Positions 1 through 64,000 of a stretch of DNA of 64,000 nt are shown piece after piece; the stretch's first letter is position 1, and each line of letters starts with the position of its first letter. The position numbers and the translations under genes were made by a program. The stretch comes from Pseudomonas mendocina (lineage in GTDB: Bacteria > Pseudomonadota > Gammaproteobacteria > Pseudomonadales > Pseudomonadaceae): NCBI RefSeq assembly GCF_003008615.1, contig NZ_CP027657.1:2418001-2482000 (forward strand). The letters run 5' to 3'. The notes beneath the pieces were generated by a model. That model searched no databases and was not told the DNA's origin. It saw only the letters and a list, made by a program, of their open reading frames with translations.

Positions 1-567
1 CTGGTAAAGAAAGTGTTCACCTTGTTGGCGTTGCAGAGCCTGTTCCTGAGAGGCGCTCAAGTGCAGTTCAGGCGTGCCAGTTGCCGGACGCCAGAGGCTT
101 GCTTGCTGGTTTTCGACGTGTCGCCAGGCTGCCTGGCCATCGGCGTGTTGCTGCCAGGTGCTGCCATACCAGCTCAGGCGTTGTATGGGGCCAAGCCAGG
201 TGGCCAGTGTTTCGGCATTGCACTCCGAGAAGAAGTAACTGGCTGTGCGAGGCCGAGAGTAGCGCAGTACACCGCGGCGCTCCTGGTCGAAACGAATGAA
301 CAGGATATGGCGTAGGTGGGCCAGCAGGTCTTGTGCAATGGCTGGGGTTTCCAGGAGCAGGCCGGGCCAGGCGAGTGGTTCGCCCTGCATGGCGGCCAGC
401 AATGAGGGATTGGCCTGTGCATTGATCAGCAGGGGGCTTTCTTCCTCGCAGGCGACCAGCTCGGTATTGTCGAACAGGCGTATCGGATTCGGGTCTTCTC
501 CCAGCTTGTAAAGCTCAGGCAGCAAATGCTCCGTGCGCTCCAGCAGCAGCCAACGCCCAGTGTTCAT
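1..567 (-). CDS. DUF4123-type T6SS adaptor, partial (C-terminus beyond left edge)
   Basis: Reading from the ATG at 567, an open frame of 189 codons runs off the left edge with no stop. It starts MNTGRWLLLERTEH and holds SWYGSTWQQHADG near its visible end. Its ATG overlaps the vgrG stop (ATGA), so the two are probably translationally coupled. Proteins of this size and position, directly after vgrG, are usually DUF4123 (Tap/TEC) chaperones that load a toxic effector onto the VgrG spike. The family call rests on context and overall look. The cargo effector and immunity genes would lie further left, outside the window. Confidence 0.6.
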   Translation of the reverse strand, partial: MNTGRWLLLERTEHLLPELYKLGEDPNPIRLFDNTELVACEEESPLLINAQANPSLLAAMQGEPLAWPGLLLETPAIAQDLLAHLRHILFIRFDQERRGVLRYSRPRTASYFFSECNAETLATWLGPIQRLSWYGSTWQQHADGQAAWRHVENQQASLWRPATGTPELHLSASQEQALQRQQGEHFLYQ

Positions 568-2645
568 GCGCTGGCTCCAGCAGTCATGGCCTTACGGCAG
601 GGACAGTCGGACAGCGGGCATTGCAGCGGGGTGCCGCCCTTGGGCTTCTGGCATAGCTCGACGATGGGCAACTCTTCACGTAGGCGCTGTTTGAGCAATG
701 CTCCCGGTACATCCGCATCCGCTGGCTTCGCTGCGCCCGGCATGATGGGCGCTGCCCCCGAGCCGTTGCCCGGCGCACCGCCGGAGTTGATCTTGATCAC
801 CGGCCCCACCAGGGTCACGCCGCCGCCGTCGAGTTTGATGAAGCTGCCGCCGCCTTTGAGGGTCAGTTCGCTGCCGGCTTCGAGCACGACTTTCAAGCCG
901 CTGGAGAGGTGGATTTCCTGGCCGGCCTTGATGAATTGACCGTTGCCGAGCTTGATGTGCTGGCTGTCGCCAACGGTGACGTGATCGTTGGCTTTGATCT
1001 CGGTCTTGCGGTCGCCGTGGGTGGTGCGGTGTTCTTCGGCCTTGAAGTGGCTGTAGGCGTTGGCCTCGACGGTGTCGTGGCGCTCGTTGCCGACGCGGAT
1101 TTTCTGGTCGTGCTCGATGTTCTCGTCCCAGTCGCGCTGGGCATGCACGTAAATCTGCTCGACGCCCTTGCGATCTTCGATGCGCAGTTCGTTGTAGCCG
1201 CCACCGCCGGGGCTGCTGAGGGTCTTGAATACGCTGCGGGTCTTGTTCGCCGGCAGCTCGTAGGGCACCACGTGTTCGGCGTGGTACAGGCAGCCGGTGA
1301 CCAGGGGCTGGTCGGGGTCGCCTTCGAGGAAGGTGACCAGCACTTCCATGCCGATACGCGGGATGGTGATGGCGCCGTAGCGATCACCCGCCCAGCTGGA
1401 GCTGACGCGTAACCAGCAACTGGTTTTTTCATCCGCCTGGCCCTCGCGATCCCAGAAGAACTGCACCTTCACCCGGCCGTATTGGTCGCAATGGATCTCT
1501 TCGCCAGCCGGGCCGGTGACTACGGCGCTCTGGCTGCCGAGGATGCGCGGTTTCGGGTGGGCCAGGGATGGGCGATAGGGCACGTCCCAGGGCGTGGCAG
1601 TGAAACGGTTGCGGTAGCCCTGGGTGAAACCGTCGGCAGGCTGGGTGTCGCTGGTCACCGACTCTTCCAGCACCTGCGGCTGTTTACCTTCATGAAGGAC
1701 TTCGGTGAGCAGCCAGAGCTGGTTCCACTCTTGGCGTGGATGTTCGCTCAGGTCGAGGAAGTGACCACTGACCAGCGTCGGTGAGTCGCCGTCGCCCTGG
1801 GCCAACTCGAAGTCGTGGCGGTGCCGTTCCAGAGCGCGCTTGGCCAAGTGCTTGCCGCGTTCGCGGTCGGTGTAGCGTCCGGGATAGTCGTAGTCTTCCA
1901 GCTTGGGTTGGGCGTCGCCTTCGGCCTTGGCTTCCAGTTGCAGGCGCGGCTTCTCGAAGTCGTAGTCGCGGCGTGTCACCTGGCTGGTGCGGGTTTCCAC
2001 GCGTACGCCGAAATGCTTGATCACCGGGTCGTCGGCCACCAGGCCGGTGTCCTGCTGGTAGGCCAACGGTGCCAGGCGCGGGAAGGCGGTCTGGTCGTCG
2101 CCGAAGGTCAGCACGTGGCCCTCGTTGCTGTGTTGGAAGTGGTAGTGGATACCTTCTTCCTCGCACAGGCGCTGGATGAAGTGCAGGTCGCTCTCGTCGT
2201 ACTGCACGCAATACTCGCGCTCGGGATAGATCGAGCCGAGCTGGAATTGATAAGCGTCGGCCTGGATGCCGTGTTCCTCGAGCACCTGGCCGATGATCTT
2301 CTCCACCGTCAGATGCTGGAAGATGCGCTGGTTGGTGCGATGAGCCAGGTAGGCCAGCTGCGGCACCAGGGTCAGTCGGTAGCGCGTCATGTGCTTGCCG
2401 GACTCGCCTTGTGCGATGCGGTGGATCAGGCCGTGGATACCGGTGTCATTCTGGTCGAAGGCGAGAAAGGCGCGCTGATGCAGCAGGCTTTCCAGGTCGA
2501 GGTCGGGACGTTCGCTGATCAGTTCCACGTCGAAGGCGTAAGGCTGGCTGACCGCCTCGCGCCCGCTGAACTCGAGCACCTGCAGGTCGTGCTCGACGCC
2601 TTCGATGCTGAGACTGAAATGGGTCTGGTTGGCCTGGGCGAACAT
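564..2645 (-). CDS. vgrG: Type VI secretion spike protein VgrG (TssI)
   Basis: Trimeric spike tip of the T6SS needle, which sits on the Hcp tube and carries effectors. The 693-residue protein has a gp27-like N-terminal half (HFSLSIEGVEHDLQVLEFSG at the start), a gp5-type OB fold around residues 390-470 (YGRVKVQFFWDREG, then WAGDRYGAITIPRIGMEVLV) and a repetitive beta-helix region to about residue 620. A roughly 70-residue tail ends in a cysteine cluster (CPLSDCPCRK), which may be the adaptor or effector docking part. I chose the ATG at 2645 because GAGAGGA precedes it; the frame stays open 27 codons further upstream. It lies downstream of hcp and overlaps the DUF4123 gene by 4 bp. Confidence 0.93.
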   Translation of the reverse strand: MFAQANQTHFSLSIEGVEHDLQVLEFSGREAVSQPYAFDVELISERPDLDLESLLHQRAFLAFDQNDTGIHGLIHRIAQGESGKHMTRYRLTLVPQLAYLAHRTNQRIFQHLTVEKIIGQVLEEHGIQADAYQFQLGSIYPEREYCVQYDESDLHFIQRLCEEEGIHYHFQHSNEGHVLTFGDDQTAFPRLAPLAYQQDTGLVADDPVIKHFGVRVETRTSQVTRRDYDFEKPRLQLEAKAEGDAQPKLEDYDYPGRYTDRERGKHLAKRALERHRHDFELAQGDGDSPTLVSGHFLDLSEHPRQEWNQLWLLTEVLHEGKQPQVLEESVTSDTQPADGFTQGYRNRFTATPWDVPYRPSLAHPKPRILGSQSAVVTGPAGEEIHCDQYGRVKVQFFWDREGQADEKTSCWLRVSSSWAGDRYGAITIPRIGMEVLVTFLEGDPDQPLVTGCLYHAEHVVPYELPANKTRSVFKTLSSPGGGGYNELRIEDRKGVEQIYVHAQRDWDENIEHDQKIRVGNERHDTVEANAYSHFKAEEHRTTHGDRKTEIKANDHVTVGDSQHIKLGNGQFIKAGQEIHLSSGLKVVLEAGSELTLKGGGSFIKLDGGGVTLVGPVIKINSGGAPGNGSGAAPIMPGAAKPADADVPGALLKQRLREELPIVELCQKPKGGTPLQCPLSDCPCRKAMTAGASA

Positions 2646-2833
2646 TCGTTGTTCCTCTCGATCATTCCATGATGGGCGCGTGGCGCGCTCCAGGTTGTAA
2701 CCGAATCGGCCGCGCCGTGCTGGCAACGGTCGAGGTTTTCGGCGATCTGCCGGCGCGTTCTATGCGCTGCTTGCCGAAACGCAGCGGCCAGGACGATGCC
2801 TGGCCGCTGCGGTGACGCGGACGCGATCCCGGC

Positions 2834-3352
2834 TTACGCGGAGATCGGGGTACGCCAGTCGTCGGAGCCGGAAGTACCGGAGACTTCGTGGGTCCAAACG
2901 ATCTTGCGGTAGGTGAAGTAGACGTCTTCCAGGTGGGTGAAGTGCGCCATGTTCGGATCCTGGCAGTTCGGCATGCGCGACTGCACGTCGACGATCACGG
3001 CGTCTTCCAGTTCGATGGTGAAGTAGTGCTCCTGGGTACCGGTGGAGGAGGTGCGGTACCACTCCAGGCGGCACTTGCTCAGACGCTCACCGGAGGTCAG
3101 GGAGTTGAAGATCAGCGGCGAGGACTTGTCGAAGACCTTGGTGATCATCAGCGGCTTGTGTACGCGCTGGCCGGTCGGTTGGCCGGACTGCGGGTCACGC
3201 GGGATGATGACCTGGTGGTTGTAGGCTTGAACCAGAATCTGGTCTTCATGACCTTCCTGGAAAATGTTGCCGACCGAGTCCTCGGTGAAGGTGCCAGCGG
3301 TGATCAGACCTTGCTTGGTGCCTTCGAGGGACAGATACGCGGGTGTTGGCAT
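2834..3352 (-). CDS. hcp: Type VI secretion tube protein Hcp (TssD)
   Basis: Hcp forms hexameric rings that stack into the T6SS inner tube and are secreted. The 172-residue product begins MPTPAYLSLEGTKQG and carries the Hcp core (NIFQEGHEDQILVQAYNH; HKPLMITKVFDKSSP; FTIELEDAVIVDV), ending near TYRKIVWTHEVSG. Length is normal for the family. The ATG at 3352 is preceded by AAGGAGAG with good spacing; an upstream in-frame start at 3376 lacks this. No structural T6SS genes (tssA-M) are visible, so this is an orphan hcp-vgrG island that would use a main T6SS encoded elsewhere. A sigma54-like promoter lies just upstream. Confidence 0.95.
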   Translation of the reverse strand: MPTPAYLSLEGTKQGLITAGTFTEDSVGNIFQEGHEDQILVQAYNHQVIIPRDPQSGQPTGQRVHKPLMITKVFDKSSPLIFNSLTSGERLSKCRLEWYRTSSTGTQEHYFTIELEDAVIVDVQSRMPNCQDPNMAHFTHLEDVYFTYRKIVWTHEVSGTSGSDDWRTPISA

Positions 3353-3407
3353 GAGTGCTCTCCTTGCCTGGGTCATGGATCGTGTTCGATCCGGGAGCCA
3401 GGGTTAT

Positions 3408-3423
3408 AGCGAGCGGCATGCCA
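3408..3423 (-). promoter_or_regulatory. candidate sigma54 (RpoN) promoter for hcp
   Basis: On the minus strand the sequence TGGCATGCCGCTCGCT has the GG-N10-GC core of a -24/-12 promoter, with two differences from the consensus TGGCACG-N4-TTGCW. Transcription would begin near 3397, about 45 nt before the hcp ATG. RpoN control of hcp-vgrG islands is known in several gammaproteobacteria. This assignment is by eye. Confidence 0.4.
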
Positions 3424-3635
3424 GAAATTTAAAGATCAATAAAAACAAAGAGTTGATGTGACCTGATGACTGGTGGTGGTCATGATGAGTGTTAGGTCAC
3501 GCAAAACTGTGCAGCAAGTTGCGCAGTGCTGTGCAGGTTGTTGCGCAGGGTGCTGAATGGCGCGTATTTCCTGGCTTGTGCCCGCTTGAGCGCGGTTTTA
3601 TCCACAGCGCTCTGCGCAAGAATTTGCCAGGTCGA

Positions 3636-5078
3636 TCACTCGGCCCAGTGTCGACCGTGGCGTTCCAGCAGGTGTTGCAGTTGCTCCGGGCCATCGCTGC
3701 CGGCCGGGTAGGGACGCGGGCTCTGGTAGTGCTGGTGCCAGCCCTGCAGGATCGGGTCGACCCATTGCCAGGCAGCTTCGACTTCGTCGCGGCGCATGAA
3801 CAGGGTGGAGTCGCCTTCGATCACGTCGAGCAGCAGGCGCTCGTAGGCGTCCCAGCGGCGTTGCTGATTGAAGGCGTTGGCCAGGTTGAGATCCAGTTCC
3901 ACCGGTTTCAGGTGCATGCCCTTGCCGGGGTTCTTGGCCATCAATTGCAGGCTGATGCGTTCTTCCGGTTGCAGGCGGATCAGCAGCTGGTTGGCTTCGC
4001 CACCGTTGAACAGGCGATGCGGCACCGGCTTGAACTGGATGAGGATTTCCGACGCCTTCTTCGCCAGTCGTTTGCCGGTGCGCAGGTAGAACGGCACGCC
4101 GGCCCAGCGCCAGTTGTCGATCTCCACCTGCACGGCGACGAAGGTTTCGGTGTCGCTGTCGTTGTCGACGTTCTTCTCGAAGTAGTAGGCGGGCACGTCG
4201 TGGCCGCCGATCTTGCCGGCGGTGTACTGGCCGCGCACGGTCTTGTCCTGCACGTCGAGGCCGCTGATGGGTTTCAGCGCTTCGAGGATTTTCACCTTCT
4301 CGTTGCGCACCGCCTCGGCGTCGAAGCGTACCGGCGCCTCCATGGCCACCAGGCAGAGCAACTGCAGCAGGTGGTTCTGGATCATGTCACGCATGGCGCC
4401 GGCGTTGTCGTAGTAGGCGCCGCGGTTTTCCACGCCCAGGGTTTCGCAGACGCTGATCTGCACATGGTCGATATGCCCGGCGCGCCACACCGGTTCGAAC
4501 AGGGCATTGGCGAAGCGCAGCGCCATAAGGTTCTGCACAGTTTCCTTGCCCAGGTAATGGTCGATGCGGAACACCCGTGCCTCATCGAATACGGCACCGA
4601 TGGCGGCGTTGATTGCGCGGGCCGACTCCAGCGAATGGCCGATGGGTTTTTCCAGCACGATGCGCGCTTCGGGGCCGGCCAGGCCGGCGTTGGCCAGGTG
4701 GGCGGCGATATCTTCGAACAGGTTTGGTGCGGTGGCCAGGTAGTAGACCCGTACGCGGCCTTCGTCGCGCCCCAGGCGTTTGGCCAGGCGGCCAAAGTCG
4801 GCGCTTTGCGCGGCGTCCATGGCGAAGTAGTCGAGGCGCTCGGCGAAGCTGGCCCAGGTGTCTGTGGCGAAATCGGCGCGAGCGACCTGAGCGCGGCAGT
4901 GACGCTCGGCCAGGGCCTGGTAGGCCTCGCGGGTGTGGCTGCTGCGAGCCAGGGCGAGGATGCGCATATCGCTATGCAAGCGACCTTCGCGGTGCAGGTG
5001 ATAGAGCGCTGGCAGCAGCTTATGCAGGGCCAGGTCGCCCGTACCACCGAAGACCAGCATGTCGCAGGGAATACTCAA
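3636..5078 (-). CDS. zwf: Glucose-6-phosphate 1-dehydrogenase
   Basis: Oxidises glucose-6-phosphate to 6-phosphogluconolactone with reduction of NAD(P)+, feeding the Entner-Doudoroff and pentose phosphate routes. The N-terminal nucleotide-binding loop is FGGTGDLALHKLLPALY and the active-site signature is RIDHYLGKE. The protein is 480 residues, as usual for the family, if it starts at the TTG at 5078 (TTG AGT ATT CCC TGC). GGAG stands 8 nt before that TTG, and no suitable ATG fits the conserved N-terminus. It is transcribed divergently from a hexR-type gene, with a HexR-like operator between them. This pairing matches, from memory, P. aeruginosa PA5439/PA5438. Confidence 0.93.
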   Translation of the reverse strand: MSIPCDMLVFGGTGDLALHKLLPALYHLHREGRLHSDMRILALARSSHTREAYQALAERHCRAQVARADFATDTWASFAERLDYFAMDAAQSADFGRLAKRLGRDEGRVRVYYLATAPNLFEDIAAHLANAGLAGPEARIVLEKPIGHSLESARAINAAIGAVFDEARVFRIDHYLGKETVQNLMALRFANALFEPVWRAGHIDHVQISVCETLGVENRGAYYDNAGAMRDMIQNHLLQLLCLVAMEAPVRFDAEAVRNEKVKILEALKPISGLDVQDKTVRGQYTAGKIGGHDVPAYYFEKNVDNDSDTETFVAVQVEIDNWRWAGVPFYLRTGKRLAKKASEILIQFKPVPHRLFNGGEANQLLIRLQPEERISLQLMAKNPGKGMHLKPVELDLNLANAFNQQRRWDAYERLLLDVIEGDSTLFMRRDEVEAAWQWVDPILQGWHQHYQSPRPYPAGSDGPEQLQHLLERHGRHWAE

Positions 5079-5233
5079 GGGAAACACTCCGACTCGTTTT
5101 TGCAGGCTAGCTGCAATCATGGGGAAACGGCCCGGCAGCATCCATCTGCTGCGCTTGGCTGGGTGCTTCAGGGCGTCTTTTCCACCGCGTATCGGTTTTA
5201 AACTGCCTGTTGGCTGTGCGTGAATGCAAGCCA

Positions 5234-5248
5234 TGTAGTATAACTACA
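5234..5248. promoter_or_regulatory. HexR-type operator in the zwf / hexR intergenic region
   Basis: TGTAGTATAACTACA is a perfect 6-3-6 inverted repeat. It resembles the TGTAAT-type palindrome bound by HexR (RpiR family) in gammaproteobacteria. It stands between the divergent zwf and hexR-type genes, 156 bp upstream of the zwf start and about 90 bp upstream of the regulator start. That is the expected place for joint control by keto-deoxyphosphogluconate. Another ACTACAA follows at 5254-5260. Confidence 0.6.
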
Positions 5249-5339
5249 AGGTCACTACAACCGCCGACCGCTGATCATAACCGAGCTATGGTCAGTCGAG
5301 TGCCCGCGGTAGACCCTTTTCTGCATAGAGCCAATCTAA

Positions 5340-6206
5340 GTGAATCTGTTGCAACACATCGCCCAGTCGCGCCACCTGCTGCGCAAATCGGAACTCAAGG
5401 TGGCCGATCACGTCCTGCTTGACCCTGCATCGGTCATGCACAGCTCCATGGCTGAGTTGGCGCATAGCGTTGGCATCAGCGAGCCGACCATCGTGCGCTT
5501 CTGCCGTGCCATCGGCTGCACCGGTTTTCAGGATCTCAAGCTGAAACTGGCGCAGAGCCTGGCCGCTGGCGCCAGCTTCGGCCAGTTCGCCATCCATGAG
5601 GACGACTCGGTCGCCGACTTCAGCCTGAAGATCTTCGACACCACGTTGCACACCCTGATGGAGGTGCGCGAGAAGCTCGACCCCGAAGCACTGCAACGTG
5701 CCATCGCTGCCTGTGCGCAGGCGCAGCGCGTCGAGTTCTACGGTTTTGGCGCCTCCGGTGCGGTGGCGGCCGATGCCCAGCACAAGTTCTTCCGCCTGTT
5801 GCTCAATGCGGCGGCGTATTCCGACCCGCACATGCAGGCGATGAGTGCCGTGACCCTGAAGCCGGGTGATGTGGCCATCTGCATTTCCCAGTCCGGGCGT
5901 TCCAAGGATCTGCTGATCAGTGCCAACCTGGTGCGTGAGGCCGGTGCCAGCCTGATTACCCTGTGCCCGAGCCAGACGCCATTGGCCGATCTGGCCACCG
6001 TCAACCTGGCCATCGACGTGCAGGAAGATACCGAGATCTATACCCCGCTGACCTCGCGTATCGCCCACCTGGTAGTGATCGACGTGCTGGCCATGGGGGT
6101 CGCCATGGCGCGCGGCCCGACCTTGGTCAACCACCTCAAGAGCGTCAAGCGCAGCTTGCGTAGCCTGCGCCTGTCGCCGAAGTCGCTGCGTAACAGCGAA
6201 GACTGA
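5340..6206 (+). CDS. hexR: RpiR/HexR-family transcriptional regulator (HTH + SIS domain)
   Basis: Likely repressor of central sugar catabolism genes. Residues 1-75 form the RpiR helix-turn-helix (MAELAHSVGISEPTIVRFCR). Residues about 120-255 form a sugar-isomerase (SIS) domain (VEFYGFGASGAVAADAQHKF, then ISQSGRSKDLL), which binds a phosphosugar ligand. The 288-residue length is standard. The start is GTG at 5340 with only a weak ribosome-binding site. It faces away from zwf, which supports the HexR reading. Pseudomonas genomes may hold several HexR paralogs, so the gene symbol refers to the family rather than a proven ortholog. Confidence 0.8.
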   Translation: MNLLQHIAQSRHLLRKSELKVADHVLLDPASVMHSSMAELAHSVGISEPTIVRFCRAIGCTGFQDLKLKLAQSLAAGASFGQFAIHEDDSVADFSLKIFDTTLHTLMEVREKLDPEALQRAIAACAQAQRVEFYGFGASGAVAADAQHKFFRLLLNAAAYSDPHMQAMSAVTLKPGDVAICISQSGRSKDLLISANLVREAGASLITLCPSQTPLADLATVNLAIDVQEDTEIYTPLTSRIAHLVVIDVLAMGVAMARGPTLVNHLKSVKRSLRSLRLSPKSLRNSED

Positions 6207-6243
6207 GTAGAGCGATTAGCGGATGCTTTCAAGGATGAAAGAC

Positions 6244-6549
6244 ATGGTGAGACAAGGAGCGCTGATTGTGCTCACCGTGCTCGTTATGGGATGCAGTACC
6301 GTGGCCTCCAGGTTGGGCCCGGATAGGCCTTCTGATCTGTATCCAGCGACCAATACCGCACTCGAGCTAACTGGCGATCTGTGGTGTTGGTATTTTCTGG
6401 CTTGTCCGATTGTGCTGGTTTCTCTACCTGTGGATGTTGCACTGGATACGCTGTTGCTACCGGTCGATACGGTGCGTCTGCTCAATCGCGACGACTCGGA
6501 GAAAAAGTCTGAAACCAGTGCGGTACCAGGTGTCACCGAGGCTTCATAG
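6244..6549 (+). CDS. YceK/YidQ-like small lipoprotein
   Basis: A 101-residue lipoprotein. The signal peptide MVRQGALIVLTVLVMGC ends in a lipobox (VMGC), and the mature part has the hydrophobic pattern ACPIVLVSLPVDVALDTLLLPVDTV seen in YceK/YidQ-type proteins, which is listed here as two overlapping halves (ACPIVLVSLPVDVAL and DTLLLPVDTV). I prefer the ATG at 6244 because AAGGA lies 8 nt before it; an in-frame ATG at 6223 is possible. It follows hexR by 37 bp and could be co-transcribed with it. Function unknown. Confidence 0.7.
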   Translation: MVRQGALIVLTVLVMGCSTVASRLGPDRPSDLYPATNTALELTGDLWCWYFLACPIVLVSLPVDVALDTLLLPVDTVRLLNRDDSEKKSETSAVPGVTEAS

Positions 6550-6619
6550 CGCTGCCGCCAAAGCGTCATCTGCCTGAGCGATGCTGGGGACTCCAGCCTT
6601 TCGTTCCGGGAGAACCGAG

Positions 6620-6832
6620 ATGCCTCGTATCTTCGATGACGCGCAATTGCATGATCAGCCTGATGCCAAGACCCGTCGCAAATTGCAGGATCAACGGCGC
6701 ATGGCCTACCGACGGGCCATTGAGGACTACGCCGAACAATGCCAGTTGCAGCGTGAGCTGGCCGACTATCCCGAGCTGATTTCTGCCGGCCGTATGCAGG
6801 CTGTCGACCGAGTGCAACGCAACGCTGCCTGA
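6620..6832 (+). CDS. Small charged hypothetical protein
   Basis: A 70-residue, highly charged, probably helical protein starting MPRIFDDAQLHDQPDAKTRR, with RKLQDQRRMAYRRAIEDYAE in the centre. The ATG at 6620 has GGGAGA upstream. It resembles the small PA3496-type proteins of Pseudomonas by composition, but that link is from memory and weak. A 7-bp GC-rich hairpin (GCACCGC at 6840-6846 with GCGGTGC at 6862-6868) follows the stop and may end the transcript. No function can be assigned. Confidence 0.55.
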   Translation: MPRIFDDAQLHDQPDAKTRRKLQDQRRMAYRRAIEDYAEQCQLQRELADYPELISAGRMQAVDRVQRNAA

Positions 6833-7043
6833 TTGGCGAGCACCGCTCCGCGACTGGCAGGGCGGTGCGCTTGCCCGATTCTACGAACTTATTGCCCGCT
6901 TCTGCTGATCTGTCCGGCTCACCGCGACAGCACCTTTCGTGCCCACTACAGTTAGTGTCTGGCCCCTGTGTGCGGGGTCGACCGTGAGCGCCGGCAGGCC
7001 ATGCCGGAACCATCAGACACCATCGGAATAAGGTGGGCAGATC

Positions 7044-7502
7044 ATGATTACCCTGAATCTCAATGGCACCGACCATGAGCTGGATGTGGCCGGCGACATG
7101 CCGCTGCTCTGGGCTTTGCGCGACGTTGCCAATCTCACCGGAACCAAGTACGGCTGTGGTATGGCGCTGTGCGGCGCCTGCACGGTCAATGTCGAGGGGC
7201 AACCGACCCGCTCCTGCGTGACGCCGGTGTCGGCAGTGGCAGGCAAGCGCATCACCACTATCGAGGCCGTTGGCGAGGACGCCGTGGGCAAGGTGGTGCA
7301 GGAGGCCTGGCGCCAGCTCGATGTGGTGCAGTGTGGCTATTGCCAGTCCGGTCAGATCATGGCGGCGACGGCCCTGCTGAGCAGCAACAAGGCGCCGACC
7401 GATGCCGATATCGACGCGGCCATGAGCGGCAACATCTGCCGCTGTGCCACCTATGTGCGGATTCGTGCCGCCATCCACGAAGCTGCTGGGCAACTGGCCT
7501 GA
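7044..7502 (+). CDS. 2Fe-2S subunit of an isoquinoline 1-oxidoreductase-like molybdenum hydroxylase
   Basis: Small electron-transfer subunit of a xanthine oxidase-family dehydrogenase. It has both expected clusters: plant-type 2Fe-2S ligands C38, C43, C46 and C58 ([12 protein letters not shown]) and the C-terminal helical cluster C97, C100, C132 and C134 ([21 protein letters not shown]). The 152-residue length matches IorA. GGTGGGC precedes the ATG. The Moco subunit follows 14 bp downstream; there is no FAD subunit, as in the two-subunit Ior class. The substrate is unknown (N-heterocycles or aldehydes). Confidence 0.88.
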
Positions 7503-7516
7503 GGAGGCACGTCATC

Positions 7517-9760
7517 ATGGGCAAGATCGAAACCCCCGACAGCGCCGCTCGCGGCATTCTCAACGTCAGTCGTCGCAGTCTGCTCAAGGGTACCGGCGGT
7601 CTGGCGCTGGGCTTTTTCCTGGCGCCCTTGATGCGCGGTGGCGAGGCGCTGGCGACGACCGCCAGCCAGCCATTCGGCCCCAACGCCTTCGTGCGCATCG
7701 ATAGTGATGGCATGGTGACCGTGTTGGCCAAGCATCTGGAAATGGGCCAGGGCAGTTACACCGGCCTGGCCACGCTGCTGGCCGAAGAGTTGGACGCCGA
7801 TTGGAGCAAGGTGCGGGTGGACGGTGCGCCAGCCGACGCCAAGCTTTACAACAACACGGCCTTCGGCCCGATGCAGGGCACCGGCGGCAGTACCGCGATG
7901 GCCAACTCCTGGGAGCAGATGCGCAACGCTGGCGCTACTGCAAAGGCCATGCTGGTCGCCGCTGCGGCGCAGCGCTGGGGCGTGCCGGCCAGTGAGATCA
8001 GCGTCAGCCAGGGTGTGGTCAGCCACGCCGGTTCGGGACGCCAGGCGGGCTTCGGCGAACTGGTGGATGCCGCTGCGCAACTGTCGGTACCGCAGCAGGT
8101 GCAGCTGAAGGATCCGCAGGACTTCAAGCTGATCGGCAAGCTCGACCTGCGCCGCAAGGACAGCCATGGCAAGACCGATGGCAGCGCCGTCTTCACCCAG
8201 GACTTCAAGCTGCCGGGCATGCTGGTGGCGATGGTTGCCTATCCGCCACGTTTTGGCGGCGTGCCGCGTTCGGTCGATAGCAGCAAGGCCAAGGCCGTGC
8301 GCGATGTGGTCGACGTGGTGGAGTTGCGTGATCTGCCCCATGGCCGCACCGGCGTCGCCGTACTGGCGAAGAACACCTGGGCTGCGCGTCAGGGCCGTGA
8401 TGCGCTGGTGATCGACTGGGACGAAAGCCAGGCATTTACCCTCGGCAGCGAGGAAATCCTTGCCCAATACCGCGAGAGTGCCGGTAAGCCGGGTTTGCCG
8501 GCGACGCGCAATGGCGACGCCGAAGCCGCGTTGGCCAAGGCGGCGAAGGTGGTTGAAGCCGACTACGAATTCCCCTACCTGGCGCATGCGGCGATGGAGC
8601 CGATGAACTGCCTGGTGAAACTATCGGATGACCGCTGCGAGATCTGGAACGGTGAGCAATTCCAGACCGTGGATCAGAACCTCATCGGCGCTTACCTGGG
8701 GCTGCCGCCGGAGAAGATCACGCTGAATCAGCTCTACGCCGGCGGCAGCTTCGGTCGTCGCGCCAGCTCGGTGTCGGATTACCTGCTCGAGGCAGTGGCG
8801 ATCACCAAGGCCGCGCGTGGCAAGGGCGTCGATGCGCCGGTCAAACTGGTCTGGACGCGCGAAGACGATACCCGTGCCGGTTCTTATCGACCGTTGTATC
8901 TGCACCGTGTGCGCATCGGGCTGGACGAGGCGGGCAACCTGCAAGCCTGGCATAACCGCCTGGTCGGCCAGTCGATCATCGCCGGTACTTCACTGGAGGC
9001 CGCGCTGGTGCACGACGGTATCGACCATACCTCGGTCGAGGGTGTCTCCAACCTGTCCTACGCGGTGCCCAACCTGCAGGTGGAGTTGAGCACGCCGACC
9101 AATATCAAGGTGCCGGTGCTGTGGTGGCGTTCGGTGGGCCACACCCATACCGGTTACGTCGCCGAGACCATGATCGACGAAGCCGCCGTTGCCGCCGGCA
9201 AAGACCCTTATGCCTTCCGTGATGCGCTGCTGGAGAAGCATCCGCGCCACCGTGGTGCGCTCAAGCTGGCTGCCGAGCAGGCCGGCTGGGACAAACCGCT
9301 GGCCGCCGGTGCGGATGGCGAGAAACGGGGCCGTGGTATCGCCGTACACGAGTCGTTCGGCTCGTTCGTGGCGCAGGTTGCCGAAGTCACGGTGAAGGCC
9401 GATGGCAGTTATCGCCTGGATCGCGTGGTGTGCGCCGTGGATTGTGGCATCGCCATCAACCCGGACGTGATCAAGGCGCAGATGGAAGGTGGGATCGGCT
9501 TCGCCCTGGCGATGGCTCGGCATAGCGCGATCACCTTGAAGGAGGGGCGTGTCGAGCAATCGAACTTCCACGACTTCCAGGTGCTGCGGATGAACGAGAT
9601 GCCCAAGGTCGAAGTGCACATCGTGCCTTCTGCTGCCAACCCGAGCGGTGTGGGTGAACCGGGCGTGCCGCCGCTGGCACCGGCTCTGGCCAATGCCCTG
9701 TTCGCGGCGACCGGGGTGCGTCTGCGCAAGCTGCCGTTCCCGGCGCAGATCAAGGCCTGA
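7517..9760 (+). CDS. Molybdopterin-binding subunit, isoquinoline 1-oxidoreductase-like
   Basis: Catalytic large subunit (747 residues) of the same two-subunit dehydrogenase. The N-terminus NVSRRSLLKGTGGLALGFF is a twin-arginine signal, so the folded holoenzyme is probably exported to the periplasm. Moco-binding features include AGGSFGRRASS, AMEPMNC and the C-terminal GVGEPGVPPLAPALANALF (Glu of GVGEPG is the usual catalytic base). The ATG at 7517 follows GAGGAGG; a longer open frame reaching back to 7169 overlaps the 2Fe-2S gene in another frame and is not used. Electrons probably go to a cytochrome c, but none is encoded here. XdhC is convergent nearby. Confidence 0.87.
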   Translation: MGKIETPDSAARGILNVSRRSLLKGTGGLALGFFLAPLMRGGEALATTASQPFGPNAFVRIDSDGMVTVLAKHLEMGQGSYTGLATLLAEELDADWSKVRVDGAPADAKLYNNTAFGPMQGTGGSTAMANSWEQMRNAGATAKAMLVAAAAQRWGVPASEISVSQGVVSHAGSGRQAGFGELVDAAAQLSVPQQVQLKDPQDFKLIGKLDLRRKDSHGKTDGSAVFTQDFKLPGMLVAMVAYPPRFGGVPRSVDSSKAKAVRDVVDVVELRDLPHGRTGVAVLAKNTWAARQGRDALVIDWDESQAFTLGSEEILAQYRESAGKPGLPATRNGDAEAALAKAAKVVEADYEFPYLAHAAMEPMNCLVKLSDDRCEIWNGEQFQTVDQNLIGAYLGLPPEKITLNQLYAGGSFGRRASSVSDYLLEAVAITKAARGKGVDAPVKLVWTREDDTRAGSYRPLYLHRVRIGLDEAGNLQAWHNRLVGQSIIAGTSLEAALVHDGIDHTSVEGVSNLSYAVPNLQVELSTPTNIKVPVLWWRSVGHTHTGYVAETMIDEAAVAAGKDPYAFRDALLEKHPRHRGALKLAAEQAGWDKPLAAGADGEKRGRGIAVHESFGSFVAQVAEVTVKADGSYRLDRVVCAVDCGIAINPDVIKAQMEGGIGFALAMARHSAITLKEGRVEQSNFHDFQVLRMNEMPKVEVHIVPSAANPSGVGEPGVPPLAPALANALFAATGVRLRKLPFPAQIKA

Positions 9761-9772
9761 GGCTGGCTGCAG

Positions 9773-9812
9773 CAAACAAAGCGCCCGGGCAACTGCCCGG
9801 GCGCTTTGTTTG
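9773..9812. terminator. Bidirectional rho-independent terminator after the ior-like pair
   Basis: An 18-bp perfect stem (arms 9773-9790 and 9795-9812) with loop AACT. The GC core GCGCCCGGGC is flanked by CAAACAAA / TTTGTTTG, so T-rich tails occur on both strands. It begins 12 bp after the large-subunit stop codon. Confidence 0.8.
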
Positions 9813-9819
9813 TGGGGGC

Positions 9820-10031
9820 TGTGGGAAGCGCTTTAGCGGCGAGATTGCTGCAACGGCGTCGCTGCTAAAGCCCCTCCCACAGGGGTAGATCAGCCGTTTT
9901 CTTATGTAGGAGCCGCTTCAGCGGCGAGCTTTGGCGATGGATCGCGGCTGAAGCCGCTCCTACGAAGGTGGCGAGCAGTATCCCGGGTGTAATCCAGCGC
10001 GTAGGGTGGGCTTCAGCCCACCCTACGCGCT
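9820..10031. repeat. Cluster of three REP-type palindromes
   Basis: Three hairpin-forming elements in about 210 bp: near 9820-9880 (TGTGGGAAGCGCTTTAGCGG with its inverted partner), 9905-9962 (GTAGGAGCCGCTTCAGCGGC with GCTGAAGCCGCTCCTAC) and a perfect 16-4-16 palindrome at 9996-10031 (AGCGCGTAGGGTGGGC and its complement). GGAGC-GCTTCAGC-type repeats are typical Pseudomonas REPs placed between convergent genes. No coding sequence is seen here. Confidence 0.75.
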
Positions 10032-10062
10032 GCAAGTTTGTATCCGGATGCAATCCGGGCGC

Positions 10063-11250
10063 TCAGGAGACGGTCAGTCTCGCTATCGTTTCGAGCTCGC
10101 TGGAGTCTTGCGGGGTCGGCGCATGGATCGCTGCCTGGCGATGCTTGAGCATGCCGCCACTACGTTGATTCAGTGCTGCCGTCATCTCCGCGAGAATCGC
10201 TGTGGCCACGCTCTCCGGCGTGTCGCCGCCGATATCCAGGCCGATGGGGTAGTGCAGGCGTTCCAGCGCTGGCAGTTGTGTGGTCTGCTGGCGTATCTCG
10301 ACAAGTAGGCGTTCGGTACGATCGCGTGGCCCCAGCTGGCCTATATAGGCGGGCTTGCCCTGCAGCACACTGCCCAGCCAGTGACGATCCTGGCTGTAGC
10401 TATGGCTCATGATCGCCACCATCGCGCCGTCGGTGAGATCACTTAACCCGTAGGGCGGACGTGCATCGGCCTGCAACACCCGATCGGCGTCCGGAAAGCG
10501 CTCGGCGCGGGCGAAATGGGCGCGACCGTCCACCACCGTCACATGCCAGTCCAGCAGCTTGGCCATATGACTCAGCGGCTGGGCATCGTGACCGGCGCCG
10601 AAGATCACCAGGCGCCGCTGCGGTGCCAGGTATTCGCAGAACACTTCTACCTCGCCCCTTTCGTCGCGGTAGGTGCGTAACGAGGAGCGGCACTGCGCCA
10701 AGGTGTCGGCCAGGTCGGTACGTACCTGTACATCGAGCGCGGGTTCGATCAAGCGGCCGCTGTCGTGCAGCGACGGGTGCAGTGACAGGCGATCGCCCAC
10801 CCGCACGCGTGCGTTGCGGTAGCTGGCGATCACCGTGGCCACGGCGCCGGCCTGGCCGCTATCGCGCACCTGGCGTAGCAGGTCGAGTACGGGCAGCGGT
10901 TTTTCAGGGCTGTGACGCTCGAGCAGTACGTGCACGGTGCCATTGCAGCCAAGGCCGAAGGTCAGTGCGGCGTCCTGATCGTCATCGTCGTCCTGGGTCG
11001 CGGTGCTGTAGCGGCGTACCACCGCTTCGCCGCTATCGGTCAGCCACCAGGCCTTCTTCGCCACCTCTGACTCCAGGCAGCCACCGCTGATGGTGCCCAC
11101 CGTGCCGCCGTAGAGTGGGATCAGCATGCGCGCGCCGGGACGGCGATAGGCCGAGCCTTCGACCTTGACCACCGTGGCGAGCACGGCCTGGCCGTTTTCG
11201 CGTTCGAGCGCGGTGACGGCGCTGAGCAGGGCGCTGGTTCCCGACAGCAT
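10063..11250 (-). CDS. xdhC: XdhC/CoxI-family molybdenum cofactor insertion factor
   Basis: Members of this family bind the molybdenum cofactor, help sulfurate it and insert it into xanthine oxidase-family enzymes. The N-terminal XdhC/CoxI domain shows VVKVEGSAYRRPGARML and TVGTISGGCLESEVAKKA. The C-terminal Rossmann-like domain shows RRLVIFGAGHDAQPLSHMA. The 395-residue length is somewhat long, and an acidic DDDDDQD insert sits near residue 90. It is convergent with the ior-like pair, whose large subunit is its probable client. It could also serve other Moco enzymes. Confidence 0.85.
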   Translation of the reverse strand: MLSGTSALLSAVTALERENGQAVLATVVKVEGSAYRRPGARMLIPLYGGTVGTISGGCLESEVAKKAWWLTDSGEAVVRRYSTATQDDDDDQDAALTFGLGCNGTVHVLLERHSPEKPLPVLDLLRQVRDSGQAGAVATVIASYRNARVRVGDRLSLHPSLHDSGRLIEPALDVQVRTDLADTLAQCRSSLRTYRDERGEVEVFCEYLAPQRRLVIFGAGHDAQPLSHMAKLLDWHVTVVDGRAHFARAERFPDADRVLQADARPPYGLSDLTDGAMVAIMSHSYSQDRHWLGSVLQGKPAYIGQLGPRDRTERLLVEIRQQTTQLPALERLHYPIGLDIGGDTPESVATAILAEMTAALNQRSGGMLKHRQAAIHAPTPQDSSELETIARLTVS

Positions 11251-11321
11251 AGGTTTCTCCCAGGCAGGTTTTGTTGGAGCGATCCCAGGGTGGCAATGTC
11301 CCGCATGTCAGTTAAGAAGGG

Positions 11322-12296
11322 TTAGGCCGATCCTGCGAGATTCTTGCCCGATCCTGTGCTGCCGTTCTGGAAGCGTGCTTCCAGCTCGGCGATAGTTGCC
11401 CGTTCGCTGCGAATGAAGTCAACGAATGCCTGCGCCACGGGTGATAGCCGCCGTCCACGGATATTCACCACGCACCAGCTGCGTTGCAGCGGCAGCTCAG
11501 CTACTGGCAGCTCGCGCAGCAGGCCGTGTTGTAACTCCAGACGCACGGCATGACGCGGCAGCATTGCCAGGCCAAGCCCTGCCAGTACGGCCTCGCGCTG
11601 GGATTCCAGTGAGCCGATTTCCAGAACCTGTGGGAAGTGCGCGCGCTTCTGATGGCAGTATTCCTCGCAGGCACGGCGGGTGCCCGAGCCGGTTTCGCGA
11701 ATCAGCAGCGGGTAACTGGTGAGATCCTGCAGTTGCAGACTTCCTTCCACGCATAGCGGGTGATCCGGCGAGGCGACGGCTATGATCGGGTTGTTGAGAA
11801 AAGGCAGGAAGTCCAGCGCCATGTCCTGTGGCACCTGGCTCATGATCATCAGGTCGTCGCGGCTCAGGGTCAGGCGGCGTACGACCAGGCTGTGATTGAC
11901 CACCGTGAGGTTCAAGCTGACTTCGGGGTAACGCTGGCGAAATTCGGCGAACAGGTGGGGAATGAAGTACTTGGCGCTGGATTCGACGCACAGATTGAGC
12001 TGGCCTTGCAGCGACCCCTGCAAGTCCGACAGCTGCATGTCCAGGCTTTCCAGGCGACCGAATATGTCGCTGCTGGCGCGACGCAGGGCTTCGGCGGCTT
12101 CGGTCAGGTAGAGCTTCTTGCCGACGTACTCGAACAGCGGCTGACCGACCAGCTCTTCCAGCTGGCGAATTTGCAGGCTCACGGCCGGCTGAGTGAGCGC
12201 CATTTCGTCTGCGGCGCGGCTATAGGAGCCGTGTTCGCATACGGCGCGGAACACCTGCAGCTGGCGCAATGTCATGCGCAGCAGGGTTTTACGCAC
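11322..12296 (-). CDS. pycR: LysR-family regulator of pyruvate carboxylase (PycR-like)
   Basis: A 324-residue LysR regulator with an N-terminal winged helix (LRQLQVFRAVCEHGSYSRAA, then LTQPAVSLQIRQLEELVG) and a substrate-binding effector domain (residues about 100-300). It is divergent from pycA, and this arrangement equals the P. aeruginosa pycR-pycA-pycB locus (PA5437-PA5435, from memory). The intergenic region is AT-rich and contains dyads suited to LysR binding. MRKTLLRMTLRQLQ allows two starts, 12296 or the internal ATG at 12275; the first is used. Effector unknown. Confidence 0.82.
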   Translation of the reverse strand: MRKTLLRMTLRQLQVFRAVCEHGSYSRAADEMALTQPAVSLQIRQLEELVGQPLFEYVGKKLYLTEAAEALRRASSDIFGRLESLDMQLSDLQGSLQGQLNLCVESSAKYFIPHLFAEFRQRYPEVSLNLTVVNHSLVVRRLTLSRDDLMIMSQVPQDMALDFLPFLNNPIIAVASPDHPLCVEGSLQLQDLTSYPLLIRETGSGTRRACEEYCHQKRAHFPQVLEIGSLESQREAVLAGLGLAMLPRHAVRLELQHGLLRELPVAELPLQRSWCVVNIRGRRLSPVAQAFVDFIRSERATIAELEARFQNGSTGSGKNLAGSA

Positions 12297-12310
12297 GATT
12301 TCGTCCCCTT

Positions 12311-12358
12311 GTGATCAATCTATAAGTAATTGCTTATGGCTGATCAAATAATTATTGA
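12311..12358. promoter_or_regulatory. Divergent pycR / pycA control region with nested dyads
   Basis: An AT-rich stretch between the divergent genes holds ATAAGTAATTGCTTAT (12322-12337), a 5-6-5 inverted repeat, flanked by two TGATCA palindromes at 12312-12317 and 12341-12346. The layout suits a LysR dimer-of-dimers site covering both promoters. No binding data are available to me. Confidence 0.4.
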
Positions 12359-12448
12359 TTTTAGTTAATTCGTCTAGCCGGCTAGGTTAGCGGGGCGTTC
12401 GGCGTACTGGCCGCCGCCCCTGACAGCTTTGCGCTGAGGATTCGAACC

Positions 12449-13864
<1,416 letters not shown>

Positions 13865-13872
13865 GGGACATC

Positions 13873-15681
13873 ATGAGCAAGAAGATCACCGTTACCGATA
13901 CCGTCCTGCGCGATGCCCACCAGTCGCTGCTGGCCACGCGCATGCGCACCGAAGACATGCTGCCGATCTGCGACAAGCTCGACCGTGTCGGCTACTGGTC
14001 GCTGGAAGTCTGGGGTGGCGCCACCTTCGACGCCTGCGTTCGCTTCCTCAAGGAAGACCCGTGGGAGCGTCTGCGCCAGCTCAAGGCCGCGCTGCCCAAC
14101 ACCCGTTTGCAGATGCTCCTGCGCGGGCAGAACCTGCTCGGCTACCGCCACTACAGCGATGACGTGGTCAAGGCGTTCGTGGCCAAGGCGGCGGTCAACG
14201 GCATCGACGTGTTTCGCATCTTCGACGCGATGAACGACGTGCGTAACCTGCGCGTGGCCATCGAGGCGGTCAAGGCCGCCGGCAAGCACGCCCAGGGCAC
14301 CATCGCCTACACCACCAGCCCGGTGCACACCACCGAAGCCTTCGTCGCCCAGGCCAAGGCCATGCAGGCGATGGGAATCGACTCCATCGCCATCAAGGAC
14401 ATGGCCGGCCTGCTCACACCGTACGCCACCTTCGCACTGGTCAAGGCACTGAAGAGCGAAGTCGACCTGCCGGTGTTCATTCACAGCCACGACACCGCCG
14501 GCCTCGGCGCCATGTGCCAGCTCAAGGCCATCGAAGCCGGTGCCGACCATATCGACACCGCCATCTCCAGCCTGGCCTGGGGCACCAGCCATCCGGGCAC
14601 CGAGTCGATGGTCGCCGCGCTCAAGGGCAGCGAATTCGATACCGGCCTCGATCTGGAGCTGATCCAGGAGATCGGCATGTACTTCCACGCCGTGCGCAAG
14701 AAGTACCACCAGTTCGAGAGCGAGTTCACCGGCGTGGATACTCGCGTGCAGGTCAACCAGGTGCCGGGCGGGATGATTTCCAACCTGGCCAACCAGCTCA
14801 AGGAGCAGGGTGCGCTGAACCGCATGAACGAAGTGCTGGAAGAGATTCCGCGCGTGCGTGCCGACCTCGGTTTCCCGCCACTGGTAACGCCGACTTCGCA
14901 GATCGTCGGCACCCAGGCGTTCTTCAACGTGCTGGCCGGCGAGCGCTACAAGACCATCACCAACGAGGTGAAGCTGTACCTGCAAGGCCGCTACGGCAAG
15001 GCCCCAGGCAAGGTCGACGAGCAACTGCGCAAGCAGGCCATCGGCAGCGAGGAAGTGATCGACGTGCGTCCGGCTGACTTGATCAAGCCCGAGCTGGCGC
15101 GCCTGCGTGAAGAGATCGGCAGCCTGGCCAAGTCCGAAGAGGACGTGCTGACCTTCGCCATGTTCCCCGATATCGGGCGCAAGTTCCTCGAAGAGCGCGC
15201 GGCGGGCACCCTCAAGCCGGAAGAGTTGCTGCCCATGCCGAACGGCCAGGGCGCTGCGCCGGTCGGCGGCGAAGGTGTACCGACCGAGTTCGTGGTCGAT
15301 GTGCATGGCGAGAGCTACCGCGTGGACATCACCGGCGTCGGTGTGAAGGGCGACGGCAAGCGCCATTTCTACCTGTCCATCGACGGTATGCCGGAAGAAG
15401 TGGTGTTCGAGCCGCTCAACGATTTCGTTGCAGGTGCCGGTGGCAAGCGCAAGCAGGCCAGCGCACCGGGCGATGTGTCCACCACCATGCCGGGCAACAT
15501 CGTCGATGTGCTGGTCAAGGAAGGTGACACGGTCAAGGCCGGTCAGGCAGTACTGATCACCGAAGCGATGAAAATGGAAACCGAAGTGCAGGCGCCGGTT
15601 GCCGGCAAGGTCAAGGCCGTTCACGTGGCCAAGGGCGACCGCGTCAACCCAGGCGAAGTACTGGTGGAAATCGAAGGTTAA
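13873..15681 (+). CDS. pycB: Pyruvate carboxylase subunit B (carboxyltransferase + biotin carrier)
   Basis: Transfers the carboxyl group from biotin to pyruvate. Residues 1-290 form the HMGL-type carboxyltransferase barrel (TVTDTVLRDAHQSLLATRMR, metal ligands in FIHSHDTAGLG). A conserved linker domain follows. The C-terminal biotinyl domain carries EAMKMETE, with the biotinylated lysine at residue 567 of 602. Often annotated oadA, but no sodium-pump subunits (oadB/oadG) are near, so it should act in pyruvate carboxylation. It is co-transcribed with pycA and followed by two terminator hairpins. Confidence 0.93.
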   Translation: MSKKITVTDTVLRDAHQSLLATRMRTEDMLPICDKLDRVGYWSLEVWGGATFDACVRFLKEDPWERLRQLKAALPNTRLQMLLRGQNLLGYRHYSDDVVKAFVAKAAVNGIDVFRIFDAMNDVRNLRVAIEAVKAAGKHAQGTIAYTTSPVHTTEAFVAQAKAMQAMGIDSIAIKDMAGLLTPYATFALVKALKSEVDLPVFIHSHDTAGLGAMCQLKAIEAGADHIDTAISSLAWGTSHPGTESMVAALKGSEFDTGLDLELIQEIGMYFHAVRKKYHQFESEFTGVDTRVQVNQVPGGMISNLANQLKEQGALNRMNEVLEEIPRVRADLGFPPLVTPTSQIVGTQAFFNVLAGERYKTITNEVKLYLQGRYGKAPGKVDEQLRKQAIGSEEVIDVRPADLIKPELARLREEIGSLAKSEEDVLTFAMFPDIGRKFLEERAAGTLKPEELLPMPNGQGAAPVGGEGVPTEFVVDVHGESYRVDITGVGVKGDGKRHFYLSIDGMPEEVVFEPLNDFVAGAGGKRKQASAPGDVSTTMPGNIVDVLVKEGDTVKAGQAVLITEAMKMETEVQAPVAGKVKAVHVAKGDRVNPGEVLVEIEG

Positions 15682-15688
15682 CCTCTAT

Positions 15689-15745
15689 GGAGCCCGGCCT
15701 GTTGGATGGGCAAATTTGACGGGGCGTAACCCGGGCTCCTTTTTT
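15689..15745 (+). terminator. Rho-independent terminator of pycAB (first hairpin)
   Basis: GGAGCCCGG (15689-15697) pairs with CCGGGCTCC (15731-15739), followed by a T run (15740-15745). The loop is long (33 nt), so this may also be a degenerate repeat. Confidence 0.6.
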
Positions 15746-15788
15746 ATTCACTGGCGTCTCATTTGAGGCGCCATAGGGTTTGAGACCC

Positions 15789-15812
15789 AGGAGCCGTAAG
15801 GCTCCTTTTTTT
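15789..15812 (+). terminator. Rho-independent terminator (second hairpin)
   Basis: AGGAGCC, loop GTAA, GGCTCCT and a T run to 15812. A compact, strong terminator about 110 bp after pycB that insulates it from the convergent carbonic anhydrase gene. Confidence 0.8.
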
Positions 15813-15931
15813 ACCTCAGTTCTCTGGCCATGCCCCAGGTGCGTGAGCACAGCGCGGGCGATCAGCACCGCTGGCGCGGGGCATGGCCCTTTCCTTCAGC
15901 CGGCCGGAGCCCAGACTCCGGCCGGCGCGTT

Positions 15932-16660
15932 TCAGGCCTGTGGAAAACGTGCGCGCGGCGTAGCCATCGGGATCTTGTCGCCATCGAGCGGCAGGAAGCT
16001 GCCCAGCTCGGCGTCGTAGGCCTTGATCTGGCTGGTTTCGATGTCATACACCCAGCCATGGATGAACAGCTGCCCGCGCGCCAGCTTGGCGGCCACCGAC
16101 GGGTGCGTGCACAGGTGGTTGAGTTGCGCCACTACGTTCTCTTCGGTGAGTACGGCCAGGGCTTCCTTGTCGTCGCTGCAGTTGCAGTTCTCTGCCACGA
16201 CGGTGCGCGCCACCTCGGCATGGCGCAGCCAGGCTTTTACCGTGGGCATGGTTTCCAGCGACGCGGGGTTGAGTACGGCTTTCATCGCGCCGCAGTCGGA
16301 GTGGCCGCACACGACGATGTGCTGCACGCCCAGGGCCATCACCGCGTATTCGATGGCGGTGGAGACGCCGCCCATCATCTGCCCGTAGGCCGGCACCACG
16401 TTACCGACGTTGCGGTTGACGAACAGGTCGCCGGGCGAGCTTTGGGTGATCAGTTCCGGCACCACGCGCGAGTCGGCGCAGGTGATGAACATGGCGCGGG
16501 GGTTCTGGGCGGTGGCGAGCTTCTTGAATAGCTCTTCCTGCTGGGGGAAGACCTCGTTGCGAAAGCGCTTGAAGCCATCGACGATGCTGTGCAGCGCCTG
16601 CTCGGCGGTCTCGTTGCCCTCGTGGGTCTGAAGCGGAATCACCTGGTGTTTGTAAGGCAT
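15932..16660 (-). CDS. Beta-class carbonic anhydrase
   Basis: Interconverts CO2 and bicarbonate; the product can feed pyruvate carboxylase encoded next door. Zinc and active-site residues are present: C61, D63 and R65 (FITCADSRVVPE), H120 and C123 (VVCGHSDCGAMKAV). The 242-residue length and sequence resemble P. aeruginosa psCA1. No signal peptide, so cytoplasmic. It is convergent with pycAB. A second, unrelated gamma-class homolog lies at 23118-23660. Confidence 0.93.
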   Translation of the reverse strand: MPYKHQVIPLQTHEGNETAEQALHSIVDGFKRFRNEVFPQQEELFKKLATAQNPRAMFITCADSRVVPELITQSSPGDLFVNRNVGNVVPAYGQMMGGVSTAIEYAVMALGVQHIVVCGHSDCGAMKAVLNPASLETMPTVKAWLRHAEVARTVVAENCNCSDDKEALAVLTEENVVAQLNHLCTHPSVAAKLARGQLFIHGWVYDIETSQIKAYDAELGSFLPLDGDKIPMATPRARFPQA

Positions 16661-16839
16661 GCCCTGAACCTCTTTGTTAGCTGAAAATACGCTGCTAGAA
16701 CGACTGTCGCTGCGCTGTGCGAGTCACACGGCAAGTTTCTCCTGCGCCAGACGGCGCGACAACCAGCAGATATTTGCAATTGATGCACAGCTTCAGCGGT
16801 CGGGTGGGTGGCTTTTAGAGGGCTGAGCGGGGCGTGCGT

Positions 16840-17901
16840 TCAGAGCAGGCTCAATTGCGCGCCCGGTGGGCAGAACTGCGAACAGTCCAGCATCACGCTG
16901 CCGCGCCGATCCAGACCGAGCTTGCGCCGTGCCAGGCGAAAGCGTTGTTCCAGCAGATCAGCGAACTGGCCCTCACCGCGCATGCGGCTGCCGAAGCGGC
17001 TGTCGTAGTTCTTGCCGCCGCGGCTCTGGCGAATCAGGCTCATCACATGGGCAGCGCGATCCGGAAAGTGCACCTGCAACCATTCCTCGAACAACCCGGC
17101 GATCTCCAGCGGCAGGCGCAGCAGCACGTAACCGGCCGAGCGGGCGCCGGCATCACGGGCGGCTTCGAGCAGCGCCTCCAGTTCCATGTCGTTGATCATG
17201 GGAATCATCGGTGCGCAGATGGCGCTGACCGGCACGCCAGCCTCGTGCAGGGTGCGCATGGCGCGCAGGCGCGCCGCAGGTGTGGCGGTACGCGGTTCCA
17301 TGATGCGTTTGAGCTCGTCATCCAGGGTGGTCAGGCTGAAGGCCACGCTGACCAGGTTGTGGCTGGCCAGCTCGCTGAGAAGGTCGAGGTCGCGCAGGAT
17401 CAACGAGCCCTTGGTGATGATGTGCAGCGGGTGCTTGTAGCGCAGCAGAATTTCCAGGGCCTGGCGGGTCAGGCGCTGTTCGCGTTCGATGGGTTGATAG
17501 GCGTCGGTGTTGATGCCCAGGGCAATGGGCTGCGGCACGTAGCCAGGTTTCTGCAGCTGTTCTTCCAGGCGCTCGGCGAGGTTGGTCTTGGCGATCAGCC
17601 GGGTTTCGAAGTCGATGCCGGGTGACATGTCCCAATAGGCGTGAGTCGGCCGGGCGAAGCAGTAGATGCAGCCATGCTCACAGCCGCGGTAAGGATTCAC
17701 CGAACGGTCGAAGCCGACATCCGGCGAATTGTTGCGGGTGATCGCCGTCTTCGCCTTCTCCTGGCGCACTTCGGTGGCGCGACTGTGCGGCGTCTCGTCC
17801 TGATACCAGCCATCATCTTCCTGCTGCGAGCGGGTGGGCGCATAGCGGTTGTGCGGATTGCTGGCGGTGCCGCGACCGCGCGGCGGCAGGTTCAGGGACA
17901 T
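16840..17901 (-). CDS. Radical SAM protein of the PA0069 / SplB-like family, SOS-controlled
   Basis: A 353-residue protein with the radical SAM cluster C74-x3-C78-x2-C81 (YRGCEHGCIYCFARP). Distantly related to spore photoproduct lyase; its substrate is not known. The start at 17901 (MSLNLPPRG) is preceded by GGAG with 8-nt spacing, better than the upstream ATG at 17910. An excellent LexA box lies 16 bp upstream of the start, consistent with the reported LexA control of PA0069 in P. aeruginosa. A role in DNA repair is a reasonable inference. Confidence 0.85.
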   Translation of the reverse strand: MSLNLPPRGRGTASNPHNRYAPTRSQQEDDGWYQDETPHSRATEVRQEKAKTAITRNNSPDVGFDRSVNPYRGCEHGCIYCFARPTHAYWDMSPGIDFETRLIAKTNLAERLEEQLQKPGYVPQPIALGINTDAYQPIEREQRLTRQALEILLRYKHPLHIITKGSLILRDLDLLSELASHNLVSVAFSLTTLDDELKRIMEPRTATPAARLRAMRTLHEAGVPVSAICAPMIPMINDMELEALLEAARDAGARSAGYVLLRLPLEIAGLFEEWLQVHFPDRAAHVMSLIRQSRGGKNYDSRFGSRMRGEGQFADLLEQRFRLARRKLGLDRRGSVMLDCSQFCPPGAQLSLL

Positions 17902-17916
17902 GTGAAACACTCCATA

Positions 17917-17936
17917 TACTGTATGTATGAACAGTA
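17917..17936. promoter_or_regulatory. LexA (SOS) box upstream of the radical SAM gene
   Basis: TACTGTATGTATGAACAGTA fits the CTGT-N8-ACAG rule and most of the extended TACTGTATATATATACAGTA consensus. The dyad covers where the promoter of the minus-strand gene should be. The gene on its other side (17974-18480) points toward the box from the same strand, so only the radical SAM gene is an obvious target. Confidence 0.85.
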
Positions 17937-17973
17937 TATGGGTTGTCCTATCCGCGCCAGTGCTTCGCGCCTT

Positions 17974-18480
17974 TCAGTAGTCTTCTTCGACAGGTGGTGG
18001 TGGCGGTGGGGTAAAGGGCTCGACCACGTACTGGCGACCGTAGCGGCGGCAGTCTTCCTGCGTACCGTTTGCCTGGCGCAGGGTGACGAGGAAGGTGCTG
18101 CCCTGTGGGTCATCGGCATCGATCACGCCGGTCTGCAGGTTGACGGCCTTGTTGAAATACCACTCGAACTCATCGTCCTCCCAGCTCGTGCCGCCATACC
18201 AGCGCACGATCAGCCCGCCTTCGCGCCAGTGTACGGAGGCAAAGGAGTGACCGTCCGGCCAGCGGTAGCCGATGATGCAGAAGTGGTTGCGGGTGCTGTA
18301 GGCCTTCTTCGACTGCAGCAGGATACGCAGCTCGGGTTCAGGATCCTGATAGGGCGGCGTCGTGGCGATATCGAAGCGGGCGTCCATCCCCGCGTAGATC
18401 GACTGGCCGAAATCCGTGGCCAGGGCGGTTGACGCGGCACCGAGCAGGGCCGCGCCGATCAGCTGTGCGAGAGGGCACAT
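17974..18480 (-). CDS. Secreted hypothetical protein
   Basis: A 168-residue protein with an N-terminal signal peptide (MCPLAQLIGAALLGAASTALA) given here in two parts: MCPLAQLIGAA then LLGAASTALA, with cleavage probably after ALA. The mature part is acidic and aromatic (SWEDDEFEWYFNKAVNLQTG) and ends with a proline-rich tail (PPPPPPVEEDY). Two cysteines (HFCIIGYR and EDCRRYG) could form a disulfide. The ATG at 18480 has AAGGA 5 nt before it; ATG at 18486 does not. I do not recognise the family; periplasmic location is inferred. Confidence 0.65.
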   Translation of the reverse strand: MCPLAQLIGAALLGAASTALATDFGQSIYAGMDARFDIATTPPYQDPEPELRILLQSKKAYSTRNHFCIIGYRWPDGHSFASVHWREGGLIVRWYGGTSWEDDEFEWYFNKAVNLQTGVIDADDPQGSTFLVTLRQANGTQEDCRRYGRQYVVEPFTPPPPPPVEEDY

Positions 18481-18535
18481 AAACATCCTTGTGAGTGTGG
18501 GTAACGCCCTGCACGCTAGCGCATCGCAGGGCTGC

Positions 18536-19531
18536 TCAGGAAGCGGTCTTGCCCTCGATCACGTCACATTCCGGACGGCGCGCATAGCGCTGGGCGAGAA
18601 CGGCGCAGACCATCAGCTGGATCTGGTGAAACAGCATCAGCGGCAGGATCAGTACGCCGATGGCGCTGCCGGCGAACAGCACCTGGGCCATCGGTACGCC
18701 GGTAGCTAGGCTCTTCTTCGAGCCGCAGAACAGGATGGTGATGCGGTCTTCCAGGCTGAAGCCCAGCCATTTGCCCAGCAGGTGGGTCAGCACCAGAGCC
18801 AGGGCCAGCAGGACGCAGCAGGCGGCAATCACCAGCAGCAAGGTGACCAGTGGTACCTGCTGCCACAGGCCGCCAATCACCGCGGCGCTGAAGGCGGTGT
18901 AGACCACCAGCAGGATAGAGCTCTGGTCGACGTACTTCAGCCAACTCTTGTTCTTGTTGACCCAACCGCCGATCCAGCGCTGGGCGATCTGGCCGAGGAC
19001 GAAGGGCAGCAGCAATTGCAGGCTGATCTTGCCGATGGCATCGAGGATCGAGCCATTGTCGCCGTGCACGCCCATCAGGAAGGCCACCAGCAACGGGGTG
19101 AGGAAGATGCCCAGTAGGCTGGAGGCCGCCGCACTGCAGATTGCTGCCGGGATGTTGCCACGCGCCAGCGAGGTGAAGGCGATGGCCGACTGCACGGTGG
19201 CCGGCAGGGCGCAGAGGTAGAGCATGCCCAGGTACAGCTCTTTGCCCAGCAGGGGCTCCAGCGCCGGCCTGAGCGCCAGGCCGAGCAGGGGAAAGAGGAT
19301 GAAGGTGCATGCGAACACCAGCAGGTGCAGGCGCCAGTGGCCTGCGCCGGCGAGAATCGCCTGGCGCGACAGCTTGGCACCGTGCATGAAGAACAGCAGG
19401 GCGATGGCCAGGTTGGTGATCCATTCGAAGATCGTGGCGATCTGGCCGCTGGCGGGCAGCAGCGTGGCGGCTAGTACCACGGCGAGCAGGGTCAGGGTGA
19501 AGGCATCGGGCAGGAGGCGGCGCAGAAACAT
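18536..19531 (-). CDS. Bile acid:sodium symporter-family transporter (YfeH-like)
   Basis: A 331-residue inner-membrane protein with about ten hydrophobic segments, an SBF-like pattern (ATVQSAIAFTSLARGNIPAA; FCGSKKSLATGVPMAQVLF) and the conserved GSKKS stretch of the YfeH subgroup. The start at 19531 (MFLRRLLPDAFTL) fits the family; an earlier GTG is possible. The substrate is unknown; sodium-coupled organic anion import is the family activity. It diverges from an AraC-type regulator that may control it. Confidence 0.8.
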   Translation of the reverse strand: MFLRRLLPDAFTLTLLAVVLAATLLPASGQIATIFEWITNLAIALLFFMHGAKLSRQAILAGAGHWRLHLLVFACTFILFPLLGLALRPALEPLLGKELYLGMLYLCALPATVQSAIAFTSLARGNIPAAICSAAASSLLGIFLTPLLVAFLMGVHGDNGSILDAIGKISLQLLLPFVLGQIAQRWIGGWVNKNKSWLKYVDQSSILLVVYTAFSAAVIGGLWQQVPLVTLLLVIAACCVLLALALVLTHLLGKWLGFSLEDRITILFCGSKKSLATGVPMAQVLFAGSAIGVLILPLMLFHQIQLMVCAVLAQRYARRPECDVIEGKTAS

Positions 19532-19612
19532 GGCGAATCTCGGACTTGCGATACAGGAGGCCGCCACACTATCGTCATCGAAAATTTCCGGCTAACGCCA
19601 AAGAGCCAGCAA

Positions 19613-20404
19613 GTGTCGCCAAACAGACATCCTGCCACCCTGCATCGCAGCCTGCCCGAGCTGCCGAGCCTGCCTCGGCCGCTCTATGGCCGCACCGAAT
19701 CGCTGACCAACCGTGCCCTGACCTTTCGCCATACGCATCCCTGGGTGCAGTTGTCCTACGCCATCGCCGGTGTGCTGGAGGTGCAGACCGCTGACGCCCG
19801 TTTCGTCGCCCCGCCGCAGCGGGCGGTATGGGTGCCGGCGGGCGTCGAGCACCAGGTGTTCAGCTCGCCGCGTACCGAGATGCGCAGCCTGTACATCGAC
19901 GGTAGCGCGGTGCCCTGGGGATCGGCCGAGTGCCGAGTGCTTGCTGTCAGCCCGCTGCTGCGCGAGCTGATTCGCGGTTTCAGCGCGTTGCCGGCCGAGT
20001 ACGACGAGCAGGGCGCACCGGGCAGGCTGGCGGCGGTGTTGCTGGACGAATTGCGCGCCGCACCGGACGTCGCGCTGGTGCTGCCGTTACCGCAGGACGC
20101 GCGGCTGCGTGAGGTGTGTCAGGGGCTGGAGGATGCGACGCTGCGCCAACTGGGCCTGGGCGAATGGGGTGAGCGCCTGGGGGTTTCGGAAAAGACCCTG
20201 AGCCGGCTGTTCCTGCGTGAGACGGGCCTGAGTTTTCGCGTATGGCGCCAGCGCCAACGCTTGCTGGATGCGCTGACCCCGTTGGAGCAGGGCGAGCGTG
20301 TCACCGATGTGGCGCTGGCCTGCGGCTACGACTCGTTATCGGCCTTTATCGCTGCCTTTCGTCGCCAGTTCGGCGCGACGCCGGGGGAGTTTTTCCGCGA
20401 GTAA
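19613..20404 (+). CDS. AraC-family regulator with cupin sensor domain
   Basis: A 263-residue regulator. The N-terminal cupin (HTHPWVQLSYAIAGVLEVQT; PPQRAVWVPAGVEHQV) is followed by two C-terminal helix-turn-helix motifs (GERLGVSEKTLSRLFLRETG; DVALACGYDSLSAFIAAFRR). Starts at a GTG (19613). It is divergent from the SBF-like transporter with about 80 bp between starts, so local control of that transporter is the simple hypothesis. Ligand unknown. Confidence 0.82.
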   Translation: MSPNRHPATLHRSLPELPSLPRPLYGRTESLTNRALTFRHTHPWVQLSYAIAGVLEVQTADARFVAPPQRAVWVPAGVEHQVFSSPRTEMRSLYIDGSAVPWGSAECRVLAVSPLLRELIRGFSALPAEYDEQGAPGRLAAVLLDELRAAPDVALVLPLPQDARLREVCQGLEDATLRQLGLGEWGERLGVSEKTLSRLFLRETGLSFRVWRQRQRLLDALTPLEQGERVTDVALACGYDSLSAFIAAFRRQFGATPGEFFRE

Positions 20405-20443
20405 GGTCGAGGTGAGTGCAACTCGCCTGCAGCAATCGCCCCG

Positions 20444-20608
20444 ATTCGTAGGGTGCCGCTTGTCACGGAGGTTAAAAAACGCTGTGCCTACGGTGGAGTA
20501 AGCCACCATTGACGCAACACGATCTATCGTCTGGTGGGTTACGCGGCGCGCCGTCTGTATCTGCGTATGCAAGATTGGCGTTCGGCGCCGCTAACCCACC
20601 CTACGAAT
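20444..20608. mobile_element. MITE-like element, copy 1 (inverted relative to copy 2)
   Basis: Ends are perfect 12-bp inverted repeats: ATTCGTAGGGTG at 20444-20455 and CACCCTACGAAT at 20597-20608. The 165-bp body, read on the minus strand, aligns with the element at 43791-43969: both begin GTAGGGTGGGTTAGCG, share GCGTAACCC and later GATCG-GTTGCG-C-ATGGTGG blocks. No open frame of note. Non-autonomous element mobilised in trans is the likely nature. Confidence 0.65.
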
Positions 20609-20667
20609 ATGGGTTCCGCCAGGACAATGTCCGGCATGCCATCCCCGGATTGCATGCGGACGACGCG

Positions 20668-20940
20668 TTATTCCTTCGGCTTCTTCAGCTTGGGATTGGG
20701 GAAGAACTGCACGGCCTGAACGCCTGCACTGGCCTTGGGTTTCAGGCCGCTGACGTTGACCCGCGTGGGGATCTCCTTGGGTACCGAGTTGCCGCGCGCG
20801 TCGAGGGTGTCGGCATAGCCGCAGCGGACGCATTCGCGGTGCGGCACGCCGTCGACGTTCCACATCTTGATGCTGTCGGTCTCGCTGCACGCCGGGCACA
20901 CGGCGCCGGCGATGAAGCGCTTCGGGGTAACCTCGCTCAT
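20668..20940 (-). CDS. YheV-like zinc-ribbon protein
   Basis: A 90-residue protein beginning TPKRFIAGAVCPACSETDS with a second pair in HRECVRCGYAD. The two CxxC knuckles (about 30 residues apart) predict one structural zinc. It overlaps the prlC stop by 4 bp (ATGA), so it is translationally coupled to oligopeptidase A. Small YheV-type zinc-ribbon proteins beside prlC recur in gammaproteobacteria; function unknown. Confidence 0.8.
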   Translation of the reverse strand: MSEVTPKRFIAGAVCPACSETDSIKMWNVDGVPHRECVRCGYADTLDARGNSVPKEIPTRVNVSGLKPKASAGVQAVQFFPNPKLKKPKE

Positions 20941-22985
20941 GCGGCCTCCTGGCTCAGGCCAAGGTGGCGCAGCAGGGCGTCGATCTTCGGCTCACGGCCA
21001 CGGAAATCGACGAACAGCACCATCGGCGCCTGCGAGCCGCCACGGGCGAGGATCGCCTCGCGGAAGGCACGGCCGGTGTCGGCGTTGAACACGCCTTCTT
21101 CCTCGAATTTCGAGAAGGCATCGGCGCTGAGCACTTCAGCCCACTTGTAGCTGTAGTAACCGGCTGCATAGCCGCCAGCGAAGATGTGCGCGAAGCCGTT
21201 GGCGAAGCGGTTGTAGGCCGGCGGACGCAGCACCGAGACCTCGCTGCGCACGCCTTCGAGCACGTCCAGCACGCTGCGGCCGTCGCCATGGGTGGCGTGC
21301 AGTTCGAAGTCGAACAGGGAGAATTCCAGCTGGCGCACCATCATCAGGCCGGACTGGAAGTTCTTCGCCGCCAGCATCTTGTCCAGCATGGCCTGCGGCA
21401 ACGCTTCGCCGGTTTCATAGTGGCCGGAAATCAGCGCCAGGCCTTCCGGCTCCCAGCACCAGTTCTCCATAAACTGGCTTGGCAGCTCGACCGCATCCCA
21501 AGCCACACCGTTGATGCCCGAGGCACCGGCATGCTCGACGCGGGTCAACAGGTGGTGCAGGCCATGGCCGAACTCATGGAACAGCGTGGTGACTTCATCG
21601 TGGGTCAGCAGCGCCGGCTTGCCACCGACCGGCGGGGTGAAGTTGCACACCAGGTTGGCCACCGGGGCGACCAGTTGGCCGTGGGCGTCACGGCGCTTGT
21701 CGCGGGCACCGTCCATCCAGGCACCGCCGCGCTTGTTGGCCCGGGCGTAGAGATCGAAGAAGAAGCGCCCGACGTGTTGGCCGTTCTCGCTGATCTCGAA
21801 CAGACGCACGTCCGGGTGCCAGGTGTCGAAGTCTTTCAGCTCGCGAATCTCGATGCCGTAGAGCTTGTGCACGATGGCGAACAGGCCGCTGAGCACTTTG
21901 TCCACCGGGAACCAGGCGCGAACCTCTTCCTGCGAAATACTGTAGCGCTGCTGGCGCAGGCGCTCGCTGTAGTAGCCGACGTCCCAGCTCTGCAGGTCGC
22001 TCAGGCCCTGTTCGGCGGCAAAGGCTTTCAGTTCGGCCAGATCCTGCTCGGCGAACGGCTTGCTGCGTACGGCCAGGTCACGCAGGAAGCTCAGCACCTG
22101 GTCGGTGTTCTCGGCCATCTTGCTGGCCAGGCTCAGCTCGCTGTAGTTGGCGAAGCCGAGCAGGCGCGCCAGCTCCTGGCGCAGGTCGAGAATCTCCGCC
22201 ATCAGTGGGCCGTTGTCGTTCTGCCCGGCGTTCGGCCCCTGGTCGGAGGCGCGGGTGCAGTAGGCGGCGTACACCTCTTCGCGCAGGGCGCGGTCGTCGG
22301 CGTAGGTCATCACCGCGTAGTAGCTGGGGAATTCCAGGGTGATCAACCAGCCTTCCAATTCCTTGGCTTCGGCGGCTTGTTTCATCTGTGCCTTGGCCGA
22401 GTCGGTCAGGCCGGCCAGGCGGCTTTCGTCATCGATCAGCTTGGTCCAGGCCTGGGTCGCGTCGAGCAGTTGGTTGGAGAATTTGCTGGTCAGTTCGGAC
22501 AGGCGCATCTGGATCTCGCCGTAGCGCTTCTGCTGCTCGGCCGGCAAGTCGATGCCGGACAGGCGGAAGTCGCGCAGGGCGTGTTCGAGAATGGTCTTCT
22601 GCGCCACATCGAAGTTGGCCGCAGCCGGGCTGTTGGCCAGGGCCTCGTAAGCGTCGAAAAGCGGCTTGTTCTGGCCCATCTCTGTCCAGTATTCCGACAG
22701 TTTGGGCAGGCAGGCCTCGTAGGCGGCGCGCAGTTCAGGGCTGTTGCGCACGGCGTTGAGGTGGCTGACCGGGCTCCAGGCGCGGCCCAGGCGTGCGCCG
22801 AGTTCGTCCAGCGCCAGCACCAGGCCGTCCCAGCTCGGATTGGCCTGCTGCGCTTCGAGCAGCTTGGCGATGGCGGTGCGGCTGTCAGCGAGGATCTGGT
22901 CGACAGCGGGCTCGACGTGTTCCGGCAAAATCAGCGAGTAGGGCGGCAGGTCGAAGTCTTGCAGCAGGGGATTGTTCGCGGTCAC
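20937..22985 (-). CDS. prlC: Oligopeptidase A (M3 metallopeptidase)
   Basis: Cytoplasmic zinc oligopeptidase that degrades signal peptides and short peptides. The active-site helix HEFGHGLHHLL lies near residue 470, with the downstream Glu ligand region in the GVAWDAVELPSQFMENW segment. From the GTG at 22985 (VTANNPLLQDF) the protein has 682 residues, like its relatives; AGGTG stands 8 nt upstream, and the longer open frame has no support. yheV follows in the same operon, and a gamma-carbonic anhydrase gene diverges from it. Confidence 0.93.
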   Translation of the reverse strand: MTANNPLLQDFDLPPYSLILPEHVEPAVDQILADSRTAIAKLLEAQQANPSWDGLVLALDELGARLGRAWSPVSHLNAVRNSPELRAAYEACLPKLSEYWTEMGQNKPLFDAYEALANSPAAANFDVAQKTILEHALRDFRLSGIDLPAEQQKRYGEIQMRLSELTSKFSNQLLDATQAWTKLIDDESRLAGLTDSAKAQMKQAAEAKELEGWLITLEFPSYYAVMTYADDRALREEVYAAYCTRASDQGPNAGQNDNGPLMAEILDLRQELARLLGFANYSELSLASKMAENTDQVLSFLRDLAVRSKPFAEQDLAELKAFAAEQGLSDLQSWDVGYYSERLRQQRYSISQEEVRAWFPVDKVLSGLFAIVHKLYGIEIRELKDFDTWHPDVRLFEISENGQHVGRFFFDLYARANKRGGAWMDGARDKRRDAHGQLVAPVANLVCNFTPPVGGKPALLTHDEVTTLFHEFGHGLHHLLTRVEHAGASGINGVAWDAVELPSQFMENWCWEPEGLALISGHYETGEALPQAMLDKMLAAKNFQSGLMMVRQLEFSLFDFELHATHGDGRSVLDVLEGVRSEVSVLRPPAYNRFANGFAHIFAGGYAAGYYSYKWAEVLSADAFSKFEEEGVFNADTGRAFREAILARGGSQAPMVLFVDFRGREPKIDALLRHLGLSQEAA

Positions 22986-23117
22986 GACGAGGCACCTGTG
23001 GCGAATGAAGGTAGGGTTGCGGCGCAGAGAGCGGCAATAATTCTGGCGCGATAGCAACCGACATGGGGGCCATCTTAATTAGAATCAAGTTTTCCCGCAG
23101 CCCAGGAGATTTCTATC

Positions 23118-23660
23118 GTGGCGATTCGTACTTACCAACAAGCCACTCCACAGCTTGGCGAACGGGCCTTCGTTGACGCCAGCGCCGTGGTCATCGGTGA
23201 CGTCGAACTGGGCGAGGACAGCTCGGTCTGGCCGATGACCGTGATCCGCGGCGACATGCACCGCATCCGCATCGGCGCACGTACCAGCGTGCAGGACGGC
23301 AGCGTGTTGCATATCACCCACGCCGGGCCGTTCAACCCGGATGGCTACCCGCTGATCATCGGTGACGATGTGACCGTCGGGCACAAGGTCACGCTGCATG
23401 GCTGCACGTTGGGCAACCGGATTCTGGTCGGCATGGGCAGCATTGTCATGGACGGCGCGGTGGTCGAGGACGAAGTGATCATCGGTGCCGGCAGTCTGGT
23501 GCCACCGGGCAAGTGCCTGGAGAGCGGCTACCTGTACGTCGGCAGCCCGGTGAAACAGGCCCGCCCGCTGACCGACAAGGAACGCAACTTCTTCAGTTAT
23601 ACCGCCGCTAACTACGTGAAGCTCAAGGATCTGCATCTGGCAGAAGGCTACGACCAGTGA
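23118..23660 (+). CDS. Gamma-carbonic anhydrase-family protein (YrdA-like)
   Basis: A 180-residue left-handed beta-helix hexapeptide-repeat protein. Candidate zinc ligands are H65 or H68, H89 and H94 (SVLHITHAG; VTVGHKVTLHGC). The GTG start at 23118 has GGAG upstream. It overlaps the next gene by 4 bp (GTGA). Carbonic anhydrase activity is not proven for all YrdA-type members. A beta-class enzyme is also encoded in the window. Confidence 0.88.
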   Translation: MAIRTYQQATPQLGERAFVDASAVVIGDVELGEDSSVWPMTVIRGDMHRIRIGARTSVQDGSVLHITHAGPFNPDGYPLIIGDDVTVGHKVTLHGCTLGNRILVGMGSIVMDGAVVEDEVIIGAGSLVPPGKCLESGYLYVGSPVKQARPLTDKERNFFSYTAANYVKLKDLHLAEGYDQ

Positions 23661-24160
23661 GCGCCGCCACATTGGTCATCCGGCCTATCGAGGCTGCCGA
23701 CTTCGACCAGGTCTGGCCGATCATCCGTGACGTGGTGCAGGCGCAGGAAACCTACGCCTTCGACCCGCACATGGATCGTGAAACCGCCTGGAAGACCTGG
23801 GTCGAACTGCCGCGCGCGACCTTCGTTGCCGAACAGGGCGGGCAGATACTCGGCACCTACTACATCAAGGCCAATGCCGCCGGGCCGGGCGATCACGTGT
23901 GCAACTGCGGCTACATGACCGCCCCCGCCGCTCGTGGCCAGGGCATCGCCGGTAAGCTTTGTGCCCATTCGCTGGATGTGGCCCGGCAGCTGGGCTTCAG
24001 CGCCATGCAGTTCAACAGCGTGGTCTCGACCAACGAGGTCGCTGTGGCGCTGTGGCAGAAGCACGGCTTCGAAATCGTCGGCACCCTGCCCAAGGCCTAT
24101 CGCCATGCGCGACATGGGTTGGTGGACTGCCATGTGATGTTTCGTAGTTTGGACGCCTGA
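23657..24160 (+). CDS. GNAT-family N-acetyltransferase
   Basis: A 167-residue acetyl-CoA-dependent acetyltransferase. The acetyl-CoA loop is APAARGQGIAGKLCAHSLD, and the end of the fold is NEVAVALWQKHGFEIVGT. The GTG start overlaps the preceding stop codon, so the two genes are coupled. Substrate unknown. This is the last core gene before the CRISPR locus. Confidence 0.85.
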   Translation: MSAATLVIRPIEAADFDQVWPIIRDVVQAQETYAFDPHMDRETAWKTWVELPRATFVAEQGGQILGTYYIKANAAGPGDHVCNCGYMTAPAARGQGIAGKLCAHSLDVARQLGFSAMQFNSVVSTNEVAVALWQKHGFEIVGTLPKAYRHARHGLVDCHVMFRSLDA

Positions 24161-24238
24161 AAGCCCGTGCGGCAGCGAGTCGTATCTGCAATCCCGCTTA
24201 AGCGAACTGCTTGGTTCCGGACATGGATGCTTGCGTAG

Positions 24239-24270
24239 GGCGGGCTCAGGAGCGAAGCGAACAGCCCGCC
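24239..24270. repeat. REP-like hairpin at the edge of CRISPR array 1
   Basis: GGCGGGCT (24239-24246) and AGCCCGCC (24263-24270) form an 8-bp inverted repeat around GGAGCGAAGCGAA. It directly abuts the degenerate, leader-distal CRISPR repeat and may end transcription of the GNAT operon and of the array. Confidence 0.5.
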
Positions 24271-24475
24271 AATTGCTGCCTACACGGCAGTGAAGGACAT
24301 GACTGTGCTCACTCCCGGTAATGGGGATTTCTGAGCTGCCTACACGGCAGTGAAGGCGGCGAACAAGAAAACCCAGGCGGCGATGAATTTCTGAGCTGCC
24401 TACACGGCAGTGAAGGCCTCCTCCAGCGTCTGCCGCGCCTCACGCAATTTCTGAGCTGCCTACACGGCAGTGAAG
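24268..24475 (-). CRISPR. CRISPR array 1, subtype I-F (4 repeats, 3 spacers)
   Basis: Repeats of 28 bp at 24328-24355, 24388-24415 and 24448-24475 are identical. A fourth, at 24268-24295, is degenerate in its leader-distal 7 bases. Spacers are all 32 bp (24296-24327, 24356-24387, 24416-24447). On the minus strand the repeat reads CTTCACTGCC then GTGTAGGCAG then CTCAGAAA; CTGCC-GTGTA-GGCAG is the I-F hairpin and CTCAGAAA the 8-nt crRNA 5' handle. The degenerate repeat is at the low-coordinate end, so the leader is at 24476 onward and the newest spacer is 24416-24447. Confidence 0.97.
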
Positions 24476-24605
24476 TAGCGCTAAAAGTCGCTAACACATT
24501 GATTATTAAAGAACCTCCTCTGCGTTGCCCGGCTTACCCCTTTTTTCGGAGCCGCTTGCAAGTGCTTGATTTTGCAAGGGCTCCGGTTGTGGTCAGAAAA
24601 GAGGG
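24476..24605 (-). promoter_or_regulatory. CRISPR array 1 leader with two IHF sites
   Basis: AT-rich region between the array and cas6f. Two perfect matches to the IHF consensus (WATCAA-N4-TTR) lie on the minus strand: AATCAATGTGTTA at 24492-24504 and AATCAAGCACTTG at 24559-24571. IHF bends the leader during spacer acquisition in type I systems. The distal site begins 84 nt from the first repeat, exactly as in array 2. Confidence 0.75.
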
Positions 24606-25175
24606 TCAGAACCAGGGGATGCTGGCCTGTGGGCTCAGGCCATAGGCGCCGAAGGTGCCTGCGGTTGGTGTGTCGAGCAGCGGGCCGTGGCGAATAAACA
24701 GGCGGAAGCTGTGGCCGCTACCGTTGCTGCGCAAGGTGGCGTAGGGCAGGTCGCAACGTTTGCCGGCGCTGTCGGGGATGCGCTGGCGCGCTTCCTCCTC
24801 GCTGATACCGTGGCGCTTGATCAGGCGGCGGCGGGCGCGCTCCGGGTTGCTGTCCACCTGTACGCGGCTGACGCAACGCCAGCGCACTTGCGCGGGGATC
24901 GGCGCCAGCTCGCCCAGGTGCAGGTGGTCACGCATGCCGGTGAGCCAGTTCAGCGCCAGTAGCCTGTCCAGGGCCTCGGCACTGCCATGTAGGCGCAGGC
25001 GAGTGCCGAGGCCGTGGCTGGCGCTTTCCACATCCGGGAAGCTGATGCCCACATCGCTACGGCGCAGGTCATGCAGGCCCCGGTGCAGTTTGGCCAGCAG
25101 GGCGCTCATCAACTGCGTGGCCGGGAATTCCGGATCGGGTAGCAGTTTGAGGTCGAGGTAGTGATCCACGGTCAT
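24606..25175 (-). CDS. cas6f: Cas6f (Csy4) crRNA endoribonuclease
   Basis: Cuts pre-crRNA at the base of the repeat hairpin and stays bound to the crRNA 3' end. The 189 residues follow P. aeruginosa Csy4 closely with a shift of two: H31 corresponds to catalytic H29 and S150 to S148; the arginine-rich helix [13 protein letters not shown] binds the stem; the C-terminus ends PWF. It overlaps cas7f by 4 bp. Being intact, it should also cut the repeat-like hairpins of the element at 28664-28745, whose stems are conserved by compensatory changes. Confidence 0.95.
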
Positions 25176-26200
25176 TTCTCCTCGGCGGCCCCGAATACGC
25201 CGCCACGGATCAGGTTGGCGATCACGTAGTGCTGCTGCTCGGCACTCGGCACGGTGTCGTTGAGCACCCAGGCATCGAACAGGCTGTAGAAGTCGGCTTT
25301 GTCCTTGGGCTGGCGGTAGGCCTTGCCCTGGGAGGTGACGGAGCCGTAGGGCTCGACGGCGATGGGCCCGCGTTCGCCAGCCTCCGGGTACCAGGTGTCG
25401 ATGGTGCGCAGGGCGTTGCCGATCTTCTGCGAGTGGATGGCGGCCACATCGCCGACCTTATAGAGCGTCTTGCTCTTGCCGCCTTTGCTGTCGCCCCGAT
25501 CGAGGATCAGCTCCTGCGAGGGGAAGATTTCCTGGCCGTCGCCGATACGCACGAAGGCCACCACCTCCAGCAGCAGATGGCCCTTGCCGGCCAAGCCGTC
25601 GGCGATCACCTGGCCCAGGCTGTCGACCTCGGCGTGGGCGGCAAAGGCGCGCAGCGGCAGCGCCAGGCCATCGAACGTCCAGCGCTGCACCGCTTCGCCG
25701 TTCTGCAGGCGGGCGATGCGCACTTCAACGGCTTCGGCGCCGATGCGGTTGCGCCAGAGGAAGCGGCCGTTGGCCAGGTTGGCGGCGTAGCGCCGGCCCA
25801 GTTCGGCGAAGCCTTGTTCGGCTACATAGCCCTGCACGGTGGCCAGCAGCTTGGCCTGGTAGTCGGCATCGTTACAGGCCGAGGGAGTACCGGCGCCGCC
25901 CAGCACACGCAAGGTGAAGCGCACCTTGAGGGTGTCGGCATCGGCGGGCAGGGCGGCGACATCAACGGTTTGCAGGTTGGGTGCCTGGATCGAGGCGTCC
26001 AGCTTGGCCGGGTCGCGATCCTTGGTTTTCAGGCGGTTGGAGATGGTACCGCGCACGGATTTCTCGCGGATATGCACAGGCTGCCAGATGCCGGCGTCGC
26101 GTTGACTCCAGCGTCCTGCATAAAGCAGTGCGTCGGAGGGGTCGAGCTTGCGCTCGAAGGCGAGTACGGAGGCGGTGGTCAGCGTGGTGGTCTTGGCCAT
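25172..26200 (-). CDS. cas7f: Cas7f (Csy3) backbone subunit
   Basis: Forms the six-copy backbone of the Csy complex, each copy covering 6 nt of spacer. The 342-residue length is right for the family, with typical stretches [36 protein letters not shown] and [19 protein letters not shown]. The ATG at 26200 has AAGGA upstream. It sits 12 bp after cas5f and overlaps cas6f (ATGA). Confidence 0.95.
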
Positions 26201-26212
26201 GGTCGGATGTCC

Positions 26213-27187
26213 TTATGCGTGGGCTTCGAGATCGAGAAAGGGCGTGTTGCAACGGAACAGGCCGACATCTGGCTCGGCCTGGTGATACCAGAGCAGTTCG
26301 CGGATATCGCCGAAACGCAGCGGGCTGCGCCATTCGCCGAGTCCGTAGAGGCTTTCGACGAAGTGAAACGGCACCTCGCGGTCGCGGGCATTGCGCACGC
26401 TGCCAGGGACATGCTCCGACAGCGAGCGATAACCCAGCGGAATCGGCACCAGCCAGCCGGCGCGTTGGCGTATTTGCCAGGCCTCGCGCGGCGCGCCGTT
26501 TTCGTCGGTGGAGCCAGGCGGGTCGACGTTCAGGCGGGTGAGGTCGAGCAGGGCGTCGAGGCTGGTCAGGCTGGTGTCCTGCTCCCGCAGGGCGGCGGTG
26601 TGTCGTGTCAGCAGGTCATTGCGCGGTATCAGGGCGAAGCCCGGCAGCAGACGGCGCGCCAGTTTGCGGCTGAGGCGGGAAGCTTCCTCGGCATTGCCGG
26701 GCCAGATTTCAAGCGAAGCTTGGCTGCGATCGCCGAGTACCCAGGTCGGCGGCAGCAGGCTGCCACCGGCCAGGCGCATGCCGAGGGCGGTGTCCCAGGC
26801 GCGTTGGGCGATTGTCTTTTCATCCTGCATGCCGTCGTAGAGGGCCATGCCGGAGACACCGATCAGCAGGCTGACCTCCAGGTGCATGCGGCCTTCTTCG
26901 ACGATGGCGGACGTCGAGCCGTCCTTGCCTACCGGGTTGCGCGTCAGGTGGAACACCTGAGTGCGCTTGCCGGCTGGTTGTGAGGTTTGCGTTTGATGCC
27001 GGTGGCAGATGATGGCCACACCATCGAGGGCGATGTCCATGTCCTGGCTGAGCTTGCGCTGCAGGGCATGGACGAAGCCGGTGAAGGCAGTGACGGCGGG
27101 GAAGCCCCAGGTCAGTGGGCCGGAAATGGCATTGGCGTTCTGCACGCGCAGGCGCGGCAGCAGGAGCAGGGCTTCAGGCGCGTCCAT
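26213..27187 (-). CDS. cas5f: Cas5f (Csy2) subunit
   Basis: Caps the crRNA 5' handle together with Cas8f. The 324-residue protein starts MDAPEALLLLPRLRVQNANA and shows the I-F signature GPLTWGFPAVTAFTGFVHAL. The ATG at 27187 overlaps the end of cas8f by 14 bp and follows AAGGAG. The frame is open upstream through cas8f to 28390, but that extension is a frame shadow of cas8f. Confidence 0.94.
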   Translation of the reverse strand: MDAPEALLLLPRLRVQNANAISGPLTWGFPAVTAFTGFVHALQRKLSQDMDIALDGVAIICHRHQTQTSQPAGKRTQVFHLTRNPVGKDGSTSAIVEEGRMHLEVSLLIGVSGMALYDGMQDEKTIAQRAWDTALGMRLAGGSLLPPTWVLGDRSQASLEIWPGNAEEASRLSRKLARRLLPGFALIPRNDLLTRHTAALREQDTSLTSLDALLDLTRLNVDPPGSTDENGAPREAWQIRQRAGWLVPIPLGYRSLSEHVPGSVRNARDREVPFHFVESLYGLGEWRSPLRFGDIRELLWYHQAEPDVGLFRCNTPFLDLEAHA

Positions 27188-28490
27188 CGTCGAGCATCTC
27201 CTTGAACAGTGTGAGTTCGTCGTGCAGCACGCCCCGCCAGTGATTGGCTTCGTCTTCGCCGAGGCGCAGGGCGTCGTGGTCGAGCTTGGCGTTGAGCCAG
27301 TTGCCGAAGCGCTTGCTGGCCTGCTCCGGCCAGTCGCGCCACAGGTGGGTGCTTTTGAACGCTTCATCATCCTGAGCGCGCAGCGGGTCGAGCCAATGCC
27401 GTTCGCTGTCGTCCAGGCGGCAGTCGGCGTGCGCACTCCAGCCGGCGGCCAGCTCGCCGTTGCGGTTGGCTTCGAGCAGAGCGGCGGCGTACTGGTGGCA
27501 GGCATCGCTGATTTCGCCGAGCAGGCGCGCGCGTTTGCGACGAATCTGCCAATTGTTGTGGCTGGTATCGCGCAAGAAGTGCTGCAACTCGGCCACGCGT
27601 GCGCGCAGGGCTTTGTCGTTGCGGTAGATAAACTCGAACGCCGAGTCGCGGCGTAGGGGCGGGCGCAGGTCGAGGGTGCGCCATTGCGGCGGCAGCGAGG
27701 CGAGCAGCCAGTTTTCGCCGTAGCGCTCGCTGTTGAGTTGGCTGATGTTCTGCGGTTTTGTGCCGCCGAACTTCTGGATCGCCAGGTCGAGGTATTCGCA
27801 GTATCCATGCGGGTGCGGCTGTTTTGCTTTGCGTGCATCGCGCGCCGCCTTGGCGGCTTCGCCGAAGCGATCCTCGCGCATGCGCTGTTGCACGCGGTGC
27901 ACCAGGCTGGTGGGAAACAGCGGCGCCAGCAGGTGGTAGCTGCCATCCGGCAAGGGGAAGTAGACCTGTTTGGCCAGCGTATGGGAGGCCGGCGTGCCAC
28001 GGCTTTCGGTGATGGCGGCAAAGCTGGCGCGCCAGGTTTCGGCCTGCTCGGCGTCGTCACTGAGAGCGGCAAGCAGGTCGGCATCGTGCTCCAGCATGCG
28101 TTGCAGCAAAGTCCGGCCTGCGTGTTCCAGCTTGAGGAGCTTGAACACGTCCAGCGCTGCTGCGTTGCCCACCACGTCATCGTCCCACTGCCCTGCCAGG
28201 CAATGGCTGGACACCAGCCCCGGCAGATCGAGCGCGGGCGGCGGGGCATGCAGGTTGCTGCCACGGGCGTCGGGGTGGATGGGCTTGAGGGTGTGAGTGG
28301 CGAGCTGGATCTGCGCCACGCGCCGTGCGGCATCGGCGAGCCAGGCGTCTGGCTGGTGGGCTTCGAGCAGTGGCTGGCGCTTGGGATCATCGTCGGCCAG
28401 CTTGTCGAGCTTGGCCTGTAGGCGGGTGTGGATGAAGGTGTGGATCAGATCGCGCAGGGCGGCTGATTCGGCTGTGCTCTTCGTCGCCAT
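27174..28490 (-). CDS. cas8f: Cas8f (Csy1) large subunit
   Basis: PAM-recognising large subunit of the Csy complex (I-F PAM: CC on the protospacer strand). The 438 residues include AARRVAQIQLATHTLKPIHP, AKQVYFPLPDGSYHLLAPLF and the conserved YCEYLDLAIQKFGGTKPQNI, typical of Csy1. Translation signals are strong (AGGAGG 6 nt before ATG). It is separated from hipA by an unusual 326-bp gap. Its own promoter seems to be there, next to a site matched by a crRNA-like element. Confidence 0.95.
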   Translation of the reverse strand: MATKSTAESAALRDLIHTFIHTRLQAKLDKLADDDPKRQPLLEAHQPDAWLADAARRVAQIQLATHTLKPIHPDARGSNLHAPPPALDLPGLVSSHCLAGQWDDDVVGNAAALDVFKLLKLEHAGRTLLQRMLEHDADLLAALSDDAEQAETWRASFAAITESRGTPASHTLAKQVYFPLPDGSYHLLAPLFPTSLVHRVQQRMREDRFGEAAKAARDARKAKQPHPHGYCEYLDLAIQKFGGTKPQNISQLNSERYGENWLLASLPPQWRTLDLRPPLRRDSAFEFIYRNDKALRARVAELQHFLRDTSHNNWQIRRKRARLLGEISDACHQYAAALLEANRNGELAAGWSAHADCRLDDSERHWLDPLRAQDDEAFKSTHLWRDWPEQASKRFGNWLNAKLDHDALRLGEDEANHWRGVLHDELTLFKEMLDDGRA

Positions 28491-28581
28491 GGAACCTCCT
28501 GTTTAGGCGAAAGCATGCGAGTCTCGGAGGGACTGCCTGTCCTCGGAGTGGCTGTGCCATCATCTTGATGGCTGCCTGGAT

Positions 28582-28609
28582 AGGCTAGTGCAGATTGAAC
28601 AGCGTGCAA
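28582..28609 (-). promoter_or_regulatory. candidate promoter of the csy operon
   Basis: On the minus strand, TTGCAC (28609-28604), 16 bp spacing and TAGCCT (28587-28582) make a plausible sigma70 promoter. Transcription would start near 28575, leaving an 85-nt leader before csy1. An A/T-rich tract directly upstream (28617-28640) could act as an UP element; it is part of the site matched by the crRNA-like element. Prediction by eye only. Confidence 0.4.
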
Positions 28610-28622
28610 GTTCTGTCTTTTT

Positions 28623-28650
28623 CAAAAACAAAAAGGTGCAAATCAATAGG
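28623..28650 (-). promoter_or_regulatory. PAM-flanked target of the crRNA-like element upstream of csy1
   Basis: The minus strand reads CC (28650-28649), then TATTGATTTGCACC. The pseudo-spacer at 28692 reads TATTGCTTTGCGCC. Over 22 positions, 18 match; mismatches are at 6, 12, 16 and 18, and positions 6, 12 and 18 are those not paired in Csy/Cascade R-loops. Pairing stops at position 23, which should allow binding but not Cas2-3 cleavage. The site lies between the candidate csy promoter and the element itself, so a bound complex could repress either or both. Confidence 0.75.
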
Positions 28651-28663
28651 TGAACTATTCTGA

Positions 28664-28745
28664 GCAAACTACCGTTCAGGTAGCTCAGAAATATTGCTTT
28701 GCGCCTATATGTTCCGTTTTGACTGCTGAGTAAGCAGCCTCATGT
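28664..28745 (+). ncRNA. crRNA-like regulatory RNA (degenerate repeat-spacer-repeat, CreR/CreA-type)
   Basis: Lies opposite in strand to all cas genes, between hipA and csy1. Pseudo-repeat 1 (28664-28691) matches the array repeat at 20 of 28 bases; stem CTACC-GTTCA-GGTAG has the G-C pair replaced by A-T on both sides, and the last 10 bases, including the 8-nt handle CTCAGAAA, are exact. Pseudo-repeat 2 (28718-28745) has stem CTGCT-GAGTA-AGCAG, again with a compensated pair, and is conserved only up to the Cas6f cleavage point. The pseudo-spacer (28692-28717) is 26 nt, exactly one 6-nt Cas7f segment shorter than normal 32. A weak -10 (TATTCT, 28656-28661) could start the RNA at pseudo-repeat 1. 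Small RNAs of this design (CreA, CreR) are known to guide Cascade to repress toxin or cas promoters in other subtypes. Confidence 0.8.
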
Positions 28746-28813
28746 AAAGAAATCGCCGTTTTCTTTATGCGTCGGGCATTACGTGTAAAGAAAACGGCGT
28801 TTCTTTTACACGT
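28745..28813. repeat. Two related palindromes between hipA and the crRNA-like element
   Basis: Palindrome 1: TAAAGAAA (28745-28752), 7-nt loop, TTTCTTTA (28760-28767). Palindrome 2: ACGTGTAAA (28781-28789), 15-nt centre, TTTACACGT (28805-28813). They share the block GTAAAGAAA with a CGCCG/CGGCG centre, and the centres are 41 bp apart. They may be paired operators of an unknown regulator or transcript 3' ends (hipA on minus, the small RNA on plus). Neither has a clear T tract. Confidence 0.55.
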
Positions 28814-28816
28814 TGT

Positions 28817-30103
28817 CTATTGCAGCCGAGCGGCCTGCTCCGCCACCAGCGCCCGAATCGCCCGCAGGCAACGCATCTCGCCGGCAAAGGTGGCGCGCAG
28901 CTCCGGGCGTTCGGCTGCCAGTTCGGCATTTTCCCGCTCTGTTTGTGCCAGCAATTCATCGGCGTGCGCGGCGATGCGCTCCTGCATGCGCTGCAACTGC
29001 GCATTGGCCGGGGAGCGTTTCAGGCCCAACGCTTCAGCGGCGTCGAGCAGGTGCTGGCGGTCGATATGTGCGAGGCGCGACTCGCCAAGGATCGGCCAGG
29101 CCAGGGTGGTCGCTTGCGGCCAGCGATCCTGATCGAAGGCGCGGGTTTCGTAGACGGCGGTACTCAACAGGTCATAGAACGGCGACAACTGCTGACCGCG
29201 TGAGCCGACCAGAAAGCTGATGTTCTTCAGGTGAGCGTCGGTATTGCCGATCAGCACGTTGAACAGCAGCCAGTTGAACAGGCGAGTACGGGTGACTGCC
29301 GGGGCAATGGTCAGCCCCAGTAGCTGAACCAGGCGTTCGATACTGCCGGCCTGGTACTTGAAATGACGATCCAGGCCGAGCATCTGGCAGGCGTCGATGC
29401 TGTGCAGGCGTTGCCAGGTTTCGCCCTGTGCCTGGCGGTCGAAGCGTTCGATCAGGTAGACCGGCTGGGGCACGTAATGACGGCTGACACCGGGCACGGC
29501 AAGGCCGACGCGGGCGGCCAGGCGCATGCAGAACCATTCGTTGACCACCGAGTGGGCGAAGGCTGGCTCGGGGTGATCCGGTTTGAGGATATGCGTCGAG
29601 GGGGCCGCGCCGACCGGTTCGTACAACTGGCCGGCCTTGAGCACCACGGCCAGCTTGTGTTGGGCGCCGGCCAGGGACATGCGCTTGTGAGCTTCGTGGG
29701 TCAGCGGCAGGCGCGGCATGGCTGCGATGCGTCTGGCCAGTGCTTCGTCCGTCAGGACGCGCAGCTCGCCTTTCGGCAGCGCTTCGCCCGGCGGCAGCAG
29801 GGTCAGTGAGCCGGCCGATTCGGCGCCGTAGTACGCCAGCAGAGCGAAGGCGTCGCTGGCTTCCAGACGAGCATCGGCAGCCAGCAACTGGCGCTGGCCT
29901 TCCTCGGGCAACAGGTTGTCGAAGTACCACTGCACCGGACGCTGGCTGCTGTTGTCGAGGATGGTGCCCTGTGCCCGTGGCAGGTTCGGGCACAGGTCGA
30001 AAGCGCCCCAGTCGTCCGCATAGCGGAAGCTCCATACGCCATTGTCGTCGTAGAGATGCCCCACCAGGCGATCACCGATCCAGGCCAGCAGCTCGCGCTT
30101 CAT
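28817..30103 (-). CDS. hipA: HipA-family serine/threonine kinase toxin
   Basis: HipA toxins phosphorylate aminoacyl-tRNA synthetases (GltX in E. coli) and stop growth. The 428 residues have all kinase landmarks: S143 in MSLAGAQHK (equivalent of the autophosphorylated S150), K174 in HILKP, catalytic D289 in IGNTDAHLKN, metal-binding D311 in PFYDLLS. So the toxin looks active. Its start overlaps the hipB stop by 4 bp (ATGA), the normal antitoxin-toxin order. It sits between cas2-3 and cas8f on the same strand, which is not the usual I-F layout. Confidence 0.93.
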   Translation of the reverse strand: MKRELLAWIGDRLVGHLYDDNGVWSFRYADDWGAFDLCPNLPRAQGTILDNSSQRPVQWYFDNLLPEEGQRQLLAADARLEASDAFALLAYYGAESAGSLTLLPPGEALPKGELRVLTDEALARRIAAMPRLPLTHEAHKRMSLAGAQHKLAVVLKAGQLYEPVGAAPSTHILKPDHPEPAFAHSVVNEWFCMRLAARVGLAVPGVSRHYVPQPVYLIERFDRQAQGETWQRLHSIDACQMLGLDRHFKYQAGSIERLVQLLGLTIAPAVTRTRLFNWLLFNVLIGNTDAHLKNISFLVGSRGQQLSPFYDLLSTAVYETRAFDQDRWPQATTLAWPILGESRLAHIDRQHLLDAAEALGLKRSPANAQLQRMQERIAAHADELLAQTERENAELAAERPELRATFAGEMRCLRAIRALVAEQAARLQ

Positions 30104-30351
30104 GCTTCAGGTTCACCGGGCAGTTTTTCCACTTCATCCGGCAGATCGACGATCAACCTCAGTCCGAGGCCATCGAGCACCTGGAACAGTTTGCCCCACT
30201 GCACGCTCTCGCTACCGCGCTCGACCTTGCCAAGGAAGTTTTCGCTGACGCCAATGCTGCCGGCGGCGTCATCCTGGCGGATGTTCTGTGCCTTGCGTGC
30301 CCGGCGTATCAACTCGCCCAGTTCGGCCGCGCTCTTGAGTGTGGTTTGCAT
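30100..30351 (-). CDS. hipB: HipB-family antitoxin, XRE-type repressor
   Basis: An 83-residue Cro/XRE helix-turn-helix protein (LGELIRRARKAQNIRQDDAA, GVSENFLGKVERGSES), followed by a short hydrophobic segment (LFQVLDGLGLRLIVDLP) and an acidic tail. It should neutralise HipA and repress its own promoter by binding the three palindromes between 30359 and 30475. One of these lies 7 bp upstream of its start codon. Confidence 0.9.
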   Translation of the reverse strand: MQTTLKSAAELGELIRRARKAQNIRQDDAAGSIGVSENFLGKVERGSESVQWGKLFQVLDGLGLRLIVDLPDEVEKLPGEPEA

Positions 30352-30358
30352 ATTAAAT

Positions 30359-30374
30359 CCTCATGATCGTGAGG
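30359..30374. promoter_or_regulatory. HipB operator 1
   Basis: CCTCATGATCGTGAGG, a near-perfect 16-bp palindrome, 7 bp upstream of the hipB ATG. It would overlap the transcript start or ribosome-binding region. Confidence 0.75.
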
Positions 30375-30409
30375 AATTTGTCACGTAATACAGCGTGGAT
30401 CAAGTGAAT

Positions 30410-30425
30410 CCTCACGATTGTGAGG
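30410..30425. promoter_or_regulatory. HipB operator 2
   Basis: CCTCACGATTGTGAGG, embedded in the larger palindrome GAATCC...GGATTC (30406-30429). It is 51 bp from operator 1, about five helical turns, so dimers on both could meet on one DNA face. Confidence 0.75.
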
Positions 30426-30459
30426 ATTCTTGGGTTCTTCGCTCTGCCGCCAGTCATAT

Positions 30460-30475
30460 CCTTATGATCGTGAGG
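30460..30475. promoter_or_regulatory. HipB operator 3, abutting the cas2-3 stop codon
   Basis: CCTTATGATCGTGAGG, 50 bp from operator 2; its extended arm (ATCC...GGAT) reaches the cas2-3 stop (30477-30479). A repressor bound here could also hinder read-through from cas1-cas2-3 into hipBA and the csy genes. Confidence 0.7.
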
Positions 30476-30476
30476 A

Positions 30477-33400
30477 TTATCGACCACGCGTGAAACCCAG
30501 GGTCTCATGCCAGCGCCAGGTTTGGTCGGTCAAGGTGCCGCTGTCATTGCGCTGGCAGTCGAGGCTGATCTGCCCATAACGCATGGCGCAGGCGCGCAGA
30601 TTCAGGCCCTTGCGTTCGGCCAGAGTGGCCAGCTCCACTTCATAGCCGGCGTGCCCCCAGCGCTGAATACGTGGGCCGTATTGCAAGGGCAGGTCGCTCA
30701 GCAGGTTGTTCAATGGGCGCCAGGTGCCGTCCTCTTCGTCACGGTGGAAGGTGCAGGGTAGCTCGTCGTCACTGTCGGGCAGCAGGGCGTAATCGAGTTG
30801 CGGGCGGCCCTTGCGGAAGGGCTGCGCATGTTGCATCACGCCGCTCAAAGGCGCTGGCGTCTGCCACCAGAATGCTGCGGTCAGATCGACGTTGCTGGCG
30901 CCCATGCCGAGCAATTCGGCACGTAGGCGCGCATGTTCCAGATCCACCAGGCGGCTTTTCGGTTGCAGGGGACTGGCCTCGACGATGCGTGGCGCGGCGT
31001 CGATGGTGAGCATCTCGGCCGGTAGCAGTTCGCGCAGGTCATGGCTGGCCAGGCGCATGCTATCGCTCTCGAAACCGGGGCGGATGAACGCCTCTTTGCT
31101 GCCCTGCAAGGCCTTGAGGTTATGCGACAGCAGGTAAAGATTGTCGCCCTCGCAGGCGCCTGGGCGATGGCGACGGATGCGCCCGGCCAACTGGATGATC
31201 GAGCGCATGGATGAAGGCTCGACGATGGCCCAGTCGTAATCGTGGTCGCGGCCCACCTCGGCCACCGGCGAGGCGAGCACGACGAACAAGTGATCGGTCT
31301 CAGGGTAGCGAGCCAGGGCGTCGCGCACCGTGGGTTGGTCGAACACGGCCTGTGGCTCATGGCGGCGCAGCAGGCTGTCCAGTTGGCGCTCGATGGCCGA
31401 GCGCAGTAGCAGCGGGAAGCGCGAGTGGTAAACGCATAGATGCAGGCGCATGCCCTCGGGCGCGCCCTGGGCGTACAGCGCCTGGGCCAATTCGATCAGC
31501 GGGTCGACATTGGCCAGACGCAGCAGGCCGAAGCTGACGCGCCGACCATCACTGGCCGTGCTGTGATGGTGTTGATGCAGTTCGTTCATCCAGCCCGGTA
31601 GTTGCTGCGCCAGCTCGGCGCAGATGGCCGGGCGTTCCTTGCTGCTGGCGCTGACTGGAACGATACGGGCGCGGCGGCGCACCGGTTGTTTACTCAGAGG
31701 GGTCAGGCGCTTGTCGATGAAAGCGCTGTGTTGCGCCGCGAAGCCGTCGCCATCGACCTGTAGCGAGGCGCTGCAGGCGAATTCGTCGAACCAGGCGCAG
31801 CAGATGTCTGCCGAGGTACCGGGTTCGCCACGATGTCGGCGATAGGCGGTGCGCCCGGCACTGTAAGCCTCGAACAAGGCACGCACCAGTGCCGGTGGCA
31901 GGGTGGCCGATGACACCAGTACGCGGCTGCCGAGCAACCCGGCCCAGTGCACCAGGCGGGTGAGGGCAGGTAGGTCGGCCAGGTCGAAGTCGTCTGGTTC
32001 GTCCAGGATCAGGTCGGAGGTGAGCAGACGTAGCATCGGTGCGATCTGCCGACCGCCCCGAGTGCTTTCGCAGGCTGGGATCAGGTGATCGACAGTACAG
32101 GCCAGGACGGGTGCGCTGACCAGCTTGTGCACCAGCGGATCGTGCTGCAGCCAGTCCTTGAGCGGGCCGTCTTCCAGGTTGGCTTCGTAGTGCACATGGC
32201 CATTGTCCAGTAGGTTCGCCAGCGACTCGCTACCCTGCGCTGCAGCCTGTCGCGCCCTGGCGCTCAGCTCGAACAGCTCGCGTACCGCCGTGCCGCCGAC
32301 GCGGATGGCCAGGTCGTCTTCGTCCAGGCCGAGCTTTTCCCGGTAAGCCTCACCGGTCTGCAAGGTGAGGGTGCGCAGGCCGAGGGCGATGGAGAAGCGT
32401 GCACCGCGCTCCGGGTCGGCCAGGGCATAGAGAATTCGACCATTGGCCAGGGTCTTGCCGCAGCCGGTGGAGGCCAGGTTGATGCCGAAGAAGCCCTGCC
32501 GCCTGGCGGCGTCTCGCAGACCACAGGCCAGGTCGAAGGCTCTGTCCTGCCAGCGGAAGCGCTCGTCCGTGACGCGGCGTTTGAAACCCTTGTGCCGGGC
32601 GATGCGTGGCAGGCTGCGTTCCAGGCGTGGCAACAGGCCGACGATGCGCCGGGCGCCTTGAGCGACGCCGAGCAGGTGTTCATCGAGGCGTTGTTTCAAC
32701 GCACCGCTCTTGTCCGTGTTGGCATGGGCGGGGAAGTTGGGATCGCCGAGGCGGGCATCGCTTGGCAGGCTGGAGTAGTGGTGGTCGGCGAGCATCAGCA
32801 CCAGACGCGACAGGTGCATGGCGTAAGGATCGACCAGCCACTGCGGCGCGTTTTGCAGCAGCCCGGGGCGCTCCAGCATGGTCTGGGCACAGGCCGCGAC
32901 ACGTTTGCTCCAGGTGGCGCTGGAAAATGGCAGATGACCGGATGGGAACTGCCAGCAGGCGGCCTTTTCCGCCGCACTGGAGTCCGGGCGTGCACCGCAC
33001 CAGTCGGGCTTTATCGGCGCTGGCAGCAGTTTCAGCCCTGCTGCCGGGAGTTTGCCGCTGGGCAGGCGGTGATGACTGACGATCAACCAACCGATCACCT
33101 GGGCCAGGGGTGGCAGATGCCGTTGCATGAAGGGGCTGGGCTGAGTTTGTTCATGATCGGCGCGCAGGCGGGCGAACCAATCGGCATCGCCCTCGACCAG
33201 TCGTTGCAGCCAGTCCGCATCGTTGGCGCCGCTGCCGACGAAGGCCTCGAACAGGCGCAGCGATACCCATTCGTGGCGGTAGGCATCGGCCAGCGGCCCC
33301 TTGCCGCGCAGCTTGGCCTGGAAGGCGGTGTTGGCCTTGCCGATGTCGTGGAACAACGCCGCCATCTGTGCCAGCAGTTTGATGTCTTCGGCGCTGTGCC

Positions 33401-33716
33401 AGTCGTTCTCGTCATCCTTGCGCAGCACGTCGCGGCGGGTGGTGTTGGTCGGCACCGCGCCCTGGGTGTTGAAGCGGCTGGCGTCGCCGACGATCCACAA
33501 CAGTTCGCTGTGATCCTTGCCGCGTATCCAGTGGCAGGCCACGGCGGTGTTGCGTCGGGCAGTCTTCTTCAAAAGCTTGCGCAAGGTATCCAGCCCCGCC
33601 TGGGTGATCGGTGTCTGCCAGGTGCGTTCGCCCCGGCGTTCGGCGAACTGATCGAGGAGGCGCCGGCTTTCCACCAGTGCGCGTTTGTCGCACTGGCTGA
33701 TCAGCAATACGTTCAT
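30477..33716 (-). CDS. cas3f: Cas2-Cas3 fusion (subtype I-F helicase-nuclease)
   Basis: The I-F hallmark fusion, 1079 residues. Residues 1-95 form the Cas2 domain (MNVLLISQCDKRALVESRR). The HD nuclease follows (ALFHDIGKANTAFQAKL, H123/D124). The SF2 helicase has Walker A STGCGKTLANGRILYAL near residue 415, the DEAD-like LILDEPDDFDL near 573, SSATLP and motif VI GRIRRHRPG. It acts both in target degradation and, with Cas1, in spacer acquisition. Its start overlaps the cas1 stop (ATGA). Its stop is followed directly by the HipB operator region rather than by cas8f. Confidence 0.96.
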   Translation of the reverse strand: MNVLLISQCDKRALVESRRLLDQFAERRGERTWQTPITQAGLDTLRKLLKKTARRNTAVACHWIRGKDHSELLWIVGDASRFNTQGAVPTNTTRRDVLRKDDENDWHSAEDIKLLAQMAALFHDIGKANTAFQAKLRGKGPLADAYRHEWVSLRLFEAFVGSGANDADWLQRLVEGDADWFARLRADHEQTQPSPFMQRHLPPLAQVIGWLIVSHHRLPSGKLPAAGLKLLPAPIKPDWCGARPDSSAAEKAACWQFPSGHLPFSSATWSKRVAACAQTMLERPGLLQNAPQWLVDPYAMHLSRLVLMLADHHYSSLPSDARLGDPNFPAHANTDKSGALKQRLDEHLLGVAQGARRIVGLLPRLERSLPRIARHKGFKRRVTDERFRWQDRAFDLACGLRDAARRQGFFGINLASTGCGKTLANGRILYALADPERGARFSIALGLRTLTLQTGEAYREKLGLDEDDLAIRVGGTAVRELFELSARARQAAAQGSESLANLLDNGHVHYEANLEDGPLKDWLQHDPLVHKLVSAPVLACTVDHLIPACESTRGGRQIAPMLRLLTSDLILDEPDDFDLADLPALTRLVHWAGLLGSRVLVSSATLPPALVRALFEAYSAGRTAYRRHRGEPGTSADICCAWFDEFACSASLQVDGDGFAAQHSAFIDKRLTPLSKQPVRRRARIVPVSASSKERPAICAELAQQLPGWMNELHQHHHSTASDGRRVSFGLLRLANVDPLIELAQALYAQGAPEGMRLHLCVYHSRFPLLLRSAIERQLDSLLRRHEPQAVFDQPTVRDALARYPETDHLFVVLASPVAEVGRDHDYDWAIVEPSSMRSIIQLAGRIRRHRPGACEGDNLYLLSHNLKALQGSKEAFIRPGFESDSMRLASHDLRELLPAEMLTIDAAPRIVEASPLQPKSRLVDLEHARLRAELLGMGASNVDLTAAFWWQTPAPLSGVMQHAQPFRKGRPQLDYALLPDSDDELPCTFHRDEEDGTWRPLNNLLSDLPLQYGPRIQRWGHAGYEVELATLAERKGLNLRACAMRYGQISLDCQRNDSGTLTDQTWRWHETLGFTRGR

Positions 33717-34681
33717 GCGCCAACCTGCTCGGCCACGGCCTTGAGGGTGTCGATCATGAGGTCCAGTGATTCGCCGCGGGTGAGGTTCTCGATACAGGCC
33801 TGGCGAAATTCCTGCTCCTCATCGCCACGCACGGCGCTGACGAAGGCTTGCGGCAGGATGGTGGCGTCCTTGACCAGATCGGCCACGTCGAACACCAGGC
33901 CACCGCGCCGCGTCTTGCCGTGCAGCACGGCCAGGCCGTGAGGGATGCCCAGCACCCAGGTGGCGCTGGCGGCCAGGCCGTAGGCCAGGTAGTTGCCGTG
34001 GTCGAGGAAGCGGTTGGCCGGATCGCTACCGCTGCCTTTCTTGGCGCGAGTGAAATCGCCATAGCTGACGGCACGCGCGGCGAGGGCGAACAGTTGCTTG
34101 CTCAGGCGGGCTTCTTCGGTAAGCAGGAAGGTGTTGTCCGGTGCCGCCACGATGGCGCGCTGCGAAGTTTCGAGGGCGTTCTCCAGGGCGGCGGCATCGA
34201 TCTGGAAACCGGCATCCTTCAGTGGCCGGCTGTTCAGCCAGCCCTGACGGATACGTTGCAACCGTGCCAGTTGAAAGGCCTTGGCCGCCTCCAGGCGCTG
34301 GTCATCGTCGAACCAGAATTTCACCCACTTCTGCAGATATTCCGTCGGGCGATATTCGCTTTGCGGCGTGAACCAGGCCACCTCCACATCCATCTCGTTG
34401 GCCGAGAACAGTGGTGTGCCGCCCCCGCCGCAGAAACCTACCAGCACGCCGGCCTTGGCCAGCTCACGCATCGCCGCCTGGGTGATCGAAGTGCCGGTAC
34501 CGAGCAGGATGGTGGTGGTGTTGGCGATGGGGATATTCCAGTACAGCGATTGCTTGCCTGCATCGGTGACGTACTCCACCCGCCCACCGTTGACCAGCAC
34601 CCGGCAGTGCTGCAGGTAGTAGAGATTGGCGCGCTTGGAGTGGAGGATGGTCTTGAGGTCGGAGGGGCTGATGTCGTCCAT
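33713..34681 (-). CDS. cas1: Cas1 integrase (subtype I-F)
   Basis: Integrates new spacers with the Cas2 domain of Cas2-3 and IHF. At 322 residues from the ATG at 34681 (MDDISPSDLKT, GGGAG upstream), the numbering equals P. aeruginosa Cas1: E190 (LLTEEARLSK), H254 (AVLHGKTRRG), D265 and D268 (LVFDVADLVKD). All catalytic residues are intact, so adaptation should work. An in-frame ATG at 34699 is less likely. Array 2 lies directly upstream and is read in the same direction. Confidence 0.96.
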   Translation of the reverse strand: MDDISPSDLKTILHSKRANLYYLQHCRVLVNGGRVEYVTDAGKQSLYWNIPIANTTTILLGTGTSITQAAMRELAKAGVLVGFCGGGGTPLFSANEMDVEVAWFTPQSEYRPTEYLQKWVKFWFDDDQRLEAAKAFQLARLQRIRQGWLNSRPLKDAGFQIDAAALENALETSQRAIVAAPDNTFLLTEEARLSKQLFALAARAVSYGDFTRAKKGSGSDPANRFLDHGNYLAYGLAASATWVLGIPHGLAVLHGKTRRGGLVFDVADLVKDATILPQAFVSAVRGDEEQEFRQACIENLTRGESLDLMIDTLKAVAEQVGA

Positions 34682-34735
34682 GAAGGGCTCCCAGGGCAAT
34701 GCTGGCAGTTAAGCCCTTTTGATCCGAGGTGCCAA

Positions 34736-35003
34736 GTGCGGAGCTGCCTGCACGGCAGTGAAGGCGGTGCTGCTGTCTGCCGTCAGGGTGACCGTTTTCT
34801 GAGCTGCCTGCACGGCAGTGAAGACGACCTTCGCGATCCCGCGATCATCGTAGAATTTCTGAGCTGCCTGCACGGCAGTGAAGGGCGGCCGGCGAAATGG
34901 ATCGCGAGGGCGGCTTTTCTGAGCTGCCTGCACGGCAGTGAAGCTCGAACTCGTCCAGCTCGTCGCAGTTCACATTTTCTGAGCTGCCTGCACGGCAGTG
35001 AAG
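34736..35003 (-). CRISPR. CRISPR array 2, subtype I-F (5 repeats, 4 spacers)
   Basis: Repeats of 28 bp at 34796-34823, 34856-34883, 34916-34943 and 34976-35003 are identical; the one at 34736-34763 is degenerate in its last five bases and marks the leader-distal end. Spacers are 32 bp (34764-34795, 34824-34855, 34884-34915, 34944-34975). All repeats differ from array 1 at one loop position (GTGCA in place of GTGTA). The leader is at 35004 onward, so the newest spacer is 34944-34975. Transcription runs toward cas1. Confidence 0.97.
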
Positions 35004-35110
35004 TAGAGACGATAGCGCCCAAGTTGCTGTTTCTCAACGCTGGAGCCCCTTTTCTGGCGGTTTGACCCTTTTTTCAGGGCTATCTCCAACTCTTTGATTT
35101 TTAAAGAGAC
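35004..35110 (-). promoter_or_regulatory. CRISPR array 2 leader with IHF site
   Basis: AATCAAAGAGTTG (minus strand, 35099-35087) is a perfect IHF consensus, starting 84 nt from the first repeat as in array 1. At the position of the array 1 proximal site (35020-35032) only a degenerate match is present. AT-rich with runs such as AAAAAAGGG shared with leader 1. The remaining 150 bp up to 35260 show no gene. Confidence 0.72.
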
Positions 35111-35259
35111 TGGGTATGGGCTCAGAAAAAGGGTATTAGTCCGGTTTCGAGGCCCATGTGGGTTGCCGCACGCAATCGGTGGGTGGTGCTTTTGCCTGCA
35201 AGGCATGGCGGCTATGCTCGCGCACATTCGATACATGCATCTAACGACAAGGATCGTTC

Positions 35260-36219
35260 ATGACCCAGGCCAACCCTTTCGACATTGCCCCGCCGTCAGC
35301 ACCTGCCGCTACGCGTGAGTCTCCCGCGCTGCCACTTTATCTGGTGGGCGTTGCGCTGTTGGTCGGGGTGATCGGCATCCTGATGACGATCACCGGCCTG
35401 CTGTTCAATTCGCCCATGGAGAACCTGGGTGAGTGGATGCTGCGCTACGGGGTGAGGAACTGGATCAGCCATCTGCTGATGACAGGCCTGTGCGTGTATT
35501 GGCTGACGCAGGCCTATCTGGAGCGCAATGGTCTGGGTGACTATCGGCAGCCCGCCGGTTTGCTGGTCGGTTATGGCCTGGTGTATCTGGGCCTGTCGTG
35601 GATGGGTGGTTACGCGATCAGCTCCCTGTTCATGTGGAGCTACGAGCAACTGAGTCATGGCGCGCTGACCAACCTGTTCTGGTGGGCCTCGGAGTTGCTG
35701 CGCTTTGGTATCGAAGCGCTGCTGCCGCTGTGGCTGCTGCTTTATCTGTTTCGCTACAGCGCCGAGAAGGTTTCCGCGCCTTTGAAAATGTCAGGGCAAA
35801 CACTGGCCTGGTGTTTCGCGCTGGGCGTTGTGGTGGTCTATCTGCAACTGTGTGCCCTGGCCATGCAACTGCTCAGCGGCATGCTGTACAGCGATGCGCT
35901 GGAAGGTTGGGAAGGCTGGATCGTCCTTGGCCATGGGCTGATCAATTTGCTGGTGACGTTCTTTGCGGCGCGTGGCGCCTTGCCTGAGCAGGCGCTGGGT
36001 TTCAATGGCGGGCGTCTGGCGTTGGCCTGCCTGATCACCATGCTGCTGTGGATCGGCACTGCGCTGGTGTGCGCCGCAGTCATGCTGGTGCTGTTGCTCT
36101 TCGGCGGCCGTGGCGAGAGCGTCTTGCTGATTCTGTTGGGCCTGTTGCAACTGGTGCTGCTCTGGCCCTTTACCCGTCTGGGGCTGCGTTGGGGTTACCG
36201 GGCGCAGGCCGCTGTCTGA
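35260..36219 (+). CDS. Multipass inner-membrane hypothetical protein
   Basis: A 319-residue protein with about seven hydrophobic helices (LYLVGVALLVGVIGILMTI near residue 26; LLPLWLLLYLF; CFALGVVVVYLQLCALAM; LVCAAVMLVLLLFGG; VLLILLGLLQLVLLWPF) and a short proline-rich cytoplasmic N-terminus. I do not recognise the family. It borders CRISPR array 2 but is on the other strand, so it is more likely a chromosomal neighbour than a Cas-linked gene. Its stop is 9 bp from the convergent exporter operon. Confidence 0.7.
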   Translation: MTQANPFDIAPPSAPAATRESPALPLYLVGVALLVGVIGILMTITGLLFNSPMENLGEWMLRYGVRNWISHLLMTGLCVYWLTQAYLERNGLGDYRQPAGLLVGYGLVYLGLSWMGGYAISSLFMWSYEQLSHGALTNLFWWASELLRFGIEALLPLWLLLYLFRYSAEKVSAPLKMSGQTLAWCFALGVVVVYLQLCALAMQLLSGMLYSDALEGWEGWIVLGHGLINLLVTFFAARGALPEQALGFNGGRLALACLITMLLWIGTALVCAAVMLVLLLFGGRGESVLLILLGLLQLVLLWPFTRLGLRWGYRAQAAV

Positions 36220-36228
36220 CGGGCTAAC

Positions 36229-37599
36229 TCACTGAGCTGGAGCCGCACTCCAGCCACCGCCCAGCGCCCGTGCCAGTGCCACGCCACTTTGCAGGCGGGC
36301 CAGGCGTAGCAGGGCGCTCTGATCTTCGGCGGCATACAGCGTGCGCTGCGCATCGAGCAGGTTGAGCAGATCGTCGGCGCCCGCCTGGTAACGCCGTTCG
36401 GCCAGTTGCAGGGCGCGCTCGGCCTGGGCCTGTACGTCCTGCTGCGCCTGCCATTGCGCTTCCACGCCGCTGCCGGCATTGAGCGCCACCTGTACATCCG
36501 CGAAGGCTTCGATGATGCGTTGGCGATAGTTGGCCAGCAGCTCTTCGCGCCTGGCGTCGCTGCGGTCACGTTCGGCGGCCAGGGCTCCGCCATCGAAGAT
36601 CGGCGCGGTGAGTGCGGTGGTCAGCGAATACAGCGGATCGGCGAATACACGGCTCAGGCTGCCGGCCGAGCCGTTGGCACCGGCAGAGAGGTTCAGACGC
36701 GGCAGCAGGGCGGCGCGCGCTGCACGCAGGTTGGCGTCGGCGGCACTGAGCTGAGCTTCGGCGCGGGCCAGATCCGGGCGGCGCAGCAGTAGCTCGCTGG
36801 GTAGGCCGACGGTCAGCGAAGGCGCTTGCAGGGTGACGAGCGAGGTCGAGGAAGTTGCCGCCGGTTCGCCCTGGCCGAGCAGCACGGCGAGGTTGCTACG
36901 CACGTCATCGGCCTGCTGGCGCAGTTCTGCTCGGCTGCGGCGTTGCTCGGCGACCAGGCCGCGTTGCTGGGCCAGTTCCAGCGGGGTGGCGGCACCTGCA
37001 TTGGCGCGTGCCTGCACGGTGGCCAGCACCCGCTCGGCATTGTTCAGGTTGAGATCGGCCAGGCGCAGGCGTTCGTCGAGGGCGACCTGGCGCAGCCAGG
37101 TTTCCACCAGGCTGGCGGTCAGGCTCAGGCGCAGGGCATCGCGGTCGAAGCGGCTGGCGGCCAGCTCGGCCTGTGCGGCGTCGTAGTCGGCGGCCAGGCG
37201 GCCCCACAGATCCACTTCATAGCTGGCGACGAGGCCGCCGCTGTAGCGATTGCCGACGGCTTCGCCATTGCCGCCAAGACGGCCTTCACGACTGGCGCCG
37301 AGGTTGCCGTCCAGACGTGGCAGCAGCGGGGCGCCTGCGGCGCGGCTGCTGGCTTCGGCCTGGCGCAGGCGAGCGGCGGCCGCAGCCAGATCCTGATTGT
37401 TGCGCAGCGCCTGGTCGATCAGCGCGTCCAGTTCGGTGCTGGCAAAGCTGCGCCACCAGGTATCGGTCACGGCTTCGCCGGCCTGCGCATGGCGCCACTG
37501 TGCAGGTGCGGCGGGCAGCTCGGCAGGTGTTTCGGGCTTGTGGCTGCAGCCGCTCAGCAGCAGGGCTACGCACAGTGCCGGAATGAGATAGCGGGTCAT
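36229..37599 (-). CDS. Outer-membrane efflux lipoprotein, NodT/OpmQ family
   Basis: TolC-like outer-membrane channel of the tripartite exporter encoded just upstream. The 456-residue protein has a lipobox (ALLLSGC) and two repeated efflux-protein domains (WWRSFASTELDALIDQALRN; ARAEAQLSAADANLRAARAA). I use the ATG at 37599, with AGGA 6 nt before it; an ATG at 37614 overlaps the macB stop but lacks a ribosome-binding site. Gene order adaptor-ATPase-channel equals pvdR-pvdT-opmQ and macA-macB-tolC systems. Confidence 0.9.
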   Translation of the reverse strand: MTRYLIPALCVALLLSGCSHKPETPAELPAAPAQWRHAQAGEAVTDTWWRSFASTELDALIDQALRNNQDLAAAAARLRQAEASSRAAGAPLLPRLDGNLGASREGRLGGNGEAVGNRYSGGLVASYEVDLWGRLAADYDAAQAELAASRFDRDALRLSLTASLVETWLRQVALDERLRLADLNLNNAERVLATVQARANAGAATPLELAQQRGLVAEQRRSRAELRQQADDVRSNLAVLLGQGEPAATSSTSLVTLQAPSLTVGLPSELLLRRPDLARAEAQLSAADANLRAARAALLPRLNLSAGANGSAGSLSRVFADPLYSLTTALTAPIFDGGALAAERDRSDARREELLANYRQRIIEAFADVQVALNAGSGVEAQWQAQQDVQAQAERALQLAERRYQAGADDLLNLLDAQRTLYAAEDQSALLRLARLQSGVALARALGGGWSAAPAQ

Positions 37600-37610
37600 G
37601 AAAAATCCTG

Positions 37611-39569
37611 TCATTGCGCGGCCAGGGCCACCACCGGGTCGAGCCGCGCGGCGGTCTTGGCCGGCAGGTAGCCGAACACCAGGCCGGTGCCCACCGAGCA
37701 GGCGAAGGCCAGCAGCATGGCTGACAGCGAGAACACCAGCGGTACGTCCCAGAGGATCAGCAGGGCGCCGAACAGCAGCCCGCTGGCCACGCCGACGCTG
37801 CCGCCGAGCAGGGTGACCAGCACCGACTCGGTGAGGAACTGGCGCATGATGTCGCGCTGGCGTGCGCCGGTGGCCATGCGGATGCCGATCTCGCGGGTAC
37901 GCTCGCGCACGGTCATCAGCATCACGTTCATCACGCCGATGCCGCCGACCAGCAGCGACACGGCGGCGATCAGGCCGAGCATCAGGGTCATGCTCTGCCG
38001 CGTCTTGGCTTCGGCCTGCAGCTTGGCGGCGGAGTTGTACACGCGAAAATCCGTGCGGCCGTGGCGTTGCTGCATCAGCTCTTCGATGGCGCTTTGCGCC
38101 TGCATGACCAGGTCGCTGCTGCGCACCTGGATCGCACCGTAACTTTCATCACGCAGCTTGGGGAACACCCGCACCACGCCAGTGCTGTGCGGCACCAGCA
38201 CTTGCTGGTCGGGGTAGTTTCCGCCGGCTTCACTGCCTTTCTCGCTCATTACCCCGATCACTTCGAAGGGCGAGCTGTTGATCAGGATGATCTTGCCCAG
38301 CGGGTCGCTGCCATCGGGAAACACTGTCTCGTAGACCTCGTGGCCGAGCACGGCGACCGGGGCGATCTCGCGGTTTTCCGCAGCGCTGAAGAAGCGCCCG
38401 CGCGCCACCGGCCAGTGGTGGATCTGCGGCAGCTTGTCGCCAACGCCGAGCACCTCGGTCTGCAGCGCCTCCTGGCCATGGCGGATCAGTGCCGGGTCAC
38501 GCAGGATGGGCATCACTTCGGCCACTTCGCGCAGTTCGCCGATGGCTGCGAAGTCATCCAGGGTCAGCACGCCGATCGGGCCACCGGTACGCGGCACGTC
38601 GCTGCCGATGTACATCATGTTGGCACCCATCACGCCCATTTCGGCGACCACCTTCTGCCGCGCGCCTTCGCCGACCGCGAGCATGACGATCACCGAGGCC
38701 ACGCCGATGACGATGCCGAGCAGGGTCAGCGCGGTGCGGAACCGATGGATGAGCATTACGCGCATGGCGCCGCGCAGCATGTCGCCCAGTTCGCTGAAGA
38801 ACGACGCGCCGCTGTCGCGCCCGGCCTGGCGCATATCCGGAGCGGGCAGCACATTGCTCGGCACGGCTGCGCCGCTGTCGCTGATCACCTCACCGTCGCG
38901 CACTTCGACCACGCGCCGCGCCTGGGCGGCGACGTCACGGTCGTGGGTAATGAGAATGATGGTGTGGCCGGCGTCGGCCAGTTCATGCAGCAGCGCCATG
39001 ACTTCCTTGCCGCTGCGGCTGTCCAGCGCGCCGGTCGGCTCGTCGGCGAGGATGATGCGCCCGCCGTTCATCAGCGCGCGGGCAATCGACACGCGCTGTT
39101 GCTGACCGCCGGAGAGCTGGCTGGGGCGGTGTTCCAGGCGCTCGTCCAGGCCCAGTCGCTGCAACAGCGCACAGGCACGCTCATGGCGTTGTTCGGCCGG
39201 CATGCCGGCGTAGACGGCGGGCACCTCGACGTTCTCGCGCGCCGTCTCGGTGGCGATCAGGTTGTAGCCCTGGAAGACGAAGCCGAATGCCTCGCGGCGC
39301 AGCCAGGCCAACTGGTCGGCGTCGAAGGCTGCGACGTCCTCGCCGGCGAAGCGATAGCTGCCGGCGCTGGGGCGATCCAGGCAGCCGAGGATGTTCATCA
39401 GGGTCGATTTGCCGGAGCCGGAGGTACCGACGATGGCGACGAACTCACCGGCTTGCACTGTCAGGTCGATGCCGCGCAGGACATCGACTGCCGGTGCGCC
39501 GTTGTCGCCACCGTAGGTGCGACGGATGCCCCGCAGTTCGATCAGCGGTGCTGTTGCTTGAGCTACCAC
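37611..39569 (-). CDS. macB: MacB/PvdT-type ABC transporter (ATPase-permease fusion)
   Basis: A 652-residue fusion. Residues 1-230 form the ATPase (Walker A GTSGSGKSTLMNILG, signature LSGGQQQRVSIARAL, Walker B ILADEPTGALD). After one transmembrane helix comes the large periplasmic MacB domain, then three C-terminal helices (FtsX-like). It drives export of macrolides, siderophores or peptides from the periplasm. Its start overlaps the macA end by 7 bp. Whether the substrate is a pyoverdine-like siderophore or a toxin cannot be told from the sequence; no siderophore genes are near. Confidence 0.92.
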   Translation of the reverse strand: MVAQATAPLIELRGIRRTYGGDNGAPAVDVLRGIDLTVQAGEFVAIVGTSGSGKSTLMNILGCLDRPSAGSYRFAGEDVAAFDADQLAWLRREAFGFVFQGYNLIATETARENVEVPAVYAGMPAEQRHERACALLQRLGLDERLEHRPSQLSGGQQQRVSIARALMNGGRIILADEPTGALDSRSGKEVMALLHELADAGHTIILITHDRDVAAQARRVVEVRDGEVISDSGAAVPSNVLPAPDMRQAGRDSGASFFSELGDMLRGAMRVMLIHRFRTALTLLGIVIGVASVIVMLAVGEGARQKVVAEMGVMGANMMYIGSDVPRTGGPIGVLTLDDFAAIGELREVAEVMPILRDPALIRHGQEALQTEVLGVGDKLPQIHHWPVARGRFFSAAENREIAPVAVLGHEVYETVFPDGSDPLGKIILINSSPFEVIGVMSEKGSEAGGNYPDQQVLVPHSTGVVRVFPKLRDESYGAIQVRSSDLVMQAQSAIEELMQQRHGRTDFRVYNSAAKLQAEAKTRQSMTLMLGLIAAVSLLVGGIGVMNVMLMTVRERTREIGIRMATGARQRDIMRQFLTESVLVTLLGGSVGVASGLLFGALLILWDVPLVFSLSAMLLAFACSVGTGLVFGYLPAKTAARLDPVVALAAQ

Positions 39570-40732
39570 TGAAACCTCGACATGCCGTCATCGGCCGGCG
39601 CTTCGCCGGTCACCAGGCGTTCGCCCTCGACCAGGCCCTCGGTGATTTCCGCTACCTGGCGATCCCGCGCGCCGACCTTCACCGAGCGCAGCTCGGGCTG
39701 CTCGCCCTTGGCCAGAACGCGTACCTGATAGTCGCCCGGTTTGCCTTGCAGGGCGTCCAGCGGTGCGGTGAGCACGCCTTTGGCCGAGGCGGTGACGAAC
39801 ACCACCTGGGCGGTCATCTGTGGCATCAGCTCGCCGTCGTCGTTGTCCACCTCGAACAGCACGGTGTACTGCACCACTTTCTCGGTTTCGCTGGCGCTGC
39901 TGCTCGATTCGCCCTGGCTGCCGGCGGGCACCGGTGGTGCCGGCAGCACCTGGCGCACGCTGCTGTGCCAGCGCCGCTCATCGCCACCGAGGGTGGTGAA
40001 GTACAGCGGTAGGCCGGTCTTGACCCGGCGGATGTCAGCTTCGGAAACGCGCGTCCAGCCGGTCATGCTGGACAGGTCGGCGATGCGCATCACCGTAGGC
40101 GTCTGGTAGGTGGCATTGAGGGTCTGGCCCTGTTTCACGTCGACCCCCAGCACCGAGCCGGCGATGGGCGCGTAGATGCGCGTGTAGCTGAGCTGTGCTT
40201 CGTTGCCACGCAGGCGCGCCTGGGCCTCGGCGATCTGTGCGCGCAGTTGTTTCAGGCGGGCTTGGGCGGAGCGCAGGTTGGCGACGGCGATCTGCACGTC
40301 TTCCTCGCGGGTGGCTTCGTCGGCGAGCAGGCGCTGTTGGCGACGATGTTGCTGCTGCGCCAGGTCTAGCTGTGCCTGTTGCTCGGCCAGTTGCGCGCGC
40401 AGACCATCGAGGGCGGCGCGGTCGGCCTCGACCGTGGCTTCATGCAGGCTGGCGTCGATCTCGGCGAGCAGTTGGCCCTTTTCCACCTGATCGCCCGGCT
40501 CCACATGCAGGCGCATGATCTGCCCGGACACCTGCGCGCCGACCTCCACCGAATGGCGTGGTTGCAGGGTGCCGATGGCGACCACCGTGGCCTCGACGTC
40601 GCCGCGTGATACGGGGACGGTTTCATAGGCGATGGTCGGCGAACGGTGGAGCCAACCGGTCAGGGTCAGCAGGATCGATACGATTGCAGCCAGCAAAACC
40701 AGGCGACGCGGGGAAAAGCGGGAAAACACCAT
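39563..40732 (-). CDS. macA: MacA/PvdR-type periplasmic adaptor
   Basis: Membrane-fusion protein linking the ABC pump to the outer-membrane channel. It has an N-terminal membrane anchor (LVLLAAIVSILLTLTGWL), the lipoyl half-motifs (VVAIGTLQPRHSVEVGAQVS and TRIYAPIAGSVLGVDVKQGQ), and a long coiled coil (residues about 95-175, rich in Q, R and L). The start is unclear: ATG at 40732 (389 residues) or at 40774 (403 residues), both with weak ribosome-binding sites. The substrate specificity is not apparent. Confidence 0.88.
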   Translation of the reverse strand: MVFSRFSPRRLVLLAAIVSILLTLTGWLHRSPTIAYETVPVSRGDVEATVVAIGTLQPRHSVEVGAQVSGQIMRLHVEPGDQVEKGQLLAEIDASLHEATVEADRAALDGLRAQLAEQQAQLDLAQQQHRRQQRLLADEATREEDVQIAVANLRSAQARLKQLRAQIAEAQARLRGNEAQLSYTRIYAPIAGSVLGVDVKQGQTLNATYQTPTVMRIADLSSMTGWTRVSEADIRRVKTGLPLYFTTLGGDERRWHSSVRQVLPAPPVPAGSQGESSSSASETEKVVQYTVLFEVDNDDGELMPQMTAQVVFVTASAKGVLTAPLDALQGKPGDYQVRVLAKGEQPELRSVKVGARDRQVAEITEGLVEGERLVTGEAPADDGMSRFQW

Positions 40733-41044
40733 GCTGAAGCTCGACCTCTGCCTGAGCGCTGAAATACCGGTCATGAACCTGCGCAGCAGCTGCGTGGTGC
40801 ACGGGGACGTGATGCGGATAAGGGAACGGGCCGCCCTGTTCTGGCGGCGCCGAGAGGGTAGAACTGGCGTTCCTAACTACAAAGACGGACGAGGGGCGCA
40901 AAGCCGCTGCCCGTTCGTCGGTGTAAATGAAACAATATGTTTCAGGCTGCCTGTGTCGTGATCAAGAGGAATCCGGAGCGTTGGGTGCTGTTCGCAATTG
41001 CCTTATCCTTCGTCTCCCTCCGCAACGGTGAAGTACGACGCGCT

Positions 41045-41692
41045 ATGCACTACAGCCATATCCTCTTCGATCTCGACGGCACCCTGACCGACCCGCGCGA
41101 GGGCATCACCCGTTCGGTGCAGTACGCACTGAGTAAGCTGGGTATCGACGAGCCGGATCTGACCGCGCTCGAGCACTTCATCGGCCCGCCACTGCTGCAG
41201 TGCTTCATGGCCACCTATGCGCTGGACGAGGCCACGGGTTGGCAGGCAGTCAACCACTACCGTGAGCGCTTCCGGGTGACCGGCTTGTACGAGAACCGCG
41301 TATTCGAAGGCGTGGAGGCGCTGCTCGAGGCGTTGGTGGCGCAGGGGCGCACGCTGTATATCGCCACCAGCAAGCCGACGGTGTTCGCCGAGGAAATTGC
41401 CCGCCACTTCGGTTTCGCCCGCTACTTCAAGCGCATCTACGGTAGCGAGCTGGACGGTACGCGCACCAACAAGGTTGAGTTGCTGGCGCATCTACTGGAG
41501 AGCGAAGGATTGGCACCGGACTCGGCGTTGATGATCGGTGATCGCAAGCACGATCTGATCGGCGCGCGCAGTAACGGCCTGCATGCGGCGGCGGTGGGTT
41601 ATGGCTTCGGCAGTCGCGAGGAGCTGGTGGGCGAGGCGCCGGCCTATCACTTCGATACGCTGGTGCAGTTGCACCAGGCGTTCAGTCGCTAA
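41045..41692 (+). CDS. HAD-family hydrolase, phosphoglycolate phosphatase-like
   Basis: A 215-residue HAD phosphatase. Motif I FDLDGTLTDPREG holds the nucleophile Asp, motif II is the TSKP stretch, and motif III/IV is MIGDRKHDLIGARSNG. The cap domain is of the C1 helical type. It resembles Gph/PA0065-type enzymes; the substrate is unverified. The frame is open upstream to 40937, but MHYSHILFDLDGT is the natural N-terminus. Core-genome neighbour on the far side of the CRISPR and exporter genes. Confidence 0.85.
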   Translation: MHYSHILFDLDGTLTDPREGITRSVQYALSKLGIDEPDLTALEHFIGPPLLQCFMATYALDEATGWQAVNHYRERFRVTGLYENRVFEGVEALLEALVAQGRTLYIATSKPTVFAEEIARHFGFARYFKRIYGSELDGTRTNKVELLAHLLESEGLAPDSALMIGDRKHDLIGARSNGLHAAAVGYGFGSREELVGEAPAYHFDTLVQLHQAFSR

Positions 41693-41698
41693 GTATTC

Positions 41699-41760
41699 GG
41701 TGGGCTGAAGCCCACCCTACGGGGTGAATATAAATAGGTAGGGCTCCGCTTCAGCCCACG
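41699..41760. repeat. REP-type palindrome
   Basis: GGTGGGCTGAAGCCCACC (41699-41716) followed by CCTACGGGG and a partial inverted copy ending CTTCAGCCCACG (about 41749-41760). Same sequence family as the palindrome at 9996-10031. Lies after the HAD gene stop codon and could terminate it. Confidence 0.65.
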
Positions 41761-41858
41761 AAAGGATGCCGCCATGGGTGGGCGGAGATGCTGGAGCAGG
41801 AAGGTCGGAGTGCAAGAACTGGCCCCCGCCGTCAGGCGGGAGCCAATCAGGACAAGCC

Positions 41859-42089
41859 TCAGCCGTTACGCTGATAGATGATCTTCTTGGTACCACCGTC
41901 GCAGCTGCCGACGACCATGCTCTGATCCTGTACTTCGGCGTTGGGCACGATTTCCAGGGTGTAGCTGGGCACGTTGTTGGCCTGAATCTTCACTTCGATT
42001 TCCTGCTTGAGTTCTTCGCAGGGCTTGGGCGCGGCCAGCGCGCCGCCTGCAAGCATCATCAGGGCCAGGGCGGGAATCAGTCGTTGCAT
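41859..42089 (-). CDS. DUF1161 periplasmic protein
   Basis: A 76-residue secreted protein. The signal peptide MQRLIPALALMMLAGGALA is followed by the DUF1161 core KPCEELKQEIEVKIQANNV and YTLEIV, with the second cysteine in VGSCDGGTKKIIY. Two cysteines suggest one disulfide. DUF1161 proteins are common in Pseudomonas and often stress-induced; function unknown. Confidence 0.85.
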   Translation of the reverse strand: MQRLIPALALMMLAGGALAAPKPCEELKQEIEVKIQANNVPSYTLEIVPNAEVQDQSMVVGSCDGGTKKIIYQRNG

Positions 42090-42153
42090 CGCTTGTACCT
42101 CCGGTGTTGGGCGAAAACCTGAATAGGTTGGACTGGCAATGTGCCAATCAGTT

Positions 42154-43215
42154 CTAGTCCTTTTGCAGCAGGCTTTCCAATTCAGCCCGACGATTCGCCT
42201 CCGGCAGCCGACCGAGCGCGGCCACGGCAGCGTAGAAGGCTGGCCAGTCCCGTCCTTCGCGTTCGAACAGCCGAGCGAAAGCCTGCACCCATTGGTCGTA
42301 GAGTCCGAAGGGCAGCAGTTTGGCGTTGTTCAGTGGGCTTTCGACCCAGGCGTCATAGCGGCCCTTGCCGCCCCACTCGCGTTGGCGCAGGGCGCGGTAG
42401 TCGCGGCGCAGGCGCTCGAACTCGGCCTGCTTGGCGGTGCGCATGCTCTCCGCCGGTAGGTTGCTGGCATAGAGCTGCTGCAGGCGTTCACGGCTGGCCA
42501 GTACCAGTTCGATGAACTGCTGACGCTGACGGTCGTCGCTGGCCGGTGGCGTTTCCCCACGGGCGGCATGCCATTGGCGCAGCCCTTCGCGTTCGACGAA
42601 GGTGGCGAAGGATTCGTTGAAGGCGGTGTCACCTGGCAGGTAGTACTGCTGGTGCGCGAGTTCGTGGAAGATCACCGCGATGAAACGCTCGTCGCTCCAG
42701 CGCAGCATGGTGTTGAGCAGCGGGTCGTTGAACCAGCCCAGGGTGGAGTAGGCCTCCACGCCGCCGATATAGGTGTCCAGTCCCTGCTGATGCAGCAGTG
42801 CGGCGGCACCACGGGCGCGGCCTTGCTGGTAGTAGCCGCGATAGGCGACACAGCCAGCGATGGGGAAGCAGTGCAGCTCGGGATCGAGGGAGAACTCCGG
42901 TGTGGCGAACACGTTCCACACCACGAAGGGTCGGCCCAGATCGGCGTACAGGCGATAGCTGCGGTTGTCCGGCAGGTGCAGCCGTGCGCTGGCGAAGTCC
43001 CTGGCCTGCTGTGACAGGCTCAGGCGCCTGGCCAGGTCGGGGTCGGTAGCAGGGTCGCTCAGCAGGCGTTTGATCGGTTGGCGCGCTTGTAGCAAGTGCC
43101 ACTGACCCTGGCCGAGATGAGCGTAATAATCGAGGGTCGAGCAGCCACCCAGCAGCAGTGCGAGCAGGGGAACCGCGACGCGGCGCGGCAGGTCGATAAA
43201 GGAGGCGTTGGGCAT
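42154..43215 (-). CDS. Putative zinc aminopeptidase, lipoprotein (COG4324 family)
   Basis: A 353-residue lipoprotein (signal peptide with lipobox LLLGGC) of the predicted aminopeptidase family. The zinc motif HELAHQQYY lies near residue 184, and the downstream NESFATFVEREG provides the third ligand region. It probably works in the periplasm on peptides or cell-wall fragments, by inference. It is preceded by a divergent lipoprotein gene at 43339. Confidence 0.85.
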   Translation of the reverse strand: MPNASFIDLPRRVAVPLLALLLGGCSTLDYYAHLGQGQWHLLQARQPIKRLLSDPATDPDLARRLSLSQQARDFASARLHLPDNRSYRLYADLGRPFVVWNVFATPEFSLDPELHCFPIAGCVAYRGYYQQGRARGAAALLHQQGLDTYIGGVEAYSTLGWFNDPLLNTMLRWSDERFIAVIFHELAHQQYYLPGDTAFNESFATFVEREGLRQWHAARGETPPASDDRQRQQFIELVLASRERLQQLYASNLPAESMRTAKQAEFERLRRDYRALRQREWGGKGRYDAWVESPLNNAKLLPFGLYDQWVQAFARLFEREGRDWPAFYAAVAALGRLPEANRRAELESLLQKD

Positions 43216-43338
43216 GCCGTCACGCTAGCTGATCGTGTCGTTTGTCTCCAGCCCTGCGCGTATGAATACGCCCGTTGCTCCTCGGTTTTGCCCGCCTCCC
43301 GGTGTAGGCTGGTGCCTGAACCCTTATCGGAGGTCGCC

Positions 43339-43761
43339 ATGCGCGCCCTGCTTCTCGCTCCCGCCCTACTGATGCTCGGGGCCTGTGCGTCGCCCCTGCC
43401 CAAGCCTGATCCTCAACAGGCCTGGGTCGAGCTGTATTCCACTGCCGATACGCTGCTGATGGCCGACCGCCTGGATGACAAGCGCTGGCCTGATGGCCGC
43501 TACTTTCAGGTACCGCCCGGCAAGCACGAGCTGGAAACCCGTTTCCAGTTCGAAGTACGTGGCGGTGGCGGGCTTGGCATGATGAGCGAGCCGTTGCGCA
43601 TGACCTGCGAGATTCGCGTGCGCTACGACGGTTTTGCCGCCGGTCAACGCTACCGCCTCGAAGCCCGTCAGATGCAGATGAAGGCGCAAGCCTGGCTGTA
43701 CGACGATCAGCGCAACGTGTTGGCACGCGGTGAGGTGCTGCGCTGCGGCACGGCCATCTAG
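43339..43761 (+). CDS. Small lipoprotein of unknown function
   Basis: A 140-residue protein with signal peptide MRALLLAPALLMLGAC (lipobox LGAC). The mature part contains YFQVPPGKHELETRFQFEV and YDGFAAGQRYRLEARQM, a small beta-rich fold like the PEGA/DUF-type lipoproteins. Strong ribosome-binding site (GGAGG). Resembles the hypothetical lipoproteins near osmC in P. aeruginosa, from memory. Confidence 0.75.
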   Translation: MRALLLAPALLMLGACASPLPKPDPQQAWVELYSTADTLLMADRLDDKRWPDGRYFQVPPGKHELETRFQFEVRGGGGLGMMSEPLRMTCEIRVRYDGFAAGQRYRLEARQMQMKAQAWLYDDQRNVLARGEVLRCGTAI

Positions 43762-43790
43762 CGGATGGTTATATTGAATGTCGTGCCCTT

Positions 43791-43969
43791 GTAGGGTGGG
43801 TTAGCGACGCTGAACACGGATCAACAGCCGATGCGCTCGTGCCGCGTCGCGTAACCCTCCAGGCGCTGGATCGCGTTGCGCCGATGGTGGGTTATCGCGG
43901 GGCGGCCATCCGACGCACCCGTTCCTACGTATCGAATCGGTACTGCGTCAGACGGCTAACCCACCCTAC
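43791..43969. mobile_element. MITE-like element, copy 2
   Basis: A 179-bp element bounded by perfect 15-bp inverted repeats: GTAGGGTGGGTTAGC (43791-43805) and GCTAACCCACCCTAC (43955-43969). Its body is related to the reverse complement of the element at 20444-20608. It sits between the lipoprotein gene and osmC and has no coding potential. Confidence 0.7.
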
Positions 43970-43992
43970 CAGCTGCGTAGCGCGAGTCGAGG

Positions 43993-44418
43993 TCAGCTGT
44001 CGAGCACGGCTTCCAGGGTGATCGTGGCGTTGAGTACCTTGGACACCGGGCAGCCGGTCTTGGCGGTTTCCACGGCCTTCTCGAAGGCGGCGCGGTCTGC
44101 GCCGGGGATTTTCGCGCGCAGCGACAGATGCACGGCGCTGATCTCGAAGCCGCCATCGACCTTGTCCAGCGTCACCTGAGCCTGGGTGTCGATGCTCTCG
44201 GCGGTCATCCCGGCTTCGCCCAGTTCCTTGGACAGTGCCATGGAAAAGCAGCCCGCATGCGCGGCGCCGATCAGCTCTTCGGGGTTGGTGCCGGGCTTGT
44301 CTTCGAAGCGGGTATTGAAGCCGTAGGGCGAGTCCTTGAGGGCGCCGCTCTGGGTCGAGATGGTGCCCTTGCCGTCCTTGATGCCGCCTTGCCAGTGGGC
44401 CGAAGCTGTCTTTTTCAT
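43993..44418 (-). CDS. osmC: OsmC-type organic hydroperoxide reductase
   Basis: A 141-residue thiol peroxidase. The two catalytic cysteines are in AAHAGCFSMALSKELG and AKTGCPVSKVLNATI, spaced as usual. It begins MKKTASAHWQGGIKDGKGT, the OsmC rather than Ohr form. Protects against organic hydroperoxides and is usually osmotically and RpoS induced. Equivalent, from memory, to PA0059. Confidence 0.92.
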   Translation of the reverse strand: MKKTASAHWQGGIKDGKGTISTQSGALKDSPYGFNTRFEDKPGTNPEELIGAAHAGCFSMALSKELGEAGMTAESIDTQAQVTLDKVDGGFEISAVHLSLRAKIPGADRAAFEKAVETAKTGCPVSKVLNATITLEAVLDS

Positions 44419-44502
44419 GTGCGTCTCCCATCGAATGAACGAAGCCGCCGGTGTGGCGGCCTGTTCTGATTCAGAGGGCTGTCAGGCGCACAAGTTCGAA
44501 CT

Positions 44503-44600
44503 TAACAGGTTGTTGAAAAACTACCTCGGCTTTGGCTTCCTGCGTCGCTCTACCTCCTGCGTCCATGCAGTCGTCGCCTACGCTTTTCAACGGCCTGCTA
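44503..44600. repeat. Inverted-repeat-bounded intergenic element
   Basis: TAACAGGTTGTTGAAAA (44503-44519) and TTTTCAACGGCCTGCTA (44584-44600) are imperfect inverted repeats around a 64-bp core. The right end supplies the stop codon of the next gene (CTA on plus, TAG on minus). Similar GTTGAAAA-bounded repeats are frequent in Pseudomonas. Confidence 0.5.
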
Positions 44601-45599
44601 GCCGCGTTGCAGCTCGGCGAGGATATCGAAGGCGTGCAGGCGGTCGGCGAAGTCATACATGTCGCAGGTGAAGATCAGTTCGTCCGCTTCGGTCTGCTCG
44701 AGTAGTTGCTCGAGACGCTGGCGCACGGTCTGCGGCCCACCGATGGCGGCCAGGCCGAGAAACTCACCCACTGCCTGGCGTTCGTGCGGCAGCCACAGGC
44801 CGTCCATGCTTGCCACTGGCTTGCGCTGCACCAGGCTTTGGCCGCGTACCAGGGCAAGAATGCGTTGGTAGGCGGAGGTGGCCAGGTACTGCGCCTGCTC
44901 GTCGCTGTCGGCTGCCAGCAGGGGTACGCCGAGCATCACGTAAGGCTTGTCCAGCACCGCCGAGGGACGGAAATGGTTGCGGTAAATGCGGATCGCTTCA
45001 TGCAGGTAGCGCGGAGCGAAATGCGAAGCGAAGGCGTAGGGCAGGCCCTTCATGCCGGCGAGCTGCGCGCTGAACAGGCTGGAGCCGAGCAACCAGATCG
45101 GCACGTTGGTACCTGTGCCGGGCATGGCGATCACCCGCTGACCTTCCTGGCGTGGGCCGAGGTAGGCCTGTAGCTCTTCGACGTCATTGGGAAAGTCTTC
45201 GGCGCTGCCATCGCGGCTGCGGCGCAGCGCATGGGCGGTGTACTGGTCGGCGCCGGGCGCACGACCCAGGCCCAGTTCGATCCGGCCCGGATAGAGGGTA
45301 GCCAGGGTGCCGAACTGCTCGGCGATCACCAGTGGCGCATGGTTGGGCAGCATCACGCCGCCCGCGCCGAGGCGGATGCTGTTGGTACCGGCGGCCAGGT
45401 AGCCGATCAGTACGGATGTGGCGGAACTGGCGATGCCGTCCATGTTGTGGTGTTCGGCCACCCAGAATCGTTCGAAGCCCAGACGTTCGACATGCTTGGC
45501 CAGCGCCAGCGAGTTATGCAGGGCCTGAGCGGCGTCACCGTCGTCGCGGATCGGCGCCAGGTCGAGGGTGGAGAGCTTGATGGAAGCCAGTCGGCTCAT
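44598..45599 (-). CDS. LLM-class flavin-dependent oxidoreductase (luciferase-like)
   Basis: A 333-residue TIM-barrel flavin monooxygenase. It has the luciferase-like N-terminus [39 protein letters not shown] and the [19 protein letters not shown] stretch of the small-family LuxAB-like group (MsnO8-type). Substrate unknown; relatives act on alkanesulfonates or serve as FMN oxidases. Monocistronic; ends within a repeat element. Confidence 0.87.
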
Positions 45600-45797
45600 G
45601 GGGAGTCTCCTCGTTGCTTGGCCGCCTACTCTAACCCCTTGGGTTCAGGCTACGCACGCCGCGCCGAGGCATAGTTATCATCGACGAAGGTGATTCGAGG
45701 ATTTATTGAGGCCCTGCAGGCCGGGCTGTGAGCGGCATTCGGCGCGGCCTGGCGGGTGCTGCCAGACTCACGGTGTGCGATCTGCGCGCAGGGTGTT

Positions 45798-48050
45798 TCA
45801 TGCCTGTAGGCCTGGCGCGCACTTTTCGCTACCCAGCGGGCACCAGAGGCCATCGAAGCAATCTTCACCGCTGAGCAGGCGTTGCAGTTCCAGCGGGCTG
45901 CGGGGGCGGCTGAACCAGTAGCCCTGAGCGTAATGACAGCCTTCGCTGCCGAGGAAGTCCAGTTGCGCCTGCTTCTCGACGCCCTCGGCCACCACGGCCA
46001 GTCCCAGGCTGTGGCCCAGGCCGATGATCGCTCGGCTGATGGCCAGTGATTCGGTGTCCTGCGGGGCGCCGGCGATGAAGCTCTTGTCCACCTTGATGAT
46101 GTGCAGCGGGAAGCGCTTGAGGTAGCCGAGCGAGGAGTAGCCCGTGCCGAAATCGTCGAGGGCCAGCTGTATGCCGAGGCTGGCCAACTCGCGCAGGCAG
46201 GCCAGGTTTTGCGCACTGTCCTCCATGAGCTGGGTTTCGGTGATTTCCAGCACCAGGCTGGAAGGCGGCAGGCCTGTTTCGCTGAGGATGTCGGCGACCC
46301 GCGCGGCGAAGTCGTTCTGCTGCAGCTGGCGGCTGGACAGGTTGACCGAGCAACGCAGTTGCGGTTGCCCTGTCTGTTGCCAGGTGCGTACCTGGCGGCA
46401 GGCCTGCTGCAGCACCCAGTCACCCACCGCGAGAATTTCACCGGACTCTTCCAGGCAGGGGATGAACTCCAGCGGCGAGATGTCGTGTCCGGCATGCTGC
46501 CAGCGCAGTAGCGCCTCCACGCCGATCAGTTGTGGTTGATCGCCGTCGAGTTGGCAGATCGGTTGGTACGCCAGGCGTAGCTCGCCACGTGCACTGGCTT
46601 GGGCCAGTGCATTCTGCAACTCCAGCTGGCGCTGCGCCTGCTGCTGCAATTCGTTGCTGTAGCGGGCGAATTGGGCCTTGCCCGCACTCTTGGCCCGATA
46701 CAGGGCCAGGTCGGCAGCCTGCAGCGGATCGAGTGGCTGGCCGCTCTCCTGTAACGCGGCGATGCCGATGCTGGCACTGACTGCCAGCGTCTGCTCCTGC
46801 AGCCTGAGCGGCGCGTGCAGGCTCTCGAGCATGCGCTGGGCGACGCGCTCGGCGTCGGTCATGCAGGCCAGGTCATCGAGCAGGGCGACGAACTCGTCGC
46901 CCCCGAAGCGTGCCAGATGATCCCCGGGGCGCAGGCAGTGGCTGAGCCGCTCGGCTACCTCCACCAGTACGCGATCGCCGATCTGATGGCCGAGGCTATC
47001 GTTGATCAGCTTGAAACGATCCAGATCGATGAACAGCAGGGCTGCCTCACGAGCCCCCGGACGTTGCTGGCGTTGTACGGCTTGTTGCAGCAGCTCGCCG
47101 ATTCGAGCGCGGTTGGCCAGGCCGGTGAGCGGATCGTGGCGCGCGGCGTGGTGCAACTGCTCCTCGGCGGCGCGTCGCTGGCTGATGTCGCTCTGCGAAC
47201 CGGCCATGCGCCGCAGGCCGCCGCTGCCGGTATCGGCCACGCCACGCACCAGTACCCACAGGTAGCTGCCGTCCTGCCGACGGATGCGGTATTCGTGATG
47301 AAGAAAGGGCGTGAGGCCACGCAGATGGCTGTCGATGGCCTGGCGCAGGCCGGGCAGGTCATCACCATGGACGCGGCTGAACCAGCTGTGGCTGGTGGGC
47401 GAAAGGCTGTCGCGGTCGAGATCGAGCATGCGAATCCAGCGCTCGGAGAGGTACAGCTGATCCTGCTCCAACTGCCATTCCCACAGCCCGTCGTTGGCGC
47501 CGCGCATGGCACGGGCATAGCGGGCCTCGCTGTCCTGTAGTGCCTTGCGTTGGGCGGCGCCGTAACTGTCCAGGGCCAGGCCGATGTCGAAGAACACCTT
47601 CTTGATCAGGCTGGAGAAGCAATCGCTGGCCACCGAGGAGCCGAGCAGCTCGCCGAGCAGCCGATCCAGGTACAGGCGATAAGCGCCCAGGTACCACTTC
47701 AGGTCGACCCCCGTGCGCTGATGCACCCAGCCAATGCGCAGGCGCTCCAGCACGTAGTCCCCGTCCAACGGGCTTTGCCACAGACCGCGGTAGTAGTCGG
47801 CCTGGCGACGCTTGAGGCGCTCGGTGACGGCTGGGTCGCCGAGGATGGCGGCCGGCGCCGGATAGTCCGCGAGCTGTTGATAAAGGGTGTCGACGAAGTA
47901 CTGGTTGGCGCGTTCGACTCGCTGCGCACAGCGTGACAAACGCTCGTTGTCGACCTGGCGCCAGTCGAGAAAGCGCAGGCGCTGGCGTAGCTCATCCAGA
48001 TCCGGGGCGATATGTTGGAGCAGATCCTGGAATTCTTGTTCGTTGCCCAT
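45798..48050 (-). CDS. Globin-coupled sensor diguanylate cyclase/phosphodiesterase (protoglobin-PAS-GGDEF-EAL)
   Basis: A 750-residue cyclic-di-GMP enzyme without membrane segments. Residues 1-165 form a sensor globin with the likely haem-binding H110 (WVHQRTGVDLKWYL). A PAS fold follows (about 175-300, LWEWQLEQDQLYLSERWIRM). The GGDEF domain is intact (RFGGDEF near 381-385) with an inhibitory RxxD site (RPGD) five residues before it. The EAL domain is also intact (GVEALLRW near 512, DDFGTGYSSLGYL, KVDKSFI). It should sense O2 or a related gas and both make and degrade c-di-GMP. Confidence 0.92.
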   Translation of the reverse strand: MGNEQEFQDLLQHIAPDLDELRQRLRFLDWRQVDNERLSRCAQRVERANQYFVDTLYQQLADYPAPAAILGDPAVTERLKRRQADYYRGLWQSPLDGDYVLERLRIGWVHQRTGVDLKWYLGAYRLYLDRLLGELLGSSVASDCFSSLIKKVFFDIGLALDSYGAAQRKALQDSEARYARAMRGANDGLWEWQLEQDQLYLSERWIRMLDLDRDSLSPTSHSWFSRVHGDDLPGLRQAIDSHLRGLTPFLHHEYRIRRQDGSYLWVLVRGVADTGSGGLRRMAGSQSDISQRRAAEEQLHHAARHDPLTGLANRARIGELLQQAVQRQQRPGAREAALLFIDLDRFKLINDSLGHQIGDRVLVEVAERLSHCLRPGDHLARFGGDEFVALLDDLACMTDAERVAQRMLESLHAPLRLQEQTLAVSASIGIAALQESGQPLDPLQAADLALYRAKSAGKAQFARYSNELQQQAQRQLELQNALAQASARGELRLAYQPICQLDGDQPQLIGVEALLRWQHAGHDISPLEFIPCLEESGEILAVGDWVLQQACRQVRTWQQTGQPQLRCSVNLSSRQLQQNDFAARVADILSETGLPPSSLVLEITETQLMEDSAQNLACLRELASLGIQLALDDFGTGYSSLGYLKRFPLHIIKVDKSFIAGAPQDTESLAISRAIIGLGHSLGLAVVAEGVEKQAQLDFLGSEGCHYAQGYWFSRPRSPLELQRLLSGEDCFDGLWCPLGSEKCAPGLQA

Positions 48051-48147
48051 CTCGGCCTCGTGCTTATCCTTCAGCGCTAAAGAGCGCCGGGAGCGTTTCT
48101 AGGTGCTCTGCGGCAGCCCGCTGGGTGCCTGCCACAAATGGCAGGCC

Positions 48148-48200
48148 AAAAAAAAGCGCCGCCGGCCGCGCTTCCTCGAAGGAAGGCGGCCAGCGGCGCT
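48148..48200 (-). terminator. Rho-independent terminator for the gene at 48274
   Basis: Arms at 48155-48169 (AGCGCCGCCGGCCGC) and 48186-48200 (GCGGCCAGCGGCGCT) pair with one mismatch. On the minus strand the hairpin is followed by eight T residues (complement of 48148-48155). Confidence 0.8.
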
Positions 48201-48273
48201 CTGTCTTGCAGGCCCTGTGTCCTGCCCGGCAAAGCCGGTCTCCGCATGCGGCGGAACCTACTGCGGCTAGCTT

Positions 48274-48585
48274 TTACCGCAATTGCCCCAGGCGGGACAA
48301 CTCTTCGCGCAGTTGACACAGGCGTTTACGCAGTTCGGCCAGTTGTACGGATTTGAAGGCATGGCGACTACGTTCCAGCACATCGATGGCGTCATCCAGG
48401 CTGGCATGGACATCCCCCAGGCTGGCTGTCGGCAGGCGCTGTACCCACTGACAGAGAGGCTGTTGCCGGCAACTCTCGATCTCGGCGATGACCTGGCATT
48501 GAGGCGCCTGACGGTGCAACAGATGCGCTACCCGTTGGCAGGCGTCTGCATCCGGCAGACTGAGCAGCAGATGGGTCTGAGGCAT
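48274..48585 (-). CDS. Hypothetical protein
   Basis: A 103-residue protein beginning MPQTHLLLSLPDADACQRVA; the second half is leucine- and arginine-rich with a probable coiled-coil end (LAELRKRLCQLREELSRLG). Four cysteines are scattered (QCQ, SCRQQPLCQW, RLCQLR). No clear ribosome-binding site; a TTG at 48606 is an alternative start. A strong terminator follows it, which supports transcription. I do not recognise the family. Confidence 0.55.
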   Translation of the reverse strand: MPQTHLLLSLPDADACQRVAHLLHRQAPQCQVIAEIESCRQQPLCQWVQRLPTASLGDVHASLDDAIDVLERSRHAFKSVQLAELRKRLCQLREELSRLGQLR

Positions 48586-48689
48586 GGTGGTCGCGCTGTA
48601 TGGCAAATGGCTAGCAATGCTAGAGCGCTACCGCTGGTGGTTTATTGATCAGGGTCAGTGAGCCGCTGTAACACTCGACGCGAATCGGT

Positions 48690-49727
48690 TCAGCGTGACG
48701 CTTCTTTGCAATGGCGGGCCCGGTATTCACCGGGCGTCAGCCCGCTCCATTGGCGGAAGGCGCGGAAGAACACGCTGGGTTCGGAGTAGCCCAGCAGCAA
48801 GGCGATTTCGGCAGCGGGCAGGCGGCCTTCGCGCAGATGCTGTTCGGCCAGTTGCCGCCGGGTGTCGCTGAGCAGTTGCTGGTAGCTGTAACCTTCTTCG
48901 GCGAGACGCCGCTGCAAGGTGCGCTCGCTCAGGTTCAGCTTGCGCGCAAGATCGCCGCGATCCGGCTCGCCATGGGCCAGTTGTTCGCCGAGCAGGCCAA
49001 TCACCTGGGCGCTCAGGCTGGCGCTGGGCAGGCGCGCGAGCAGGGCTTCGGCGTGTTGTCGCAGCAATTGCTGCAACGGTGGATTGGCCTGCATCAGCGG
49101 TCGTTGGCACAGCACCCGGGGCACGGCGATGGCGTAATCCCTGGCGGAGAACTGCAGCGGGCAGGCGAACACGTCCTGATAGGGCGTCAGGTTCGACGGT
49201 TCGGCATGGCGGAACTGGGCCCCGAGTAGATGAAAGTCGTCGAGTAGCGGTGTAGTGATCTGCACCCAGCAGGCCAGCATGGCCAGCACACGAATGCGCG
49301 TGGCCGGGTGCTCGGGATGCAGCGGGCGATAGATCAGCAGCAGGGCGGCATCCTGTTCCTCGACCTGCAACTCGCCACCTTCGCCGCCCAGGCGTTGGTA
49401 GCGCAGCGCGGCGGTCAGCGCCTCACCCAGCGTGGCGCTGCTTTGCAGCAGGTAGCTGAGCACGCTGAATGGCCCGGGCGTGAGGTTGCGCCCCAGCAAC
49501 AGCCCGGGCTCCGGGTGTTGCAGACGGCAGTCCAGTTCCTGCCAGAGGCGCTCCTGGGCACTGAACGGCACGCGCGCATCGGGGTCGATCAGTTGTTGTT
49601 CCTGTAATCCACAGGTGGCCAGCAGTGCCTGGCGATCCAGGCCGAGACGGCTGGCGGCGTGCAGAACCGCCTGGGTCAGGCTGGCGCTGACCGAGGCCTG
49701 CGTGGCATTGGCGAGAGGGATTGGCAT
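48690..49727 (-). CDS. AraC-family regulator with arabinose-binding-like N-domain (OruR-like)
   Basis: A 345-residue regulator. Residues 1-210 form the PF12625-type domain (DPDARVPFSAQERLWQELDC; PGPFSVLSYLLQSSATLGEA), and the C-terminal AraC DNA-binding domain contains ARKLNLSERTLQRRLAEEGY and PAAEIALLLGYSEPSVFFRA. It is divergent from a TAXI binding-protein gene with 142 bp between starts, so this may be its target. Ligand unknown. Confidence 0.84.
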   Translation of the reverse strand: MPIPLANATQASVSASLTQAVLHAASRLGLDRQALLATCGLQEQQLIDPDARVPFSAQERLWQELDCRLQHPEPGLLLGRNLTPGPFSVLSYLLQSSATLGEALTAALRYQRLGGEGGELQVEEQDAALLLIYRPLHPEHPATRIRVLAMLACWVQITTPLLDDFHLLGAQFRHAEPSNLTPYQDVFACPLQFSARDYAIAVPRVLCQRPLMQANPPLQQLLRQHAEALLARLPSASLSAQVIGLLGEQLAHGEPDRGDLARKLNLSERTLQRRLAEEGYSYQQLLSDTRRQLAEQHLREGRLPAAEIALLLGYSEPSVFFRAFRQWSGLTPGEYRARHCKEASR

Positions 49728-49869
49728 GCGTCGATTCTGCCCAATGCGTAGAGCCGGCGATAGTGCGTCGCCGTGTATCGCTGGCAGGTTGCTGCTGAGT
49801 GTTTAGTCTGTTTTCAGCACTTGCGCAGCGCGCCGGGCTTCAGCGCAATCGAGAAAAGGAGATGTGCAC

Positions 49870-50826
49870 ATGAAAGGCAGAGCCATGGTATGGCTGGCGG
49901 GGCTGGTGCTGGCCGGCGTCGTCGAGGCCGAGGAAACCTTCGTCACCATCGGTACCGGGGGGCAGACCGGCGTTTATTTCGCCACAGGTCAGTCCATCTG
50001 CGCCTTTCTCAACCAGCGCTCCAGCGAGCACGGCATTCGTTGCAACGCCACGGCCAGTGGCGGTGGTATCGCCAACGTACACGGCATGCGCAACGGTGAG
50101 TTCGACTTCGGCGTCATGCAGGCCGATCACTTGTTCAAGGCCCGCGAAGGCAGCGGCCCGTTTCACGGTGAGGTGGCGATGAGCGACATTCGCGCACTGT
50201 TCTCACTGCAGCGTGAAGTGTTCACCGTGCTGGCCCGGCGCGATGCCAGGATCCAGAGCCTGGAAGATCTTCAGGGCAAGCGCATCAATATCGGCAACCC
50301 CGGCTCGGGTCAGCGCGATACGCTGGAGGAGATCATGACCGCCAAGGGGTGGGATCACTCCACGTTCGCCCTCGCCAGTGAACTCAAGGCGGCCGAACAG
50401 GCCAGCGCTCTGGGTGAGGGCAACATCGATGCCATGACTTACTTCGTCGGTCATCCCAACGGTGCGATTCAAGAGGCTACGGATACGGTGGATGCGGTTC
50501 TGGTGCCGGTCACCGACGAAGCTGTCGAGCGTCTGCTGGCCGAGAGGACGTATTACAGCCGCGCGGAGATTCCCGCTGGTTTGTACAAGGGCAACCCACA
50601 GGCAACGCCGTCGATTGGAACAAGAGCGGTGCTGGCGACATCGGCCAATACCGACCCGCAGGTGGTGTATGAGCTGGTCAAGGCGGTGTTCGATAACCTG
50701 GAGCGGCTGCGCGAATTGCATCCCGCCCTTGCCGAGCTGCAGGCCAGTGAAATGATCGGCACTGGCCTGACGGCGCCGCTGCATGAAGGCGCCGAGCGCT
50801 ACTACCGCGAGCGTGGCTGGCTGTAG
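49870..50826 (+). CDS. TAXI-family TRAP solute-binding protein
   Basis: A 318-residue periplasmic binding protein: signal peptide MKGRAMVWLAGLVLAGVVEA, then the TAXI signature EETFVTIGTGGQTGVYFATG and NATASGGGIANVHGMRNGEF. AAGGAG lies 8 nt before the ATG at 49870, favouring this start over the GTG at 49864. No TRAP membrane subunits (DctM/DctQ) are adjacent, so the partner must be elsewhere. TAXI proteins often bind glutamate or dicarboxylates. Confidence 0.85.
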   Translation: MKGRAMVWLAGLVLAGVVEAEETFVTIGTGGQTGVYFATGQSICAFLNQRSSEHGIRCNATASGGGIANVHGMRNGEFDFGVMQADHLFKAREGSGPFHGEVAMSDIRALFSLQREVFTVLARRDARIQSLEDLQGKRINIGNPGSGQRDTLEEIMTAKGWDHSTFALASELKAAEQASALGEGNIDAMTYFVGHPNGAIQEATDTVDAVLVPVTDEAVERLLAERTYYSRAEIPAGLYKGNPQATPSIGTRAVLATSANTDPQVVYELVKAVFDNLERLRELHPALAELQASEMIGTGLTAPLHEGAERYYRERGWL

Positions 50827-50830
50827 TGCG

Positions 50831-52471
50831 CTATTCGCCACCTTCGAGTTGCAGCGCACCGGTTTCGCCGTCGGCCAGCACCACATAGGCACTGGCGCAG
50901 AACAGCGAGTTGAGGCGCTTCATGTCGGCGATCAGCTCCAGATGCAGCGAGCTGGTCTCGATGCTCTGCACCACCTGACGTTGCAGGCGACCGATGTGCG
51001 CGTGCGCCAGGCGCCGCTCCTGCGCGCGGAAGCGGCGTTTCTCCCGTAGCAGTTGGCTGGCGCTGGCACGATCCGCGCTGAGAAACACGCTCAGCCCTAG
51101 GCGCAGGTTGGCCATCAGTTGCGCATGCAGGGTGGTGAGCTCTTCCAGACCCTTCTCGGAGAAGGCGCGCCGTTGCGCGGTTTTCTCGTTCTGCAGCTTG
51201 TTCAGCATGCGTTGAATCAGGTCGCCGGCCTGCTCCAGATTGACCGCCAGCTCGAGAATTTCCGCCCAGCGCTGGCGCTCCTGCTCACTCAGTGCTTCGC
51301 GCGGGATCTGCGCCAGATACAGCTTCACGGCCCGGCACAGGCTGCCGACCTCGTCATCGAGGCGGCGCATTTCCTTGTTCAGCGCCGGCTGGTTGGTCGC
51401 CAGCACCGGCAGAAGGTGACCGAGCATGGTATCCACCTGATCGCCGATGCGCAGGGTTTCACGCACGGCATTGGCCAACGCCAGGCTGGGCGTGGACAGC
51501 GCGGTCGGATCCAGATGGCGGGGCTGGGCGCTGTCGAGGTCTTCGCTGCGATCAGGCAGCAGCCAGTTGCAGAAACGCGCCATCAAGCCGACCGTAGGCA
51601 ACATCAGCAGTGCGCGCAGGCTGTTGTAGAGCAGGTGGAAGAAGATCACCAGCTCCGCCGGACGCCAGTTAAGGCCGTCCAGCCAGGTAGCCAGTGGCTG
51701 TAACACCGGCAACACCAGCAGCAGGCCGATCAGTTTGTACAGCAGGCTGCCGAGTGCCACGCGGCGGCCAGCCGGGTTCTGCAGGCTGCTGGTGAGAAAG
51801 GCCAGCAGGCCGCTGCCGATGTTGGCGCCGATTACCAAACCGATGGCCACCGGCAGGCTGATCAGCCCGGCGCCGGCCAGGGTTGCGGTGAGCAGCACGG
51901 CAGCCAGGCTGGAATAGGTGAGCAGTGCGAACAGTGCGCCGACCAACGCATCGAGCATCAGGTCGCCGGTGAGCGAGGCGAACAGCACGCGGATACCGCG
52001 TGCCTCGGTGATCGGCGTGGCGGCGGCGACGATCAGCTCCAGTGCCAGGAGCATCAGGCCCAGGCCGATGGCGACGCGGCCGAGCTGGCCGGCGCGGGTC
52101 TGTCTACGAGAGAGGAAGAAGATCACCCCGATGAAGATCAGCAGCGGGCTGAGCCAGCTCAGATCGAGCGTCAGCACCCGCGCCATCAGCGCTGTACCGA
52201 CGTCGGCGCCGAGCATGATTGCCAGGCCCGGTGCCAGAGCCATCAGCCCCTGGGCGACGAACGAGGTGACCAGCAGCGCGGTAGCGTTGCTGCTCTGCAC
52301 CAGCGCGGTCACGCCGATACCGGCCGCGAAGGCTAGGGGTCGGCGGCGGATGTTGTGGCTGAGCACCGTGCGTAACTGCGAGCCGAACACGCGCAGGATA
52401 CCGGTGCGGACGATTTGGGTGCCCCAGACCAGCAGGGCGATGGCAGATAGAAGATTCAGCAGGGTCAGCAT
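50831..52471 (-). CDS. Na+/phosphate symporter family protein (NptA/YjbB-like)
   Basis: A 546-residue inner-membrane protein. The N-terminal two-thirds contains the repeated Na/Pi cotransporter unit with the QSSNAT motif (GVTALVQSSNATALLVTSF) and about nine helices; the last 200 residues form a cytoplasmic PhoU-like helical domain (RRLDDEVGSLCRAVKLYLAQ; NLEQAGDLIQRMLNKLQ). Likely exports or equilibrates phosphate, limited by the PhoU-like part. Ends convergently, 4 bp from the TAXI gene. Confidence 0.88.
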   Translation of the reverse strand: MLTLLNLLSAIALLVWGTQIVRTGILRVFGSQLRTVLSHNIRRRPLAFAAGIGVTALVQSSNATALLVTSFVAQGLMALAPGLAIMLGADVGTALMARVLTLDLSWLSPLLIFIGVIFFLSRRQTRAGQLGRVAIGLGLMLLALELIVAAATPITEARGIRVLFASLTGDLMLDALVGALFALLTYSSLAAVLLTATLAGAGLISLPVAIGLVIGANIGSGLLAFLTSSLQNPAGRRVALGSLLYKLIGLLLVLPVLQPLATWLDGLNWRPAELVIFFHLLYNSLRALLMLPTVGLMARFCNWLLPDRSEDLDSAQPRHLDPTALSTPSLALANAVRETLRIGDQVDTMLGHLLPVLATNQPALNKEMRRLDDEVGSLCRAVKLYLAQIPREALSEQERQRWAEILELAVNLEQAGDLIQRMLNKLQNEKTAQRRAFSEKGLEELTTLHAQLMANLRLGLSVFLSADRASASQLLREKRRFRAQERRLAHAHIGRLQRQVVQSIETSSLHLELIADMKRLNSLFCASAYVVLADGETGALQLEGGE

Positions 52472-52576
52472 AAGGCGGCTCCCCCCGAAGCCGGCCGGTT
52501 GGAGCGTCGAGCGATCCGGCCTTTACTGAGCATCGGTCGAAAATCGCCGATGCGCCAGTGACGAGGGGAAATCCGT

Positions 52577-53707
52577 TCAGCCGTCGCGCAGCACCTTGAG
52601 CTCGGCATCGTCGGCAGAGAAGCCCCGTTCGAGCTTGAATTTGAGGCTGAGGTCGGTGCGCGAATCAGCGAATTTCAGGGCCTCGGCCAGGCTGATTCGG
52701 CCGGCTTCGAGCAGGGTGAACAGGTGCTGGTCGAAGGTCTGCAGGCCCTGTTCGGCAGCCCGCGCGATGGCCTCGCGCAACTCTTCCAGCTCGTCGCGCT
52801 GGATCAGGTCGCGAATATAGGGCGTGCCCAGCATCAGTTCTACCGCTACCACGCGCTTTTGCGCGATACCGGGCACCAGGCGTTGACCGATCACCGCCAG
52901 CAGGTTGTGCGCCACATCGGCCAGCACCTGCTTGCGCGCCTCGTCCGGGAAGAAACGCGCGATGCGCTCTATGGCGTGGCTGCTGCTGGTGGCGTGCAGC
53001 GTAGCGACGCACAGGTGGCCGGTTTCGGCGTAGTGCAGAGCATGCTGCATGGTGGCGGCGTCACGAATCTCGCCGAGCATGATCACGTCTGGCGCCTCAC
53101 GCAGCACATTGCGCAGGGCGTCGTCGAAACTGTGGGTATCGAGGCCCACCTCGCGCTGGTCGATGATCGAGCGCTGGTGGCTGTGCAGGAATTCGATGGG
53201 ATCTTCGATGCAGACGATATGCCCGCTCTTGTGGCGGTTACGAAAATCCAGCATCGCCGCCAGGGTGGTGGACTTGCCCGAGCCAGCGGCCCCGGTGACC
53301 AGGATCAGGCCGCGATCCTGCATGGCCAGCTTTTCCAGCATTACTGGCAGACCGAGGGCCTCGAAGCTGGGAATCTGGCTCTTGATCAAGCGCACCACCA
53401 TGGCGACTTCTCCACGCTGGTAGTAGACGTTGACCCGATAGCGTCCGGCATTCTGCAGGCTTACCGCCAGGTTCATCTCCAGATCGCGCTCGAACTCGGC
53501 GACCTGCTTCTGGGTCATCAATTGATAGGCCAGTTGTTGCACCTCACCGGCCTTGAGTACACGCTGTCCGACCGGCTGGCTATGCCCTTCGACCTTCATG
53601 TGCGGTGGTGCGCCGACACTGAAGAACAGGTCGGAGCCTCCATGCTGGTGCATCAACTGCAGGTAGGGGAATACGTCGGGCTGATCCGGGCTGTGCGTAT
53701 CGTTCAT
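52577..53707 (-). CDS. PilT/PilU-type twitching motility ATPase, orphan paralog
   Basis: A 376-residue hexameric secretion ATPase. It has Walker A GAAGSGKSTTLAAML, the Asp box (IEDPIEFLHSHQRSIIDQRE), Walker B REAPDVIMLGEIRD and the His box (VATLHATSSSHAIERI), all as in PilT/PilU. It is not beside pilT/pilU neighbours, so it is an extra paralog. The conserved start is MNDTHSPDQPDVFPYLQLM at 53707, without a good ribosome-binding site; earlier starts up to 53779 are possible. Could modulate type IV pilus retraction or act with another filament system. Confidence 0.85.
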   Translation of the reverse strand: MNDTHSPDQPDVFPYLQLMHQHGGSDLFFSVGAPPHMKVEGHSQPVGQRVLKAGEVQQLAYQLMTQKQVAEFERDLEMNLAVSLQNAGRYRVNVYYQRGEVAMVVRLIKSQIPSFEALGLPVMLEKLAMQDRGLILVTGAAGSGKSTTLAAMLDFRNRHKSGHIVCIEDPIEFLHSHQRSIIDQREVGLDTHSFDDALRNVLREAPDVIMLGEIRDAATMQHALHYAETGHLCVATLHATSSSHAIERIARFFPDEARKQVLADVAHNLLAVIGQRLVPGIAQKRVVAVELMLGTPYIRDLIQRDELEELREAIARAAEQGLQTFDQHLFTLLEAGRISLAEALKFADSRTDLSLKFKLERGFSADDAELKVLRDG

Positions 53708-53897
53708 CGGTGGGCCGCTGCGTGTTGTTGTTGCGGCAAGGATAGCGGGCGTCTGAGCCGTTCGATTGTTTTGCATCAAGAAACCGGGGCGGATTGTCGC
53801 CCTATAGGCGAATCAGGCTGGACAGCCGTGGTATCGCGGACAAGAGTCAATCATCGGTGCACTCAGGTAGGCGAGTGTCAGAGGCTGGAGGGGCAGG

Positions 53898-54635
53898 GTG
53901 GGATATTGGCTGGCGGCTCTGTTGAGCCTGCTGATCAGCACCGCGGTGCGGGCGGAGAGCTTGCACCTGGCGACAGGCGACGATTACGCACCGTTCACCG
54001 GCAAAGCCCTGCCAGGCCAGGGCATGTTGACCCAGGTGGTGAGGGCGGCGCTGGCCGATCAGGGTGTGGCGATCACGCTCGACTGGTTGCCCTGGAATCG
54101 CGGCTATCTGAAGGCGCAGCGTGGGCAATACGACGCGACCTTCCCCTATGTACGCTCTGCCGAACGTGAGGCGGAGTTTCTCTATTCGGCGCCGCTGTAC
54201 ATTGCCGAGCAGCATGTGTTCAGCCGCGCTGGCGATCGTATCGAGCTCGACGACCTGCCTCGTCTGCATGGTAAGCACCTGTGCTACCCGCTGGGTTGGC
54301 AGCCTCCGTTGGCGGTTCAGGCGTTGATCGAGCAAGGGGTATTACGGCGACACTCACCGCTGGGCCTGAAGGAATGCGCGCGCCTGTTGCTGCTGCAGCG
54401 CGACGACCTCTTCATCTCGGATCGCCACCTTGGCGAAAGCGCCCTGCGCAGTACTGGCGCCGCCGCGAATCAGTTTCACCGTTCGACCTCGGCGTTTCGT
54501 AGCAACACACTGCACTTCATCGTGTCTCGGCAGCATCCGCGCGCGACCGAGTTGATCGAACGCTTCGACCGTGGTCTGGCAGCGCTCAAGGCGCGGGGTG
54601 AGTATCAGCGCCTGATCGAGAGTTACGTGGAGTAG
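53898..54635 (+). CDS. Periplasmic substrate-binding protein, SBP_bac_3 family
   Basis: A 245-residue secreted protein starting at a GTG (GGAGGGG upstream). Signal peptide MGYWLAALLSLLISTAVRA; mature start ESLHLATGDDYAPFTGKALP. LDWLPWNRGYLKAQRGQYDA and YSAPLYIAEQHVFSRAGD are typical of the short Pseudomonas members that lack partner permeases. May be a transport receptor or a sensor accessory. Ends 20 bp from the convergent AEC gene. Confidence 0.8.
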   Translation: MGYWLAALLSLLISTAVRAESLHLATGDDYAPFTGKALPGQGMLTQVVRAALADQGVAITLDWLPWNRGYLKAQRGQYDATFPYVRSAEREAEFLYSAPLYIAEQHVFSRAGDRIELDDLPRLHGKHLCYPLGWQPPLAVQALIEQGVLRRHSPLGLKECARLLLLQRDDLFISDRHLGESALRSTGAAANQFHRSTSAFRSNTLHFIVSRQHPRATELIERFDRGLAALKARGEYQRLIESYVE

Positions 54636-54655
54636 CGCTAAGCCGATATTGCCGC

Positions 54656-55561
54656 TTAGGCCAGCAGCGTCATGATCGCCACCAGGCTGCCAGCTGCCAG
54701 CAGCGTCTGTAGGGTGATGATGCCGGCCATCAACTGGCTGTCGCCACCGAGCTGGCGGGTCAGCACGTAGGCGGTCGGTGCGGTGGGCAGGGCGAAGAAC
54801 AGCACCAGCACCGCGCTTTCCATCGCAGGCAGGTTCAGGCCCCAGGCCACGGCCCAGGCCAGCAGTGGCATGGCCAACAGACGCAGCGCGCTGCTCCAAC
54901 CCAACGCTGGAACTTCACCGCCCAACTGTTCGGGCTTGAGTGCAGCGCCGACGCAGAGCAGGCCCAGCGGCAGACTGGCGGCCGCGAGCAGACTGAGCAG
55001 GCGATCCGTGCCGCCCGGCAAACCGATACCGGTGAGGTTGAACAGCGCGCCGCCAGCACAGGCGAGGATCAGCGGGTTCTTCAGGATCGGCAGCAGCAAG
55101 CTGCGGGCGCTGACGCCGCGTTCTGCCGTCAGCGACCAGACCGAGAGCACGTTAACCGTCGGCACCATGAGGGCGAGCATGATCGCCGCCAGGGTCAGCC
55201 CTTCCTGGCCGAACAGGCTGCCCACCGCAGCCAGGCCGAGGTAGGTATTGAAGCGCAGAATGCCCTGGGTGAAGGCGCCGAAGCGTCCGGCTGGCCAGCC
55301 ACGTAGCCGTCGCACCAGCAACAGGGCCAGCCAGGCGATGCCCAGGCCGAGCAGCACGGCCAGTGCCAAACGCGGCAGTGCCGGGTTGTTCAGCGGCGCT
55401 TTGGCCAGGCTGGAGAACAACAGGGCGGGGAACAGGATGAAATAGTTGAGGCGCTCGGCACCGGGCCAGAAAGCCTCGCTGGGAAACTCTCGTAAACGCA
55501 GCCAGTAGCCGGCGACTATCATGGCGAACAGCGGCCACAGGGCCAGCAACAGGTCAATCAC
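54656..55561 (-). CDS. AEC (auxin efflux carrier) family transporter
   Basis: A 301-residue inner-membrane carrier with about ten helices in two inverted halves (VIDLLLALWPLFAMIVAGYW at the start; ALFNLTGIGLPGGTDRLLSL centrally; FFALPTAPTAYVLTRQLGG near the end, a conserved stretch). The GTG at 55561 gives a normal length; the open frame continues 43 codons upstream with atypical composition and is ignored. Substrate unknown; relatives export organic acids such as malate. Confidence 0.86.
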   Translation of the reverse strand: MIDLLLALWPLFAMIVAGYWLRLREFPSEAFWPGAERLNYFILFPALLFSSLAKAPLNNPALPRLALAVLLGLGIAWLALLLVRRLRGWPAGRFGAFTQGILRFNTYLGLAAVGSLFGQEGLTLAAIMLALMVPTVNVLSVWSLTAERGVSARSLLLPILKNPLILACAGGALFNLTGIGLPGGTDRLLSLLAAASLPLGLLCVGAALKPEQLGGEVPALGWSSALRLLAMPLLAWAVAWGLNLPAMESAVLVLFFALPTAPTAYVLTRQLGGDSQLMAGIITLQTLLAAGSLVAIMTLLA

Positions 55562-55629
55562 GGGAACCCCCGGTAGCGGTGAGCACCTATCTTGGTCAGC
55601 GCACCGCCGCATTGCAAGACGGAGAGGGC

Positions 55630-56034
55630 ATGAGCGAACGACATGAAGGCGGCTGCCAGTGCGGCAGGCTGCGCTACCGCATCGAGGCACCGTTGCAGGA
55701 CATTGCCCACTGCCATTGCTCGATTTGTCGACGTAGCAGCGGAGGCATTCTCACTACCTGGGTCACCATCGCGCGTGATTCATTCCAGTGGCTGAGCGGC
55801 ACGCCACGTGCCTTTGCTTCTTCGGCCAGCTGCACGCGTTATTTCTGCGGCGACTGCGGCGCGCACCTGGCGCTCTTTACCGACCTCAGTCCGGACACGC
55901 TGGACGTCACTATCGCCACGCTGGACGAGCCCGAGCAGGCACCGGCGAATCGGCATATCTGGGTTGGCAGCCGGCTGTCGTGGCTGCAACTGGACGAGCA
56001 ATTGCCACGAGAGGACGGAGAGAGCATGCCTTGA
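55630..56034 (+). CDS. GFA/CENP-V-fold zinc protein
   Basis: A 134-residue protein with the GFA cysteine pattern: GGCQCGRLRYRI, AHCHCSICRRSSGG and RYFCGDCGAHLALF, which bind two zinc ions. The ATG at 55630 follows GGAGAGG. Family members are linked to glutathione-dependent formaldehyde chemistry, but most, including this one, have no proven activity. Confidence 0.85.
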   Translation: MSERHEGGCQCGRLRYRIEAPLQDIAHCHCSICRRSSGGILTTWVTIARDSFQWLSGTPRAFASSASCTRYFCGDCGAHLALFTDLSPDTLDVTIATLDEPEQAPANRHIWVGSRLSWLQLDEQLPREDGESMP

Positions 56035-56062
56035 GCCAGTAGGCGTCAGGGTGTGTGCCATT

Positions 56063-56078
56063 ATTTTGATGTCAAAAT
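56063..56078. promoter_or_regulatory. Perfect palindrome upstream of the CHASE2 operon
   Basis: ATTTTGATGTCAAAAT is a 7-2-7 inverted repeat, 63 bp before the likely GTG start of the CHASE2 gene, in an otherwise GC-rich region. Candidate operator or -10/-35 surroundings; binding protein unknown. Confidence 0.4.
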
Positions 56079-56140
56079 GATGTTTGCTTTGCCTGTGAGC
56101 TGTGTCACATTCCTGCCCTGGCTATATCAGGGATGTTCTT

Positions 56141-57493
56141 GTGCTCTCAGGGATGCGCCTCAGGCAGATTTTTCTTGCCCCATTGTTCAGCAAACCCGGT
56201 GCTGTACTGGGTTTGCTGCTGATGCTTTTCGTGGCTTTCTTCAACCCGTTCGGTCTGCGGGACGCCTCTGATCGTCATAGCGAAACCTGGTTGCTGCGCA
56301 TGTTGGCGCCTTTCTACCCCGAAGCTGGGCAGGAAGAGGTGGTGGTGGTGCTGATCGACGATCAGGCGTTGGCGAGCATGGGGGCCAGTTGGCCGCTGCG
56401 TTATGGCGAGCAGGCGCGTCTGTTGCGCCAGTTGCTCAGCTATCAGCCCAAGTCGCTCTTTGTCGACCTGCTCTATACCCAGAAGCGCTACGACGGTGGC
56501 CCCACCGCTGGCTTGCAGCGAGCTCTAGGCAGCTTTCATGAGCAGGGCGTGCCGCTGATTCTTGCCGATTACCATGATGCCCATGGGCGCTCATTGGTAT
56601 TACCCGAATTTGCCTCCGTGGCACGTACCGCTGCGGTCAACTGGAGCGGCTATGGTGAGCGCTATCCGCTGTTGTTGCAGAGCCCGCAGGGTGAGCTGCC
56701 CACACCAGCGCTGCAGATGTACCAGGTAGGGTGCCAGGCTCAGGGCTGTTCAGCGGAAGGGTTCGAGGCGCCGCTGCTGGTGCGCTGGGGTTACTGGAGC
56801 GATGCGGGCATGCAGGGCTTCGTCGACCTGGCCGGCTGTGACGTGCGTGGACAGCGTGGTGACTGGGGGCAGTTATTCAGCATGCTGGCTGCCGATGCGT
56901 TCCGCTCGCAGCGCGCCGCCGGTGAGGTTGAGCGACCACAGCCTTGTCCTTACACCCGTACCCTGTATTCCAACCAGTTGCGTGACCCAAGTGTCGCCGA
57001 CATCTTGCGTGGCAAGCATGTGCTGTTGGGGGCGCATATCCGCGGTATTCCAGATCTGGTCAGCAGCCCGGTGCAGGGCCTGTTGCCGGGCGTATACGTG
57101 CATGCGATGGCACTGGATAACCTACTGACGCAGGGGCGTGGTTACTGGCGCGCGGCGCCGGATGGCTGGCTCGGCATCAGCCTGAGTGACTGGCTGGAAA
57201 TCGGCCTGCTGCTGCTGGCCGGTCTAGTCGCGCTATGGATTCCGGTACAGCCGCGAACCGACGGCGGCCGCCTCTATCGCTGTGCGAGTCATTACCTGTT
57301 CTGGTTCGCTCTGCTCAGCAGCATCGCCCTGCTGATCAGCTTCTATCTCGCGCGCTGGCTGCATATCGCGCCATTCGACTGGCTGGGGCTGGTGCTGATG
57401 ATCGGCCTGTTCTACGCCTATCTCGGTGAGGCCAGGGTTGCCGAATGGTGGCACCAGCGTAAGCGTCGTACTTCAACGGAAAGGGAGATCTAG
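56141..57493 (+). CDS. CHASE2-domain membrane protein without output domain
   Basis: A 450-residue protein. One N-terminal helix (AVLGLLLMLFVAFFNPFG), then a CHASE2 extracytoplasmic sensor (VVVVLIDDQALASMGASWPL, GKHVLLGAHIRGIPDLVSSP, GVYVHAMALDNLLTQGR) and three C-terminal helices. Only about 25 cytoplasmic residues follow the last helix, so there is no kinase, cyclase or GGDEF domain. The start is probably the GTG at 56141 (AGGGA 7 nt upstream); a GTG at 56102 is possible. First gene of a tight three-gene run with a periplasmic protein and an M48 protease, which may be its functional output. Confidence 0.8.
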   Translation: MLSGMRLRQIFLAPLFSKPGAVLGLLLMLFVAFFNPFGLRDASDRHSETWLLRMLAPFYPEAGQEEVVVVLIDDQALASMGASWPLRYGEQARLLRQLLSYQPKSLFVDLLYTQKRYDGGPTAGLQRALGSFHEQGVPLILADYHDAHGRSLVLPEFASVARTAAVNWSGYGERYPLLLQSPQGELPTPALQMYQVGCQAQGCSAEGFEAPLLVRWGYWSDAGMQGFVDLAGCDVRGQRGDWGQLFSMLAADAFRSQRAAGEVERPQPCPYTRTLYSNQLRDPSVADILRGKHVLLGAHIRGIPDLVSSPVQGLLPGVYVHAMALDNLLTQGRGYWRAAPDGWLGISLSDWLEIGLLLLAGLVALWIPVQPRTDGGRLYRCASHYLFWFALLSSIALLISFYLARWLHIAPFDWLGLVLMIGLFYAYLGEARVAEWWHQRKRRTSTEREI

Positions 57494-57495
57494 CA

Positions 57496-57861
57496 ATGTT
57501 CAAAGCCACAGTATTCGGGCTGTTGCTGTGCAGCATGCCGGCATGGGCGCAGGAGCCGCTGAAGATTATCGGCTACCCACTGGAGAAGGTCGCTTTGTAC
57601 GACGAACAGGGCGAGTTTCTGGGCGATATGAGCCGTGATCAACTGCCTGCACCAGAGGTGCCGGTGATCAGTTTCAGTGAGGAAAAGAACCTGCTGTTGA
57701 TTGCCGTGGGCGAGCGTCAGGTCTGGCTCGATCCGTTGGATGTGAAGCTCAACCAGGGCAAGACCGTTGCCTTCGACTGCCGCAAGATCGCTGAAACCAG
57801 CCTGTTGGCAGACAGCAAGACCAACGGTGTGATGGGCTATTCGAAAGCCTGCGGCAAGTAA
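57496..57861 (+). CDS. Periplasmic protein of unknown function
   Basis: A 121-residue protein with signal peptide MFKATVFGLLLCSMPAWA, starting 2 bp after the CHASE2 stop. The mature part (IIGYPLEKVALYDEQGEFLG; LLLIAVGERQVWLDPLDVKL) looks like a small beta-barrel, possibly SH3-like, with two cysteines (FDCRK and KACGK) likely in a disulfide. Not recognised as a named family. Confidence 0.75.
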   Translation: MFKATVFGLLLCSMPAWAQEPLKIIGYPLEKVALYDEQGEFLGDMSRDQLPAPEVPVISFSEEKNLLLIAVGERQVWLDPLDVKLNQGKTVAFDCRKIAETSLLADSKTNGVMGYSKACGK

Positions 57862-57875
57862 GACAGGGAGGATTC

Positions 57876-59540
57876 ATGCGTAAGGAAATGGTTCTGGCAG
57901 TCGCCTGCCTGTCGTTGTTCGGTTGTCAGCAGATGCCCGCGGGTAGCAAGCCGCCCTTGGAAGGCAAGTTCATCGACAGCCCGCGGGCTCGACCACTGGC
58001 GCTGCAGCCGATGACGAACAACCCCTGGTTGAACAATGCCCTCGTCGATCGCCTGGCGGGTGCCGCCGACCCGGATGAAGTTCGCGGCTTTGGTAAGCTG
58101 GATCTGACCGAGCAGATGGCGCAGGTCGAAAGCTTTCAGGTGCCACAGTTGCAGACCTATTGCGATCAGGTGCTGGGCCGTTTGCTGGTGCACTGGCCAC
58201 ACGCCAAACCTGATATCAAGGTGCGTTTCAGCGCATCGGAGAGCTTCGGTGCAAGGGCCACAGTAGATAATGTCATCTACCTCAACCTGGGTACTTTGCA
58301 GGCGATCGAAAGCGAGGATGAGCTGGCCGCAATGCTTGGGCACGAAGCGGCTCACTTGTTACTGGGGCACCTCGACCGTGAGCATTTCTTCAATCAGCAG
58401 AAGAAGCTGCTGGATGCCTCGGTGACGGCTGTCAGCCTGGGCGCCACCCTGGCCGGGTTGGAAAGTCAGAAGAGTGGCACCTCGCGCAAGCTGGTGATAG
58501 GTAACCCCGATGCTGTAGGCAAGACCATCGTCCAGAGCAGCCTCTCGGGCACGCTGCTCAAAGCGGTATCCGACAACTTCTGGAATAGCAGTTGGACGCG
58601 CGCGCAGGAAGACGAGGCCGACCTGCTGTCCGTCGATCTGCTCAGCCGTGCGGGCTACTCCCCGCGTGGCGCGGTGCATGGTATCCAGCGCTTGCAGAGC
58701 TTCGAAGGCAGTAATGTCAGCCAGTTGCAGCGTTATCAGGCTCAGCAGAAACAGCTATTCAGCCAGGCGATACAGAAGAAAGGCGTCAGCGGTCTACTAG
58801 AGCAGGGTATCCAGAGCGGTGTGACTGCAGCGCAACTGGCGGCTGTGGATGTGTGGAAGGACTTTGGCAAAACCCATCAACTGCCAGCCCAGCGAGAAGA
58901 GGCACTAGCACGCTATATCGCCAGTGAGTATCGCAGCGAGCGGCGCCGAAGCCCGCAGCTTGCCAGCTATCAGCGGCAGCTGTTAGGCGGACAGAGTGGC
59001 AAGGTTCTCGCCGGACAGGTTCTGATCAATCGTGCGACCAAGGCTATCGACACGGGTGATCTGAACGAGGCACGCAGATTGGCTAGGGAAGTGGCGCAAG
59101 GGCCGGCAGCCAAGAGCATGCGTGCGCAGACCTTGCAGTTCGTCTTGGCTGTTCAGCAGCGGCGTTACAAGGATGCACTGGCCAATCTGGAGCAGGTTCC
59201 GGAAAGTGAGTGGCAGTACGCGTCGCTCTCCAGTTATGACCAGATCATCACGTTGTCACTGAGCCTCGACCGGCAAGCCCAGGCCGAGCGCTACTTGCAG
59301 CGCGGTCAGGCGCATTGGGGCAATCAGTTGATGGCGCCACTGGAGATTTCCGTGCATCTGCAAGGTGAGCGGATAGTGCAGGCGCAGCAGGCCTATCAGT
59401 CATGTCTGAGCAGCACGAGCAAAGGTCTGCTGGCTCAGTGTGAATCGGCGATTGGTCGCTTCAAACCGCAACAACAAGCGCCTACCAACCCATTGGAGCA
59501 GTTGGGGCTGCCGTCTATGGGCAAGTTGCTAGGCAGCTGA
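57876..59540 (+). CDS. M48-family lipoprotein metalloprotease with TPR-like tail (BepA/YfgC-like)
   Basis: A 554-residue lipoprotein (lipobox LFGC, C17). Zinc motif HEAAH at 156-160 (MLGHEAAHLLLGHLDREH) and the third ligand in AQEDEADLLSVDLLSRAGY, then a helical C-terminal half with TPR-like repeats (AKSMRAQTLQFVLAVQQRRY; DQIITLSLSLDRQAQAERYL). The domain order is like BepA, which edits outer-membrane proteins, but BepA itself has no lipid anchor. Third gene of the CHASE2 run, 14 bp after its neighbour; ends 1 bp from the convergent DUF4105 gene. Confidence 0.85.
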   Translation: MRKEMVLAVACLSLFGCQQMPAGSKPPLEGKFIDSPRARPLALQPMTNNPWLNNALVDRLAGAADPDEVRGFGKLDLTEQMAQVESFQVPQLQTYCDQVLGRLLVHWPHAKPDIKVRFSASESFGARATVDNVIYLNLGTLQAIESEDELAAMLGHEAAHLLLGHLDREHFFNQQKKLLDASVTAVSLGATLAGLESQKSGTSRKLVIGNPDAVGKTIVQSSLSGTLLKAVSDNFWNSSWTRAQEDEADLLSVDLLSRAGYSPRGAVHGIQRLQSFEGSNVSQLQRYQAQQKQLFSQAIQKKGVSGLLEQGIQSGVTAAQLAAVDVWKDFGKTHQLPAQREEALARYIASEYRSERRRSPQLASYQRQLLGGQSGKVLAGQVLINRATKAIDTGDLNEARRLAREVAQGPAAKSMRAQTLQFVLAVQQRRYKDALANLEQVPESEWQYASLSSYDQIITLSLSLDRQAQAERYLQRGQAHWGNQLMAPLEISVHLQGERIVQAQQAYQSCLSSTSKGLLAQCESAIGRFKPQQQAPTNPLEQLGLPSMGKLLGS

Positions 59541-59541
59541 T

Positions 59542-61497
59542 TCAGGGCAGCTCCAGCCCACCACTGGCCTTGTGCAAGGCGCGCAGATGCTCGCCGAGGG
59601 CGACCAGATTCGCCTCGTTGGACTCCAGCTCGGCCAGGCGCTGTGGTTGCAGCAGGTTGCGCACTTCTCCATCCAGCTCATCGCTGAGCTGGCGCAGTTG
59701 CTGCTGGCGATCGCGGCTGCTGGCTTCCAGGCGCTCCCACTCCGCCTGTTGCGGCAAACCGTAGCCGCCTTCGAGCAACTCTGCAGGGCGACTGAGAAAG
59801 CCGCTGTTGGCTAGGATCTGTTCAAGCGCGATGCCAGCCTTGTTCAGGCTTGGGTCGCCGGCAGCGCGACCTGTCAGGTAGCGGCGCTTGAGTTCATCCT
59901 GGGCCAGCAGCAATTGACGGCGTAGGGCGGCCTGCTCCAACAGCAGCAAAGCAGCGCTGGCGCGCAGGTCGGCCTGCGCGAACCAGTGGCGCCGTGTTTC
60001 GGCAGACTGTTCCAGCCAGGTTTCGACGCTGTCCTGGGTAATCGGCAGGCGCTCTCGCAACACCTTGAACATGGCCTGGTAACGCTCGCGGAAGGAGTCG
60101 AATCGATAACCCAGGCGCAGTGCCTCGCGTGGGTCGTCCAGTACCTGGGTATCGGCCAGGCCGCGGGCGTTCATCAGTTCCAGCAGGCCGTTGGGCAGGA
60201 TGCTGTCCAGCGCCTGCAGTTGCGGGTGATCGGTGCCGCTGCGCAGCAGCTTGAGGGTTTCCACCGCGCAGTTGTTGGAGATGAAGTAGTAGTCGCCGTC
60301 ATAGCTCCAGTGCTGTTCGGCGGAGCGTGCGACCAGTTGCTCCAGTTGATCACGCGAGAGCTTCAGCGGAACCGAAGACAGGCTGCGCAGTTCCACCTTG
60401 GTGTATTCGTCGATCACCTGCTCCAGTGGCAGGACGAATAACCGCGAAGGATAGACGCCGGTCAGACCGTCCCAGCTGGAGAGCTGCAGGTCGCCAACGA
60501 AGGCGCGATAGGACAGCACCAGGTGCTGGTCGAGATCCAGACGGCAATCCGGGCCGCGTGGCCTACCGGGTGCGCAGATCACCAGGCGCAGCATGCTGTG
60601 GCCCCAGCGACTCATCCAGGCTTCGTTGGCCTCGGCCAGCAGGTAGTCGACCTGGTAGACGCGCTCCGGATCGAGGCGGGCCAGCGGCTGGCTGGCGAAG
60701 TCGCGCCCGGCATTGAGGTAGGCGTAACCGTCGGCGCAGGGGGCGTTTGTCGGCGACCAGTCGAAATGCTCGCGGAAGTAGCGCGCCAGCGACGGACGCC
60801 GACAGGCGTAGCTGGGGTCGAGCAGAAAATATTCGAGGTTGACCGCGACGAACTCCAGCGGGTTGCTCAGCTCGTATGGATCGGGGCTGCGGGCGACCTG
60901 GCCATTGTCCATCTCACGCGCGCCGCGCTTGCCAACCAGTTGCGGCCAACCTGCAAGATCGAGCAGGCGCGGATCATCACTGAGGGTGAAGCGGCGCTCG
61001 GTCTGGCCGCGGCAGTCGTCCGGCAGGCCGACCGTTCCAAGGCTGGCGGCGCGCTGGCGGCAGCGCCGAAGTTGTCTGCGCTGATCTGCAGGCCACAAGC
61101 GTGCCCGGTCATAGAGATGGGTCAGTTCATGAATCAGCGTGGCGAGTAGTTCACGGCTTTGAGTGCCATGGGGGCGACCGGTCTGCTGGCGCGCGGCAGA
61201 GCCGTCGACCAACTTCGGCAGCAGGCTGGCATTGAGTTCGATACCGCTGAGGCGCCCTACCTGGCCGTAGACCGCTTCTGGCATGTCCTCACGCCAGCTG
61301 ACTCGCACAGGGCGATCCAGGCGTTCGATGAAGCGCGGCGGCAGGGCTGCCATGGCTTCTTCCAGCAGAAGCTGGCTGGCCTGGCGTTCGGCAGGCGCCA
61401 GACCACGCTCGTCCAGTTCGAGGCGTAGCTGCGCCTGGGTAGCGCCTGCAGCGATGGTCAGCAGAGCGCTGAAGCCCCAGACGCACAGGCGCATCAC
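59542..61497 (-). CDS. DUF4105 (Lnb-like) periplasmic protein with N-terminal HExxH domain
   Basis: A 651-residue exported protein (signal peptide before AQLRLELDERG). Residues 25-280 hold a metallopeptidase-like motif (LIHELTHLYDRA, H123/E124/H127). The DUF4105 domain, related to the Lnb lipoprotein N-acyltransferase thiol-protease-like fold, has candidate catalytic residues in RWGHSMLRL (near 299) and SNNCAVETLKLL (near 406). A long helical tail follows. It overlaps the upstream DUF2388 gene by 4 bp. Lipoprotein modification or peptide hydrolysis are possible; neither is shown. Confidence 0.75.
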   Translation of the reverse strand: MMRLCVWGFSALLTIAAGATQAQLRLELDERGLAPAERQASQLLLEEAMAALPPRFIERLDRPVRVSWREDMPEAVYGQVGRLSGIELNASLLPKLVDGSAARQQTGRPHGTQSRELLATLIHELTHLYDRARLWPADQRRQLRRCRQRAASLGTVGLPDDCRGQTERRFTLSDDPRLLDLAGWPQLVGKRGAREMDNGQVARSPDPYELSNPLEFVAVNLEYFLLDPSYACRRPSLARYFREHFDWSPTNAPCADGYAYLNAGRDFASQPLARLDPERVYQVDYLLAEANEAWMSRWGHSMLRLVICAPGRPRGPDCRLDLDQHLVLSYRAFVGDLQLSSWDGLTGVYPSRLFVLPLEQVIDEYTKVELRSLSSVPLKLSRDQLEQLVARSAEQHWSYDGDYYFISNNCAVETLKLLRSGTDHPQLQALDSILPNGLLELMNARGLADTQVLDDPREALRLGYRFDSFRERYQAMFKVLRERLPITQDSVETWLEQSAETRRHWFAQADLRASAALLLLEQAALRRQLLLAQDELKRRYLTGRAAGDPSLNKAGIALEQILANSGFLSRPAELLEGGYGLPQQAEWERLEASSRDRQQQLRQLSDELDGEVRNLLQPQRLAELESNEANLVALGEHLRALHKASGGLELP

Positions 61498-61814
61498 AGC
61501 GCGAGGATAGCTTCGGCCAGTTGCAGGTCGCTGGCGTTCTGCGTTTCGGGCAATTGCTGGCGGATGGTCTGCAGCGCAGCTTCCAGTTGCGCGCCGCGAA
61601 TCTCACCCGCGCTGGCGACGAAGCTGGCGGCGTCGTCGCGAGCCTGTACCACGGCTTTCATATCGCGCAGCGAGGTGGTGGTGTCGGAGGTGAAGTTGAT
61701 GCTGCGATCCAGAGCGCGCACCACGATGTTGCTGGTGGCGACCACGGTTTGAGCCTGGGCAAGGCCACTGAACAGGGCGCAGACGGCGGCGAAGGTGATA
61801 AGTGAACGACGCAT
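61494..61814 (-). CDS. DUF2388 periplasmic protein, copy 1
   Basis: A 106-residue exported protein (signal MRRSLITFAAVCALFSGLAQA). The family core RDMKAVVQARDDAASFVASA and GEIRGAQLEAALQTIRQQLP is present, ending DLQLAEAILAL. It is translationally coupled to the DUF4105 gene (ATGA overlap). DUF2388 proteins are a Pseudomonas-specific family of unknown role, often in tandem. Confidence 0.85.
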   Translation of the reverse strand: MRRSLITFAAVCALFSGLAQAQTVVATSNIVVRALDRSINFTSDTTTSLRDMKAVVQARDDAASFVASAGEIRGAQLEAALQTIRQQLPETQNASDLQLAEAILAL

Positions 61815-61944
61815 GGAGTGACTCCGAAGAACGGCGGATGAAGGCTTGGACGAAGTAGATGCCGGCCGGTTCCCGGATACCGCGCGGCTTCGCCAGCGGG
61901 CGCTAGGCTAGCGGAATCCGTGGGGAGGGCCAAGCTGTCGCCGT

Positions 61945-62331
61945 TCAGCTGTCCTCCCAGGCGAGGATGGCCTGCGCTAGCTGATCATCACTGGTCTCGG
62001 GGTAGTGCGGACGCAGGTGCTGCAGGGCGGCCTCCAGGCGTACGCCCATGATGGCGCCGTGGCTTGCCACGAATGCTGCCGCCTCGTCCCGAGCAGCTAA
62101 TAGCATCTTCTTGTCGCGTAGGCTGGCCTGGCTGGATTCGGTTATCGGTTCCGAGGTGAGGTCATTGGCCAGGATCGTTGGGCCGATGATCGGAACTACC
62201 GTGGTTATCCAGGACATCATCAGGATCAACCAGCCTTCGTAGCTATCGCTGGACTGGGCGTGTGCGGGTTTTAAGGGGCAAAGCAGAAACAGGCAAAGCA
62301 CCAGGCTGCCTGTGCGCAAACGAGCGTTCAT
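61945..62331 (-). CDS. DUF2388 periplasmic protein, copy 2 (divergent)
   Basis: A 128-residue relative with signal peptide (VLCLFLLCPLKPAHA) and a longer, hydrophobic N-terminal part (GWLILMMSWITTVVPIIG). The family core is RDKKMLLAARDEAAAFVASH and GVRLEAALQHLRPHYPETSD. The hydrophobic insert suggests membrane association. It lies 130 bp before copy 1. Confidence 0.8.
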   Translation of the reverse strand: MNARLRTGSLVLCLFLLCPLKPAHAQSSDSYEGWLILMMSWITTVVPIIGPTILANDLTSEPITESSQASLRDKKMLLAARDEAAAFVASHGAIMGVRLEAALQHLRPHYPETSDDQLAQAILAWEDS

Positions 62332-62422
62332 CCATGAACCTTGGATAGTTGTAGCGAAGGGGGTGAGTGTACGGCGTTCAGGTGAAGCCTGCGGCGGCAG
62401 GCTTCACAGAATGCTTTCTGCC

Positions 62423-62746
62423 TTACTGGCTGAGGATGGCCTGCGCCAGTTGCAGATCTCCGGTATTCGCCAGTTCGGGGGCGTGGCCGCGGATGTGAGC
62501 CAGTGCGGCTTCCAAGCGTGCGCCACGGATGGCTCCGGCGCTGGCGACGAAGCTTGCAGCATCGTCACGTGCGGCGCGTACCACCTTGCTGTCATGCAGT
62601 GAACTGGTCGCGTCCGAGAGGGCTTCGGCACTGGCCGCCACTGCTCCCAGCAAAGTATCCGTTGTCGCAACCAGGCTGCTGGCGCAGGCGCTACCAGCCA
62701 TGCCCAGTATGAAAAGGCTGGCGAACAGGGTTTTCTTCAGATGCAT
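62423..62746 (-). CDS. DUF2388 periplasmic protein, copy 3
   Basis: A 107-residue member, start at 62746 with GGAG 8 nt upstream. Signal peptide MHLKKTLFASLFILGMAGSA; core DSKVVRAARDDAASFVASAG and RGARLEAALAHIRGHAPELA, closest to copy 1. Three adjacent paralogs indicate local duplication. Confidence 0.85.
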   Translation of the reverse strand: MHLKKTLFASLFILGMAGSACASSLVATTDTLLGAVAASAEALSDATSSLHDSKVVRAARDDAASFVASAGAIRGARLEAALAHIRGHAPELANTGDLQLAQAILSQ

Positions 62747-62829
62747 GCAGGGCACTCCAGACGATGCGAGCGCAGAGGGTGCTCGCTGGCGCAGCTTAGC
62801 CCAACGCTGTTGCTCGCTCCATTGCTGGC

Positions 62830-63033
62830 TCAGCGCCAGAAGGGTTTCTCCAGTTCCTCGCTGCGCTGAGCATGACTGATGCCGGCATCGGCCAATTGCC
62901 GTGCATCCAGGCGGGCGAGTTGGCGGCGTGTGCGCAGGTTGCGGTACCAGAGGCTGACTCTGGCATAGAGTCCCAGCCAGTCAAATGTAGTGGATTGGAT
63001 GATTTCCGAGTGTTGCTCGCGCGTACGTTCCAT
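62830..63033 (-). CDS. DUF1127 small protein, copy 1
   Basis: A 66-residue protein; ATG at 63033 with AGGAGAG. The C-terminal YjiS/DUF1127 motif is RRQLARLDARQLADAGISHA and ends EELEKPFWR. Arginine-rich DUF1127 proteins have been linked to phosphate, osmotic and RNA-related stress physiology in other bacteria; the role here is unknown. Confidence 0.85.
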   Translation of the reverse strand: MERTREQHSEIIQSTTFDWLGLYARVSLWYRNLRTRRQLARLDARQLADAGISHAQRSEELEKPFWR

Positions 63034-63258
63034 GGCGGCTCTCCTGCCGAGAGACAAGGATAGGTAGTACATGATCGTATGCGAGCCTTTGCGCGTGCAG
63101 AGGCAATGAGGGGGAATTGTGCAGGGTCAGTTGTGATTTTTTGACAACTGTACCGGCCCTGATGGCGCTGACTGTTGCGGATAAAACGAAAGCCCCACCG
63201 CAGCAGAGACGGTGGAGCTCTCAGAAGATCCCAACTTGGGAGGGAGCAAAACGGTGAA

Positions 63259-63474
63259 TCAGCGCCAGAACGGCTTGTTCAGTTCTGTGTAGCGCTGGTT
63301 CTCGCTTATGCCGGCGTCGGCGAGCAGGCGGGCATCCAGTCGAGCCAGTTGACGACGGCTGACGATGCGGCGCTGCCAGAGAACGAGGGTAGCGATCAGG
63401 CGCAGCGGCAGCGAGGCATGATTGCTGGAAGCAGTGCGTTGAGGGAGCAGGGCGGAACCGAGGATACGTTCCAT
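63259..63474 (-). CDS. DUF1127 small protein, copy 2
   Basis: A 71-residue paralog of the preceding gene: RRQLARLDARLLADAGISEN, ending TELNKPFWR. I chose ATG at 63474 because GGAAGGA lies 8 nt upstream. The 100 bp between the two copies include a short hairpin (CACCG...CGGTG near 63190-63215). Its upstream region is long and AT-rich. Confidence 0.85.
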   Translation of the reverse strand: MERILGSALLPQRTASSNHASLPLRLIATLVLWQRRIVSRRQLARLDARLLADAGISENQRYTELNKPFWR

Positions 63475-63786
63475 GGTGGTCATCCTTCCGCTTGTGGCGG
63501 GTTGGTGTGCTGTTGATGGGTTCATTATCCCGAGCAGGCCACCGATGACGTAGTCACAGCTATAGAAAATTGCATGGCTATTAGATAGTTTGCTTTGTAA
63601 GTGTTATGCAGTTTTTTAATATAACTGTACTGCCTATAAGTGAATATCCTGTAACTATAGCTGAATACCAGGAGAATTTCCTGTTTGAGGCCTTCTTTAC
63701 TTAAGCTTTCGAGCAGTACAGTTACAAATTGATCTGTTCTGCTAGCTGACCTGAAAATCAGATTTTTCTTGCAGGCAGGTACAAAA
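63475..63786. other. AT-rich intergenic region with a 12-bp inverted repeat
   Basis: No gene seen in about 310 bp. TAACTGTACTGC (63622-63633) and its exact reverse complement GCAGTACAGTTA (63713-63724) are 79 bp apart. CTATAG occurs near 63562 and 63655. The composition is far more AT-rich than the rest of the window. It probably holds the promoter and operators of the DUF1127 gene(s). Confidence 0.5.
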
Positions 63787-63807
63787 AACCCGGCTCGAAG
63801 CCGGGTT
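63787..63807 (-). terminator. Terminator of the pnt operon
   Basis: AACCCGGCT, loop CGA, AGCCGGGTT, followed on the minus strand by a T run (complement of 63783-63788). It lies 22 bp after the pntB stop codon. Confidence 0.85.
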
Positions 63808-63828
63808 TCCTGTCGGGATGGTCAGCGT

Positions 63829-64000
63829 TTATTCAACGGCCTTGACCATGTCTTCGATGACCTTCTTGGCATCGCCGAAGACCATCATGGTCTTGTCCAT
63901 GTAGAACAGTTCGTTGTCCAGGCCGGCGTAGCCGCTGGCCATGGAGCGCTTGTTGACGATCACGGTCTTGGCTTTGTAAGCCTCGAGGATCGGCATGCCG
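63829..64000 (-). CDS. pntB: NAD(P) transhydrogenase subunit beta, C-terminal end (cut by window edge)
   Basis: The last 56 codons read [20 protein letters not shown], then [20 protein letters not shown] and end [16 protein letters not shown]. This is the NADP(H)-binding domain III of PntB, including the KRSM and GDAK motifs. The proton-pumping enzyme exchanges hydride between NADH and NADP+ in the inner membrane. The rest, and pntA, lie to the right of the window. Confidence 0.92.

Follow-up and report, generated by a model that had tools for sequence, protein, structure and literature searches.

A crRNA-like mini-CRISPR upstream of csy1 in Pseudomonas mendocina and its probable CreR-like role in a type I-F locus

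Described relatives of the element

The closest described system is the type I-F CreTA module of Acinetobacter. According to the available passages of that study, Csy represses creT under the guidance of CreA, which comes from the cas3-csy1 gap; creT is an RNA toxin with a 33-bp mini-ORF, a strong Shine-Dalgarno sequence, and a start codon lying in a hairpin (PMC10097628). The same passages report three I-F CreTA modules plus 19 more found via relatives of cas3 and csy1, and they describe an approximately 7-fold repression of transcription by CreA with a 20-nt guide, which requires Csy and not Cas1 or Cas3. Like these modules (WCHA45, LoGeW2-3, and ANC3789), the P. mendocina element has two diverged repeats, lies in the cas3-csy1 gap divergently from csy1, and combines a short guide with a CC PAM, mismatches near positions 6 and 18, and a target between element and csy1. 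It agrees with type I-F CreTA in carrying a creA-type mini-CRISPR with a CC-PAM target in that gap. Set against what those passages describe, it differs in having a 26-nt guide rather than the 20 nt of WCHA45, a target on the csy1-sense strand, hipBA within the gap, and no creT mini-ORF with a Shine-Dalgarno sequence downstream of the target.

A second group comprises the CreR RNAs, which regulate cas genes. In the portions available, one source places them in types I-B, I-E, and V-A (PMC13131331), another in type I in general and V-A (PMC12737573), and a third mentions them without subtypes (PMC12948488). The CreR RNAs of types I-B, I-E, and V-A resemble the present case in being crRNA-like products of a mini-CRISPR with limited complementarity upstream of their own effector genes; cas repression was tested for them, whereas it is predicted here. 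A further kin, CrePA, likewise uses the CRISPR effector as a repressor through a crRNA-like RNA, but as outlined in the available part of PMC12737573, it needs a protein toxin gene at its target, and none stands between target and csy1 in the locus studied here.

A guide slot in front of csy1 is already known in type I-F as CreTA, and control of csy1-4 would be a different output for it. Regulation of cas genes in type I-F did not appear in the available passages of two earlier CreTA papers (PMC8501985, PMC9458426). A literature search likewise returned no type I-F CreR, although most subscription papers lay outside it and an earlier description is possible.

A degenerate repeat-spacer-repeat beside csy1

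The stretch that we analyzed, here called the window, comprises 64,000 nucleotides of P. mendocina contig NZ_CP027657.1. Its cas locus reads, on the minus strand, cas1, cas3, a hipB-like ORF, hipA, and csy1-csy2-csy3-csy4, with a type I-F array at either end. Cas1f occupies 33713-34699 and cas3f 30477-33716; csy1 (Cas8f; TIGR02564), the first gene of the csy operon, occupies 27174-28490 and is followed by csy2 (26213-27187), csy3 (25172-26200), and csy4/cas6f (24606-25175). Both arrays, also on the minus strand, are short: the one adjoining csy4 has four repeat copies (24265-24478) and the one adjoining cas1 has five (34733-35006). A single loop base distinguishes them, the repeat being CTTCACTGCCGTG[TC]AGGCAGCTCAGAAA in minus-strand reading, and the handle is degenerate in the outermost copies (24265 and 34733). 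Copies are spaced 60 nt apart, so array spacers are 32 nt long.

Between cas3 and csy1, hipA and the hipB-like ORF (28817-30351) form a hipBA-type pair, upstream of which repeated TCCTCA..TGAGGA palindromes (about 30355-30480) resemble HipB operators. A hipA-like gene likewise precedes csy1 in PDM16 (L019), and Vitreoscilla plasmid pVF1 carries VapC and XRE genes in its cas3-csy1 gap; toxin-antitoxin genes may tend to settle at this site.

The element itself lies in the hipA-csy1 gap on the plus strand (28664-28745), divergent from csy1. Its upstream repeat, R1 (28664-28691), folds as CTACC-GTTCA-GGTAG and contains the 8-nt handle CTCAGAAA (28684-28691), which the window's arrays share exactly; a 26-nt pseudo-spacer (28692-28717) separates it from the downstream repeat, R2 (28718-28745), with the hairpin CTGCT-GAGTA-AGCAG. 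The first-pass annotation had described exactly this arrangement, including the compensated stems CTACC/GGTAG and CTGCT/AGCAG, and the sequence bears it out. With an ordinary type I-F array, the element shares the repeat hairpin, the handle, the CC PAM, and the strand logic. It differs from one in having two diverged repeats and a single 26-nt spacer imperfectly matched to its own chromosome, where an array has several near-identical repeats and 32-nt spacers. In keeping hairpin and handle on degenerate repeats that lie apart from the arrays, this crRNA-like element agrees with CreR. The Rfam family CRISPR-DR4 matches R1 at 28668-28691 on the plus strand below its gathering score (20 versus 35 bits, E 0.12).

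Processing is predicted to yield a mature crRNA-like RNA of 54 nt (28684-28737, plus strand), made of the 8-nt handle, the 26-nt guide, and 20 nt of the 3' hairpin, which corrects an earlier expectation of about 60 nt. This prediction follows the Csy4 cleavage of Acinetobacter I-F CreA as given in the available passages of PMC10097628. Just 5' of R1, TTCTGAGC (28658-28665) can base-pair with the handle, and it does so in the fold predicted for a longer transcript, where it sequesters the R1 handle and lengthens the R1 hairpin; in that model, sequestration might slow Csy4 processing. Beyond the element, a terminator-like hairpin (28754-28809, plus strand; stem 28754-28799) ends in a T-rich tail; the terminator scan found one such structure against 0.5 expected in shuffles, and the palindrome may serve hipA as well. 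More generally, the stretch from element to hipA (28743-28813) contains two related imperfect palindromes (TGTAAAGAAA..TTTCTTTA), one of which scores as a plus-strand terminator. A stretch related to these palindromes, together with the hipA end, recurs in one other genome (G113), about 6.4 kb from its csy1.

The pseudo-spacer matches 18 of 22 positions of a minus-strand site at 28627-28648 (read from 28648 to 28627), adjoined by a CC PAM at 28649-28650, with mismatches at positions 6, 12, 16, and 18. The site lies 137-158 bp upstream of csy1, leaving a gap of 138 nt. The match, its mismatches, and the PAM had likewise been proposed beforehand and were reproduced here. Over the whole window and both strands, the runner-up site reaches 15/22, and other CC-PAM sites reach 14 at most. 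When the pseudo-spacer was letter-shuffled and compared with the CC sites of the intergenic region, none of 20,000 shuffles attained 18/22, and one attained 17. Partial complementarity with a PAM upstream of the element's own cas effector genes is another feature that it shares with CreR. We rejected hipBA as a repressed toxin, as no window site apart from 28627-28648 exceeds 15/22.

Survey of csy1-upstream regions

Relatives of csy1 were collected by searches at four taxonomic levels with overlapping genome sets (genus, 398 genomes; class, 369; order, 390; family, 398), and further loci came from genome contigs, 20 additional places, and 6 of 17 plasmid records. The scan covered 125 regions, or 120 distinct ones after removal of the duplicates L025, L035, L067, L092, and L118, the last being represented by L070. 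Loci left out of the scan were L003 (same genome as L019), L017 (a weak match), L018 (an additional copy from a single genome), L024 (lacking upstream DNA), and L133-L135 (fragments), along with some weak matches from the genome searches. Elements were detected by a strict, target-blind rule (a 5-bp stem, a 4-5-nt loop, a handle with at most one mismatch, and a second repeat-like hairpin) and by a looser rule that allowed two handle mismatches. Target match, PAM, and mismatch positions had no part in detection. The rule itself demands five stem pairs, and stem conservation would therefore be circular and was not used as evidence.

The strict rule found an element in 35 of the 120 regions, the window included (35 elements). 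All except those of L082 and L090 (33/35, the window among them) have a CC-adjacent match of at least 14/20 in their own region. Under the looser rule, 34 of 47 elements, again including that of the window, have their own CC-PAM target; the 13 failures include L112. As a cross-locus control, the spacers of the 47 elements were compared with all other regions, and 43 of 5,593 pairs reached 14. When best matches of at least 14 were taken blind to the PAM, CC preceded 34 of 35. A normal I-F array was present within the examined stretch in each of the 28 genomes checked from the 34 target-bearing loci, and the third handle base agreed between element and array in 18/28. LoGeW2-3, one of the Acinetobacter modules, was recovered by the survey as L113. 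Thus, at the level of sequence, the element, its exact host handle, its PAM, and its 18/22 match are established, and so is the recurrence of this design at 33 further type I-F loci. A near-miss element in L083 also has a target in its own region (16/22).

In the R-loops of type I effectors, bases flip out of the duplex at every sixth position. Among the 34 target-bearing elements, mismatches are absent from positions 1-5 and abundant at position 6 (24/34), position 12 (24/34), and position 18 (24/31), while the neighboring positions 7, 11, 13, 17, and 19 have 1, 3, 0, 2, and 9, respectively. With one near-identical spacer dropped, positions 6, 12, and 18 hold 69 of the 101 mismatches in the first 18 positions (p ~1e-30), a pattern that, given this flipping, is best explained by selection for pairing inside the Csy complex. 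Pseudo-spacer lengths in the 34 elements also suggest a 6-nt rhythm (Rayleigh p ~8e-6), which is suggestive only, since periods 5 and 7 also give p values of ~0.005-0.006. The proposal that the window encodes a Cas6f-type guide suited to Csy binding near csy1 is strongly supported by the 33/35 loci and by this concentration of mismatches. Chance resemblance, for which we found nothing in favor, is extremely improbable, given the shuffling result and the p value of the survey pattern.

Except for one near-identical pair, the spacers share at most 10 of their first 15 bases pairwise. That unrelated spacers nonetheless match their own targets indicates that guide and target have changed together repeatedly. 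Independent drift of seed and target in homologous loci, which the first-pass annotation had named as the outcome that would count against it, is the opposite of this pattern.

The nearest relatives give a mixed picture. In L118/L070, with a Csy1 85% identical to that of the window, there is a separate, unrelated element with its target 54 nt from csy1; it has two handle mismatches (and so is found by the looser rule only), a 13-nt spacer, and mismatches at positions 6 and 12, and it shares with the window's spacer 5 of the first 15 bases. By the detection rule, three other relatives with Csy1 84-86% identical (L002, L003/L019, and L117) have no element, and alignment of the window's gap with those of L002 and L019 revealed no common element. 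A DNA search of the intergenic region across 194 relatives matched solely its own genome and, for the hipA-end part, G113; the viral contigs searched contained no csy1 relatives. The three element-less relatives, the divergence of both repeats, and the sequestrable handle of R1 would fit a decayed CreTA or CreR remnant without present function, or a decoy repeat akin to RNA anti-CRISPRs. We nevertheless hold this to be quite improbable: stems, handle, PAM, and seed have all been preserved, with mismatches at 6, 12, 16, and 18. Moreover, RNA anti-CRISPRs are described, in the available part of PMC10651486, as solitary repeats in viral genomes, whereas the window has a pair of repeats around a matched spacer, and these lie within a cas locus.

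What the guide may control

We propose, at a probability of roughly 0.6 judged from sequence features, that the mini-CRISPR yields a guide that brings Csy to the upstream site and represses csy1-4 without cutting it, as a CreR-like brake. The element would be transcribed and processed by Cas6f to the 54-nt RNA, which would load into the Csy complex. The complex would then bind the 28627-28648 site without cleavage, as suggested by the loss of PAM-distal pairing and by the ability of the sibling I-F CreA to work without Cas3. Repression of csy1-4 would follow and would ease whenever free Csy complex is depleted by array crRNAs or by anti-CRISPR proteins. The choice of csy1-4 as the output is drawn from the window's 138-nt gap, which has no mini-ORF, and from L118/L070, in which csy1 stands so near the target. 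Several points count against it: no promoter scores above chance, the conserved csy1 leader lies downstream of the target, the three relatives at 84-86% identity are element-less, and the one I-F module tested at this position acts on a toxin rather than on cas genes. The first-pass annotation had likewise proposed Csy autoregulation; its guide and PAM-flanked site stand, while its csy1-4 output is still one that we infer, and it had overlooked the I-F CreTA at the same cas3-csy1 position, as described in the available passages of PMC10097628.

If the proposal is true, the I-F Csy complex, a main target of phage anti-CRISPR proteins, would control its own supply via a built-in guide, and strains of this kind would make more Csy when Csy is inhibited.

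We regard as unlikely the alternative that the element belongs to a type I-F CreTA as its creA part. Its guide would then repress a toxic RNA between target and csy1, in a form missed by our signature, and the cell would depend on a working Csy. Position and divergent orientation are those of the tested Acinetobacter CreTA (available passages of PMC10097628), and a 7-bp hairpin, GCCATCA/TGATGGC (28556-28572), with an ATG lies past the window's target. A creT-like signature is also present between target and csy1 in 14 of the 34 loci, including L005 of the same genus, compared with 0 of 34 reverse-complement controls and 5 of 86 element-less loci. In the window's own 138-nt gap, however, the search for this signature (a Shine-Dalgarno sequence plus a start-codon hairpin) found nothing, and the sole GGAGG is that of csy1. 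We considered a creT remnant there and rejected it: the stretch resembling L005 has no Shine-Dalgarno sequence and extends into the leader common to L117. Nor does the gap contain an ORF of at least 30 amino acids with a Shine-Dalgarno sequence, which sets the window apart from CrePA. As in CreR, no toxin gene is tied to the target, and hipBA lies beyond the element with its own upstream region.

Other loci show several arrangements. By script, csy1 starts at most 75 nt from the target in L026, L055, L060, L066, L070, and L093, and by eye also in L091 (where the script found no start) and L100 (where it misplaced the start), an arrangement that leaves little room for a toxin gene and counts in favor of the csy1-4 reading. 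The script assigned a small protein ORF between target and csy1 to L063 and L081, and it placed twelve of the 34 loci, including the window, L091, and L100, in no category. The comparison suggests one guide slot with several outputs and a route that may lead from addiction module to regulator or back. We give about even odds to a broader idea, in which type I-F has a single interchangeable control slot before csy1, wired by lineage to a toxic RNA, a small protein, or csy1-4, with guide lengths changing in steps of about 6 nt (one Csy3 unit) and mismatches falling on flipped bases. The window and its L118-type relatives would be the autoregulating CreR form, csy1 having replaced the toxin. The PAM and the 6-nt mismatch rhythm together provide a sequence test that finds such guides without a target known beforehand.

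A creT-like signature also precedes csy1 without a strict mini-CRISPR in L010, L012, L052, L083, and L097. Small protein-coding ORFs or long target-csy1 gaps are seen in L063, L065, L081, L082, L086, and L050; L081 and L082 have a 67-amino-acid ORF in common, and the L082 spacer has lost its match to its own region.

Where Csy would sit relative to the csy1 promoter bears on a further alternative. The last ~60 bp before csy1, a leader containing the Shine-Dalgarno sequence AGGAGG (28491-28555, minus strand), are conserved between the window and the element-less L117 and lie downstream of the target. With a GC content of about 0.39-0.48 over 28560-28839, against at least 0.6 in the flanking genes, the block that holds target and element is AT-rich; its composition and the conserved leader suggest that the module came to lie ahead of a csy1 leader older than itself. 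That leader may hold csy1's own promoter, and because it is downstream of the target, a bound Csy may not cover that promoter. A search of the window for sigma-70-like promoters of csy1 or of the element found none above chance (p 0.85; best score 5.1 versus a shuffled median of 7.3).

These observations leave some room, in our judgment an improbable case, for a real guide that acts elsewhere, either as a roadblock to transcription arriving from hipBA/cas3 or by silencing the promoter of the element itself, while a csy1 promoter would hardly be affected directly. The target precedes the conserved leader and stands over 100 bp from the csy1 start, the promoter prediction beside it is empty, and on the element's own strand it is also upstream of the element. 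Yet a terminator-like palindrome already stands between hipA and csy1. In addition, among the 28 loci whose target is on the element's strand, 13 show TTGA within 12 nt past the target, on the csy1 side, compared with 6% of windows in the background, as expected if a -35 box typically adjoins the target. The L117 leader also contains an inverted repeat, AGGACAGGTTGTCCT, degenerate in the window at 28491-28555, which is possibly an operator.
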